Positions 1 through 64,000 of a stretch of DNA of 64,000 nucleotides are shown one piece after another. Position numbers and translations under genes: made by a program. Position 1 is the stretch's first letter; every line of letters starts with the position of its first letter. Under the pieces are notes generated by a model that worked only from the letters and a program-made list of their open reading frames with translations, did not search any database and had not been told where the DNA came from. The stretch is from Tetrahymena thermophila SB210 (taxonomy: Eukaryota > Ciliophora > Oligohymenophorea > Hymenostomatida > Tetrahymenidae): the NCBI RefSeq assembly GCF_000189635.1, contig NW_002476452.1, positions 186,001 to 250,000 of the forward strand. The letters run 5' to 3'.

Positions 1-1680
1 TGAATACTGGTCTGTATGAATTTATATTGGCATTCTATATAACGTTTATTTTATAAGTCAAAAGGTGAGAATCTCTTTTACTCAAAAATTAATATTATTT
101 TTACCGACCATAAATTATATAGCATTTTTAAACGAAGGATATTAAATTTTGCTTTACAATTCAGTCCTGTAACACTAAAATAAAACCAACTTTTTGACCA
201 TCCTTCTGTCTAGCTTGTTAAGTCAAAATCTGGAGAAGTGTCTATTTCAAACTAGGATAAAAATTGTATTTAAGTAAATATTCTACTGCTTTTAATAATT
301 AATTTAAGGAGACATGATGCAAATTTAAAACAATAGGCATCAATTTAAAAAAAATAAGTTTACTTCTGTGTTAGAAAGCATCACTACGTTACCACAGTTT
401 CCAGAATCAAAATTGCTAGAAAATTTTACTTACCTTTCGTTGGAAAGAGTAAATATATATTCATTATGCTATGGGATATTTTGCTTACATTACATATTCT
501 TACTATTATTTTTATATTAAAGAAAATTTAGTAAAGTTATTATTTGCCGATATAATAAATATTAATTTTTGTTGGTGATTAAGCTTATAAGTATCTCCTT
601 TGTATTCACTAACCAAATCTCATTTAATATTTTAAAGATAAACAAATAAATAAATATATAAATAAATAAATGAAATGAAATGGTTGGTAACTGACTGAAA
701 AATTTTTTGCAACTAAAATAAACAAAAATCAGGCTAAAAAATATTTAAGTATCAGATAAATTGGATTTATGATTTAAACCCATTTGAGAAATAGTTGTGT
801 TCCAAGATTTATAATTAGCTTTTATATCCAAAAAAACAAGCTATAAAACCAAGTAAATAATCAATTTTAACATTATTTTTATTCATATTATCTACTCTAT
901 ATCTTATCTCAATTTTCCATTAAAAAAAGTATACTAACACAATTAAATTATTATTTTTAAAATTCATTTCCTAATCTAATTTTTCATATTTTAAATGTTT
1001 ATAATTAAATAAATTTTTTTTGATAAATTGATAGATAAATAAATAAATATTTAACAAAAAAAAAACTAGTAAATTTATTACTTAAATATATTTCCTTTTG
1101 TTAAGAGATATTTAATTAATTAATTAATTATTTGTTAGATTGTTAACATATTTCTCCTTTTTATTATGTATTTATATACCAACAAAATTATCAAATTAGA
1201 ATTGGATTTTGATTGTTAAATTGGCTAATTTAATAAAATAATTAACTTTATTTTTATAAATAATTAATTAAATTACTAAAAAATATTTACAAAAAATCTA
1301 AAAATATTTATTAAATAAATATAAATAATTTAAAAAATACCTGCATAAATCATAAGATAAATAATTTTATTTTTAATTCTTAAAATAATAAAAATATATT
1401 TTAGAAAGCAAATAAAAAAATTTTAAATTTGTAAATAATTCAAGAAAATTTACTAATAAAAACAGTTGAAATAACCATAAAATATTTTTTGTTTCAAAAA
1501 AAGATTGTTCTTAAAATATTTTTTATCTAAATGTCCGTTTTTAGATATGAATATATCCTATTTTGAACTTATTACTGATATTATTTAATCAATTTCAAAA
1601 AAATTAAATTCATTTAGATTAATTTTGTTACTAAGTAGTAGAGCTTAACAATAGTTTTTATAGTTAAAAATAAAATTATA
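1..1680. other. AT-rich intergenic stretch at left edge
   Basis: No open frame with coding character was found on either strand under the ciliate code. Positions 1-480 are slightly less AT-rich and could hold the end of a gene lying outside the window, but nothing recognisable is seen. The rest is A/T runs and short tetranucleotide repeats. Confidence 0.5.
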
Positions 1681-2891
1681 ATGTCAGAGAATAAGGACAT
1701 TCCCATATATAGGATAGCATTACTAGGAGTTTCTAAAGTAGGAAAAACTCAAATAGTCAATTAGTTTGTTAACAACTGCTTTAATCCAAATCATGAAGAA
1801 ACATTTTAGGATACTAGGCCATATAGAAAGTTACTCAATTTAGGTACTGATAAGAACCCTATGCACGTTTTATTAATTATAGAAGATATGTAAAATAATA
1901 AAATAAATGAATTTAACTAAATAAAATGTATTTTTATTTAGATTCGCCACCAATCACCCATAGATTGAAGCAAGCAATGGTAAGGAAGACAATCCTGTTG
2001 AAAAATTATTTACTTCAATAGTAGATAATGCTATGATGAAAGATAAAAAGGAAGAAGATAAAAAGTTAAATAGAATATATGCAAATAAGCAAATTTATGG
2101 ATATATATTTGTATTTGATGCAAGTGAATCAATCAACTCAGACAGCAACAAATCCTTAAAATTAGTAAAAGCTTCTTTCGAACTTATATTTATTTTAAGA
2201 GACAGGAATTTTAAATAATTTCTTTTAATTTTAATTGATTGATAGTTGGAACCTGTAATAAAATTTATTTCGAATGCTGAAAGTAGAGGTGTAAATGGCG
2301 ATTTTGTGACTAAAAAGATAATTGTAGGAAATAAAAAAGGTAATTATTAGTTAAAATATGGCAAATATCATCAAGAAGTATTGTAAAATAATAATAGAAT
2401 TGCTTTCAGATATAGAGCTTAGTTAGTTGAAGTAAAATTAGACTTTGAGGGAATTAGGTATTACATACAAGTTTGTTTCTGCTAAATATAATGAAGATAT
2501 CACCACTATTTTTTAAGAAATCTGCAAACAAATATAAGAAGATCCTAAAATTTAAACTCTTGAGGAGGAGTGGCAAAAAGAAATTAAAGAAGGTGATAAA
2601 GAAGATGAGGGCAAACAAAGCTCTTTTAAAATGGGTTTTGGTAAAAAGAATCAACAAGACGATGATGACGACGATGAAAACAGAGATGTAAATATCATTC
2701 ATATAAATTAAAAATTTCATTAATTTTATATCATTTTTAGCTTTTGGAAATTTTCAAAAATCATAAAAATTTAAAATAATAAAAAATAGTCATCAGGAGA
2801 CAAATCTACTTTAGATAGTGATTTTTCATAATTACCTATTTATTAACCCCAAGGGTTGCAGGGTTTAGATACTAATTGCAATATTTATTGA
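1681..2891 (+). CDS. Ras-like small GTPase with atypical G boxes
   Basis: Five exons (1681-1889, 1942-2164, 2246-2339, 2416-2687, 2790-2891) give 299 aa ending at TGA. The P-loop GVSKVGKT lies at about residues 16-23. A FVFDAS strand, a GNKK motif (G4) and a FVSAK motif (G5) follow in Ras order, so this is a P-loop GTPase of the Ras/Rab superfamily. The C-terminal extension is acidic (a run of six Asp) and then polar, with no obvious CaaX box; the last residues are TNCNIY. Oddities: no DxxG switch-II motif is visible after the LLII strand, and G4 reads NKKE rather than NKxD in the frame that keeps the SAK motif. Intron 2165-2245 was chosen because reading through hits TGA at 2240 and its removal restores a continuous G domain. 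The last intron (2688-2789) could end earlier, at the AG before 2742. The subfamily is not identifiable. Confidence 0.75.
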
Positions 2892-3987
2892 ATAAAATAT
2901 AAATTAAAGATATTAAATAAGGTAAAATTCTCCTAAATACCTATTTACTAGCTTCAAATTAAATAGGGTTAAGGTACAAATAAAAATAAATTAATATTCA
3001 TAGAATCAAATTTAAATTAACATATTAAAAAATATATTAATCAAAGTATTGTTGAATCAGTAATTTATGCTAAATTGGTTATATTATTTTTTGGTCTTGC
3101 TTCTTCATATATTTAGTATAGTATAAATCAAAATATTGATTTTTTTAAAAAACTTTTAACAAAATAAATAAATAAATAAATAAATAGCTATAAATTTTGG
3201 TAGTTTTAAAACATGAGAATGGATTTTTTTAATAAAATTATTACTAGCTTCAAATTAAGTAGGGTTAAGGTACAAATATAAATTAATATTCATGAAATCA
3301 AATTTAAATTAACATATTAAAAAATATATTAATAAAAGTATTGTTAAATCAGTTATTTATTTATGCTAAATTGGTTTAATGTTTTTTGTGTTGATTCTTT
3401 GTATATTTAGTATAATATAAATGAAAATATTGGTTTTTCTTTAAAATGTTTAACAAAATAAATAAATAGATATGAATTTTGGTAATTTTAAAACATGAAA
3501 ATTTATTTTCTATTAACATTATTTAACATAATTTATCGTACTTCATAAATAAATAAAAAAAAATAAAATATTTATTATTTAAATTGTTTAAAATTTGATA
3601 AAATTTACTTTAATTTTGAATTAATTTATTTTAAATATTCAAATAAACATTTGGAAAAACACTTTGTTGTTTGACTCAGATTAAAATTGTTTTTATCTAA
3701 TAAATTGAGAGTTAAAGCACATTCTAACTTAAGAGAATAAATATCACTTAGTTACTCTTAATATTTTAAAATTTAACTAATTTGCTTATTCATTCATTTA
3801 TTTTATCGGCCTAGTTATTCTTCTGACAATTTATTATTGTTTGAAATTTAATTTTGCTAGAATAAATTGATTGATTAATTAATTAAATAATAAATAAATT
3901 AATTAATTGCATATTTTTGAAGATTTTAGTTATTATTATATACAAATTTAAAGAGAACTAAATAGATATTTTGATTGATTTTTGAAA
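2892..3987. other. Intergenic region with direct duplication
   Basis: AT-rich spacer between the GTPase and PIG-A genes, with no coding frame seen. It contains a roughly 270-bp imperfect tandem duplication, annotated separately. Confidence 0.6.
2947..3510. repeat. Imperfect tandem direct repeat, two copies
   Basis: The block from about 2947 (starting CTAGCTTCAAATTAA) recurs at about 3243 (CTAGCTTCAAATTAAG). Both copies share GGGTTAAGGTACAAAT, a long AT core, ATATTTAGTAT and an AACAAAATAAATAAAT tract, then end near AAAACATGA. Unit length is about 270-295 bp, with scattered substitutions and small indels. No ORF is present, so this looks like a local intergenic duplication. Confidence 0.8.
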
Positions 3988-5965
3988 ATGGAAGAAAATT
4001 AAACAAAGAAAGAAAAATTTAATATTTGTATGTGCTGTGATTTCTTTTACCCTAGATTGGGTGGTGTAGAAATGCACATATTTTAATTATCTTTAGGTTA
4101 TTTATTAAATACTTAATTACAATTGATGAATTAATTTGGATTTATCTAAAATTAGAATTAATTAGACTAGGTCATAAAGTTATTATAGTAACAAATACCT
4201 ATGGTAATAGACAAGGAGTGAGATATATCACAAATGGATTGAAGGTATATTATACACCAATGACACCTTTTACAGATTAAGCAATATTCCCTTAAATTTG
4301 GGGTTTTCTACCTTTATTTAGAAAAATTTTAATTAGAGAGAATATTTAAATTATACATTCACATTAAACTACCAGTGTGCTAGGCTTAGAGAGTATTCTC
4401 CATTCTCGTACCATGGGATATAAAACTGTCTTTACAGATCATTCTTTATTTGGATTTTCCGATGCTGCTTGTATCCACGTTAATAAATTGTTGAAATTCT
4501 TTTTATCTGATATAGGTAAAATATCCTTTTTTATTGATTTATTGATTGTTTGCTTATTTACTTACACAGCTAATATCTAGCTAAAAATTTACCTATAATG
4601 TATTGAAATCTCCTATGAATTAGAGTTCAAAAATGAAAATATCAACTATGATTAATTACTTCAAATTAATTAATTAAATAAATAAATAAATTCAGTCTAC
4701 TTTCAAAAATTCAATTTACTTAACGTGTGTGGAAAAATATTTTAGGAGTTTAGTTTATGAAAGAATAAATATTGAAAAAAATAAGTGATTTTTAAAAAGT
4801 AATTGGAAATATAATATGGAATTTTGATTTTAATCATTTAAATTTTTATAAAAAAATTGAAATGTTTATAGTTGTTTTTATGAATTAGATCATGCTATTT
4901 CAGTTTCACATACATCAAAAGAAAACTTAACTTTAAGAGCTAGCTTCAACCCCTATGATATATCTGTAATTCCTAATGCTGTTGATTGCAGTAGATTTAA
5001 ACCTGATCCTTCAAAGAGATATCCTCTAAATACTATAAACATCGTTTGTATTTAGAGACTTACTTTTAGGAAGGGTGTTGATCTCCTGATAGATGTCATT
5101 CCTTTAGTTTGCAAAAAATTTCCTGAAGTTCATTTTATTATTGGTGGAGATGGCCCTAAAAGAAAACCTCTAGAAGAAATGATACAAAGATGTGGATTGG
5201 TAGGACGTGTTGAACTTTTAGGTTCAATACCTCATAAGGAAGTGAGAAACGTATTAGTAAAAGGACGTATAAAATAATAATTTAACATTTTAATAAATTT
5301 TAAATTTTATTCAATTTTAAAAATTAGATATATTTTTAAATTGCTCTTTAACAGAAGCATTTTGCATAGCTATTGTAGAGGCTGCATCGAGCGGTCTAAT
5401 GGTTGTTTCAACTGTAAATCAAATCAATATTATTTAGTTTAAACTTAATTAACCTATTTAAATTCAAATAGAATGTAGGTGGAGTAGTAGAAGTACTTCC
5501 AAAGCATATGGTGCAATTAGCAGACCCTAAACCAGAATCTTTAGTAGAAAAACTTGAAATAGCTATTCCTATTTCTAAAAATGTTCCTGCTCAAGCATTC
5601 CATAACGAAATATCTGATATGTATAATTGGATGAGTGTTGCTAAAAGAACAGTAAGTTTTTTTTTTTAAAAAAAATTATGTTTATTGAATTAAATGATAA
5701 GGAAAAAGTCTATGAAAAAGTGCTCAAAAAACCACGTCCAACAATTAGAGAGAGATTCCAAAGATATGCTAGCAGTGGACCGTTTGCAGGAATAATATTG
5801 CTTTGTATAATTGTTATAGATTTAATTTTCTTTATGTTTTTACAGTGGTGGACACCTAAAGATCAAATAGACAGAGCCATCGATTTTCCTCATAAAAAGT
5901 ATAGCGAAAATAGAGAAAAATATGGCGACCACAATTTTCACATACAGGAAAATAAAAATTAATGA
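3988..5965 (+). CDS. PIGA: PIG-A, GPI-GlcNAc transferase catalytic subunit
   Basis: Six exons (3988-4096, 4156-4515, 4889-5266, 5328-5413, 5472-5651, 5702-5965) give 458 aa; human PIG-A is 484 aa. PIG-A transfers GlcNAc from UDP-GlcNAc to phosphatidylinositol, the first step of GPI anchor synthesis, on the cytosolic face of the ER. Visible hallmarks are an N-terminal [34 protein letters not shown], the IPNAVD segment, the GT4-family core [11 protein letters not shown] and IIGGDGPK, and the GHIFLN...[14 protein letters not shown] donor-site block. Near the C-terminus one hydrophobic segment ([17 protein letters not shown]) matches the family's single TM anchor. Exon junctions were fixed by the conserved frame, for example the G-H of GHIFLN is split by intron 5267-5327. 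Tetrahymena surface antigens are GPI-anchored, so the gene fits the organism. Confidence 0.96.
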
Positions 5966-6660
5966 AGATGAATAGGAAAATATTTAAATCATCAACAAAT
6001 TTTTAAATTAATTTAATCAGAATGAATAATTACTATAAAATATAAATTATATTCTTATCTAATCTATTTATTTTTAAATCCTTTATTATTTTATTCTCCA
6101 TAAAAACTTTTTATTTTGTAAAAATGTAATCATTTTTATATTAAAAAAAAAGAAAACCTACTTATTTATATAAGATAATCAAATACAAATTTTAAGCTTC
6201 AAAACTGAATATTTGCTGGATAATTAATTTAGCTAATCTTTTAAAGAATAATGAAATAGCATTATTTAAGTTTTAAAAAAGCACTTAGTTGAATATTAAA
6301 ATGAGATAAATTAGTTAAATAACATAATTCATTTTATGTCAATAGAATAGAATTATAAAGTTTCTTGAGAGAAAATATTTTATTAAAGATAATAAAATTA
6401 CATTAAAAGAGATATTTACGCTTTAAAAATTTCCTTTTAAATGGATAAACTAATAAATTTATTTAATTGCACTATTAATTTTGTATTTATTAATATTAAT
6501 AATTGAAGTAAAAAGATTATTTTAAGAATTATTCATTTTTTATATTCGATAATAAAATAGCATTAATTGAAATATTTAAGTTTTAAAAAATGAATTTTAT
6601 TTAGTTGAATTTTAAATTTATGTAAAGAAATTAATTAATACATAAATTAAATAATAAATT
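5966..6660. other. AT-rich intergenic region
   Basis: Separates two convergent genes. It presumably holds the 3' ends of both transcripts. No ORF, RNA gene or repeat stands out. Confidence 0.5.
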
Positions 6661-9090
6661 TCATTTTATATTTATATAATCGAAGAATAAAGTTTCTTTG
6701 TTTTGATTTTGCTGTAACTTTTCTTAGGGAGGTGAGTAATTTGTAAGATACTGAGATGGAAATTTGGATTTATTTTGTTATTAGAAGAAATGGGTTATTC
6801 CAGAGTAAGTCTTACTAAACTAGGACTCGTGAGAAGATGGACTGGAGTTTTGATAAGTAGAATTTGAGTTAAAGACAGATATACTGCTTTTATTTTACGT
6901 AAAGTTTAGCTTCTGCTAATTAAAATAGTTATTGGTTATATCTTTATTGTTGTTGAATATTTAAGAACTAGAATAATTACCTTAATCATAAATTATTTAA
7001 GAATTATTTTGTTTTTGCAAGCTTTTTAATTTATTTTCTGATTAAATATTAGATTTAACTTTGCTAAATCCTTTGAACCCTTGCACTCTGAAGTTCTGAT
7101 TCATCTACAATTCGCTACTTGCTTTTATTAGCTTATCTTACTTAATCTTTATATTTTATTACTGAAGAGCCTCAGCAACATGAAACTAAATACTGGAAGA
7201 ATCTATTTATTTTATAAATTTATGCAAGTTGCATTCTTCTTTTTCTTCTTTCAATTTCCTTTCTTTCTCTTTTACTTGCTAATTATGTCTTTGCAAATTT
7301 ATATTTCCAATTTATGTTTTCGAGCGCTTGAATAATGGGAAAGTTTAAATTTGTGGAGGAACTTTCTCTCCTTTGTCTGCACTGCTATTCAACTGTGAAC
7401 TTGCCATTTATTTGTTATAGTCAGAAAAGTTAAATTTCTGCTAATTTATAAAGCGCTAATTTTATTAACTTTAAGGTAGGCTATACTTAGATTTTTTATG
7501 CTTGAGAATTGCATTACTATGCTCATCATTGTAGGCAATTTCATAATTCGAATTAAGCGGCTGGTATTTATCTTATTAGCTTTTTTAGGAATTTATTTTG
7601 AGAAACAATTTAGCAATTTCATGGATTTTTTCGCTTGATAAGCTATTTTAGTTAGGAAATAGCTGATGAATTTTGTTGTTTTTTAACTTTTTTAAAATTG
7701 AATGATAAGAAGGAAACTCCTCATAATGGAAAAGCGTTTACTAATCAGATTATTCCTTTGTCTATGATTAGACATTTGGCTTTTAATAAAAGTTCATTTA
7801 ACTTTTTGAATATTCATGATCATTATTATATTTAAAGCTTTTCAAGTTTTATTGTTGTTTAGCCATTTAAGGCTGATCATATTACTTCATTAGTTATTTT
7901 TGTAATTATTGCAGATCTTCTACGTTGATTGGCTCTTTTTCGCTTAATTAATTTGTGTTAATTGAATTATTAAAATGTTTGCTAATTTAAGCAAATTCAT
8001 TAAATCTGTTGTTTTAAGCACTTTGACATTTTTCTGATTGATCACATTTTGTGCTTTTTAACTTAAGTCTATCATTTATATATTAAGCATAAGACTCCTT
8101 AACATAAAAATTGCTCTTGAGACAATAATCTTCTGTATTTTCTTTAGTCTTTTAACAGTTCCCATACATTTATAATGAAGAAGGATTATTATTTAATAAA
8201 TTTGTGTTATATTTCTCACTATTTTACTCATCTTTATTAATACAGTTTTTTAATTGATTATTAAAGTTGGCTTGTAAAATTTCACTATTATTTTCTGCAG
8301 ATTTATCTCTACATGTTTGCGCTTCGTCTTATTTTTTCATAAAACTTCTAGTAGAAGAAAAAGAATAAAGATCAAAATTATACTAATATTTGTCAATTTT
8401 AAGCTACTTCACACCAAGGACAACGTTCTAATCCAGATCATAAGCTATTTTATTGGCTTTTATAGAGTCTCTCTGGTGGTTTTGCTTAATTGTTTCCTTT
8501 TATTTAACTTAATTAGCTTAAGCTGAGAAATCTCTTGCTTTTTCTATGATTCCGTCTATGCTTTTATTATTATTATTATTAGTTGAACTTATTATACTAC
8601 TTTAGCGTAATGAGTATAAGTTGTAAGTAGAATCATTAGAGAACGGCTTATTTATATTCTCCTATTCCCATGGACCTAATTCTTCTATTTTAAAATTTAA
8701 GTTGTCTTATTCAATTAAGTTTTTTTTATTCCTTTTTAGATTATCTTTTTAATTATTTTCTTAAATTCTACTAATCCTTCGCTATGGAGCTATCTCTTGA
8801 GAGCCCATTTTTTTAAAAACTTACTTTTTAGAAACACATTCTACATCCTAAAAACCATTTAAATTGCTTTATTACTTTTAATAGCTGTAATTACTAAACT
8901 AAAATCCGTTTGTTTTAGAAAAAAAAGATGTAATGTGCTATTGATTGGTTTAATTTTAATCCTTTTTCTTTTATTTTTTAAATTCATATTAATCCTCTTA
9001 ATTATCAGCAGACGACATGCTTTTTTAATAGTCACAAATGTCGAAGCTTTCTAACTGGCTTAAATCAAATTCTGTCTTTTCTTGTATCAT
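6661..9090 (-). CDS. Q/N/S-rich protein of unknown function
   Basis: The minus strand has no in-frame TGA from 6664 to 9420. From the ATG at 9090 it encodes 809 aa without introns. It is almost invisible under the standard code because dozens of TAA/TAG codons are read as Gln. Composition is Gln, Asn, Ser, Lys and Glu, typical of ciliate low-complexity proteins. A charged, helix-prone stretch (VKEKERKLKEEKEE) lies about three quarters along. No signal peptide, TM segment or known domain is recognised. The start is uncertain: the frame stays open upstream to 9420, but that part turns Phe/Tyr-rich and looks non-coding, and a second Met occurs at 9018. Function unknown. Confidence 0.72.
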
Positions 9091-10223
9091 TACTTAGTGA
9101 ATTAGCTGATTATTAATTACTTAATTGATTTCCTTTTTGTTTTAGTTAAAGCTAGAAAAAAAGATTAAACTCTACTAATTATTGACTTCTTTATTAAAAA
9201 ATTTTTATAATACTTTTTATAAGCAAGTATATATCAAAGGTGTAATTTAACTTGTTCTGCCAGTTTTTATGATTAAAAATTAATCCTTGGTTTATTTTGA
9301 TGCATCATTATTAAAATTATAATCGAAATAACCATTAGTTAGTTTAAAGAATAAGTATTTCACTAGCTCATAAATTGAAAAATAGAAATAATAAAAATCA
9401 TAAAATAGAAATAGTATAAATCACATATAAAAAATATTAGAATTACTTAATACTAACTAGCTGATTAATTTAAAAATAGAAATCATAAATTAGAAATAAA
9501 ATAAATCATTTGTGAAAAATATTAGAATTACTTACAAAAAATTGAGAATTTATAAAGAAACTTTACTCCAAATTATATTTCACATTTAAATTAAATTTAT
9601 TTAAAAGCCTGAAAATTTAACTTTAAATTAAATCAAAAAGGTTGCTTACTTCATAACCCTGAAAAATAATTATTAATTCTAATATAATTTTATCCAAAAG
9701 ATAATTAAAAACTGTTGTTATTTTTTTTTAATATTAAAGTTATTTATTTCTTTCAAACAATAAAATTATTCTATATATTATGAATTTTTCGTTAGCTATC
9801 AATTAATATTTTGTAAAATAAATTAAACTTTTTTTATTAAATTAATATTTTCATTCTTTTTATTTATTTGTATTATAATTTAATCCATTATTTTTACACT
9901 AGCTTTTATATTTATTAAAATAAATTTTTAAAAACAATCAAAAAATGTTTATGAAATGAAATATTTATGGAGAAAGCGATTTTAAATACTATAGTTTGAT
10001 TGTGAATATGAGAATGACTTTTAAAGGATTTATGTAAAAAATATAACATTCACTGCTCCTATAAAATAAATTATGTCAAAGAAATATTGATTATTAGAAA
10101 TCATTTGTTTGTTCATTCATTCAATTTTTATATCAATCAAAAATCTTAATAATCTAATTAATCAAAAGTTGTTAGTTAATTACTGCTAAAAAAATTAGAT
10201 CTATAAATAAAGACATAAATTTA
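9091..10223. other. Intergenic region between divergent genes
   Basis: Probably contains the promoters and 5' leaders of the flanking divergent genes. It includes a short direct repeat at about 9370-9535. No gene was found. Confidence 0.5.
9370..9535. repeat. Short imperfect direct repeat
   Basis: Two copies of an A-rich unit containing AAAATAGAAAT...ATAAATCA and ending in AAAATATTAGAATTACTTA, at about 9380-9450 and 9470-9534. It lies just upstream of the start of the 6661-9090 minus-strand gene. No function can be read from the sequence. Confidence 0.6.
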
Positions 10224-12160
10224 ATGAACACTCATTTTAAATATCAATCAGCTTACCAGGAAATGCAGTTCTAGCCTGAGCTGCTAGAATGTAATATTAT
10301 TTACTATTTTAAGAATTTGATTTGTTTCTACATTTTTATTTATCCTTTAATAGCCCTGGAAAAAGGATCTATTCCACTTCTTCATATTGAGAATCATCAG
10401 TTTAGAGATAGAATTAAATCAGCTGAACTTAGTAAAAAGGGGAATATTTATCTTTAACAGTAATATCATTTATAGAAATCATTCTAAGTTATTAAATGTA
10501 TTATATCCTATAAAATTAGCTACTTGCCTGCAAAATAGAGAGCAAAATATTCATAAAATTAATTTTAGTCAGGCCATTTGAAAGAAGATGAGTTTAATCC
10601 TAACTTGCCTCATAAAAATCATTCTTTTTGGTTAAAAGTGAGGCAAATTCCTAAAGAAGGCCCTCCTATTAGGTAAGATTATAAATACTTCAAACAAAAT
10701 ATATGAATACATCTTAAATTTAAAGCTCAACGCTAATGATTCAATAATGCATTAAATATTCAATAAACTCATCAAAAAATAAATATTTGAGTTATCCAAT
10801 TTGAAAATTAAAGAATATTATTAACTAAATAACTAACTAACTTACTTACTAATAACTATTATTTAATAAATCAATAAGACTTGGACTTGGAAAGAGAACT
10901 GAAAATGAAAGGATCATGGAAAGAGTTTAAAAAGGAGATATATATAAAATTGATCATACAGCGAAAGACACTTAAATGATTCATCACCCTGACTGGAAAC
11001 CTGTTCAAAAATAAAACTGGGTGGGAAATGTAAATAATACAAATTACTAATAAACTATTGATAAAAAATTTAATTCCAAATTATTGTAAAAAAAGAAAAA
11101 TTTTGATACTACTTCTTGCCATTACTAAGGACCAAGAAGCAACCCACCTTGGTAAGAATTTCCTTTAAGAATAAATCATGAAGGTAATGAATATGTTGAT
11201 GGATACGAGAAAGTTGGAGAGAACATTCACAGATTTAGGGAAAAATCAAAAGAAGTAATTTACAAACAATAATAGAAATAGTTTTTATAATAAACTATCT
11301 GATTAATTATTTTTTAAATTTTATTTTTATAAAGCATGGCAAGCCTGATTTTATTAGTCAAGTTTAACAAGATGCTATTGGATAAAAATTGCATATTTCA
11401 TAATCTTTAAGGACTTTTAAAAGCCACAAAGTATTGGGAGTAGATTAAAATTCTTAGGAATTTAGCAAATCCAAAAAACTCACTTTCTACAAGCAACCTT
11501 TAATTGATACTAAAAGTGTTGATCATTAAGTTCCTTATTAGCACAGCTAGAGGTATTTATTTAATTATTTTTGATAATATTTAATTAACTTTTAAAATAA
11601 TTGCAATAGCATTCGTTCTAAACCAGTTAGAGATTTAATGCCAAGTACCGATAAAATTTACAAATTATCAATTAAAGAATTAACAATTAGCTCGTCAAAA
11701 CATAAATTAGATATGTCATAAAAAATGATGAATGAGTCTTTAAAAAATGATTTTACGTAATTAAATTAAAATTAAAATAAATAATATTAAATATCCTTAT
11801 TAATAATTAATTAATAAATAAATAAATAGTCCTACTTACAATAATAACAATAATTATATGATGGAAAGAGTTAAAAGTTCAAAATAAGAATAGTAATTAA
11901 GAGATATAGTCAAAGGAGTCGATTCTGTAAAGTCTAATAATATGTATAATAATGACCCAAGACTTTCAAACATAAATAGTAGAGGAAGTTAAAGGACAAC
12001 TTAATATAGTTGGAATAAATCTAGGGCTCAAACTGCAGCTTCTGGAAAAAGAAAAAACATGTCTGAAGCAATTCAATTGAAAAATAAACTAAATAATGAT
12101 CCATATTACCAACCATCAACACAAGAGACTAAAGATTTAGTATCTAAATACTTTGATTGA
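10224..12160 (+). CDS. Conserved-looking unknown protein, six exons
   Basis: Exons 10224-10290, 10354-10672, 10879-11254, 11335-11552, 11610-11756 and 11830-12160 join in phase to a 485-aa protein ending at TGA. The first two thirds is not low-complexity and contains distinctive segments (NHSFWLKVRQIP, GPRSNPPWQEFPLR, NEYVDGYEKVGENIHRF), suggesting a folded or conserved region. The last third is Asn/Ser/Gln-rich. No signal peptide or TM segment. I do not recognise the family. Exon joins are supported by canonical GT..AG borders and total divisibility by three, and upstream frames close quickly, which supports the start. Confidence 0.8.
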
Positions 12161-12728
12161 TTAATTGACTGACTGACTAACTGTGCTTGAATCAATAAAG
12201 TGTATATAAAATATTATGTAATAGAAAATATATTTAATTTAAAAGTAAAAAAGAAAGAGTGAGAGATAAATTATATCAATTTAAAAAAGAGTAAATAAGA
12301 TGAGTTAGATTGAGTACTTATAAAATATAAATAAAATTGTTAATATAATTAATGAACTTTTGAGTGTATATTTATCAATAATTCTTAACTAAAACAATAA
12401 ATTTATTTTATATTCTAAATTATTTATTAAATCCATAACCTATAAACTGTATTATCTCATGAATTTATAATAAAATTTTTAAACCTATTTTATGAATTTT
12501 TAGGATTTATTTTGAAATATCTTAAATAAAACCTTTCAGCTTTTGGATGGCTAATTTGTAAGAAATAAGATGAATACCTATCTATTAATTTTATATCTGC
12601 AGCAGTTTATTCTTATCAAAGTAAAAATAAAATTTAACAAATATTATATGAAAAACAAAGTAAAAACAACAAACACTATGAAATTGAAAATAATAAATAA
12701 TATTTGTATGAAATATAATAATCTTAAT
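12161..12728. other. AT-rich intergenic region
   Basis: Lies between the convergent 10224 and SNF8 genes. Only A/T-rich sequence is seen, with no coding frame. Confidence 0.5.
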
Positions 12729-13901
12729 TCATTTAATATATTTACTGAATTCTTATAAATTATCAACAAAGCTATTAAGCATGGAGGGGAAATAATAATT
12801 AGGTAGACCAGACTGAGTTTTTTTATCTACCCAAACCATGCCTTCTCCTCTCAGCTAATCTATTACTAATTTAAATTTGTCTTTATTCCATCCTTTTTAT
12901 TCTTTCATAAGCTACTCACTGACATGACCATACTATGGAATAAAATGAATTATTGATTAAATCATTTTAACAAATAAAAATATTGATTACCTTTTCAGCA
13001 ATTTCAATTACACTATTAAAGTCCCCTGACATAGATAAGTTAGAAGTGCTTACATACTCATTGTTAACTAACTGACAACCACCAAGACAAGTTATTGTTT
13101 TTAAGGCTTCTTAAATGTCTTTCCTTTAAAATAAAAAAGGATTAATTTTTTTAAATTACTAAAAATAGTATTTTGCAGTTTATTAAAATATATTGATTGA
13201 TTGCTTTCTATATTTACTTGGATATCTTTGTTTTATATCTTTTTTCGAATTCATTAATGATGTCAATCAATTTCATCATTCCACCATTCTCATTTCTTTT
13301 ACGGGCTGTAATATCCAAAATCTTCATCTATTTTATTAATTTAATTATAATACTTGTTGCTTATCTATTACTTTTCAATATCAAATTTACTGCTAATTCG
13401 TTGTAGAAATCTCCAAATCCAAGGTTTGAAAATAAGGTTTTTTATGCTATTTGTTTGTTAAAGTAAGAATATAATGCTAAAAACAGTTTAAGAAAATAAT
13501 ATTAAGCTACATATCATAGGATCTATGCCTAAATTTTAGCAGAGCTAATTAAAGTTGTCTCTAAAGTTTGGATCTTTATTGATTTCATTAGCATATTATG
13601 CAGCGTATTTTTGCATATTTTCTTAAAAAACATTATAAATGTCCTTCATCTAAATTAATAATCCATAAAATAAGTTAGTTTATTTAATGACTGCAAGACT
13701 AATCATAAATATTTTTTACTCTTGTAATTTTCTGCTGCATTAACTACTATCCCATCTGCTATCTAGCTTACTATTAGAAACAAATTATATTATAATTGTC
13801 AAACCTAAATTTAAAAGTAATGTTCTAAAGAAACAAAAATATTTTATGCTCATTACTTGCTATTCTAGCTACTTCATCATTGCTTATTTACCGCCATACA
13901 T
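12729..13901 (-). CDS. SNF8: ESCRT-II subunit SNF8/VPS22 (EAP30)
   Basis: Six exons in gene order (13857-13901, 13720-13770, 13511-13649, 13218-13446, 12991-13123, 12729-12932) give exactly 267 codons, 266 aa; human SNF8 is 258 aa. It aligns along its whole length with the family as I remember it: an N-terminal basic/Gln helix, NKDPNFRDNFNQLCQNLGID, FSNLGFGDFYNEL (human GVGDFYYEL), RNENGGMMKLIDII, the LGGCQLVNNEYV strand, and a C-terminal winged helix ending LRGEGMVWVD...GLPNYYFPSM. VPS22 bridges the two VPS25 copies in ESCRT-II, which sorts ubiquitinated cargo into endosomal vesicles. Introns are 58-94 nt, all GT..AG. Start choice: the MYGGKQ exon is the first in-phase Met, and a longer 5' exon cannot be excluded. 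Confidence 0.94.
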
Positions 13902-15528
13902 TTTTATAAGTTAAATAGTAAATGCTAATTTAAAGTTTTTTTCTAAATAAAATTTGATGTTTTATGTGTGATTGATGATGATGTCAAAAAATTATCAAGA
14001 TTTTTATCAAAAATAAATATAATTTCTAATGAATTTGATTAGAGTCTGTTTTCCAAAAAGAATGTTTTTATTGATGCAATCTAGTTAACAAAAAAAAGAG
14101 ATAATAAATTCATAGCAAATGAGATATTTAAACTTAATCAGGTAAAGTGATATGCAAATTAAATATTATTTTTTTAATTTTTTAAGAATTTATTTTAATT
14201 TAAAAAATTTTTAAAATATAATGTCAAGCAAATGGAAAAGTTTTACAGTAATAAGAGTAATGTATGCAAAGTAAATTAAATATCTAAATGGATGATGTAA
14301 AATAAAGATTTGGTTTACTTCATAAATTAATTAATAGCCTTAAAAGCTAAAATAATTTGAAATAATTGCATAAATAAATCTCATGATTTGTGATAAAATT
14401 TCTATGATAAAAATAAAGAGTGATTAATAATTTTAGGCATTAAAAATACTAACAAGTATTTATCTTAATTGCCTCTTTTTACATTACATTTTTAATAATA
14501 GGTGAAAGTTTTTTAGAATTTGTTGCCTTCTGACATCATTTATTTTAAGTGCAACTTCAATTTTAAATAATTCAAAAATTTGACGAAAATTAATTAAATG
14601 ATTGAGAATCATCAATCAATTTTTAAATATTATTTTATTATTTTTATTTTTTAAATTAACAAAAATAATTTTGATATACTTTTGGGTTAACAAACAAATC
14701 AGACATTGTTGAGAAAAAAATATCCAATATACTTTTTATAAAGCATTCAGTTGTAAATGCAGCGAAAATTGATTTAAATTATATTCATAAGTGATTTTGT
14801 TGCTTAATAAATTCTTACAAATCAGTATTCAGCTTTAAAATATTTGATAAAAATATAATCTAAAGTTTGTTAATAAGAATCAAAAATATATCTATTTATG
14901 AATTTTACTCACTCTAATTAAATTAAATTAATTTCTCAAGAATATAATTGATTGATTTATTGATTGATTGAGTAATATTTATCATCAGTCAATTCCTTAA
15001 TTAAATAATTATTTTGATTTGTATTTGTTTATTTATTTATTTATGTATTTGGCTTGCTTATGTGATCTAATTAATTTAATTGTCTTTGGTGCATCATTCT
15101 ATTTCTATTCGTCTTTTCTGATACATTTTATAAATTCATACAAATAAACAAAAGTAGCTAAATCATAAAAGTTAAAAGGTAAAGCAAGTAAGTAAGTAAG
15201 CTAGGACGATAAAAGTAGCCCTAAATACTCAAAATTAAAAAGGCTACTCTTAATTGCCAACATAACGCATATAATTACTCTACTTTACGAATCCAACAGA
15301 GGATAAGAAGACACCTTTTTGGCAAAGAGCGATTCAATCCGCTCCTCTTTTAATTCAATTCAATAAAAGCATCAAGGAATTTAATTCCAAGTATATAAGA
15401 AAAAAGGGTTTATTACTTCAATTTAAAATAGCAAGTAAAAGTATAGCTGAGTTTTTAATTCTCGAGGTAATCAAAAGCAATAAATAAAGGCTTAATAACT
15501 GCAGCTTTAAAATAAATTTCATTGCAAA
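13902..15528. other. Intergenic region with structured segment
   Basis: No protein gene found. About 15210-15350 is less AT-rich than its surroundings and carries several inverted repeats, annotated separately. The rest is A/T tracts and short tetranucleotide repeats. Confidence 0.5.
15214..15350. other. Cluster of inverted repeats, possible structured RNA
   Basis: Three perfect inverted repeats occur within about 130 nt: AGTAGCC/GGCTACT (15214-15220 with 15242-15248), TTGCCAA/TTGGCAA (15254-15260 with 15319-15325) and GAGCG/CGCTC (15327-15331 with 15340-15344). A T-run follows the last one. The segment is clearly richer in G+C than its flanks. It lies 180 nt upstream of the ATG of the giant gene, so it may be a 5' leader or an independent small RNA gene. 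I could not match it to a known RNA family; strand is undetermined. Confidence 0.35.
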
Positions 15529-18500
15529 ATGATATGGTTTGAAGATTTCGAAAGGAAATTTAGTTCTTTATTAGAAGAACATAATAATAGGGTAGTACAG
15601 CAAAATAATCAAAAACAATAAAACCAGGATATTAATAGTATAAATCAAGGATTTAAAGATGAGAGAAATGATTTAGATTCATTTAAAATTGAAGATTAAA
15701 AACAATAAAATGAAATGTATCTTGATAATATTGATTTTTATGAACTTTATGATGACGAGGATTTCAAAAAACTTTTGAAGTAGAATTCTATAATACAATA
15801 TGATTAATTGGCAGTATCAAAGAATCCAATTTTTTGCTTTTTTATAAGAATTTTATAGATTGTGTAACAGAGTATCGAGGAATCACATCATTTAAAAGTA
15901 TGGGGAATTTTAAATAATCTGCTAGATTATATAAATATTGAAAGAAGCGTTTTGGTATATATTCTCATAGGATTTTAGTAGGAAAAAATTGACTTTGATT
16001 TAAGTAAAGCGCTCTAGAGACTCTACCGTATTTTATAAGGAATTAAAGGTTTGAGGCAGCGAGTATTGAAGGATATTGATACTTAAACTTTTTAGAATCG
16101 TAAATATAATTAAAATCCTTCTTTGCACGCTAATGCTTAACTTAGATCTCCAAATAACTTAATGTTAAGCAAGAAAAGTTCTTAAAAAAAATATTCGAAT
16201 TCAAATGTTCAAGAAAATTTTAGTCCACAACAAATTAAGGATAAAATTACAACGAATTCATCTCCAGGCTTTCGTTTAGATCAAACTGGGAGGTGGTAAA
16301 CGCAAAAAGAATAAAATGAAAATCAAAATGATGGTGAAGTAAGAATAAATATGCCAAAAATAGAATAGGAAAATAAATCAAATGAAAAAATGCCTAATCA
16401 GAACTTTTTCAATAATGGTATTAGAACCAAAAAGAAATCATTATTAGTTTATGATACTGCTTTCATCTAGAACGCTATATAAAACGAGAGAAAGAATAGT
16501 TCAGCCTTAAATAGCTAGACTTCCAGTCCAATTTCGCCTATCTCACCTATCTTTACTGAGAGTGAAAAAGAATTCTTAATTGTTAGTTATGAGATATTTT
16601 TTTATACCCACAAATATTCTCAATTCTATTTGTTTGATATTGTAAAACAAGCTGATGAAAATAATCTAAGGAATAAAAACAAGTTAAATTAATTGAAAGA
16701 AGAATAATCTATTATTGAAAGCAACCAAAATGAAAACACAACAAATTTAAATAATTAACAATAGCAAAATGAGAAAATGTTATTATAACAAATATATGAA
16801 GTATCAGCAAGCTATCTGCAAGAACAGTAGCAGCAGTATCTCATTCCAAGATAAAAGATTTCTTCATTAGATTTAGATATGAATGATAGCCAAACTTAAT
16901 CTACATTCACGTAGAAGCTTAGTGATGGATTTAAATCCACACAATCGTATTCAAGTGGATCGTTTTCAATTTCATATCCATTTTAATCTTTCCAATTAAG
17001 TTTAAACAATAACTCCGGAGGGATAGGCAATTCTTATTCAAATAATGAAATTTCTTTGTGCAGCTTTTAGAACGATAATTCTATGGAAAAAAGTCATAAT
17101 ATGCTTTAAGATGAGATAATCAATTAAAGCATTTCGTAAGATAATTAATAGATCAGTAAATCTAATCAAAATATTGCAATAAACAACAACTCTATGCTGG
17201 TTTCTTCCTCTACTCATTTTAACATAAAAAATACTAATTCATTAAAGACAACAAAAAGCTTGGAAAAATAACTAATTGGTTCTGGATCAAACTATCTAAA
17301 ATCACTTAAGCAAGCTTGTAAGGAGTAAGATGACTATGTCAATAGTTATTTAAAGATGCTGTTATACAGGTAAAGGTAAAATATAGTCAAATAAGATGTA
17401 ACTCCTAGAAGTATGCCTCGTCTTTAAGTTAATAATTAGAGAATAATGTTAAGTGCAAAATCTTTAACTTTCGGAGAAGCATCTGCTTCTTTTTAAAATC
17501 AAGATTATAACAATAACAACTCAAGTGAAGAGCCAAATCCCAAATTATAGACAAATAATTTTTCACAAAAACTTAATGAAAACACTAGCTCGTAGGGTTT
17601 TCATAGATAAAAAAGTAGATCGAGTAGCGGAGGCAGTAACTATAATCATCATAATGAAACATTCTAATATGAATCCAATACTTCAATTAATGAGCAAGAT
17701 TTTGAAGAGGAAGATGATTCACCTGAAAGAAATTTTGAAGAACAAAACCAAATTACGCATTCAGATGACCTAGATATTAGCGCTAATAGCTAAATCAGTC
17801 ATCATAGCTTAAAGCAATTTAATGTACATTAGCATCACCACTATAATCATCACAGTCATTTATTTAATCATCATCTTCAACCCCACTCAAGTAAGTCCTT
17901 AAAGCAAATTAAATACAACTTAAACCCCGATTGGACGAGAAGCCTTCCTTAAACATAAATTAAAAAAAAATCTCAAAATTTTGTTTCACTGATGTAAGAA
18001 GTGAAAGAAGAAAGAGAAGATAGCGAACTTTTCAACTCTCTATTATTAGATAGGAAAAAAAGAAGAGAAAAAAACACATCAGCTTAATAAAATTTTTCTG
18101 ATTCTCAAAAATCATTAGAAAAAGATAAATTAGGAATATTTAATTAAAATTCTTTGGATACATAAAAATCTATTACTTTTTTAAGATGTAGCGCATCATC
18201 AACTAAATCTGTTCCAAAAAATGAAATGAAAATATGCAACACAAGTCTTGATTCTGCACCTAATGCAAATCAAAATGGTAGATTTTCATAATCTCCTTCT
18301 TCCAACAACCTAGAAATGCTTTTCCCAAGATTTTCACAAAGTATTTTAGAATATTTTTAATTTAATTAATAAATAAAAAAGATATTTAAAAAAATTAATT
18401 AATTAAAATAAATTAATAATTTTTAAAATAAAAATTTATAGACACACATGAGAGCTTAGTAATCAACGAGCAAGTTGAAATTTAATCAAGAAAAGTTGAA

Positions 18501-20908
18501 AGTGAAGATGATTAGCAAAATGCAGAACCAGAAACAAACAGAAATTCAAATTAAAATGAAACTAATTAAATAAGCTAAGAAAAAGATTAAAATGAAAGTC
18601 CATAAATAAATTAAGAAAATGGCAAGGTTGAAACTCTTCCTTAAATGAGCTAAGAAAAAGTTGTAAGTAAAAACGATATTAATAAATAAAAAGAAAGTTC
18701 TGAAGATGAATCTTGTAGTTCTTCTTCATAGTCTTCGGATTCGTCAGAGTCCTCTAATTCAAACATTTCTTAAAATAAATTTACACCCTAAAAGAAAAAA
18801 TCAAATGAAAAATCAATCAAAAGAGAGAAAAGTTAGACTGCAGACAGCAAAAATAATAAAGAGTAATTATCTGAGAGCATCATCAAATATTAAAATAAAA
18901 TAACCAAATAAACAAAAAAACCTAGAAGCAAATTTAAAAAGAGTAGGTAAGAGAGAAAAGATTCTGAAAACCAAAATTCTGAAAAAAGTAGAAATGATTC
19001 TAACTCAGCTTCATAAAGCAGTGGTAAAATGAATAGAACGTTTGATACAGAAAACTCTTCTTCTGCTGCATCAAGCATTATTAGAGGCAAAAAATCATTT
19101 GATTAAGATTATTAGCTAAATCATAATTTAGATCTCAACTTAGTAAATAATAAAAATTTATAAAGAAGAGGAGGAATATAAGTAAGAACGGCCTTAAAGC
19201 ACCTTACAAAGAGGGGGAAAGAGTTTGATACTTTGGGAGTAGTTAAGCCTAACTTTAACTTAATTAATGAAATAAATTTTAACTATGATTCTCCATAAGA
19301 GAATTCTTTCAACAAAAAAGGCAGCTTTGAAATAAATTAATAATAATCCAGCAAAAATATTACCTTGAATATTCCAAAAACTTTAAACCAAAGCTAATCT
19401 CTGAGCGTAATACCACATATTAACTTCATCAAATCACCTTAAACCAATAAAGAAAGTACAAGCTAATTTAGTTTTATGAACGAAAGTATTTTAGACACTA
19501 AATAGACAATGACTTAGTCCCTAGATAAAAAGACTTACAATAGATAGAGCTCATAAGAAAGTGAATCAAATAAAAGCTAAATTAAATAAAAGAAGAAAAA
19601 TAGTTTCTTTACCAAAATTTTGAAATTTTTCCAAAAAAATGATAGAGATGATTCAAACAAATATAACTCACCCTCATTATCAAAAGAATTAAATTGTGAT
19701 ACAGGATACATCCCACCCAGTATGGATATTACTAAAAATAAATATTTGAAAAGAGGCTTTTAGCTGAATGGAATGACATTTTATAAGATTAAAGATGTTC
19801 TAAGCTATGAAAAGAGCAAAGGAAAAGCAGCACTTAAAAGTAGTTCCATAGACATGGAGCAGAGCTATATTATGAACAACTCAACTATTATGATTAGTCC
19901 TTCAACCACTAAATAAAATTTTAAATACAATTAAACTATTAATAATAACAGTATTTACTTTGCTAACACTGAATAGATCATAAAAAATTCTATATCGAAA
20001 AATAACTCTAAAAGCTAACTTTTGTCACCAATCGTATTTAGTGATCACTTTCAAAGTTAAAATTAATCTGACACTCCACTCTCTAACATTTCTAGTAGCG
20101 CAGTAGAATAGAATTATAATGAGGAAGAGCAATTCGAAAAAGAGTTGTAAGAAATGTTTGAGAGATCTTCTAATCAAGCTGACTATGACTTGTAAGACAG
20201 AAAAAACAATCTCGTAAACCTTTATGGTAAATTAATAACCCAAAAAAATATTTTTAGTAATTTTTATTTATTGTAATTAAATTAGGTAAATCAAGTAACC
20301 TTAGACAGCTAGCTAAGAAATCAAGTCTTAACTATAAAGAACTTAGCATTATAGTTGACGAAGAAATGAGCCACGAAAATAGCTTAGCAAATAGGTTGGC
20401 TCAGAATAATTTGAAAAAAGGATGCAACTTTAAAAAAGAATTGATAAAGAGGGAAATAAACGAAGAATAACTATTTACATATCCCAGAGAATCAGTTAAC
20501 TTTATTACATATTAAAAGGAACAGCTAAGAATTTAAAAAAAAATAAAAATTTAATCTGCAAAAAATTGTTTAGAATATCAACTTATATTTAATCAAACAT
20601 GTAATTGGACTAAACTGAAGTTAAAAGTGAAGAAAGCATTTTAATTATACAGAATCTATCTCTAAAAGAAGTAATTCTATCCTAAAAAGAAAGAACTAAA
20701 AGATTTCTTCTCTTAATAGTAATAATTAATTTACTAAAAGTAAATAATCAAAGATATAGAAAGGGAGTAAGAATAAAAAGACATTGAAAAATAATAATAT
20801 GAAGATTTTGATCCATTCAACTATTTACAATCTTCGAGGCTAAAAATAATACAAAACAGTAGATTAGTAAAACAACTCACAGATGACACTTTTAATAATC
20901 CTTTTTGA
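15529..20908 (+). CDS. Giant Q/N/S-rich protein, 1,739 aa, unknown
   Basis: Three exons (15529-18340, 18442-20226, 20286-20908) join in phase to 1,740 codons ending at TGA. The N-terminal 170 residues contain a plausible helical domain (FCFFIRILQIVQ, VWGILNNLLDYINI, LQRLYRILQGI), and a second hydrophobic island (FLIVSYEIFFYTHKYSQFYL) follows near residue 350. The remainder is mostly Gln, Asn, Ser and Lys, with a His-rich cluster near residue 770 (HQHHHYNHHSHLF) and a Glu/Ser-rich acidic stretch after the first intron. The C-terminus is Lys/Gln-rich and probably helical. No kinase, TM or signal sequence is seen. Intron 1 was placed at a GT at 18341 because its removal keeps a continuous Ser/Glu-rich frame. 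A regulatory or scaffold role is only a guess. Confidence 0.82.
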
Positions 20909-22381
20909 TGAAATGTATTTCAAAAGAACTATTAGATTAGATGAAATGTTAGCCTTTATTCATTTATTTATTTATAAAATACATTAAAATTTTCAATATG
21001 AACTAACATAAACAATTAGATAAATTAACTAAACATTTTCACATATAAAAGATAATAAATAAATATTTAAAATAATTAATATAATCAAATTAATTAATTA
21101 AAACCTTCTCACTAATAGAAGATCAACAAACAATCAATTGTATAAAATTAATTTAATTTCATCTATTTATATATATAAATTGCCTATAATTAGTAAATAT
21201 TCAAAATAATAAAATTAAAATTCTTAAATATGTATGTATTTTAACTGTTTTTGTAAACAAAAATTTAAGTAAAATAATCACTTTAAATTTTTAACTAAAT
21301 TAAAAAAAAATATTTTTGAGTAATAATACAAATTTAAGAATTATGCTTGTGAACACTCAATAAAAATTTAAGAATTAATTAATTATGTGTTTATAAATTA
21401 TTATTAAATAGATATTAAATAAGAATTATTTTTCATGAATTCATTAAAAATATTATATAGATGAACATAATAAAGAAAGTTTATGATTTTTCTGTTAAAT
21501 TTTTAATTAATTTTAGCCTTTTTAATCTCTTAAAATAAAAAAATTATTTTTCGATAAAAATAGGTCTTAGTTAGTGAGGATTTATATTATTTTGAAATAT
21601 GTTTGTTTTGATGTGAGCTTGTAGTGTCCTATTGAACATTCTAAATTAAATGCTGATTAATATTATTAAAAAGTTAAACTTTTCAAGGATTTTTATTTTT
21701 TAATTTTTCTACTTACCTTTTAGATGTTAAAATGATTTAATATTCAAAAAAAGTTGTAAAATTATTTAATAAATTTCCACTTAAATTAAAGGTTTGTTTA
21801 TAATCAATCTTTAGAAAATGTGAAGGATTTTTTTTTTTTTGTAAATGTAGTTTAAAAATATAATATTTTTAAATGTAAATAAAATATAAATAATGTAATA
21901 TTTTATTTTGTTGAAATTATTTTAATATCACAAACAAACAAACAAAAAAATATTAAATTTGACATAGAAATAAAAATATAAAATTTAATAGAATTGATGA
22001 GCATTTATTTATAGATATTAAATATAATTAATCAGATTTTAGTCTTTAATTTATCTGTTTATTTTTTATATAAATTTGGCAGAAAGTATCAATAATAAAT
22101 AAATAATAGTTACACGAAAAATTAATTTTTTAGAGTAAATAAAGTTAATATTAAATTGAAATTTACATTTACATTTCTTATTTTTTCTATTTGAATAAGT
22201 TAAAAATTGTTCTTAGAATTATAGCAGAATAAATTAAAAATAGAAAACTGTCTAATTTTTCATTTTAAAAGTGGATGGATGCTCATGGTTAGATAATATA
22301 TAAAATTTACAAAAATAAACATTTTTATTAAAAAATAAAGATCGAAATTTCATTTTAAAAATAGATTGATTAAATAAATAA
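20909..22381. other. AT-rich intergenic region
   Basis: About 1.5 kb of very AT-rich DNA upstream of the dioxygenase gene, with no ORF of coding character. It probably includes that gene's promoter. Confidence 0.5.
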
Positions 22382-23206
22382 ATGTCATCTTAAAGTAACA
22401 GAATACCAACAGTATTTGTCTCTCATGGCTTAGTAGGATATACTTTGAGCCCTAATTCCACTGTTTATAAAAGTATGCAAGCGTTTTCATAAAATAATAA
22501 TATCTAGAAAAGGGTAAAGACTGTAATTATTGTATCTGCTCATTGGGAGGAATAATCTCTCACAATAAATTTTAATCCAAAACCAAAAATTGAACATGAT
22601 CATCCAAGCAAATGGCTTTATAAGTACAATTTTAATATGGATACAAATATTGAGTTAGCCAAAAAGATTTATCAAAGTATGATCTAAAACAAAATACCTA
22701 CAAAAATGACAGATTAAGGAAATATAGATCATGGAGCATGGGGTGCATTATATACATTATATAGCCTTGATGAATAATAAAAAGCATTTAATTCTAATTC
22801 AAAATACGCTCCATAAATAGTTTAAGTTAGTCTCCACTCAGGAATGGATTCATCTTTACATTTCTAAATTGGAAAAATACTAGAATAATATAGAGATGAA
22901 GAAACTATGATAGTTTGCAGTGGTTCTACTACTCATTCTTTTACATATATGAGTCATCCTAATTATCCTTCATGGTCAAGAGAATGGGAATAAATACTGC
23001 TTAATGTTCTTACAAACAAAGATGAAAAGAAAAGAGTGGAAGATCTCCTTAAATTAAAATAACTTAAAATATACAACTATGTATAAAGCAGTGACGATCA
23101 TTTTATACCAATACTAGTTGCTGCAGGCACTTCTCCTTATCCAGCACAATATATCAATTTAGAAAAAAATTTTGAGTCAATGTGCTCCTGCTATTCATTC
23201 TAATGA
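22382..23206 (+). CDS. DODA-type extradiol dioxygenase (LigB superfamily)
   Basis: A single exon of 275 codons (274 aa), about the length of plant and bacterial 4,5-DOPA dioxygenase-like proteins. Family signatures in order are VFVSHGL near the N-terminus, IVSAHWEE, HDHPSKWLY, DHGAWGAL, QVSLHSGMD and SGSTTHSFTYM. In LigB enzymes the His residues of SHG, the H-D-H block and the DHG motif bind the Fe(II)/Zn centre that cleaves a catechol ring. The true substrate cannot be read from sequence; many eukaryotic members act on DOPA-like catechols or are orphan. No signal peptide, so probably cytosolic. Immediate neighbours give no pathway clue. Confidence 0.9.
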
Positions 23207-24647
23207 ATTATAAATAATTAAATATATAAATCAATTTTGTTTTCAAATAATTTTGATATAGTTCAAAACCAAAAAAACTAAATGTTCTTTTTTTTGTATT
23301 CATAATTATAAAAGTCTTATTTTAAATTTAATTCGACTTTAAATAAGTCTTAAGTTCAGTCTTTCTAATTCATAACATTGATTCTTAATTTGTTTTTTGA
23401 TTTTATTACCAACCATTATTAATTACTTTTAACGTAATCATTTGAAGGAAAAGTAGAATACCATTATTTTTTATCTAGTTTAGCTTATTAAACATCATTT
23501 TGAAAAATATAGTGTACAGACATAAAAATAAAGGTAGATCCAAACATTAAACTGTATAACATCCTGTATATTCTTTAATTGGAGCTCATAATTTATCATA
23601 ATTAATGAATGATAATTTAACTCATTATTAATAAAAATTATTCAGAAAAAATTTTTCTTTCAAAAATTTTTAATTTCTTAAAATGAATAGAGATGAAAAT
23701 TTCTATCAGAGGAATTATTTAATAAATAAATTTAAAAAAATATTAATAATACCGTATTACTTCTATACTTAAATCCAACTCTTTTTTTACTAGCCCAGCC
23801 ATTTAATACTTAAATATCTCCCATTTTCACCCTACCTCGGTTGACCGGTCGGTGGGTCTTATTGAGGGAATATGGTAATATTTATAATTTAAATATACTC
23901 TAGATTAATATGGATAACTAATGATAATAGATTGAAGAAATTAAAAACTTTTTTATTAAAAAAATAAATTTAAAGAATATTAATAAAAAAATAAATAATT
24001 ACTTCTTCTAATTCACCTAAATAATTAATTTATATAATCATTTATTTTTTTTTTCAAAAATATTTAATATCAATTTATGGAAATTTAATTAATTTTTAAG
24101 GCAATAACTTTATATTTAGATCACTGTTTTTTATTACAATTAATTTTTTTAAATTTAGATTTCATTGATTTTCTAATAAAAATCCTTTTTCACTTAAAAA
24201 TGATTATAGTAATAGATAGCCATAAATAAATAGCCGATCTTACAGTCCCATAGTAAATTTAAACAGTCCAAGGTAACCAACCCATCCCAACCAAAAAACA
24301 TTAGTTTTTATTTAATTTCTTAACATTTGAATAATTTTAACAAATATGAGTGTCTTTTTAATAAAAATAAATGGAAGTCCACATTTTAATGATTAAGATA
24401 AAATTAAAAAATTTTTTCCAAAAATAGTTATTACAAACAATACATGAATACATACATAAATACATAAAGAATTCTAATTTTAATTAGAAATACAGTTTTT
24501 TAATTAATTAATTAATTTTGTGAAGTCTTAGATATTAGGATGTTTTTTAATTAGATTATTAAGTAAATTTTATCTTTTTTTTTGAGTTGTTTAAAGAGTA
24601 GTTTTATTTATTTAATTTTAAAGTGCATTTATCTAAATAATCATGAT
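23207..24647. other. Intergenic region with two GC-richer islands
   Basis: Lies between the convergent dioxygenase and Piwi genes. Two short C/G-rich patches stand out at about 23825-23865 (contains the palindrome GACCGGTC) and 24239-24300 (contains GGTAACCAACCCATCCCAACC). No gene or known element is recognised. Confidence 0.45.
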
Positions 24648-27600
24648 TCAAATATAAAATCTTGAATTGAAAAGCTTTTCTGATACTTCTTCTTAAATAA
24701 AAGTTCCGACCATTTTTGCTAGTTTCTTTGCATATTAAATTTGGGCAGGATATTTTATACTACCACTCCAGTTAACGTAATTGAAGCATTAACTGTATAG
24801 CAACTCTTACAATCTCCCTTCTGGGAATTCAGTTGTGTCATAGATTACTTTATAGTGGACTGGGGTAGCAGTTCCTTGTTTTACGTTTTAGGATATCATA
24901 TAGAAATCATAATGATACTTGCTGGTAATAGAAGAATCAATGATAGTGCCTGGAGGAGGATTTACAAGTTCTTTATTAGGTCCTTCTCCTAGCTAATGCA
25001 ATACACGAACACCATGACGACATTCTAACAAAACTACACAGAGCTTTGGTTTATACTAAGGGGAAAGTACTGTAAATGACTTAAGCACTTCTTTTATTTC
25101 TGTACTCAAGTATTTTTGAATGCCTTAATCAGCAATGTTTTCACGCAAATAAATGATATTTTCAGGTACAAATTTATTTTAAACAAAGTACTACTTAATG
25201 GCGTCAACAATAAAAGTGCTGATTTTTTCAATATTATCTTTATTTAACTTTTAAAATGTGGCACGACTATAGAAACGACTAACATTTTTATCTTGAGAAG
25301 CTACAAAGCCAATAACAAATTGAGGTTGTCCATTAATAAATACCTTTTATACACTTGTTCCAATAATCATTGTGTTGTCTGGTATACCATTAGGAGGATT
25401 TACCACCCACAAAGTAGTTCCGCATTTTGCAGCCATTTAACTTAGAATTGCTGAGCAGACATTGTAAGACTGCTTTGAGTCTAGAGATTGCTAACGAATG
25501 TATTAGGATTTTATTTGTTATGTGATTGTGCACAACTTTTTTATTTTACTATAATTTTGAACTGTAGAGAATTTATTAGGAGCAACTATAGCAACGATGT
25601 CAAATTTTTCTTTCTTGATTTCTCTACGGATGACATGCTCAATTTCTTACATAGCCTTATTATTGAAATCACCTAAATTGAATTCTTGTGGTTTTTTAAC
25701 TTCAATTCTTAGCTCCTTCTAAATTTTAATCCAATTCTTTCATTTTTAAAATAAAAGATTTTAGTAAGATTTAATTAAGAAAAAATAAGACGCCAAAATA
25801 TAATTTTTTATTTAATTTTGAGACAAAAGAATTAATTGGTAAAAAATTAAAGGAAAATATTATATTTATTTATCTAGTTTGTTTACACTAGCCAATCAAT
25901 TCCATTTTAATTAATTAATTAAAAAATTCAATCATATAAATAAAAAAGCTATTTGTTTATTGAAAGCTTAACTTTAATTAATAAATTTTACTTAAAAAAG
26001 ATCCATTGTGTTGAAATCTTTAAAGTGAAGTAGAGCTATGGAGAGCTGATTGCCTGAGCTATAAACAGGGTATTTCATACTAAATTGAGAAGCGCTGTTA
26101 TCTTCGATTGTTTAGCGTGGGGCATCCTTTTTAGGACCACCAAATGTGATGGTAGGATATGCAATTTGTTTGGCTTAGATAACATGAGGATGGTTGCTGA
26201 AGTTGATACCTAGCTGCTCAGATATAGATTATGTATTTAGCTAACCTTCTGTGGTATTGACATTCACTATTTTATCTATAAATTATGTCACCATATTGTA
26301 TAATTCTTATGGTTTTTGTTTGGTACAGGTAATCAATTCTCTCTTTTAATAATCATTGAGCTCATCTGGTATACCTGTGAGTAAGCATAATTCAGGAACG
26401 AAATAGAGGAATCTCTTAAGTTTCTTTTCATAAACTAAAAGAAGAGGTTATTTATCATATTTAATTTTAAGACCATATTTTTTATAGTAGTAGTCATAAA
26501 TTGTTAAATCTGAATCAGGATTAGGTTATTGCAGAGTAGGTGGTTCTATTGGTAGCTATGATTCTTTGGAATTAGGATCTAAAATAGGATCTGATACTTT
26601 TAATTCTTTGCAATTTTTATCAAAAATTACATCATGAACTTTAAATTGCTTAAAGTTGCCATAATTAGCCATTACAGTTTGTCCTTGCAACTTTTCACAA
26701 ACTAACTTACGCTTTTACTCTTTAGATGCATCATTATTGTTTTTATAAATTAAATTTATGTAATTCAAAGCATTTTCTCTTCTGGCAACTTTATGTTAAA
26801 TATCCAGCTTCATAAGTAGGCCGTCACTACAATTTTCAAAAGGAGTATTCCATCCCTTGTAAACTATTAAATTAGTACCTTCTATTTTTGAATGATACTC
26901 AGCTGAGGGTTCAAAATATTTTGTATTCTTTCCAAATTCAAAGAAATTTAATCCTTTGAGTATATTCTTTACCATGACATTAAAGAAAAGGAGAGGGAAT
27001 TAGCTTTTTCTTTAATTTTCATTGTTCAAATCCTCTAATCTAAATACCTAAATTTTTTATAGTAGTAAAAATTTTTAAATTAAATTTAATTTTAATAAAA
27101 ATTTTTAGTAATTCAGATTTAATTAACTTTGATAGCTAAATTTATTTATTTTATTATTTATTCCTTTTTATCTTTATTTCGTAAAAATAAAATCTGCTTT
27201 AAATATTGATTTCTTTATTTTTTTCTAACTAAATTTTAGTATTTTTACAATCAACTAACAAATTAAATAATTAAAAACTATTTGCTTTGAAGAAGGCTGG
27301 TAGTTTATAATAAAGTTTAATCCCCACGTATCACACACATTTGATCTAATCTAATAGTAAAATCTAAACTATTTATAAAAAAATTATTTCACATAATTAT
27401 GAGACTGACTGTGTTTGTCTCATATTTAAGTTATTTATAAATCTAACTCTGCATTTTATGGAATTTCTGCTTCTTTAAATTTTATTTGTAAGACAATCTG
27501 GGAAAAATCAATTTTATTCTAAAATATTGCATGGTTATTTGGTAAATACCTTTGTGATTTTCAAGTTAACTTGGTAATCAGTTTTCTGAAAAGTTATTGA

Positions 27601-28117
27601 GATTGATGTTTCTTTATTAAAATTAGGCTTTTCGACAGAAAAGATCTATTGAGCATTAATTAAATAATGCCCTCCCAAACATTCCTTTAACTAAGCTCTG
27701 CTGACACTCAATAATTTATCTCTCAAAACTCTATTATCAGCTTCAATTCTAGGATAAAAATCCACTCTTAGTAAGTAGATTTCCTCAATACTTTTATTTA
27801 ATTCTAATTTTAAATAATTTGTGAGGAGCATAAGTGACTTAGACTGCTAATTGTAATCTAACTTGGGTCTTCTTGCTAATTAAAGCTTATTATTTTAAGA
27901 AAATATTGGTTTTTTACATATTAATATTGCCAATTATATAATAATGATATAATAGTATGATAAGAAGTGGATCTATTTCTCATCAAAAAATTGACTGTCA
28001 TCCATCAATAGCTTAATTATACTATTCTTTATTGCATATAAATTCAATTACTTTCTGTTCCTTCTGCTGGCTCGAAGATCCTTGTTCACTTTCACCTCTT
28101 AAACTTCCTTGATCCAT
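24648..28117 (-). CDS. Piwi-clade Argonaute with altered catalytic residues
   Basis: Four exons in gene order (28052-28117, 27550-27885, 25992-27047, 24648-25736) give 849 codons, 848 aa. Domain order: a short polar N-terminus; N domain (RVDFYPRIEADNRVLRDK); linker (FFNVMVKNILKGLNFFEFGK); PAZ (TNLIVYKGWNTPF through SDLTIYDYYYKKYGL and LYFVPELCLLTGIPDEL); MID (IKKLCTITQQI, QMAAKCGTTLWVVN); and PIWI (TMIIGTSV, GFVASQDKNVSRFYSRATF, NPPPGTIIDSSITS, YDFYMISQ, QGTATPVHYKV). The C-terminus ends FNSRFYI, like other Piwi proteins. Tetrahymena has a family of TWI proteins; which one this is I cannot say. The expected DDH triad reads Ser (codon 25353-25355), Glu (25140-25142) and His (24855-24857), so slicing is probably lost. 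Intron 27048-27549 is unusually long and contains a coding-like tract (27430-27520). Confidence 0.93.
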
Positions 28118-29240
28118 TTAATTTTTTCGCTGTTTTTCTATTAATTATTATTAACAAAGATTTTTATTTTATAATAAATATTAATTAATTTATTTATTTA
28201 CTTGCCAATTCTTATATCTTTCTAATGTTAACGGATATATTTTAGTTTCTATTTATTACATATTTGCAACATATCTAAAATTTTTTTAGAGTTTTTAGGA
28301 TCGATAGATCGATCTTCAAAATTTCATAATTCATTCATTCATTATTTTTCATATAATGAAGAAATTAAGAATAAATAATGTTTGTAAACAAAATAAATTA
28401 CGAAAATTAAATTAGTAAGCCCTATTTTAAAAATAACTGCCATAGCACAATTTATTTTATAAAATTTTCTTGTTTTCTCTTTAAATTCTGATATGGAATC
28501 TAAATTAAATAAATTAACTCAGTCTCTAATTTGATTCTTATTTTCAACTTTATTATTTTTTTTTAGCTTTTTTTCTCTTTGTCATGCATGAATTTTGTTT
28601 AAAGGACTATATTAAAATTAGTCTAGATAAAAAAAAGTAATTTTTTTATAAAAATGATATTGATATTTTTCTTAAAAAAATGTTAAAACAAAATTGACAA
28701 CCAAAATACTCATCAAAATTTATATTTTAATGTTTTTATTTGAATAATAATGATAAAAAATTAAAAAATATTTGTTATTTTTTGAAAGAATTCTGAATAT
28801 TTACAAATCAAAAAATTATTAATTATTATTTTTGTTATTATTAATTTGGCGCTGTTTAGATCAATTAACTTTATCTTATTTTTGTTATACTCAAATAATT
28901 AATAGGACTTTCCAGTTTTAATAAAATAAGAAAATACAAGCATTTCTTGTGGATAAGTATTTCTAAATTTAAAAACTAAAAATAAAATTTATACTTACAT
29001 AATATGCAAATAGTAATTAAGCACTCTAAGACTGACTTTAACAAAATAATTGAAATCTTCAATTATTGTTCAAAATTAAAATATTAATGAATGAATTTAG
29101 TCATAAAGACTTTAGATATTTATTAATATAAAAATATTTTTAAAAATAATATAATTAATTAGACTTATCTAGATAGATTATGAAAAACATAAATATTTTA
29201 ATTTGAAAAAAATTTATTTTATTCAAAATTTGTAGATTGG
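28118..29240. other. AT-rich intergenic region
   Basis: Upstream of the Piwi gene and downstream of the STPGR gene. No ORF or RNA gene seen; long A/T stretches only. Confidence 0.5.
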
Positions 29241-30824
29241 TCATGCTTGTAAATATTTTTATGTCAAAAATCTGACACAACCACTTCCAAATGAGGACTA
29301 GAAATATAAATTATGCTTTTTTTTCTAATTTTCTGCTTATTTTTAATTAATCATATTAAAATCTTAAGTATATGTTCCAGGTCCTGGAGTTTAGTTTTTA
29401 TAGGTGTCAAAGAAGGAGCAACGGTCAGAAGTACCAAAGGAAGATTTTTAAGAGTTATTGAATTATGTTTTAAATCTTTAACTTGAATTAAAATTGAATG
29501 ATTTTGATTTATTTTAAGTGATAGTTGAAGATTAAACTGTTGGAATACTCTGCTATCTATGTAAACTATCCTAATTACTGCTTGAATCATGATATGTTTT
29601 TAACTTATTTTGTTAACTTTTCTAATCGTTATCATTTTATTCAACCTCTTCATCATTTTCTTGAGTATTTAGTGTGTTTCCAAAAGTCATTCGTCTTTCT
29701 TCTGTGGAATCAAAGTGAACATTTACTGAAGATGTTTTTTTCAGCTAAAAGGTGCTAAATTTATCAGAGTCATAGTAGTGGCCTGGAGGAGGTACCTCAG
29801 AAGTACCTAAAAGTCTTTATTAAAATCAAATATTATTTTTAAAATTAAACTTTCAAATTAATAAAATTCATGTCTAAAATTTAAAATAAATGAATTAAAC
29901 TCAAAAAATGAAAGCTGTAATAAATAGTATGAATATTTATTTAATTTAAGCAACAACTAAAATTAGATGCTTTTGTTGAATTAAGCTTTTATTTTTTTAC
30001 TTTTAACGAAGTACAAATAATTCTATGCTTGAGTTTTCAGGTGAAGGATCAAATTCATCAGTTTTAGCTTAATCGAATATATTTCTTGATATTTTTCCTT
30101 TCTTTAAAGTTCCTTATCTCAGCAACTATCTTGAAGGATCTGCTTTTAAAGTTCTTAACCTTTCTGTCTCTATTTTAGGAAGCAACCCAATCTTAGGTAT
30201 TTTATTTTCTACTACAATTTAAACTTACTATTGATTTTAAAGTCTTTCTTATGAAGACTCTTTGTTTAATTTATTAACAGGTTATATTAACTGGGACTAA
30301 ATCCTTTTTTTTACACTCTAAAAAGAAGGATTGTACTGAGCAGGACCTGGAGATACGTTTTGATTTTTTATTTCATTGTTATATTTTTCCATTAGTTAGA
30401 ATAAACCAATGCCATAATCAGGAGAAAGTTCAATTGCATTTTTTATATTTTTAAATGTGCTTTTAAACACTCCTTTTTTATTACTTTAGTATACTTGAAC
30501 TAAATCTTAAATATTTAAATCTGTATGCTTGGGTGAACTGCCTGAAAGCTAAGATGTTGGACTGGCATCGTTGCTTCTTGAATCAAATCGAGGTGCTTAA
30601 CTGAAGGAAACTTTGAATTCTTTTGGTTGGATTAATGATTTATTTTGCTAATAGTTTATTTAAAAAGTAATTGAATTAAATTTATAAATTATTAATTAAT
30701 TCATTCATTTATTTATAGAGATTGAGTATTTAAATGCTCAAATTCATACATAATATTATGGGTTTGGGTAGTAATTTCTCGGTTCCTCAAATGAGCTTTT
30801 CTTAATTGATTGAGAAAACTTCAT
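29241..30824 (-). CDS. STPGR (sperm-tail PG-rich repeat) protein
   Basis: Three exons in gene order (30750-30824, 30001-30647, 29241-29814) give 432 codons, 431 aa. It carries spaced PG-rich motifs of the STPGR/ODF3 type: VSPGPAQYNPSF, LGTSEVPPPGHYY and QTPGPGTYTQDF. Each is followed by hydrophobic/aromatic residues as in that family, whose members associate with axonemal and other microtubules. Between the motifs the sequence is Ser/Gln/Asn-rich. The exon 2/3 junction falls just before the LLGTSEVPPPG motif and joins in phase. In a ciliate a ciliary or cortical microtubule role is likely, by family inference only. Confidence 0.85.
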
Positions 30825-32085
30825 TTTAAATAATTTGTTGAATATATATCGAATTAAATTTTAGTAGTAGTTTCTGATTTTATTAAAACAACCAATTAAT
30901 TAATCAATAGATCAATCAATCTACATAATTTTCAATCAAATAAATCCTCTAAATGCAAAAAGAGTAATTATTTATTATTTTATTACTTTTCAAACTATTA
31001 AAAAATTAGTCACTCACTTTTAACAAAAAATTTGTTAGGAAGGACACAAGTAAAAATACTTTTAAAGACATTTTTTAAATCATAAAAAGAAAGATAGATC
31101 TACTTCAAATGAATTTTTACATAAATAAAATTATCATATCATTCATTTTGTATTTATTTTAAATGAAATAAATCAATATTAAAATTAAAGAAGTACAAGC
31201 AGCAATTTGTTGATTAATTGATCTAACATAAAAAGCATATGTTAATTAAAAAAAATTTATTTTATGTAGTTATTTTAGAATCATACATCTTATTAGATTA
31301 TTTTAATCAGTTAACAATATTATAGTAAAATTAACTATTATTGTAAAAAAAAAAACTAAATTACTCTAAATTTTTTATTCAAATATTTATGAATGTAATT
31401 TAATTGAGGCAAAAATTTATAAATTTTCACAATATATTTCAGAGAATATTATACACATATACATTTATTTATTTATATATATATATATTGAAAAATTAAA
31501 CAAAATAAATTAAATATATAAACAAATAAAAAAAGAATATTTTTGAAATTAATTTCTTTTAATTAACGTTTAAAACTTTGATAATGAGATTTATTTGTTT
31601 TGATTTAGTGATTAAATTTTTTAGAGTGAGTAATTTTAATATTTAAATATATTGTTTTAACAAATATGTAGAAATAAGATATTCTAAGTTTGATAAATTT
31701 GATATAGATTGATAGATAGATACTAGCACTTTTAAAACTAAATTTATAATTGTGAATGATTGGATAATAAAAAAGATTTTTAACTGTAAAATACATTTAA
31801 AATTTAAGGGACTTAGTAATTCAAAGACATTCTTTATAGATACTTTGTATACTAATTATAAATGTGTTGATTTATTTATTTAATAGTCCATGCTACTTAC
31901 TTGGTATTGATCTATCAAAGAACATAAAAATGAATGCTGCAATGATCAATATAAAAAATATAATATTGTTTTTAATACTGAATAGCAAGCAAGCAAACAA
32001 AAATAGTAAAGAAAATTAAGCAGAAACTAAGAAAGAAATTTAGTGTAATTAAAGCAAAAATAATTAATTAAATACAGATAATACT
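30825..32085. other. Intergenic region between divergent genes
   Basis: AT-rich, probably holding both promoters. From 31930 the frame of the bromodomain gene is already open, so its start could lie upstream of 32086. Nothing else is identified. Confidence 0.45.
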
Positions 32086-33638
32086 ATGAAAAGCAATACT
32101 ACCAAGGAAAAGGCGCCAAAAACAGAAGCAACAAAAACTAAGTTAGACAGAGAACTAATTAAGAAGCTTCATAAAATTTTAAATAACTTAATAAATGATC
32201 CCGAATCTGGCGAATTCAGGAAGCCTGTTTACTATAAAGCTCTTGGATTAGAAGATTATAAAAAGATTATAAAGAAGCCAATGGATTTAAATAGTGTTCG
32301 CAGAAATTTGAACAAAAATTCATATGAGTTTCTTGAAGAGGTTCTTGATGATATATAATTAGTTTGGAATAATTGCAAGTTATACAACGAGCAAGGATCA
32401 GTAAATGATAAATTAATTTTAACTGGATTCGTTATTTTAAAAATAATTTTTTTCTATGCATTTGTTAAAAGTGTTGAAAATGCATTCGTGATCAGCTATA
32501 AACTTCAAATAAACTTAATTTTTTTGCTTTAAGTATTATTTTTTAAATAAAAAAGTGGATTTATTTAACTGCAGTCAAGCTTGAAACGTTTTTCCATGAC
32601 CAATGTTTAGAGTAATTCCCAAACACACCTCTGCCTAGCAACAAAATACGTATAAAATTGAATTTATCAGTCTTTTAATTATTTATTTAGAAGCTAACTT
32701 TAAATTAATTGCTAAATTATAAATCTACAAAGAATAAATGAAGAGAATATCTTTTTTGTAATTCTAACATTAATGATAATTCTAATTTATATTTGTTGAA
32801 AAACGAATGAAAATTTTATTTAAATTTATTATAGCCGATAGAGCCCTCCTATTATAGTAATATAACGAGAAGAGCAATAAACAAAAGTAATCTCAGTCTA
32901 ATAAAGATTAAACTAATGAAGAAGAATAAAAAGGAGCTTCAAACACTTTGCCTCTACCAAAATTGGCAAATCAAAGTTCAAATACATCAACTTCTAATCC
33001 TTAAACTATTGCTCAGTCTTTGATTACAACATAATCTGAGTTTAACCAAAATAAGCAATCTCAAAATGGAAATAATTCAGCTTAAGCATCTCTTACTGCA
33101 GCTAATCAATCAAAGACTACAAATATTGATCTGCCTTTTAAATTTACTAAAAAAGGTATAAAAAGAATATCATAAAAATAAGTTGTTCATATACCTTTTA
33201 TGAAATTTGCTAATGATAAATAAAAATTTGATTAGCTTATACAGACTACCAAAGCAGTCTCTAAGCTTTTAACAAACCAACAAAAGCAAGTAAATAAATA
33301 AATAAAATTAAAAAATTGGATTATAAATCATTTTTAATAAACAGATAATAGATATAATTCAAGAGTTTTAGCCTTCAATTATACAAACAGTAAAATTTTT
33401 GAAAGTAATTTAACTCTTATATAGATCATTTTTTTAAAAATAAAAGGATGAAAATGAAGTTAAAAATGTTGATTTTAATTAAGTGTCAGAGTATACCTAT
33501 GAATTGATAACTTCCTATCTGAATTTACTTAAAAATCAAGAATCAAGTGAATAAGTAATGGAAATAGAATCTGATGATGAAAATAATATTGAGATACTAA
33601 ATAACTAGCAATCAAACAATGTATCTTTAAACGTATGA
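32086..33638 (+). CDS. BET-like protein: bromodomain plus NET domain
   Basis: The first exon (32086-32400) encodes most of a bromodomain: FRKPVYYKALGLEDYKKIIK, PMDLNSVRRNLN, LDDIQLVWNNCKLYNEQGS, including the conserved Asn of the YN pair that contacts acetyl-lysine. A downstream exon from about 32835 opens with DRALLLQQYNEK, which suits the last bromodomain helix, then a Ser/Gln/Asn linker to 33289. After introns 33290-33344 and 33405-33446, exons 33345-33404 and 33447-33638 carry IIDIIQEFQPSI and EVKNVDFNQVSEYTYELI, resembling the extraterminal (NET) domain of BET proteins. The tail is acidic and ends at TGA. BET proteins read acetylated histones. The splice between 32400 and 32835 is unresolved, because a simple join is out of phase and a small exon may be missed. 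An upstream in-frame ATG at 31930 is an alternative start. Confidence 0.85.
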
Positions 33639-34775
33639 TTCAATAAAAGTAATAAAAACAAACTTAAGCTAAATTAATCTAATATAATGAAATTATTTTA
33701 AAATAAAAAAACAAACTCTTAGTAAATCTATTGCATAGTTAATTAAGGTGGTAATAACTCAAATTTCATCAAACATTTTTAATATGTATGTATATCCAAA
33801 GTATTTTTATAAAAATTATTTGAATATAAATCAGAAAATAAATAATTTAGCTTACAAAGTATTTAAAAACGTTTATTTTTCTTAAAATATAAAGTAGAGT
33901 AAATAAGAAATTCTTTTTCAAATTAAAATTTATTTTGATAACAAATGAATTTAATTGAAATTTTACTTTTATTATTTGAAATAAGATTAAAATCTACACT
34001 CAAATAAAAAAATTTTGAATTGAAGGATAATTTATTAATAAAAAAATATTTTACTATGTTGTTAAAATTCCTAGATAACTAAGAATAACTGATACATGAA
34101 TTTATTGAAATTTTCTATTTAAAAATAATTCCGATTCTTCAATTATTAATATGGCTTTTTTATGAAAAACAAAAAAATAATGAATGAATGCCCTTCAATT
34201 TTCTAAAAAGTTTTTATAATTCTTTATCAATAAAAATTGAAAAGTATCTATCTATCAATCTATTGAAGTGTCTTTCATTCATCCTATTTTCAGAAAATTA
34301 ATTTATATCATCAGATGAAAAATACAGTTTCTATTTCCTTTTTACTGTTTATGATTATAATAAATGAAAATAAAAATAAAATTTTTATTTATATTTACAA
34401 AATGTCTTAATTATGTTCTATTTTCAGAAAATTAATTTATATCATGAAATTTAAAAGACACTTTTAATAATTTACTTACTGTTTAAGAAAAATGAATTTA
34501 TTTTAAGTAATGAAAATAAAAATAGAATTTTTATTATAAAATTTGATAAAATAATTACAAATATAAAAGAATGCACGAATAATAAATATATACAAAATAT
34601 CTTAATTATAAAATAGATTTAGAAAGGTTCAAATTTTTTAAAATTTATTTATTTATTTATTTTATGATTATTTCCTTTCATTCTTGATTTATCAAATTAG
34701 ATTGCATTTTTATTCAAATTTCTTAAAAGATTTAAATAATTTTTTTTATGAAATATCTTAGAAGAGATTTAGATA
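33639..34775. other. Intergenic region with short duplicated block
   Basis: Lies between the convergent bromodomain and GAR-domain genes. No gene. A duplicated AT-rich block is at about 34284-34540. Confidence 0.5.
34284..34540. repeat. Imperfect direct repeat, two copies
   Basis: TATTTTCAGAAAATTAATTT...ATATCAT occurs at about 34286-34312 and again at 34419-34445. In both copies it is followed by a similar stretch containing TTTACTGTTTA/TTACTGTTTAAG and TGAAAATAAAAATA. Copies are about 130 bp apart and diverged. No coding content. Confidence 0.65.
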
Positions 34776-37700
34776 TCATTATTTTTGAAGGTAATAGGAT
34801 TTCTTTTGAGCTGAAAATGTTGATGTTATTGATGAATGTCTGTTGTGCGAATATGGAGAGAAATTCTCTGCAGCATTTCTTTTATGAGAATACTATCTGA
34901 ATATCCTTTCTTAGTATGCACTCTAGGCTAGATCATTATTACGTTTTGGAGTGGCAGCTTTGGAACCATTCATATGCTGGGGTGTAAATTCGTTTATAGC
35001 ACTTGTATTAGCTGAAAATTATTCTACTTATTAGTATGCCTGCTTTTATGGTGTGGCACGAATAGAATAGGTATTTGGTGGTCTTGATGAACTATTGGTA
35101 ATTACACTGCTTATTCTGGAGTTGTTTCCATTAAATGAAGTTTTTACATTCTACTAAGCATGATAGTTGTAATTACTGTTAGTAAAATCAATAGTATATT
35201 ACTTTTAGCTACTTCCGTTGTTTTAGTTATTCTGATTATTACTTAATGTATTGCTAACATTCTCAAATGTTTGTAGCTACTGGTTTGTGTTCTGGGAGTT
35301 TTGTGAGTATTTACGCATGATTTCACTTCCTTTAATATTAGCTGCCAGTTGTATTGAGGATTGTAATGATTCTAATTCATTTCTTAAGTGAACATCATGG
35401 TGAGCTTATTCAATTAAGTATTTAAGCATTTCTTAATTTTTTTCATGTTAACTAACTTGTTAAGCTCTTTCTTCTTATGTTTAGAAGAGTTATGTAGGTT
35501 GCTAGTTGGTTGAAATACGTATAGATCTATTATGATAAACAGGAGTGTGGTTAGATATATTATTATTCTGTTATGATAATTATTGCTGCTATTACATACA
35601 CTGAGTAAAATTTGTGCTCTTTTAGTATATATTTTCAGTCTTAGAAGGAGTTTGATTCAATTCAATTGATGAGCGGCATTGTTAATTCTCTTTTTAGCAC
35701 TCGTCAATACTGATTTTAATATTCTCTTATGAAGGTATATTATCAAAGTCTCTGGACTTTTAAATAGCAGGAGTAACAGTCACGGCAGCAGGGTTTTAAT
35801 GCTTAGCATATTGTTGGCTATAATTATCAGAGATATTTTATGCTTGAGATTATTATATTTGATTGTAATTAGAACTGTTTCTAAGAGGATTCTGACCATA
35901 ATTATTTTATTAACTTTGCTAAGTTTAAAGATTTTCTAATTATTATTTAGGAGTTCCTTGATTGAAATTTTAAGCTGGTACTTGATTAGTCTATTCACTA
36001 AGTTACTTGTACTATTACTAATTGAATTGTATATCTTATTGAATGAGCTAATCAATTTTTTCTTCTGAGATTGGGTAATTGAGTAGAGAATAATCCCCTG
36101 TTTGCTTCATTTTAATGAGCTCTTATAAAGTGTATAGTTAAAGGAATTCTTCAATTACCATAAATCCTCCTCCAACTCTGCAAACAAGTTTTCCTTTGAG
36201 CAGTTTAACGATGATTCTTTTAGTACCAAAGTTATACAAACCTTCATCAATCCTAACGAATTTAATAGGTGTTACATTATTGCTTAAAAACTCACAGAGT
36301 TTTTCATCAATTTCATCTCCCTTTTTGGCATTATAATTTAACTAATGGGAAGGATTTCTAAGAAGCAAGTCTTCAATCATCTTTTCTAGTCTCTTCACTT
36401 CAGCTGAAAGTTAGGTTATCACTTGTTATTAAGATATTGATTCAGTTGTTTTTTTCAATAAATCTTCTGTCACTGCGTACAAATCCATGTTAATCTTTTC
36501 CTTTTCTGATTCTAAATCACTTACAGCTTTTTTAAGTTGTTCGGTTTCACTTTGATTGAATTCCTAATTTTATGATAGAAATAAACCAATCAAATCATTG
36601 ATTTTTAAATAATTTTATTTTTTTAAAAATATTTACAAGTATTTTTATTTTTTCTTATTGAGTTTGCAGTTTAACTTTGTAGTCTTTGTTCTAATAGGTG
36701 AGCTCATTTATAAAAGTAGATTTTTGATTTAATTCTTCAACTAGTTTCTTCATGGAAGCACTTTCATCTTTTGTCTAATAAAATTAATTAAAAATATATT
36801 TTTCATTTTTTTCAGATTTAATTATTACTTTATTGATTTTAGCTTCATTATTAGTTTATTGTTACTTTTGTTGCAGCTCTTCCAGCTTTTTTGAGAAGTT
36901 TTATTTTGTTTTGAGCAAATGGTCTTCCAAAGTAGATCTAAGTTATTCAGATTCTTCGATTTATGTTTTTAATTTAGCATTTTCTTCTGAAATTGCTTTT
37001 AAATTATCTGATATTGCCTTAAAATCCTCAGACTTACTCTCTGAAGAAGACTAAAGTTAACTTTCTAGTGAGCTTATATTCTCATTTAATTGCTTAATTT
37101 TCATCTCTGCTTTTTAAAGAGAAAATTCTATCTGAGCTTTTTCAGTTTCTAGCTAAGTTAATCTTAGAGATTTATCTTTGATGATTTTTTCAAAATAAGC
37201 AAACTCTTCCTCAGTATATTTCTTTGAAGAGTTAGTCTAACAATTTGATGATTTTTCTAAGTTTTGAATGTCTGAATTGGACAAAAGACTTGGATTGTTG
37301 ATTGTAGTTGAATTATCTCCTTGCAAGGTACTTTGGTTCTTAAATTTTTATTGAAGAATTTCAATTTCCTTTTACATTTCAATCATTTTGGCTTGATATT
37401 CAACACTCTCGTTTTGAGACTCAAGCAAAAGTTGACTGTATTGAGATATTTCTTGCTTGTGTTTAATTAAAATATCATGAATTTTTTAACTCATTTAGTC
37501 CTAAGTTAACTCTTTTAACTCACTTTCCTTTAATAGTTCTTCTTATAAGTCTTTCTTTAAATTTTACTGCATAATCTCCTTTTACAATTTTGATTTCTCT
37601 TGCTTTAATTTATCTTCAAATGAATCTTTCAATTCTTAAATTATTTTATCCTTTTATTAGCTTTCTTTCTCGATAGCAACAATCCTAACAAAATAACATT

Positions 37701-39083
37701 CGTCATTAAAAATTGTTTATTTGTGAATCAAATTTACTTTTTCTTTAGCTCTAAATTTTCTTAATTGATCTCTGCAAAATACTTCTGATAGTTATCTACA
37801 GCTTTGTTATACCTTGAAGTAATAAAATATAAAATTGTAATAAAAGTAAAAATTGTAATTTTTTTACTAGTTCAACAGATTCTCATTATTTCTTTCTTAA
37901 TTAAATAGTTTTAACTTTAAATCTCTGGCTAGCTGTTCGATTTCTTATTTCTTTTCAAGTTCAAGTCTTAATTTTGCTATTTCTCCTTCTAAATCGCATT
38001 TATTTCTTCTAGTCTATTCAGGACTTCCTTGCTTTTTACTTAACTAATGTATTCCACTTAGAGATAAATTGATATTATTGAGATACTAGTCATTATTTTC
38101 AATTAAATCATCCTCTATATAGTTTTGACTCTCATTTAAACGCTTTAAAATTTCTGTTAAATTGTTTTTTTCTAAATCCTTTCTGTGGCTCTCATTTAAT
38201 TACCTTGTGACTCCTAAGATCTATATAAAATTACATATTAATAATTTTACTCCAAATATCTATCTATCTTACTAATGATTGATTCTTAGTTTCCATTAAT
38301 TTTTCTATAAGCTCTTAAAATTTATTCTAGAAAACAGCTGAATTCTCCATAATACGTTATCTTTCAGGTGTTAATACAAGTCTACTCTCAATATTATGTA
38401 TTGACTATTAAGTCTGTTCTAGCTCTTCTCTATTCAATATTGGGGTAAAATCGTATTTCCTCTTTTCGTCTTTGATAGGAAAATTAACGCATGGCTAAAG
38501 AGTGGTATTGAGGTTAACCCTTTCTGTATCCACTGGTGTTTTAAAAGGATCTTCTACTTTCTTTGCATTATCTTATTCATTAACCACAAACCTCATTTTT
38601 ATCCTAGCATTTCCCTCATAACTTTGCTTTTAAGAAGATACATGAGGAGATGAATCCCCATTTTGTAACACTGATAAATTAATCCTATTATATATTTTTA
38701 ATAATCATTTTTAAAGAAATCCAAATTGTAAAATCAATGAAGTATTACCATTAATCTATCGAAATGTTATTTGACTCTGCAAAAATGGAAAGACTTATAT
38801 TTACAGTGGCAATTAGCCTTTGTGAAGAAAGAGTTTTTAATTATACCTTTAAAAATTAATTTTCTCCTTTGAGCAACTTGAATTTCGCTGAATTTTGAGG
38901 ATCATTTAGAAGAAGAAGATCGAAAAATTGATTGTTTACATTTTTACTATCTTTTTCTTCTGTAAAAACTGTAAGACAGCATGAAATATCATTCAAAGGA
39001 GGTTTATCTTCCACCTAGTTTAATTCTAAATCGCGCACAGAGACTGTTATGAATCTCTGTTGCTACTTTGCAGCCTAATTCAT
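34776..39083 (-). CDS. NT-C2 / coiled-coil / GAR-domain protein
   Basis: Multi-exon minus-strand gene of roughly 1,250-1,300 aa; I did not fix every junction. The N-terminus (RFITVSVRDLELNQV; LIATVNISLSIFAESNNISI) resembles the NT-C2 membrane-binding fold of EEIG/EHBP1-type proteins. A very long Glu/Lys/Gln coiled coil follows (for example EIEILQQKFKNQ and EKAQIEFSLQKAEMKIKQL). At about 36120-36330 comes a GAR (GAS2-related) domain, with FVRIDEGLYNFGTKRIIVKL and LVCRVGGGFMVIEEFL matching the family core. The C-terminal 450 residues are Gln/Asn/Ser-rich, ending at TGA (34776-34778). GAR domains bind microtubules, so a cytoskeletal linker between membrane and microtubules is a reasonable inference. 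Introns are AT-rich, for example near 38690-38750, 38225-38275, 36580-36650 and 36780-36825. Confidence 0.82.
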
Positions 39084-40220
39084 TTTCCTTTAATTGTTTT
39101 TTTAGAAGCTAAATAAAATATATCTTTGATTGAAACTTGCTTTTTATTCTAAGGCTTATTTAAAGAATGGCGATTTTTTATTTAATTTTATTTAGTTATG
39201 ATATTTGAGCCAATATTTAATTACAATTAACAAAAATCAGAAAACAAACTAATATTTGTCAACTATTTTGATTAATATTATGAATTATTATTATTTTTCT
39301 CAATATTAATTATTGCTCATAGCTTGCATGCTTGCTAAACAAATTAATAGTGTTAAAATCTATCAGTTAAAATACACATTTATACAAGCAAATATAGCTG
39401 TTGATTTTTCATATCATAGTCAATAATTTAATATTAATTTTTATTTGCAAATTTGTAAAAACAATTTAATACAATTTTTAATAACAAATTCCTACTGAAT
39501 TTTTATTCTATAAATTTAATCAAACAAATATCCAATAATTTAAGATCAAAATAATAATTAAATTAAAAAAAATATTTTTATTGACAAAAAAAACATTTTT
39601 AAAATATTAATTAAAATTAGAAGATTTATTTTTATTAATTACTTAATTAAAATAAATTAAGCATTTTTTGAATTAAATTTATGAAATAGGTAATTAATAA
39701 TTCTCTATTAAAAATTATTAAATTTATCAATGAACCCTCAATTTATTTTTTTGTAAAATATTTTGTATTTATTAGAAAAACACTCTTTGAGTAGGATGTT
39801 TTTTTCTTTTTTATGCTAAAATGAAATTTAAGAATAACTACATATTTAAGTTGGTTAAAAGTTTTGGAGAGAAATATGTTTTAGAACTATCTTATATCAA
39901 TAAATAATTTTAGGATTGCAATTTTTTTTAGCAAACAAAAAATTTATAATCATATTAAATATTTTCTTACTCTTTAAAGCAAAAACGTAATTTTTTTTAC
40001 TCGTAATTATTTAAAATAATAAATACGAGTTTTTAATCAGGTAAAAATAGATTTCAATCAATATTGATGAAATTTATTGGATTTTTACCATCAAAAAATT
40101 TTGATATGCTAAATTTCATGATAAGTTATTCAAAAATAAAAAAAATATAAATAATTAATATAAATCATAACTTATTAAGATATTAATTAAAAAAGAAATA
40201 TATATTTTTGGATTTGCTTA
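39084..40220. other. AT-rich intergenic region
   Basis: Lies between divergent genes. No ORF or RNA gene recognised; the sequence is nearly all A/T. Confidence 0.5.
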
Positions 40221-40709
40221 ATGGAAAGAGAATCAAACAATACTTTAATTTCTTCTGCAACTTAATCTGCAACGAGTGAGCTTTTAAAAGAAGTTTTACC
40301 ATCTGCATGCTTTGGGATACTAAACATTATTTTAGGAACTCTTTACATTGTTTTTTCAGATAAAGCTGAATATAATAATAATTGTGGTAATAAATAATTC
40401 AAAAATTGGGGTTTGGCTTATGGTATTTTGTTAAATACGGGTGGAATAGCAGTATTTAACTTTTTAGTATAATCTTACTTATTTTAATCAAATAAACAAT
40501 ATGAATTTTGGAGTAAATGCTTTCTTTATGTAATGGTAATCCCTTATGTCATATGTCCTCTTGGATTATTTATTGTAGGAGATTCATCATGTGGTTACTT
40601 ATTCTCTATGAATATAATCCTTGTAGTAATTGTTATTTTAGAAATAATAGGCGGCTTGGTTATTTGTTATTATTTATATTCATCAGGAATGAAAAAAGCT
40701 TTTAGATGA
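40221..40709 (+). CDS. Small four-TM membrane protein, unknown
   Basis: A single exon of 162 aa. Four hydrophobic segments are visible: ACFGILNIILGTLYIVF, GLAYGILLNTGGIAVFNFLV, CFLYVMVIPYVICPLGLFIV and NIILVVIVILEIIGGLVICY. The N-terminus is short and polar, with no signal peptide apart from the first TM. The C-terminus ends in a basic KKAFR. Four-TM proteins of this size are numerous in ciliates and this one matches no family I recognise. Start choice: first ATG after an AT-rich leader. Confidence 0.82.
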
Positions 40710-41399
40710 GTAAAAAATTATATTTTATTGCTTTTGATAAATCAAGTAATTGAAAATTCTCTTGATAAGAAAATATTTATAACTAAAATCGAATACTCAA
40801 CAAATTATCAATTTAATATTTTTATATATTTAAATATAAAGCATTTGCATGCTGCACCTTTGGATAAATTAATTTCATTTTAACAATAAATTTTCTGAGT
40901 TATAAAATAATTTCATTCATTTATAGGCTCTTTTAGGCTTTATGTTTGATTATAGAAAGTAAAAATGTTATAAGGCTACTAACAAAGGAATTAATTAATT
41001 TAAGTTATTTTTATTTTTGGTGGTGTTAAATAAACTTTTTAACTAAAAAATATTTATTTAGGTAAATATTTAATCAATCAAATTTAATATCAAGCTAAAT
41101 TTTAATCACAAGGATATAGAAAAAATTAGATAAGATTGTCTAAAATTGTATTTAGAGGGATGGATTTGTATATTGAATAGATTTGAAATTGAATGGAATT
41201 TATTTAATCGACATAAAAATAAATAATATAATATAATGGATAAATTTAATTACATTTTAATTAATTAATTAATTTGAAATAATTTAAAACAAATAAAATT
41301 ATTTATTTGAAAAAAATAATTAATCTAACCAAACTAACTAACTAAGTAAGTAAGTAAGTATTCGTTTGTTAATCAATCAATCAATCAAATATTTATCAA
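40710..41399. other. AT-rich intergenic region
   Basis: Lies between the convergent four-TM and NEK genes. Contains short tetranucleotide tracts (TAAGTAAG, ATCAATCA at 41341-41390). No gene seen. Confidence 0.5.
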
Positions 41400-44300
41400 T
41401 CAATTAGAGTTATAAAGTTATTATTCTAAACAAACTAAAGTTATGATGATCCTTAAATATTTATCAATTTGATCTTTTGATAGGAAATCTAACAACTGGC
41501 TGTACCTGTTATCACCATACTTCTTTTCTAAGAGATCTAGATTATAATCTAATTTTTTTAGCTTGAATAAAAAATAAATTTAGTAACTTGTTTGCCTAGT
41601 TTAAAAAATCTTACTTCTTCACTCATAATTTTGTATGCTTTAGTAAAATTATCAGACAATTTTTCCTCTAATTCAATATAAAGATGTTCTAGCTTTTCGT
41701 GGCCATTGCCAATTATATTTATTGATTCTTGCTCGTCCTGGGCAATTTATTTAGGCTGTAATTTTGGAGGCTCAGGGAAATCATCCAAAAACTTACCTGT
41801 GTTTTAGAGACGTTCAGGTTCATCAGAGTCATCATCTCTGATGACTTCTTATTCATCTTCTTCTTCCTATGTCGTTAAGCTTTCCTTAGACTTATTTGGT
41901 TAATTGAACTTCTTAGTTTTTTAAGTCTTTGTGAAATCGAAGAAATCATTTCTTGCAAATTTTTCATCTATTTAAAGTTTATCAGCATTTTCAACTATTT
42001 CTTATAATTATTACATTAATTCCAAGCACTACTTGGGATCAGCTTCGCTGACAATATTAAACTCTGTATTATCTTCATTTTATAAGTAAGTTTCTTCTCT
42101 GACAATTTCTGGAAGTTTGCTAACGTTCTCTTCTATGTCTTCTGGTATTTCCTGAGCTGTAATATCAGCCTTTCTATTATTTAAATCATCGCTATCTGAG
42201 TTATATTCGTCTAAATCTTTTTCTGTTTTTGATTATTTTTTCTATAATTTTTTATCTTATTTATTTTCTTCATCACTATTGTATTCATCTAGCTTATCTT
42301 CACTTTTTTATTTTGCTTAAGTAGGTTTTTTCTTTGATTCAAATATTTGAATGTCCCAATCGTCCTTTTTATTATTTACCTTTTAAGGCACGCTCCACTT
42401 TTTGACAGGTACTTTTTGTTTCTTTTCGAGCTATTCATTTGAAGTATTATCCTAATCTGATTCCTTTTCTAATTAGTTATTGCTACTAGGAGTGCTTCCA
42501 CCTATTTTATTTTCTACAAACTCGATTTATTTCTCTCCTCCTTTTTACCATTTCTTTATTTTTTTATATGATTTAACTAATATAATTAATATTAATATTT
42601 ATTTACTCTTCTGTCTTTTATCATTTATTCTCTTTGTTCATCAATCTTTTTTTGTTTATCCTCCTTTTTCTTGAGAAGCTCTTCTTCCTTTTCTTTTTAT
42701 AGTTTCATTTCATAATCTTTCTTTTCTTTCTCTGACTTTTATCTTTGTATTCTCTGCTCCATAATTTTCTATTTAGCTTCTTCATCTTTCTTTTGCTGAA
42801 TTACTTTTTTATCAGAAACATTTTGCTAATTATGGCTAGATCCTGACCTAGCTACTGCTGGTTTACTATTATTTCTTTTCTCTCCACCACTTTTTGGGGG
42901 ATTGTAAGATGGTTTACTTGCAGGAAGTTAAATATTTTTTACAGGCACTACTGGCTGCTTATTTGGCTTGAAATTAGGATTTGCAAAAACAGCCATACCT
43001 CCTGCTTAAACTTCTTCACGTTTTTAATTAATTTGATTTAGCTATAGTTGTCTCTATTTATTTTCAAATGCTATTTTTTGCAGTTCTCTTTCTCTCTCTT
43101 CTCTTTGTTTTTCTTTAAGTTCTTATTCCTTCTATCTCTTATATCGGGCTTCCTTTTCTTATTCTAGCTTTTGATATGCTAGTTTCTCCTTTTCTTATCT
43201 TATGCGTTCTTATTCTTTCTTCTTTTCTAACTCCAATCTGTCTCTCTCTAATTTCAGACGTTCCATTTCTTTTTTTCTTTCTAAATCTTAAGCAACTTGC
43301 TATTGAATATTATTATTTTGAACCTAGTCATTTCTTGCAGACTATGGTCTGTAATTATTTGCATAATTTTATACAGGGTTCTATTATGGTTTATAGTGGA
43401 AATTAGCTCCCTTTTAAGGCTGAGGAGCTTATTACTACTATTGAGGTGGCTACTAAGGAGGTGGATTTTAAGGCTTCTATTATTAATTTTGATCTTTTTA
43501 ATCTTTATTCATGTATTGCTAAATTAAATGAGGTGGACAAGGTTATTCTTAGTTTACCATTTTAATGTCAGCCAAATTAACTTTTGCATCAATTATCTAA
43601 ATTAAATTTAATAAAAATAAATATTTACTTATTCTAATATATCAGAAAAGTGAAAAAATTTTAAATACTCAATTTAAAATAAGCAAACAAACACATAATT
43701 GCTGTTTAAATTTAACAAAATATCATTTACTTACTAGTTAAAAATTTAAACAAACGTCTATAATTTTAAATTTACTTTATTATGAAGAATGGTGTGTGAG
43801 AATTCAACTTGTCTTATTGTTTCAGAAAGGAAATTTTTAACTCTCTCTTAAATAATAGGCATTTTCATAATATCATTAATAGAAGGTCTTCTAATAGCAT
43901 CAACTTATAGAAGGTTTGATACTAAGTTTTTCATTTCTTTTGAGAAATGAGTTGGAATTGGCGAATATTAACCTTTAACAATTTTCAAAGCTAAAAAGTG
44001 CAAAGAATCAGCATTAAAAGGTGGCTTTAATGCACAAAGCTCATATAAAATGACTCCCAAAGACCAAATATCAGTCTTGAATGAATATGGTTTGCTTTCA
44101 ATAATTTCAGGCGATAAATAATAGGGCGTTCCTACCATTGTTTTTGCCTTTTCTACTGTCTTACTCAAAACTCTTGCTATTCCAAAATCACCTAGCTTTA
44201 CAATATGGTTCCTTGTCAAAAAAATATTCTGTCCTTTCAAGTCACGATGAATAATTTTTCTATTTTTAAAAGATTAATTCATTCCTGTTCAAATATAATC

Positions 44301-44885
44301 TTTCTTTAAACTTAATTTTATTTTTGTTATCCTGAAATGCAAAATAAGTAAATAAATACCTATCATGAACGTGCTTCATAGCCAAACAAATTTAAGTAAA
44401 CCAATCTAAAATTTATTTTTCCTAAAGATATTTTCCTCTAGCATCCTTAACTACCTTTGCCAAATCACCACCTATAAAATATTTTAAAAATTGCTCATTT
44501 TAGAAACAAACTTTGCTTTCTTATCAGTAAATAAATGCTTAATATTTTGTTTGATATATTACTAAATAGAAAATAAATTACCATCTGCATATTCCATAAT
44601 AATACATAACTTTCCCTTCTTGGTGGTATAAACGTCCTTAAATTTAACTATGTTAGGGTGATTTAATTGCTATAAAATTCTTGCCTCTTTTTATGTTTCA
44701 CGTTTTTCTTCTGTAGACATTGCCTTCATGTCCATCTACTTCTAAACCAGTAATTCATGTGTACGCAAATCTTCTACTAAATAAGCCTTACCAAAGGCTC
44801 CTTCACCTAGCAATTTAATTCTCTTGTAAAGTTCATATTCAGCAGCTTACTATTGATTTGCTGATGGTGCCTAAGTTGGTCTCAT
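41400..44885 (-). CDS. NEK-family protein kinase with long coiled-coil tail
   Basis: Start ATG at 44885, stop TGA at 41400-41402, about 990 aa in six exons or so. The N-terminal kinase domain is complete: glycine loop [13 protein letters not shown] Lys (about residue 49), [10 protein letters not shown] catalytic loop, [10 protein letters not shown], activation segment [10 protein letters not shown], and [12 protein letters not shown]. The loop and activation segment are NEK1-like. The tail starts with Pro/Gln-rich sequence, then a Lys/Glu/Arg coiled coil (about 43300-42650), then an acidic Asp/Glu-rich part and a conserved-looking end ([17 protein letters not shown]), an arrangement typical of NEK1/5-like kinases. 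Intron 43594-43774 joins kinase (HTILHNK) to tail ([12 protein letters not shown]) in phase; if it is not spliced, the tail could be a separate gene starting at the Met near 43559. NEKs regulate cilia, and ciliates have many. Confidence 0.88.
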
Positions 44886-47800
44886 CTCTATTTAATATGT
44901 TTTTAACCTAAGCAAAATTATATATATAGCTTTATTATTTAATTTATCTAAATATGTATTTTTCTTATTAGCTTTATCTCTTGATACTTCTTTACTTGTT
45001 AATTTTTATGGATATCAAACAAAAAATATATAAAAATATTAATTATACGATATAACCATTCTTGATAAATGGGAAATTTTTATTACAATTTTACAAAAAT
45101 TCTTAACACTCTTGATTCTAAATCATCCAGCTCTTTTATTCAAAAATAGTTAGATAGTTAGTGAGCATTTTTAATTCACTGATATATTAATATTAAATTA
45201 GATATTTTGTATAGGAAATTTTTAAATAAAGTTACAAAATGAATCTATTTTATTCTATTTTGTTTGAACATCAACAAGAAATATCCATGAATTTATATAA
45301 TTAAATCCTCAATTAACAAAGTAGATAAATATGTGGTTATTGAACTATTTCTTAGACCTTTTATAAATATTCACAAGTAAGTATTCAATTTACTTTAAAA
45401 GCTTGAGATTCGATATGCAATTTAATTTATGTGCTTGATTAATTGATCTATTTATAGGTCTAAACCTTAATAATTAATTTTTCTTGTTTATTTGTGAAGC
45501 AATAATATAAAGTTATAACTTAAATTTTATCAAAAATATTTTCTATTTAAACATGTCTTTTATTCATAAATAATTAAAATACCTTTTAGTGACTTTGTAG
45601 ATTCTGATTATTTAACATATTTTTAGTCTATTTACAAAATAAGTTATAAATTTTAATTTAATCAGCATTAATTCATAAAAAATCCTTCAAACTAAATGGA
45701 TTATTTTTTACTAAAAGCAATATCTATTTAAAGTCAATAATCATTTTAAATTAAGTAATTCTTTCCTTATCATCTACTTAAAAAAAGCTATTAAATACTA
45801 AATTCAAATTGAATTTTAATGATTTATTTATTATATATTTCTAATCCAGGTATTAAAATATGATGAACTGGATAGCATTATATTTTAATACCTGCATGGA
45901 TTAAGTTTAATTTAAAATGAAAAAAATAAATTAAAACATTTATGAAAAAGTAAATCAAATCAATATTCAATAAAATTCATAAATTGAATATAATTTATAA
46001 ATATATATATATAGAGTTAAATGCCATTTCGATTTACAATAAGCGAAATTTAATGTTTTGATTTAATTAAAAGTCTACTCAATATATTTTTAGATAAAAA
46101 ATTAAATTTTTTTAAATTTACATTGTTGTTATATAAATTTACTTATAATTAATTGAAAATACTTATTTAGCTTTTACACTTTAGTTAGTTTTTAAAAACA
46201 TTGATTTATAATTATAAATAATTTTTAGCTATTATGCTAAGTATTTTAACTTACTTTTATTTACAAATAGTTTTTTTAGAAATTAAATAAAAATGAGAGC
46301 TTTTAAATTAAGCAAATTAAACTCATTTTATTATTTTTAATAAATATAAATCAATAATATTATCAAATAAATAAATTTTAATTATACTTGATTACAATCA
46401 ATTTTATAATTTATTTATTTATTATTTGAAAAATTAAATAATTTGTTTATATTCTATTTGAGATTAATTTTAATAATAAATGAATGATTTAGGAAAAACA
46501 TCTTATATAATTTTTTAATCAAAAATGGATAATTAAAATTATTATTGTAAAAATAATTAATGAATTTATTAAAAAGATATATTTGTTATCAAACATATTA
46601 TTCTCTAATCAGTTATTTAAAATAATTGTCTAATAAATTATCTAAATATTTAAAGTTCATAATCAAAAATTAAATCATATGTAAAATATCTAATAAAATT
46701 AAAATTTAATCATATTTAAAATTATAAAAATTGTATAATATTATGAAAATTTATTTTGTAAGATAATATATAAATCATTAAAAAAACTTGTTTTTTCGTT
46801 TTTTCTAGAAAATCTTAGTTTTTTACTGAATTTTACTCTTGTTTTTTTATTTAAAAATTAACATATATTTGCATTTATACTCTAGTCCCTCAATTTAAGC
46901 TTGGAGTAAGATCACTATATATTTACATATCTATTATATCTAGAACACTTTCTAAAAGGCAGAGATTAATTATTTATAAAATACTAAAAATATTGCTTTA
47001 TATTTAAAATTAGACAAATATAATCGAAATAAAATGATATTTACAGATTTAATTATAGATAAAAATAAAATAACATTCCTTTAGTTTTATAATTGATAAT
47101 TATTCTATTTTTTTTTATTTTTTTCATTTGCCATTTTAATTCTAGCAAAATAATGAATTTAACTATATTAAATGCTTTTTATAAATTAAATTTACAAGAC
47201 AAAATTTACAGAATAAAATTTCTAAACATTATATTTTTTCATTTTTTCATTTTTTTTTATTGAATTTGTCACAACTTCACATACATTCTTGGTAGTCAAA
47301 GATTTTAAATAGTATTTGAAAAAATTAAATAGATTGAATATATTGAGATAGTTTTATAATTTATTTATTTTACTGAATTATCAATATGATAAAAAATTTT
47401 ATTTTAAGCTACTAGCCATGTATTGTTGATAAATATTTTTCAATTTCTTTTTAAAGTTGATTAATAATATTAGAGCACAATTTATTTATGTTAGACGAAA
47501 TAAAAATAAATGTAAATGCTTTTGAATGAATGAAGTGTTAATAGTATTTATTTAATTAGTTTAAAACAAAATGATATTACGGTATTAGATAATTAAAAAT
47601 AATACGTTAGTAAGGTAAACCTGAGCAATTAATTAAAATATGTAATTATATGATTAAATATTTGAATAAAAGTTCACTAAAGAAAAAAATAATTTAAATT
47701 ATTTGAACAAGAAGGAATTTAAAGTATTTTGGGAAAATACAAAATTAAAATATAAATTCAAGCTATTAGATTTTTAAAATTTATCATCAAATTAGTTGAT

Positions 47801-48218
47801 AAGCTAATTAATTTGGCTTCAACAAAAAAAAATAATTGAAATTTAGAATTTGCAGTCATTGTTTATTGTTTGCTTGCTTTTAGAATATTTATCTATTAAA
47901 ATATAAAAATGAAAATTTAAAATCAATTAACAATCAAATTATTTAAACTATTTCTTATCTATCAATATGTCTAGTTTTTTTTAAAAGAAATTTCAGGAAG
48001 GTTGCGCAACATATGTAAGATACTAAAAGAAAATAATGATATAGGCTAAAAGATAAAAACACAAGCCTTTTTTTCAGATTGAAAATTAAAAAGACTTGCG
48101 AAATAAGTAAATTTCACTAATAGTAAAGCTTTAAAATAAATTAAACACTCAAAAAAATATAAAATCAGTAAGATACATATATACATACATACAATCTTAA
48201 ATAAATCAAACATTTAAA
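44886..48218. other. Long gene-free AT-rich region
   Basis: About 3.3 kb with no coding frame found on either strand. A long hairpin lies at 45842-45903 (annotated separately). About 46865-46970 is slightly less AT-rich but carries no motif I can name. The 3' part must contain the promoter of the 48219 gene. Confidence 0.5.
45842..45903. repeat. 20-bp inverted repeat (hairpin) in gene-free DNA
   Basis: The left arm TAATCC + AGGTATTAAAATAT pairs perfectly with the right arm ATATTTTAATACCT + GGATTA, apart from a 4-nt bulge (GCAT) on the right. The loop is about 18 nt. This is the longest inverted repeat I noticed in the window. Flanks give no clear target-site duplication or ORF. Confidence 0.75.
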
Positions 48219-49406
48219 ATGGGCCCTAAGAACAAAAATAAAAATCAAAAGAACAAAGCAGCTGCTCAATAAGAGTAAAAGGAAGAAACTACTGAAAGCG
48301 TAGAAATCGTTAACTAAGAATAAACTGATGCTTAAAATGAAGTTAAGGATGAACAAGCTTAATAAGTTCAAGAAACTGAAGTCAAGTAGGAAGAACAAAA
48401 GCCCGAAGTAGTTGCTCACCATGAAGAATAACAACCTAAGGAAGAGAAGGTTGAAGAATAGAAGCCTGTTGAAGTCCACAATGAATAACCTTAAAACGTT
48501 GTTGAAGAAAAATTATAATAACACCATCAAGAATAGGAATAAGTTGCTGAAAAGTAACATTAAGAAGAACACGTGATTGTTTAAAGTGAAGAACCTAAGC
48601 ATTAAGAACCTGTTGCTGAAGTTAAGCACGAATAACCTGTTTAAGAAGAAAAGCACGAAGTACATGTTGAAGAAGTAAAGCCTTAAGAACATGTTTAGGA
48701 AGTTAAGGTTGAAGAAAGCATCAAAGAAGAAAAGGTTGAATAACATTCCCATGTTGCAGTAGAACAAAAGTAAGAAGAGAATGTTCATATTGTTGTTGAA
48801 AAGAAAGAAGAAGTTCAAGAAACTACTCAAGAATAACATCAAGAAGTTTTCCAAAGTGTCGAAATTGTTAAGAGCGAATAAGAAAAGAAGCAAGAAGAGC
48901 ATCAAAGCGAAAGAAAGCTCAGTGAAAAAGTTCAATAAGAAAGCTAACCATAAAGCGTTGAACAAGTAGCTGAAGTTGCTAAGGAATAAAAAGAAGAATA
49001 AGCTCCTAGAAAAGAAAGTGTTCCTTAAGCTCAAGCTGAATCTGAAGTCGTAGAATAATAATAAGAACCCGCTCCTATTGAATAAAAATAAGAAGAACCC
49101 GCTAGAAAGGAAAGTGAAAAATTAGAATTAGGTGCTTAAGAACCATAATAAGAAGTTCCAGTCAGCAAACCCGAAGAAGTATAAGAAGAAGAAGAAGAAG
49201 AAAATGCTTCATTGATCCCTAAGAAGCCCGAATAAAATCCCAAAAAGAACTTTTTCTAAGATGTAAATATCATTTACTCTTTAAAAAAAATTTAACAAGC
49301 TTTTTAATAAAAGAAGTTAGAAAACCTCAACAACATCGCATTTGTTGGTATTGGTGCCGCTGCTTTGTTAGGTTTCCTTGGCTTCAAATTATTAGCTAGA
49401 AAGTGA
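48219..49406 (+). CDS. Acidic Glu/Gln/Val repeat protein with C-terminal TM anchor
   Basis: Two exons (48219-49262, 49314-49406) give 378 aa. After a basic start (MGPKNKNKNQKNKAAA) comes about 320 residues of degenerate short repeats of the type EEVKxxEPVxEVK and QEEKHEVHVEEVK, overwhelmingly Glu, Gln, Val, Lys and His. The second exon encodes only NIAFVGIGAAALLGFLGFKLLARK and its lead-in: one hydrophobic helix with a basic end, as in tail-anchored proteins. No N-terminal signal, so the acidic part should face the cytosol. Codons are C-ending more often than in neighbours (AAC, CCC, GTC, plus AAG), suggesting high expression. No family recognised. Large antisense open frames here are artefacts of the repeat composition. 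Confidence 0.9.
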
Positions 49407-50251
49407 AAAATAAATAAAAGCAAACTAAATAAATAAATAAATCAATTATTATATTAATTTAATTATGTATTTGTAAAAAGTTCTATCTATCTATCTAACT
49501 TAGTAAGTCTACCTATTCAAAAAAAATAATAATTATAATCAATATCTTTACATAATACATATTATCTATTTTATTTATCTCTATAGATAGATAAATAAAT
49601 AAATACTCAAATCTATTACAATTTTTATTTATCTTTTAAAAATATTTACTTAGAAATAAATTTACACAGAAATGCACCAATAATGAATGAGTGAGTGATA
49701 ATATCAAAAGCATGAATTAATTTTAAAACAACTCAAAATTATAAATTAAGTATTGCATCATTTATTTGGATATCTTTCAAGCATATAATATAAACTCATA
49801 TTGATATTTATTTATATATTCGCTAATGGATATATTTTTTTTGTAAAATATTAATTTCACAATTCACATAATCAAACAAAATCTACTGGTTTTAATTTTT
49901 TCTTATTTTTAATCAAAATAATAAGTTAATTAGTAGAAGTAGGGGTTTAGTTAACAAGATAGATTAAAATTTTAAGTTTTATTAAATTTACAAATACTTT
50001 TTTTAACTTTATAACAACATTTTCTATTTCAAAAATATGCAATAAATGATTAAAAAACAAAGAATATTAATTATTTCGTGATTTACATAGTTATTTTATA
50101 AGAAGTAGAAGTGTTGAGAAATATGTTTTAAATAAACATGGCTGCTATGAATTTCTAATACTAAATATTTGGAATTCACTTTTTGCTGAATATAATTTAA
50201 ATTTAATAAAATAAAATTTAATTTATAATTAAAAAATAAATTTAATGATAA
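49407..50251. other. AT-rich intergenic region
   Basis: Lies between convergent genes. Contains short CTAT/ATAGATA microsatellites near 49480-49600. No gene seen. Confidence 0.5.
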
Positions 50252-51091
50252 TCATTGGCTTGTTTATTATATTTGAGATAACTTGCTGCTTATATTTTCC
50301 ATAGTGTAGAGCTATTTTTGAATTTTAAATTTGCCATGCATCATATTTACAGATTCTTGAGAGCTGTCTATTCCTTTTAATTCAAGATATTACAGGAGAC
50401 TCCTAACTTTCATCAAATAATCATCTATTTAAAAATTAAAAACATCAATAGATTTCCCGCAGAATTAGCAATATTCTATTTGTGAGTTAAAATTTAAGTT
50501 TTCAAAGTCATATAAACAAAGTTGTTAACAAACTCTAGCTATTGTTTTGTATTTAACTTGAGTTAAATCTTTTTTCTTAAAACTAAAATTATAATTTAAA
50601 CACAATCCTTAAGCCGATTTTATATGCTCTTAAAGAAAAATCAGAGGCTTAGGAAACGCTTATTATTCGTAGCATGGGAAAAATATCAAACTTTTTTAAA
50701 ATAAAAAAACTTCATTTTAGAATCTAAATCTTTCATCTTAAGAAAAATAAATATCATTTAGTTAATTTGTAATTTTAATAAGTCTGTTCAGCAGTTCATC
50801 AATAATTATGTTATCCTCTGTTATAGGTTGTTTGCACGGGCATTGCTTTAGTACCTTCAAATATTCAAGCTCAATACCCCAGAAGTGCTAACAGTTTTTT
50901 GTCTTAGCAGGTTACTTCATAGTTTAAAATGTTAATGCACAAGTAAATTATTAAGTAATGCCAAATTCTTAAATATCTATTTTAGATGGTATTCTTTAAT
51001 AGCCCCCAATCATTTACTAAAATACTTGCTTTGAAATATCCTGCATTTCTTGCTTAATTTATAGGAACTGATCATCCTTGATTTCCTCCAT
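50252..51091 (-). CDS. SP-RING/MIZ-type zinc finger protein (possible SUMO E3)
   Basis: A single exon of 279 aa. Residues around 50-110 read CALTFQTMKQPAKTKNCQHF, then a QCPC motif and IIIDELLNRL. The order (Cys, C-Q-H, Cys-Pro...Cys, then a hydrophobic I-D-x-L helix) matches the SP-RING of PIAS/Siz/Mms21 SUMO ligases. The last pair is CPC rather than CPxC, and the first Cys is in FTCAL. A further YCQFCGKS near residue 215 could be a separate zinc knuckle. No SAP, PINIT or TM segment is seen, and the protein is shorter than classic PIAS, closer to Mms21-like sizes. Role by family: SUMO attachment, often in DNA repair or chromatin. The assignment is moderate because only the finger is recognisable. 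Confidence 0.7.
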
Positions 51092-52313
51092 TTAAGTAAA
51101 AATTAATTGTTTGATATTATAAAAATTAATTTGTGTTTTTCTTAAAAATTTAAGTATCTTTTATAATTAAATATTGAAATTTTTAAGTTCAAAATAGATA
51201 TATATTTTACTACATTTCAATAGTAAATATATTAGTAATATCTTAATTAAAGTATATTAAATAATATATCCATAAATTAATTTTAAAATAAACACCAATT
51301 TAATAAAATTATACAATTAAACTTACTGTAAATAATAAATGTCAAACCATTAATGATTTTATTTAATTTAATATAAAATTTATAAAAAAAATAACATATT
51401 TAATTTATAAATAAAATACTATCTCATGAGGCACCTTAATTTAAACAAAGACGGTATTTAATATTCTGTCTATCACATACCTAACATTCCATTTATTTTT
51501 ATTTTTTAACTTATTATAATTGAATTATTTTCATGATATAGTAAATAAGTAGAGAAATTTAATTAGAAATTATGGATTAAAAATAATTTTATTATCTTTT
51601 ATATTTGAAACAAAACTTAAATATGATGACTTTTAAATTTTGCATAAGAAATTTATCTTGAATTTTCAGATATAATTTTGAAATACCCAAAAAAGTATTT
51701 TTTTACTTAATTTGTAAATATTTGTTAATTTAAAATGTATTAACATATCTCAAGATTAGATCAATAAAATAATATATTTTTACAAATATAGTTATCTAAA
51801 TTTAATATAAAAATAAATAATCTTTTATTAATCAATTTTGAAAATTTTTTTATATCAATGTCTATATTTGAATTATTGGTTAATTTTATACATCAATAAA
51901 ATAGTCAAATGATAGTGATATTAGATCTCTAAAAATTGTGTTTATTAATAAAAAAGGATTTTTAAAATGTTGAAGTCTAAATTTATATTCTAGTATTTAT
52001 TTTACAGAATTAATTCTTTTTTAATTTTGGATTCATTTCTATTTCTTAGTTTTTGATGAAATTTAATGAAGAGTCTATTTCTTAAAGCTAATTTTAATTT
52101 CATTTATTTGCTTGTTTTTTAATAAAATGTTTAGATCAGGTATTTGATTTGATCAAGAAATCAAATTAAATTAGATTCTTGATTAGTATTTTACTATCAA
52201 TTTTTTTTTCCCTAAAATGATGATTTTATTTGTGCAAGCGAGTTTGCTTTTTATACAAAAATAATTAAAAAAAGAAAGAAAGATAGATAAATAGAAACAA
52301 AACTCTAAATATA
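51092..52313. other. AT-rich intergenic region
   Basis: Lies between divergent genes; promoters expected. No ORF, RNA gene or distinct repeat seen. Confidence 0.5.
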
Positions 52314-53327
52314 ATGTAAAAGAGATTATTAGCAATATTCTTAACAATTACCTTGGCTGTTTGTTTAAATAACAAACCTATAATTGGTATTTACACTTAG
52401 CCTTCTGATTATCAATTATATCCAGGATCTAATTATTCTTACATTGCTGCTAGTTATGTGAAATACCTCGAGGGAGCAGGTGCTTAGGCTGTTGTTATTC
52501 CATATGATGCCACATTTGAATACATTGACAATCTTTTTGAAAAAATTAATGGTGTTTTATTCCCAGGTGGTAGCGTTGAATTCGAAGTTTCTAACCCTGG
52601 TGATTAAGAACGTGTGTTTTTAAAGAACGCAGTCTACATTGTATAAAAAGCTAAAAATGCTACAGATAATGGTGATTATTTCCCAATTTGGGGTACTTGC
52701 ATGGGATTCTAGCTTCTCACTTTTATTGGAAGTGGATTTAATAGCTCATCTCTAGTTGAGCGTCAATCAGATAAAGGAAGTCACAATATTAATATCACTG
52801 ATAAGAATAGCAATATGTTTAGACATATGCCTGAATAATTAGCACAACATGCTTAAACTGAACCTGCCTTATACTACAGTCACTCTACTTATGTTCCTTT
52901 GAGTGCTTTCACTAGCTAAAAACTTTCAAGTAACTTTAAAATTACTTCAACTGCAACCTATACTCCTGAAAATTATACTTTTGTAAATTCTATTGAATCT
53001 ATTAAGTATCCTATGTATGGTATTTAATTCCATCCTGAAAAGAATATTTACGAATGGAAGGTTGCTGCCCCTCATGATTATGAATCTGAATAAGTTGCTC
53101 AATATTTCGCTAATTTCTTTGTTAACTAAACAAGACAAAACTACCACTCTTTCAATGGATCTGATTTTAACAACTACTCAATCTACTAGTATCCTGCTGT
53201 CTAATTAAGCGATAGCAGTTTTGTCCAAGTTTATATCATTCCTAACTTCAACAAAACCGCTTAAACAAACAGTACAACAAACTCTACCAGTCCTAGTTCT
53301 GAAAAAGAAAAATTTCTTTCCTATTGA
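52314..53327 (+). CDS. GGH: Secreted gamma-glutamyl hydrolase (peptidase C26)
   Basis: A single exon of 337 aa; human GGH is 318 aa. A signal peptide is clear (KRLLAIFLTITLAVCL, residues 3-18), so the enzyme enters the secretory or lysosomal route. The class I glutamine amidotransferase-like fold is marked by KPIIGIYTQP, FPGGSVEF, the nucleophile elbow WGTCMGFQ (Cys129) and the catalytic MYGIQFHPEKNIYEW (His240, Glu242). GGH removes gamma-linked glutamates from folylpolyglutamates, which for a phagotroph may serve digestion of dietary folates. The C-terminal 80 residues are Asn/Ser-rich with several N-glycosylation sites (for example NQT, NGS, NKT). No odd features. Confidence 0.95.
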
Positions 53328-54665
53328 GAGATTTTAAGATAAATTGTTAAATGAATAGGATAGTTAATTAATTAGTAAATGAGTGAGTGAATGACTAATA
53401 TTTAAGATAAGAAAGATAAAAATAAAGTGTAATCTTAAAATTAAAAAACATAGATATTACTAAACTCATTACTTATTTTTATTAAAAGATAATAAATCTT
53501 TAAGAAAATATGTAAGACAATTTATTAATTTATATATTATTTATTGCATCAAAACAATAATAAATTCAAAATACCCTTTTCCATTTAATATTCTTTTATT
53601 AATTATTTAACACTTTAATAGAAAGAATTCTCTTCATTTCATTTTATTATTTTATTATACTTGTAAGCACTAACTAAGGTGGATGGAAAGTTTTCCATTA
53701 AATTTTTCAACATTTTTAGACAAATTTCCAGATTGTAAAAAATAATTATTTCAAAAATTTTCAAAAAAAAGTAAGAAAAAAAAAGATCAGTGGTATTTAA
53801 ATAAATTTAAATTATACAATTTTACTGAAGAATTTTGCAAAAAACTATAATATTTTGAATTTTATTTTTTGCAGTTTTTCCTTTTTTTATGAAAAAAAGC
53901 AAGGCACTATTTCCTTTTAGGCTTTTTTCTTCATTTTAGCATATTTTTAGTGTGTTTAATTATCTGTTCTTTTGAACGATTAAAAATGAATAGTCCCTTA
54001 TCCTTTAAGTATAATTATGTTTTCTATATTTTTTAAAATACCAAAAAAATTTTTAATTACAAATTAATAAAGAATACTACTTGGTTAATCAAAAGGAAAA
54101 TTAATTTATTTCATGATGATCATCTTTACTCAAGTGCCTCATATGAAAGATTTAATTATTTGGATTTATTATCTAGATTAAATCTATCCAAAAGAGAGAA
54201 TAAATTCTCAAAAAATGTATAATATGATAAATTATGTATATTTTTTTATAGTGATATTTTATTAAAAGTATCAAAAAATATTTTAAATAGCTTAAAGTAA
54301 ATAAATTTATTTATGTAATCTATATTTAAAAGTAAAATTAATGTTTAAATAAGGTTACATATTTTTTTAATATTTTTTAGCCTGATAAATAAATTTTATT
54401 AGTTAATTAAACAAATTAAAAATAATATTATTTAGAAATTTATTATTACTAATCTTTTAAATTAAGTAGTTATTTAATTGAGATAAATATTTAAAAGTAG
54501 GTTAAAATTTAATAAAAAAAAATTAATTATAAAATATTATATTTAGCAAATAATTTTAGAATTTACTACAAAATATAAATTTTATTACTAAAAAAGATAT
54601 TTTATTTTTAAATACATTTGAAATTTACATAAAATTCCTCATTTAGTTTTTTCTTTTTCAAAAAA
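53328..54665. other. AT-rich intergenic region
   Basis: No gene found between the convergent GGH and zinc-ribbon genes. Mostly A/T runs. Confidence 0.5.
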
Positions 54666-54854
54666 TCAATTGAATTATTCATTACAATTAAAGCAGTACC
54701 ATTTTTTTGGGTTTTCAGGGACCATACATCCACCTAATTTTACTTCTTTTCTTTAAACTTACTAAAGTATTTATCTCGCTGGATATCCATAAACAACTTT
54801 AGCTACTTAGTCTTTAGATTTACAAATTGGGCAAGAAGTTTTGTTTGAATCCAT
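54666..54854 (-). CDS. Small zinc-ribbon protein, 62 aa
   Basis: Starts at the ATG at 54854 and ends at TGA (54666-54668). Residues 8-11 are CPIC, followed by KVVYGYPAR, then LGGCMVPENP and WYCFNC. The pattern CPxC...YGxP...L(G)GC...P..W.C..C is the same as a widespread family of very small zinc-ribbon proteins known mostly from bacteria. Two CxxC pairs would hold one zinc. Function unknown. Too short for ordinary ORF callers, and two-thirds of the frame is interrupted by TAA/TAG under the standard code. Confidence 0.8.
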
Positions 54855-56400
54855 TCTTGTTGGTTTATTTATATGCTTATTTTTAACGCTTTTATTATTT
54901 GTTTTTATTTAATTTTAGTTGTATTATGGTTAAAAAGATATCGAAATTTATAATTTTTTTGATTTCAAATAGAAAAACGAAACCAAAGGTAGCAACTGTG
55001 AATTAGAAATATCTGATTTTGTCTATTCTAACCAAATATAAAAGTTATAATTAATTATATTTTTTAAAAATTATTTCGATTTTCAAAAAACATTAATATT
55101 GCTCCTCAAAGTACAACAAAAATAATATGTTATACTTTTACATAAAAATCTATAAATATTGCATATGCATGTATTTAATTTAAGCAACATAGATATAGAT
55201 TAAAAATAAACCACACTTGATCAGAGGAAAAGTTGAAATACTGCTGAAATTTCTAGTTTATTTATTTATAAATATATATTAAATAATAATCTAATAAGAT
55301 CATGAAAAATTGCAACCTAATAAGTGGCTATTATGCTTTAAATCTAAAAAATATAGAAATATCTTATTAACTTTAATCAAAAAAGTATTTCCCTATTAAG
55401 ATTAGTTATTTGGTTATACTATAATTACTAATTCAAAGTCTAGAATTCATTTATGCCATTATTTATCTTTAAAGAAAGCTAGGTTAAATTATCTTATGGA
55501 TTCCTTAATTTTTGTATTATTAATCATAAATTTCAGTATTTTAATAGAATTCTCTCATAATTATAATAATTATTTTTTTCTTAAAACACTAATTCTAAAA
55601 ATTTATTAAAATTTAATTTGAAAATAATTTTATAAAACAAAACACTTTTAAATAAAATAAATAATTTAATAAATAAATTAGTAAATAAATAAACAAATAA
55701 TAATTTTTACTGATTATAATTAATGCTTTGAAATAAAAAATTAAAAAATTTTGTATTCAATTATAATATAATTAAAGTATGGCAAATGAAAGAGAGGTTA
55801 AAATAGAATTAAAAATATTTTGATAAGTTACAATTTAAAAAATTATAATTTTATTTTTTTCACTACCGTCTTGAATAATTGTTTATAATGCAGATTTTAA
55901 AATAATTAAATATCCAAATAATATTTTTTAGTATTTGTTTTTTCTTAGAATTATATTTAAATATGATCCTAATGTCTAATTGAAAACTTATTTTAAATTT
56001 TTTGTGAAGATGTTAATAAAATTTGATTGAAATGGATATAAAGTTTTATTTAATACTTTATGGTATGCTTGAATGACAAATAAATTTTCATATAAGGAGA
56101 TATTGGCTTAATAAATATCTGTTCCTTAAAAGAGTGTTTGTTATAAGCTGTAAAAGAAACACCTCAATGAATAAATGAATAGATAATATTCACTGATTTA
56201 TTTCAAAGGATTCATACGAACAAACAAACATACATACATAATACATAGAAAGAGTTTGTTTGAAAGGTTTAATCTACAGAATAAATAAAATATAATAAAA
56301 AAAGATAATTTATATAATTATTGATATTAAGCAAGTAAGAAGAGATAACAAGGAAACAATAAATTTAAAAAAGAAAGATAAAAAAGGAATTTATTTATTC
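54855..56400. other. AT-rich intergenic region
   Basis: No coding frame or RNA gene recognised between the divergent zinc-ribbon and 56401 genes. Confidence 0.5.
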
Positions 56401-56973
56401 ATGCAACAAATTTTAACAGAAGAGGGGTATTAGAGACTTGAAATAGAGGCTTCAAGATACAACGATATATGTACCATCCTAAAGAAATTAAAAGAAAATG
56501 GTTTTTTTAAAGCACTTTATGATCTTATCTTTTGCGTTTTCGCAAGTGAGCATGACTTTACTGTCAAGATGCTTACTTAAATGCAAAAGTAAAAGAAAGG
56601 AGAAGGTTTCAAATTCAATGAACTTTACAGAATCAATTCTGGCATTTTTTGCAGCAATTTCTAATTAATAAATAAAATTATTATTGATGATATTTTTATG
56701 CAGTTCACTTCAAAAGTCTGTTCTCAGATTGAAGATTTTGAAGATTAAAAGCATTAGCATTAAGGCGAGAATAGTTTCCATAGCAAGCTCTCTCCTCATA
56801 ACTTACAGCAACCTGCTAACTAGTTTGGATAATCTCATTAAACCTCTGGTTTCCTTGCTTAAAATGTGTCTAATCAGTAATAAAAATTATTTTGTTTAAT
56901 AATTAGATCTGCTTTAGCTCATTTTATAGATAAAATATTTATAACTTTTTTGATCAACCACAGAGTTTATTGA
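56401..56973 (+). CDS. Unknown protein, about 190 aa
   Basis: The open frame runs from ATG 56401 to TGA 56971-56973. The first 110 residues look like a folded helical region (EEGYQRLEIEASRYNDICTI, FKALYDLIFCVFASEHDFT, FNELYRINSGIFCSNF). Then comes a Gln/His/Ser-rich linker. The C-terminus is unsure: a possible 44-nt intron (GT at 56864, AG at 56907) would replace the last residues by a frame ending FFDQPQSLLKIE at a later TGA. No family recognised. Confidence 0.65.
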
Positions 56974-57328
56974 AAATAGAATGAAAATACTTACAATTTT
57001 ATTAAAAATAAATGAATTAATTACTGGAAAGATATACATTAATTTTTATTAAAGTACACCAATAAACAAACAATCAATAAAATAAATTAATGAAAGAAAA
57101 GAGATAATCTTTTTTTGTGCATCATATTTTAATAATATTTGAATTAAAATCCTATTTTATTTTTTAAAAATAGAAATCTTTATATTTTATTTAAAATTGA
57201 AGAACAAATTTTTGAATGAATAAAATTAAAAATTAGATTTGAAAATAAATTTTTAATTTAAAATATTTTTAATTAAAAATTCAAAAAGAGAAGGTATTTC
57301 ACAGTAGCTGTAGCAAGCTTCTACAAAT
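56974..57328. other. AT-rich spacer
   Basis: Only A/T-rich sequence is seen; it probably includes the promoter of the next gene. Confidence 0.5.
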
Positions 57329-58282
57329 ATGGAAATAAACAATTTAAACTAAAACTTGAACTATATCATGCAATTTCACCCTGAAATAGATGTAGCAATT
57401 TAGCAAATGTAAAAGAAGACAACCCCAAGGACAAGCTCTCATCACTCAACTAGCAAAGCTTAAATTTAGCTACAGGATGGTACTTAAGCAACTTTTAATC
57501 CCTAATCAACTAAAAGTTAAAACAAGTCCCACTCACACTCAGTTTAGGAAATTTATAATAAGCATGAACCTTTAAATCAATACTAAAATGAATAGGTGAT
57601 GAATTAAAGTGTAAATGGAATAAAAAATAACCACACAGCTTCGTAATAACAGTTATAAAATTAGAGTATCACTGCACTTTAACAGCAATAACCTAGATTC
57701 TATCAACAAAACTTGCTTTAAAATGCTACCAAATATTCTCACAGTCCTCCTAATCGCTCACCAGCTCTCCACAATACAAATTCTTAAATTAGAGTTAATA
57801 GCTTATAAAATAGTGTGCAATTGAATCCTTCAAATAACAATTAATAAAGCGGTTAATTCAATATTTAATAGTTTAACAGCACTGCTTCTTAGTAAAATGC
57901 AATAATGAACAACTCTAATTATTCTTCATCAGGACGTTAAAATCAAGTGAATAGCTACATGTAAACTTCTCCAGGAGGGGATACAATAGTCAGTAATTTC
58001 ATGAATAATAATAAAGTGTATCTTCCATACAGTGAGTTCTCTTACACAAAAGGAGGTACTTTTTCCAAAAGCTAAAGAAAGTTACATGATATTCAAAATA
58101 ATCCAGGTGTTGGCTAGTATGAGTCAGGACATAAAAAATCTTCTAGCAGTGTTCCATTTAACAAACAAGAAAAGAAAACTATTTTTGAAAAGAAGAGTGA
58201 CTACTAAGGTACTTTGTATTATACTTCTCATCATTTTGTAGCAAAATCTCCTTAAGCATCATCTGTGTCAATAAAGTAGTGA
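57329..58282 (+). CDS. Q/S/N-rich protein with one STPGR-like motif
   Basis: A single exon of 317 aa. The N-terminal 220 residues are Gln/Ser/Asn/His-rich low complexity (a SPPNRSPALHN segment stands out). The C-terminal third has KGGTFSKSQRKLHDIQNNPG, VGQYES and FNKQEKKTIFEKK. The NPGVGQYES plus following basic/aromatic residues resembles an STPGR unit, as do the preceding TFSKS residues; in such proteins these lie in this order. A microtubule or ciliary role is possible but rests on one motif. The ATG at 57329 is the first in frame. Confidence 0.75.
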
Positions 58283-58697
58283 AGCTAGCTGGCCCTATCA
58301 ATTCAAAAAAATAATAAATAAATCCTTTTATAGCCAAATAAATATGATGTTAGTTATACTATTAAATTACATTAGAATCTATTTTCTTAATTGATTATAC
58401 TTGTTTTTTAACTAACTGTCTTTACTTCTGGAAAATGCGAGTAGCTTTTTCCACTAAATAATAATTGAACTATTTTTTAATTTATTTTTTTTTAATATTA
58501 TTCTATTCCCATAGATAATAGATTATTTTTAGAATAAGCCTCACTTTTTAAAAAATCAATAAAATCATAAATTATTCTTACATTTTTTATAAAAAATATT
58601 ATTTAAATTAAACATTTTAATAAACTTCGTGATGATTTGATTTGGTTATAGTTAGTTGTTTGTTTTCTATATATTATAGATTAATTCATTAAGTTTT
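58283..58697. other. Spacer before the 5S array
   Basis: AT-rich, with no gene. It ends in the same TTTT before the 5S gene as the internal spacers. Confidence 0.5.
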
Positions 58698-58817
58698 GTT
58701 GTCGGCCATACTAAGGTGAAAACACCGGATCCCATTCGAACTCCGAAGTTAAGCGCCTTAAGGCTGGGTTAGTACTAAGGTGGGGGACCGCTTGGGAAGT
58801 CCCAGTGTCGACAACCT
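58698..58817 (+). rRNA. 5S rRNA, copy 1
   Basis: A 120-nt 5S rRNA gene starting GTTGTCGGCCATAC and ending GTCGACAACCT. The terminal stem GTTGTCG/CGACAAC pairs, and the internal control region is intact. A T-run directly after the end serves as the RNA polymerase III terminator. Identical to the other five copies as far as I can compare. Confidence 0.98.
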
Positions 58818-58972
58818 TTTTTTTAAAATTAATTTATTACTTATAATTAAAAAAGATTAAATTGTTAGTATATTATATTATTTTGCTTTTGTAAAATTGT
58901 CTATTTATTTAATTTCATCTCTTAAATAATAATATTAAAGAAATATAATTACTAAATAATATCATCAATTTT

Positions 58973-59092
58973 GTTGTCGGCCATACTAAGGTGAAAACAC
59001 CGGATCCCATTCGAACTCCGAAGTTAAGCGCCTTAAGGCTGGGTTAGTACTAAGGTGGGGGACCGCTTGGGAAGTCCCAGTGTCGACAACCT
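58973..59092 (+). rRNA. 5S rRNA, copy 2
   Basis: Second tandem copy, same 120-nt sequence, starting 275 bp after copy 1. Preceded by ATCATCAATTTT, shared with copy 4; followed by a T-run. Confidence 0.98.
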
Positions 59093-59262
59093 TTTTTTAA
59101 AAATTAATTTATTATTTGTAAAGATTAAATTTGTTTGTTTGTATATTATTTTTTTGCAACACTAAAATTTTCTATTTAAAGACATCTCTTAAATAATAGT
59201 ATTACTGAAATAGATTGTAGTTACTAAGTTAGTTTTAATTACAAAATAATATTATCAATTTT

Positions 59263-59382
59263 GTTGTCGGCCATACTAAGGTGAAAACACCGGATCCCAT
59301 TCGAACTCCGAAGTTAAGCGCCTTAAGGCTGGGTTAGTACTAAGGTGGGGGACCGCTTGGGAAGTCCCAGTGTCGACAACCT
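59263..59382 (+). rRNA. 5S rRNA, copy 3
   Basis: Third tandem copy, same sequence, 290 bp after copy 2. T-run terminator follows. Confidence 0.98.
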
Positions 59383-59552
59383 TTTTTTAAAATTAATTTA
59401 TTAGTTATTATTTGAAAATATTAATTTATTAGTATATTATTTTATTTTGTTTTTCTTAATTGTATATTCAATGTCAGCTTAAAGTAAAAATATTAAACAA
59501 ATAAGTTGTAGTTACTTAGTTATTTTAATTACTAAATAATATCATCAATTTT

Positions 59553-59672
59553 GTTGTCGGCCATACTAAGGTGAAAACACCGGATCCCATTCGAACTCCG
59601 AAGTTAAGCGCCTTAAGGCTGGGTTAGTACTAAGGTGGGGGACCGCTTGGGAAGTCCCAGTGTCGACAACCT
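59553..59672 (+). rRNA. 5S rRNA, copy 4
   Basis: Fourth tandem copy, same sequence, 290 bp after copy 3, with a longer T-run (nine T after CC). Confidence 0.98.
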
Positions 59673-59823
59673 TTTTTTTTAAATTAATTTATTATTTTTA
59701 AAGATTAAATTTGTTTGTTTGTAAATTATTTTTTTGCAACACTAAAATTTTCTATTTAAAGTCATCTCTTAAATAATAGTATTACTAAGTTAGTTTTAAT
59801 TACAAAATAGTATTATCTATTTT

Positions 59824-59943
59824 GTTGTCGGCCATACTAAGGTGAAAACACCGGATCCCATTCGAACTCCGAAGTTAAGCGCCTTAAGGCTGGGTTAGTA
59901 CTAAGGTGGGGGACCGCTTGGGAAGTCCCAGTGTCGACAACCT
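59824..59943 (+). rRNA. 5S rRNA, copy 5
   Basis: Fifth tandem copy, same sequence, 271 bp after copy 4. T-run terminator follows. Confidence 0.98.
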
Positions 59944-60107
59944 TTTTTTAAAAATAAATTTATTACTTATTATTTGAAAAGATTAATTTATTAGAATATT
60001 ATATTATTTTGCTTTTGTGTAATTTTCTATCTATCCTTATATTGAAATAGGTATTAATAACTTAGTTAGTTTATTGATTTTAATTAATAAACAATTTAAT
60101 GAATTTT

Positions 60108-60227
60108 GTTGTCGGCCATACTAAGGTGAAAACACCGGATCCCATTCGAACTCCGAAGTTAAGCGCCTTAAGGCTGGGTTAGTACTAAGGTGGGGGACCG
60201 CTTGGGAAGTCCCAGTGTCGACAACCT
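60108..60227 (+). rRNA. 5S rRNA, copy 6
   Basis: Sixth and last copy, 284 bp after copy 5. The T-run after it is short (TTTTTT with an A following), and the downstream spacer no longer resembles the array spacers. Confidence 0.98.
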
Positions 60228-61491
60228 TTTTTATAAATATCAAATAAAAACAAAAAATTATTTTAAATACTTATTTTGTATAAAAAAAGTATTCATTAAA
60301 ACTTTCTACAAAAAATAAATATTATTATGAAGTTTTTCTTGCATTTAAACTCATCAAAAAATTGAAAATTTTTGAAAATTTATTATTTTTAATAAAGAAA
60401 TGCTTTATCTAAATATTTAAAGTAATATTTTTAGTTTATTATACACTTTAAAATTAAAATTCTAATAAATAAATTAATTTATTTTATTAAATTAAAAAAT
60501 GATAATCTTATTTATTTTTATATTTTAATATTTTTAATTATTAGAAAATTTCAAATACTTAGTCCTTATTAATTTTAGGTGATTAATTATAATTATAAAA
60601 CCTAAAAATATCAATTTAGTTTTTTTTTCTCACTACATAAGGTAAAATTGGTTTTATTTTTTATTTATGTAAATATAGTTTTTGAATTATAATAAATTGT
60701 TTTATAATGTTTACGTTTTATTATCAATTCATTTCTTATTATTTAATATTTTTTCTACATTTTTTCCCTTCAAGCTAACTAATTAATTAATTATATTCTC
60801 TTCAACATTTAAAATTTTACAATTAAATTGATGCATAGGGATTAGACTTTGCTTTATCAAAAATATTTTTTAATATAAAAATAAATTTATAATAATTAAC
60901 TCTTTAATTTATTAGCTTTTTATTTGATTAATTTGCTTTTTTATTATGATTATACTTTTTTTAAGTTATTTTTAATAATTAGCTTTTGCTTTAATATTAA
61001 TTGATTTCATTTTATTTCATTAAATAATTTAAGTTAACAAAACTAATAGTTTAATGATTTTGATAGTAATTGTAAATTTTTATAATATTTTATTTAAAAT
61101 TACTAATAATTCATATGTAGAAATTTGCTTTTTTATTCAATTTTAGCTAAAAAATTTCTTAGTTTTTGATAATAAGGTAAATTTATTAGATTTTTTAATC
61201 GAAAATTTCTTACAACTTTGATCCAAATGATGGTAAAATAGAAAAAATAAAATAAAATGAGTAAGTTATATACTTTTGATACATTAGAGAAGCATTCTAT
61301 TATTCCAAATTGTATGTTTTATTCTGAAATTCTTCTAAAAATATGTAAAAAGAAAAAAACCTTTGCAATTTTATTGCGATAATCCAAAACAATAAAATAG
61401 ACTAATCTAAGGGTTTTTTAAATTTTATCAGAAATTTTTGAAAGAAATAATTAAAATAACATATTTAACTAAAGTAGAGAAAATTAATTAA
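60228..61491. other. AT-rich intergenic region
   Basis: No gene, RNA gene or repeat recognised between the 5S array and the CRAL-TRIO gene. Confidence 0.5.
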
Positions 61492-62547
61492 ATGGAAAGC
61501 ACTCAATAAAAACCAAAAGTCAAGCAATTCAAAGACGATTTAAAAGAAAAGGAACTTAAAGCATTCAATGAGTTGAAAGCTAAAGTAGTTGAATAATGTA
61601 AAAAAATGAAGTTGGATGAAGACCAAGTTAAATTTGATAGATACACTGAAGATAATTAATGTGTAAGACTATTATGGGCACGTGAGTTCAAAGTAGAAAA
61701 AGCATTTGAAATGTGGAAGAAATGGGTTGATTGGAGAATAGATTTCAAGGCTGATGAAATAAAGGAAGAAGATGTGGCTTCAGAATTATAGAGTGGTAAA
61801 GCTTTCTGGCATGGAATGGATAAGTAGGGTAATCCATGTTTGGTGGTTAAGGTCAAATATCATCGTCCAGGAGTTTCTTCTCAAGATGTAGTTTTGAGAT
61901 ATTTTTTATATTTACTTGAAGAGGGAATTAGTAAATGTGAATAAGCAGGAACTGGTAAAGTCTCAGTTATTTGGGACAGGGAAGGTTTTGATAAAAAGAA
62001 TTTTGATTCTAACTTGTTTAGCACCTTTAAGAAATTGAATCAAATTATGCAAGATAACTATGCTGAAAGACTCTCAACAATTTATATACTTCACCCTAAT
62101 TGGTTTTTTAAGACTATTTATGCAGTTGTTAAGCCCTTTTTAACAAGCAGAACAAAAAGCAAAATTACTATTGTTGACAAAACTGAAGAATTAAAAAAGT
62201 TTTTCGAACCAAGCGAGCTCTTGATTGAACATGGCGGAACATCTGATTATAAATTTGTCTACCCTTTCCCAAAACCAATTAGTGATGAAAAAGCTTAAGA
62301 GCAAAATGCAAATTAATAATAACAGAATAATTTGATAGTAAAGTAAGTCGAAAAACAAGAGTAAGAGGAGAAGCCTTTAAAACCTGAAAATGTAAATATA
62401 GAATGTGATGAGGATCTTACTGAAGAAGATTATCGTAAAGTCGAAGATGAAATTTCAGAAAACACTAATTAAACTTCTTCAGAATATGACATAAGCTAAT
62501 TATCACACAATATGTTTAACAAAGTCTTAACAATGAAATCAAAGTGA
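61492..62547 (+). CDS. CRAL-TRIO / Sec14-like lipid-binding protein
   Basis: A single exon of 351 aa. The CRAL-TRIO N region is visible in YTEDNQCVRLLWAREFKVEK, FEMWKKWVDWRIDFK. The lipid-binding domain follows: GKAFWHGMDKQGNPCLVVKV, VLRYFLYLLEEGI, SVIWDREGFDKKNFD, YAERLSTIYILHPNWFFKTIY, AVVKPFLTSRTKSKITIVD, matching Sec14 proteins (the IYILHPNWFF...VKPFL block is the gate region). Such proteins move phosphatidylinositol or other lipids between membranes. The C-terminal 70 residues are acidic and Gln-rich, without TM or signal. The true ligand cannot be told from sequence. Confidence 0.94.
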
Positions 62548-62790
62548 AATATTCTAATTTATTAAATATATAAATAAGCATGATGATTAATTAATTTCAT
62601 TACAATATAACTATTATTATCATTATTTTAATACTTATTAGTAAATAAATTTATATATTCTAAATAATTATTCTAATAACTTACTATTTATTGATTAAAT
62701 TCTTCAATTTTTCAACCATCAATTAAATATTTTAGTTAAAAATTATTTATAATAAACCCTCAAAATTTTCTAATTCTATTAACTTTACAA
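62548..62790. other. Spacer before the tRNA array
   Basis: AT-rich; nothing seen. Confidence 0.5.
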
Positions 62791-62861
62791 GGAGACTTAG
62801 CTCAATGGTAGAGCGCTGGACTCCAAATCCAGCGGTTGCGTGTTCGATTCACGTAGTCTTC
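62791..62861 (+). tRNA. tRNA-Trp (CCA), copy 1
   Basis: A 71-nt cloverleaf. The acceptor GGAGACT/AGTCTTC pairs (one G-T). The D arm has a shorter loop than the other copies. Anticodon loop CTCCAAA gives anticodon CCA, reading UGG Trp. The anticodon stem is CTGGA/TCCAG, compared with TTGGA/TCCAA in the rest: a compensatory base-pair change. A T-rich stretch follows. No CCA end and no intron. Confidence 0.95.
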
Positions 62862-63088
62862 AAATTTTTATTCATAGTGAAAGTTTTTGTAATTTGTCTT
62901 AGAATATTAGAATATTTAATATGTTGTAATTTTCATTCCTTTTTTGACTATATTAGTGATGGTAGGTAATCTAATAGCAAGGACAACTTTATTGCTTAAA
63001 TATAATTTTTAAAAATTGAAGGGTTTTCAAAATTTCTTTAACTTCCTTTACAAAAGTCGCAAATTTTCAAAAACTTTATAATACACAA

Positions 63089-63160
63089 GGAGACTTAGCT
63101 CAAGTGGTAGAGCGTTGGACTCCAAATCCAACGGTTGCGTGTTCGAGTCACGTAGTCTTC
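63089..63160 (+). tRNA. tRNA-Trp (CCA), copy 2
   Basis: A 72-nt cloverleaf with anticodon CCA and D loop CAAGTGGTAG. Preceded by CACAA and followed by AATTTTTT. Confidence 0.96.
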
Positions 63161-63419
63161 AATTTTTTCAAGTCTTTTATTGATTGAATCTTTTGTAATT
63201 TTACTTTAATGGTACAAATTCCATTTCAAATAAAAATAAAACAAATTAATTTTAAAACTAAAAACAAAAAATTCAGATAAATTTTTTACTTGATTGGTTG
63301 AAGTATTCCAAAAAGTTAAAAATAATTGATTTAATTGAATCTTGAATTAAAATTTAATAAATTAATTTTTTAATTTTATGATTGTAGTTCCAAAATAAAG
63401 TAAAACACCTATCATATAA

Positions 63420-63491
63420 GGAGACTTAGCTCAAATGGTAGAGCGTTGGACTCCAAATCCAACGGTTGCGTGTTCGAGTCACATAGTCTTC
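63420..63491 (+). tRNA. tRNA-Trp (CCA), copy 3, T-stem mismatch
   Basis: A 72-nt cloverleaf with anticodon CCA. The T-arm 3' side reads CACAT instead of CACGT, which breaks a C-G pair in the T stem. It could still be functional or could be a decaying copy. Confidence 0.9.
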
Positions 63492-63597
63492 AATTTTTTC
63501 ATAATTAAAATACTCCAATAAATTATAAAATAAATGATTGAATTTAACCCAAAAGTAAAATTTTCTAAAAAAATTTAAAATAGTTTAAAAAATAAAA

Positions 63598-63669
63598 GGA
63601 GACTTAGCTCAAATGGTAGAGCGTTGGACTCCAAATCCAACGGTTGCGTGTTCGAGTCACGTAGTCTTC
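63598..63669 (+). tRNA. tRNA-Trp (CCA), copy 4
   Basis: A 72-nt cloverleaf with anticodon CCA, intact arms, and the D loop CAAATGGTAG of copy 3. Spacer to copy 3 is only 106 nt. Confidence 0.96.
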
Positions 63670-63945
63670 AATTTTTAGACAATTTTTATTTATTTATTTA
63701 ATTTTAGATTTAAATTTGAAATTAGATTGAATTAAATTATTTTTAAATCTCTTTACTAAAAAAAAGTAATAAGAGTTAATGAACATGAAAATGGTTAGAA
63801 TAATTTTTTTAGAATGATAAATATTTTTTAAAAGTTTTATGACAAATAAATTAAATAGATAGATTCAATAAAGGTTTTAAAAATATGGTCTCTTGTTAAA
63901 TTTGATTATTAAAGTTGGAGTTTTAAAATAATTTAAAATACAAAA

Positions 63946-64000
63946 GGAGACTTAGCTCAAGTGGTAGAGCGTTGGACTCCAAATCCAACGGTTGCGTGTT
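63946..64000 (+). tRNA. tRNA-Trp (CCA), copy 5, cut by window end
   Basis: The first 55 nt match copy 2, through the anticodon stem and into the T arm. The gene continues past the right edge, so the array may hold more copies. Confidence 0.93.

Follow-up and report, generated by a model that had tools for sequence, protein, structure and literature searches.

A Tetrahymena thermophila TWI-family Piwi gene with an altered catalytic tetrad and a predicted non-slicing product

The Piwi gene and its surroundings

The window, the whole 64,000-nucleotide stretch of Tetrahymena thermophila DNA that we analyzed, carries a Piwi gene on the minus strand at 24651-28117. In the ciliate code, which fits the long genes of this genome, the gene was modeled as four exons encoding 829 amino acids (Table 1). 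The reading frame and similarity to Piwi proteins guided the choice of splice sites; the 5' end of exon 3 represents one choice out of several phase-0 AG acceptors, the acceptor of the first intron was picked by eye, and exon 1 is a prediction only and the least certain of the four. The coding sequence has a GC content of 31%, compared with 16–22% in the introns. In Pfam searches (cut-offs of 28.9 bits for Piwi and 28.8 bits for PAZ), the two main reading frames scored 190.1 bits for Piwi and 50.5 bits for PAZ (186.6 and 49.7 bits in a later search), and exon 2 gave no Pfam match. Its PAZ and PIWI domains place the protein in the PIWI/Argonaute family.

Table 1. Features of the window discussed in the text (positions count from the first nucleotide of the window)
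Feature	Position	Strand	Description
LigB-type ring-opening dioxygenase ORF	22370-23203	+	Pfam, 100.6 bits
Repeated element	23819-23882	+	~62 nt, GC-richer, sharply bounded
Piwi stop codon	24648-24650	-	TGA; gene model
Piwi exon 4	24651..25718	-	MID part, PIWI domain and C-terminus FYI; model, Pfam Piwi on ORF
His761	24855..24857	-	CAC; catalytic His kept; alignment to solved Piwis and paralogues
Glu666	25140..25142	-	GAA; replaces second catalytic Asp; alignment to solved Piwis and paralogues
Asp634	25236..25238	-	GAT; replaces glutamate finger; alignment to solved Piwis and paralogues
Ser595	25353..25355	-	AGT; replaces first catalytic Asp; alignment to solved Piwis and paralogues
Piwi intron	25719-25991	-	273 nt, phase 0, GT-AG; ends GTAAAATT...AAATTTAG
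Piwi exon 3	25992..27047	-	PAZ domain and linkers; Pfam and model
Piwi intron	27048-27549	-	502 nt, phase 0, GT-AG; ends GTATTTAC...AAATTTAG
Piwi exon 2	27550..27846	-	N-terminal region; model
Piwi intron	27847-28051	-	205 nt, phase 0, GT-AG
Piwi exon 1 (predicted)	28052..28117	-	ATG start and 22 residues (MDQGSLRGESEQ...)
Bromodomain protein ORF	31756-32658	+	Pfam, 72.1 bits
5S rRNA genes	58698-60226	+	six in tandem, 117.2 bits each
tRNA genes	62791-64000	+	four consecutive tRNA-Trp(CCA) and a fifth tRNA match truncated where the window ends

Twenty neighboring reading frames, surveyed with Pfam, yielded no named gene by which the locus could be placed, and PDB searches with two of the neighboring frames were both empty. 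The LigB-type and Piwi genes flank a short repeated element, of which the window copy and at least nine others (86–92% identity) were found on nine contigs in all and in both orientations; a 26-base pattern allowing up to two mismatches gave 9 matches, compared with 0 for the reversed control. No Rfam family was identified for the element (the single match, E 0.58, fell far below the gathering score). A stem is possible, with compensatory changes absent, and the window copy folded no better than shuffled sequences (z -1.05).

Catalytic site and guide-binding pocket

The catalytic columns were compared by sequence alignment to solved chains rather than by predicted structure; a single-sequence AlphaFold2 model of the PIWI exon had a mean pLDDT of 34.7 and was left out of any fold search. 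The closest solved structures are Piwis, namely sponge Piwi-A (177 bits) and PIWIL1 (152 bits). Where slicing Piwis carry Asp-Glu-Asp-His, the protein has Ser595-Asp634-Glu666-His761, so that three of the four residues are changed and the site departs from the Asp-Glu-Asp-His/Asp tetrad of slicing Argonautes. All four columns align without gaps. The first Asp column falls in TMIIGTSV (MVVGIDV in the sponge protein, MIVGIDC in PIWIL1), and the glutamate finger is replaced by Asp in KDNIEK (QELIHE and QELVDG, respectively). The second Asp is replaced by Glu in IIYLRENI (IIVFRDGV and VIVYRDGV), and the His is retained in PVHYKV (PTHYNV in PIWIL1). Sponge Piwi-A (PDB 7kx7, 7yfq), the top solved-structure match to the protein, differs from it in that neither Asp nor the glutamate finger is replaced. 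The sponge chains 7yfq_A, 7kx7_A and 9iiy_A as printed read SPTYYRV, compared with SPTHYNV in PIWIL1, with a Tyr in the catalytic His column.

A sequence-only reading of this DNA had described a Piwi protein with Ser-Glu-His in place of the Asp-Asp-His triad at 24855..25355. The altered site is confirmed, and the ends of that interval are exactly the His761 and Ser595 codons. The ungapped alignments bear out both the replacement of the first Asp by Ser and the retention of the final His, and among the solved Piwis and the TWI paralogues they place an intact Asp of this protein at neither position. The three residues named were therefore right, but the glutamate finger, also changed, had been overlooked. 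At the second Asp the substitution by Glu holds, whereas the extra Leu proposed there does not: YRDGV and LRENI align without a gap, which rules out an insertion and leaves a Tyr-to-Leu change instead.

Ser595 is not a one-base error, since converting AGT to either Asp codon requires at least two base changes. We also considered a splice form that would restore an Asp at this position. None was seen, because Ser595 starts 363 nt into the 1068-nt exon and Asp587 is the sole acidic residue between residues 580 and 611.

In human AGO2 and in Piwi structures, a pocket of Tyr, Lys, Gln, Gln and Lys grips the 5' phosphate of the guide. All five residues are kept here (Y529, K533, Q545, Q567 and K571), in columns that are invariant in the four references. 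Among the 64 reference-invariant columns as a whole, the protein keeps 38, compared with 26–42 in the ten other paralogues lacking the tetrad (four references). In this respect it is unremarkable among these paralogues, and much of the remainder has diverged.

The Piwi family of the genome

Profile searches covered the 101-Mb, 445-contig genome, taken to be the somatic genome of T. thermophila since a 159-nt Tetrahymena telomerase RNA matches it at 159 of 159 positions. The Piwi profile gave 13 matches at 11 loci, with locus C173 split into three pieces, and the PAZ profile recovered the same 11 loci plus C114 above the cut-off; a sub-threshold PAZ match at C37 (17.3 bits) was excluded from the count. 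The resulting 12 Piwi loci, one of them the gene described here (C99), equal the published number, as T. thermophila is reported to have twelve PAZ/PIWI proteins (PMC6562869). The gene is accordingly a member of the TWI family. No relatives outside this genome were confirmed in the bacterial and archaeal genome contigs or viral contigs scanned.

Only one of the 12 loci, C173, has a complete tetrad (D-E-D-H). It is absent from the other 11 in several ways: E-T-Q-K in the five tandem C125 copies, E-I-Q-K in C200, E-K-Q-K in C9, A-G-Q-R in C434, D-Q-Q-M in C65, S-D-E-H in C99 and S-S-D-L in the very divergent C114, whose tetrad reading is uncertain and which alone lacks the pocket Gln. The rarity that the sequence-only reading had implied for a broken site was thus mistaken. 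Its statement that relatives read TMIIGxDV also fails for the nearest ones, which have TMIIGIETS (all five C125 copies), GIETS (C200 and C9) and AIAVE (C434). The C434, C65 and C173 proteins were joined by hand across introns, with C65 incomplete (581 amino acids), and several paralogue rows of the alignment include unspliced upstream sequence; the tree and the tetrads were therefore based on the MID-PIWI part alone.

In the spliced model of C173 the first catalytic Asp is residue 526, and Twi1 D526N is reported to be without Slicer activity (PMC4331008), which identifies C173 as TWI1. Ser595 occupies this same column, so the column changed here is one whose change abolishes slicing. Twi1 shares its domains and pocket with the C99 protein but retains the full tetrad and slices the passenger strand, according to published accounts.

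Trees of the MID-PIWI part took in three animal Piwis. C99 was sister to the C125/C200/C9/C434 group with support of 99/95, and of 98/96 in a reduced tree that left out C114 (branch length 3.08) and the near-identical C125b, C125c and C125e. C65 grouped with C173/TWI1 (90/84 in the full tree, 100/99 in the reduced tree). From this position as sister of TWI1 and from its lost tetrad, C65 is probably TWI11, whose slicer core is reported to be missing (PMC5666084). C65 resembles the C99 protein in this respect but differs from it in being the sister of TWI1 and in keeping the first Asp, with the other tetrad residues lost.

All three acidic tetrad residues are present in TWI1 and in the three animal Piwis, so the tetrad would have been lost at least twice if there was no regain, once on the side of C99 and once in C65, and perhaps a third time in C114. 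The tandem C125 copies, which we take to be TWI2-6, belong to the clade nearest to C99 (with C200, C9 and C434) and are likewise non-catalytic with the same 5'-phosphate pocket. However, they share none of the four tetrad residues with C99, and their identity to it over MID-PIWI is 32.7–34.0%. The lack of any tetrad residue in common with the sister group suggests that the site decayed or was remodeled separately in C99. Among the five C125 copies, dN/dS was 0.05–0.12 (10 pairs, last 320 codons), indicating strong purifying selection. These values show that a non-catalytic Piwi can be strongly constrained in this genome.

Identity and possible function of the protein

Taken together, these data make it very probable that the gene is one of the twelve TWI genes and encodes a PIWI-clade Argonaute that binds small RNA and is unable to slice, its predicted metal-binding site being broken. 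The sequence-only reading had proposed a guide-binding, non-cleaving Piwi, and that proposal is well supported by the three changed tetrad residues, by the D526N column, and by the retained pocket and PAZ domain; the roles it suggested, in chromatin targeting, RNA processing or small-RNA stability, are candidate ones. Such a protein would take up guide RNA that is single-stranded or has been passively unwound, and would most likely act by recruiting or stabilizing partners without cleavage, as published for Twi12. Twi12 belongs to the same genome and family and is described as lacking slicer activity (PMC4383946); here it is likened to the C99 protein by description, not by sequence. It is described as carrying tRNA 3' fragments and as stabilizing, localizing and stimulating Xrn2 (PMC10511037, PMC4307339, PMC3855497, PMC7599909), and accounts of it report that it is essential for growth and that a Twi12-Xrn2-Tan1 complex supports rRNA processing. 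For Twi11, a longer stay on chromatin has been suggested in a review.

Which TWI gene this is can be narrowed by name. With C125 taken as TWI2-6, C173 as TWI1 and C65 as the putative TWI11, five names are left for the five loci C200, C9, C434, C114 and C99, so C99 is probably TWI7, 8, 9, 10 or 12. As a special case of the non-slicing reading, C99 may be TWI12 itself, a leading candidate, although we hold this assignment only tentatively. Twi12 is a reported non-slicer, and the identity of C99 to sponge Piwi (34.0%) is the second highest of the 12 loci, between TWI1 (35.0%) and the next (31.3%). Against this, non-slicer status does not single out TWI12, and codon use neither sets C99 apart nor indicates its TWI identity. 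No paper searched gave TWI12 together with a TTHERM number, and of six TTHERM numbers looked for, only that of TWI1 turned up in the literature searched.

A different account holds that C99 is a little-studied TWI other than Twi12, whose Ser-Asp-Glu-His site is kept for a purpose, as a one-metal or metal-free clamp with a long hold on guide-target duplexes, marking nascent RNA or storing guides. We regard this as improbable; if it were true, slicing would have been abandoned at least twice in one genome, with Twi1 the sole slicer left. Asp634, Glu666 and His761 could also bind metal and confer trace activity. In the stronger form of this idea, a weak or altered nuclease, these residues would hold one metal and cleave slowly, and two carboxylates, swapped in length, and the His do remain. 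It is nevertheless very unlikely, as the first Asp, whose change stops slicing in Twi1, is Ser, with no acidic residue but Asp587 in its vicinity (residues 580–611). Least probable of all is a decaying pseudogene, which the lost tetrad would fit and which we rejected given the 829-codon frame open across three phase-0 GT-AG introns in the model, the GC contrast between exons and introns, the Piwi domain score of 187–190 bits and the intact pocket.

The family of twelve genes and its non-slicing members are already in print, and the feature is ordinary within the family. No statement on the tetrad of this particular protein was found in the literature searched, which excluded the primary TWI12 papers. 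The distribution of tetrads points to loss of slicing as the norm rather than the exception among Tetrahymena Piwi proteins, with Twi1 alone predicted to slice. Most of the cell's Piwi complexes would then have to load guides and act without cleavage, which would make Tetrahymena a convenient system for studying Piwi function free of slicing.
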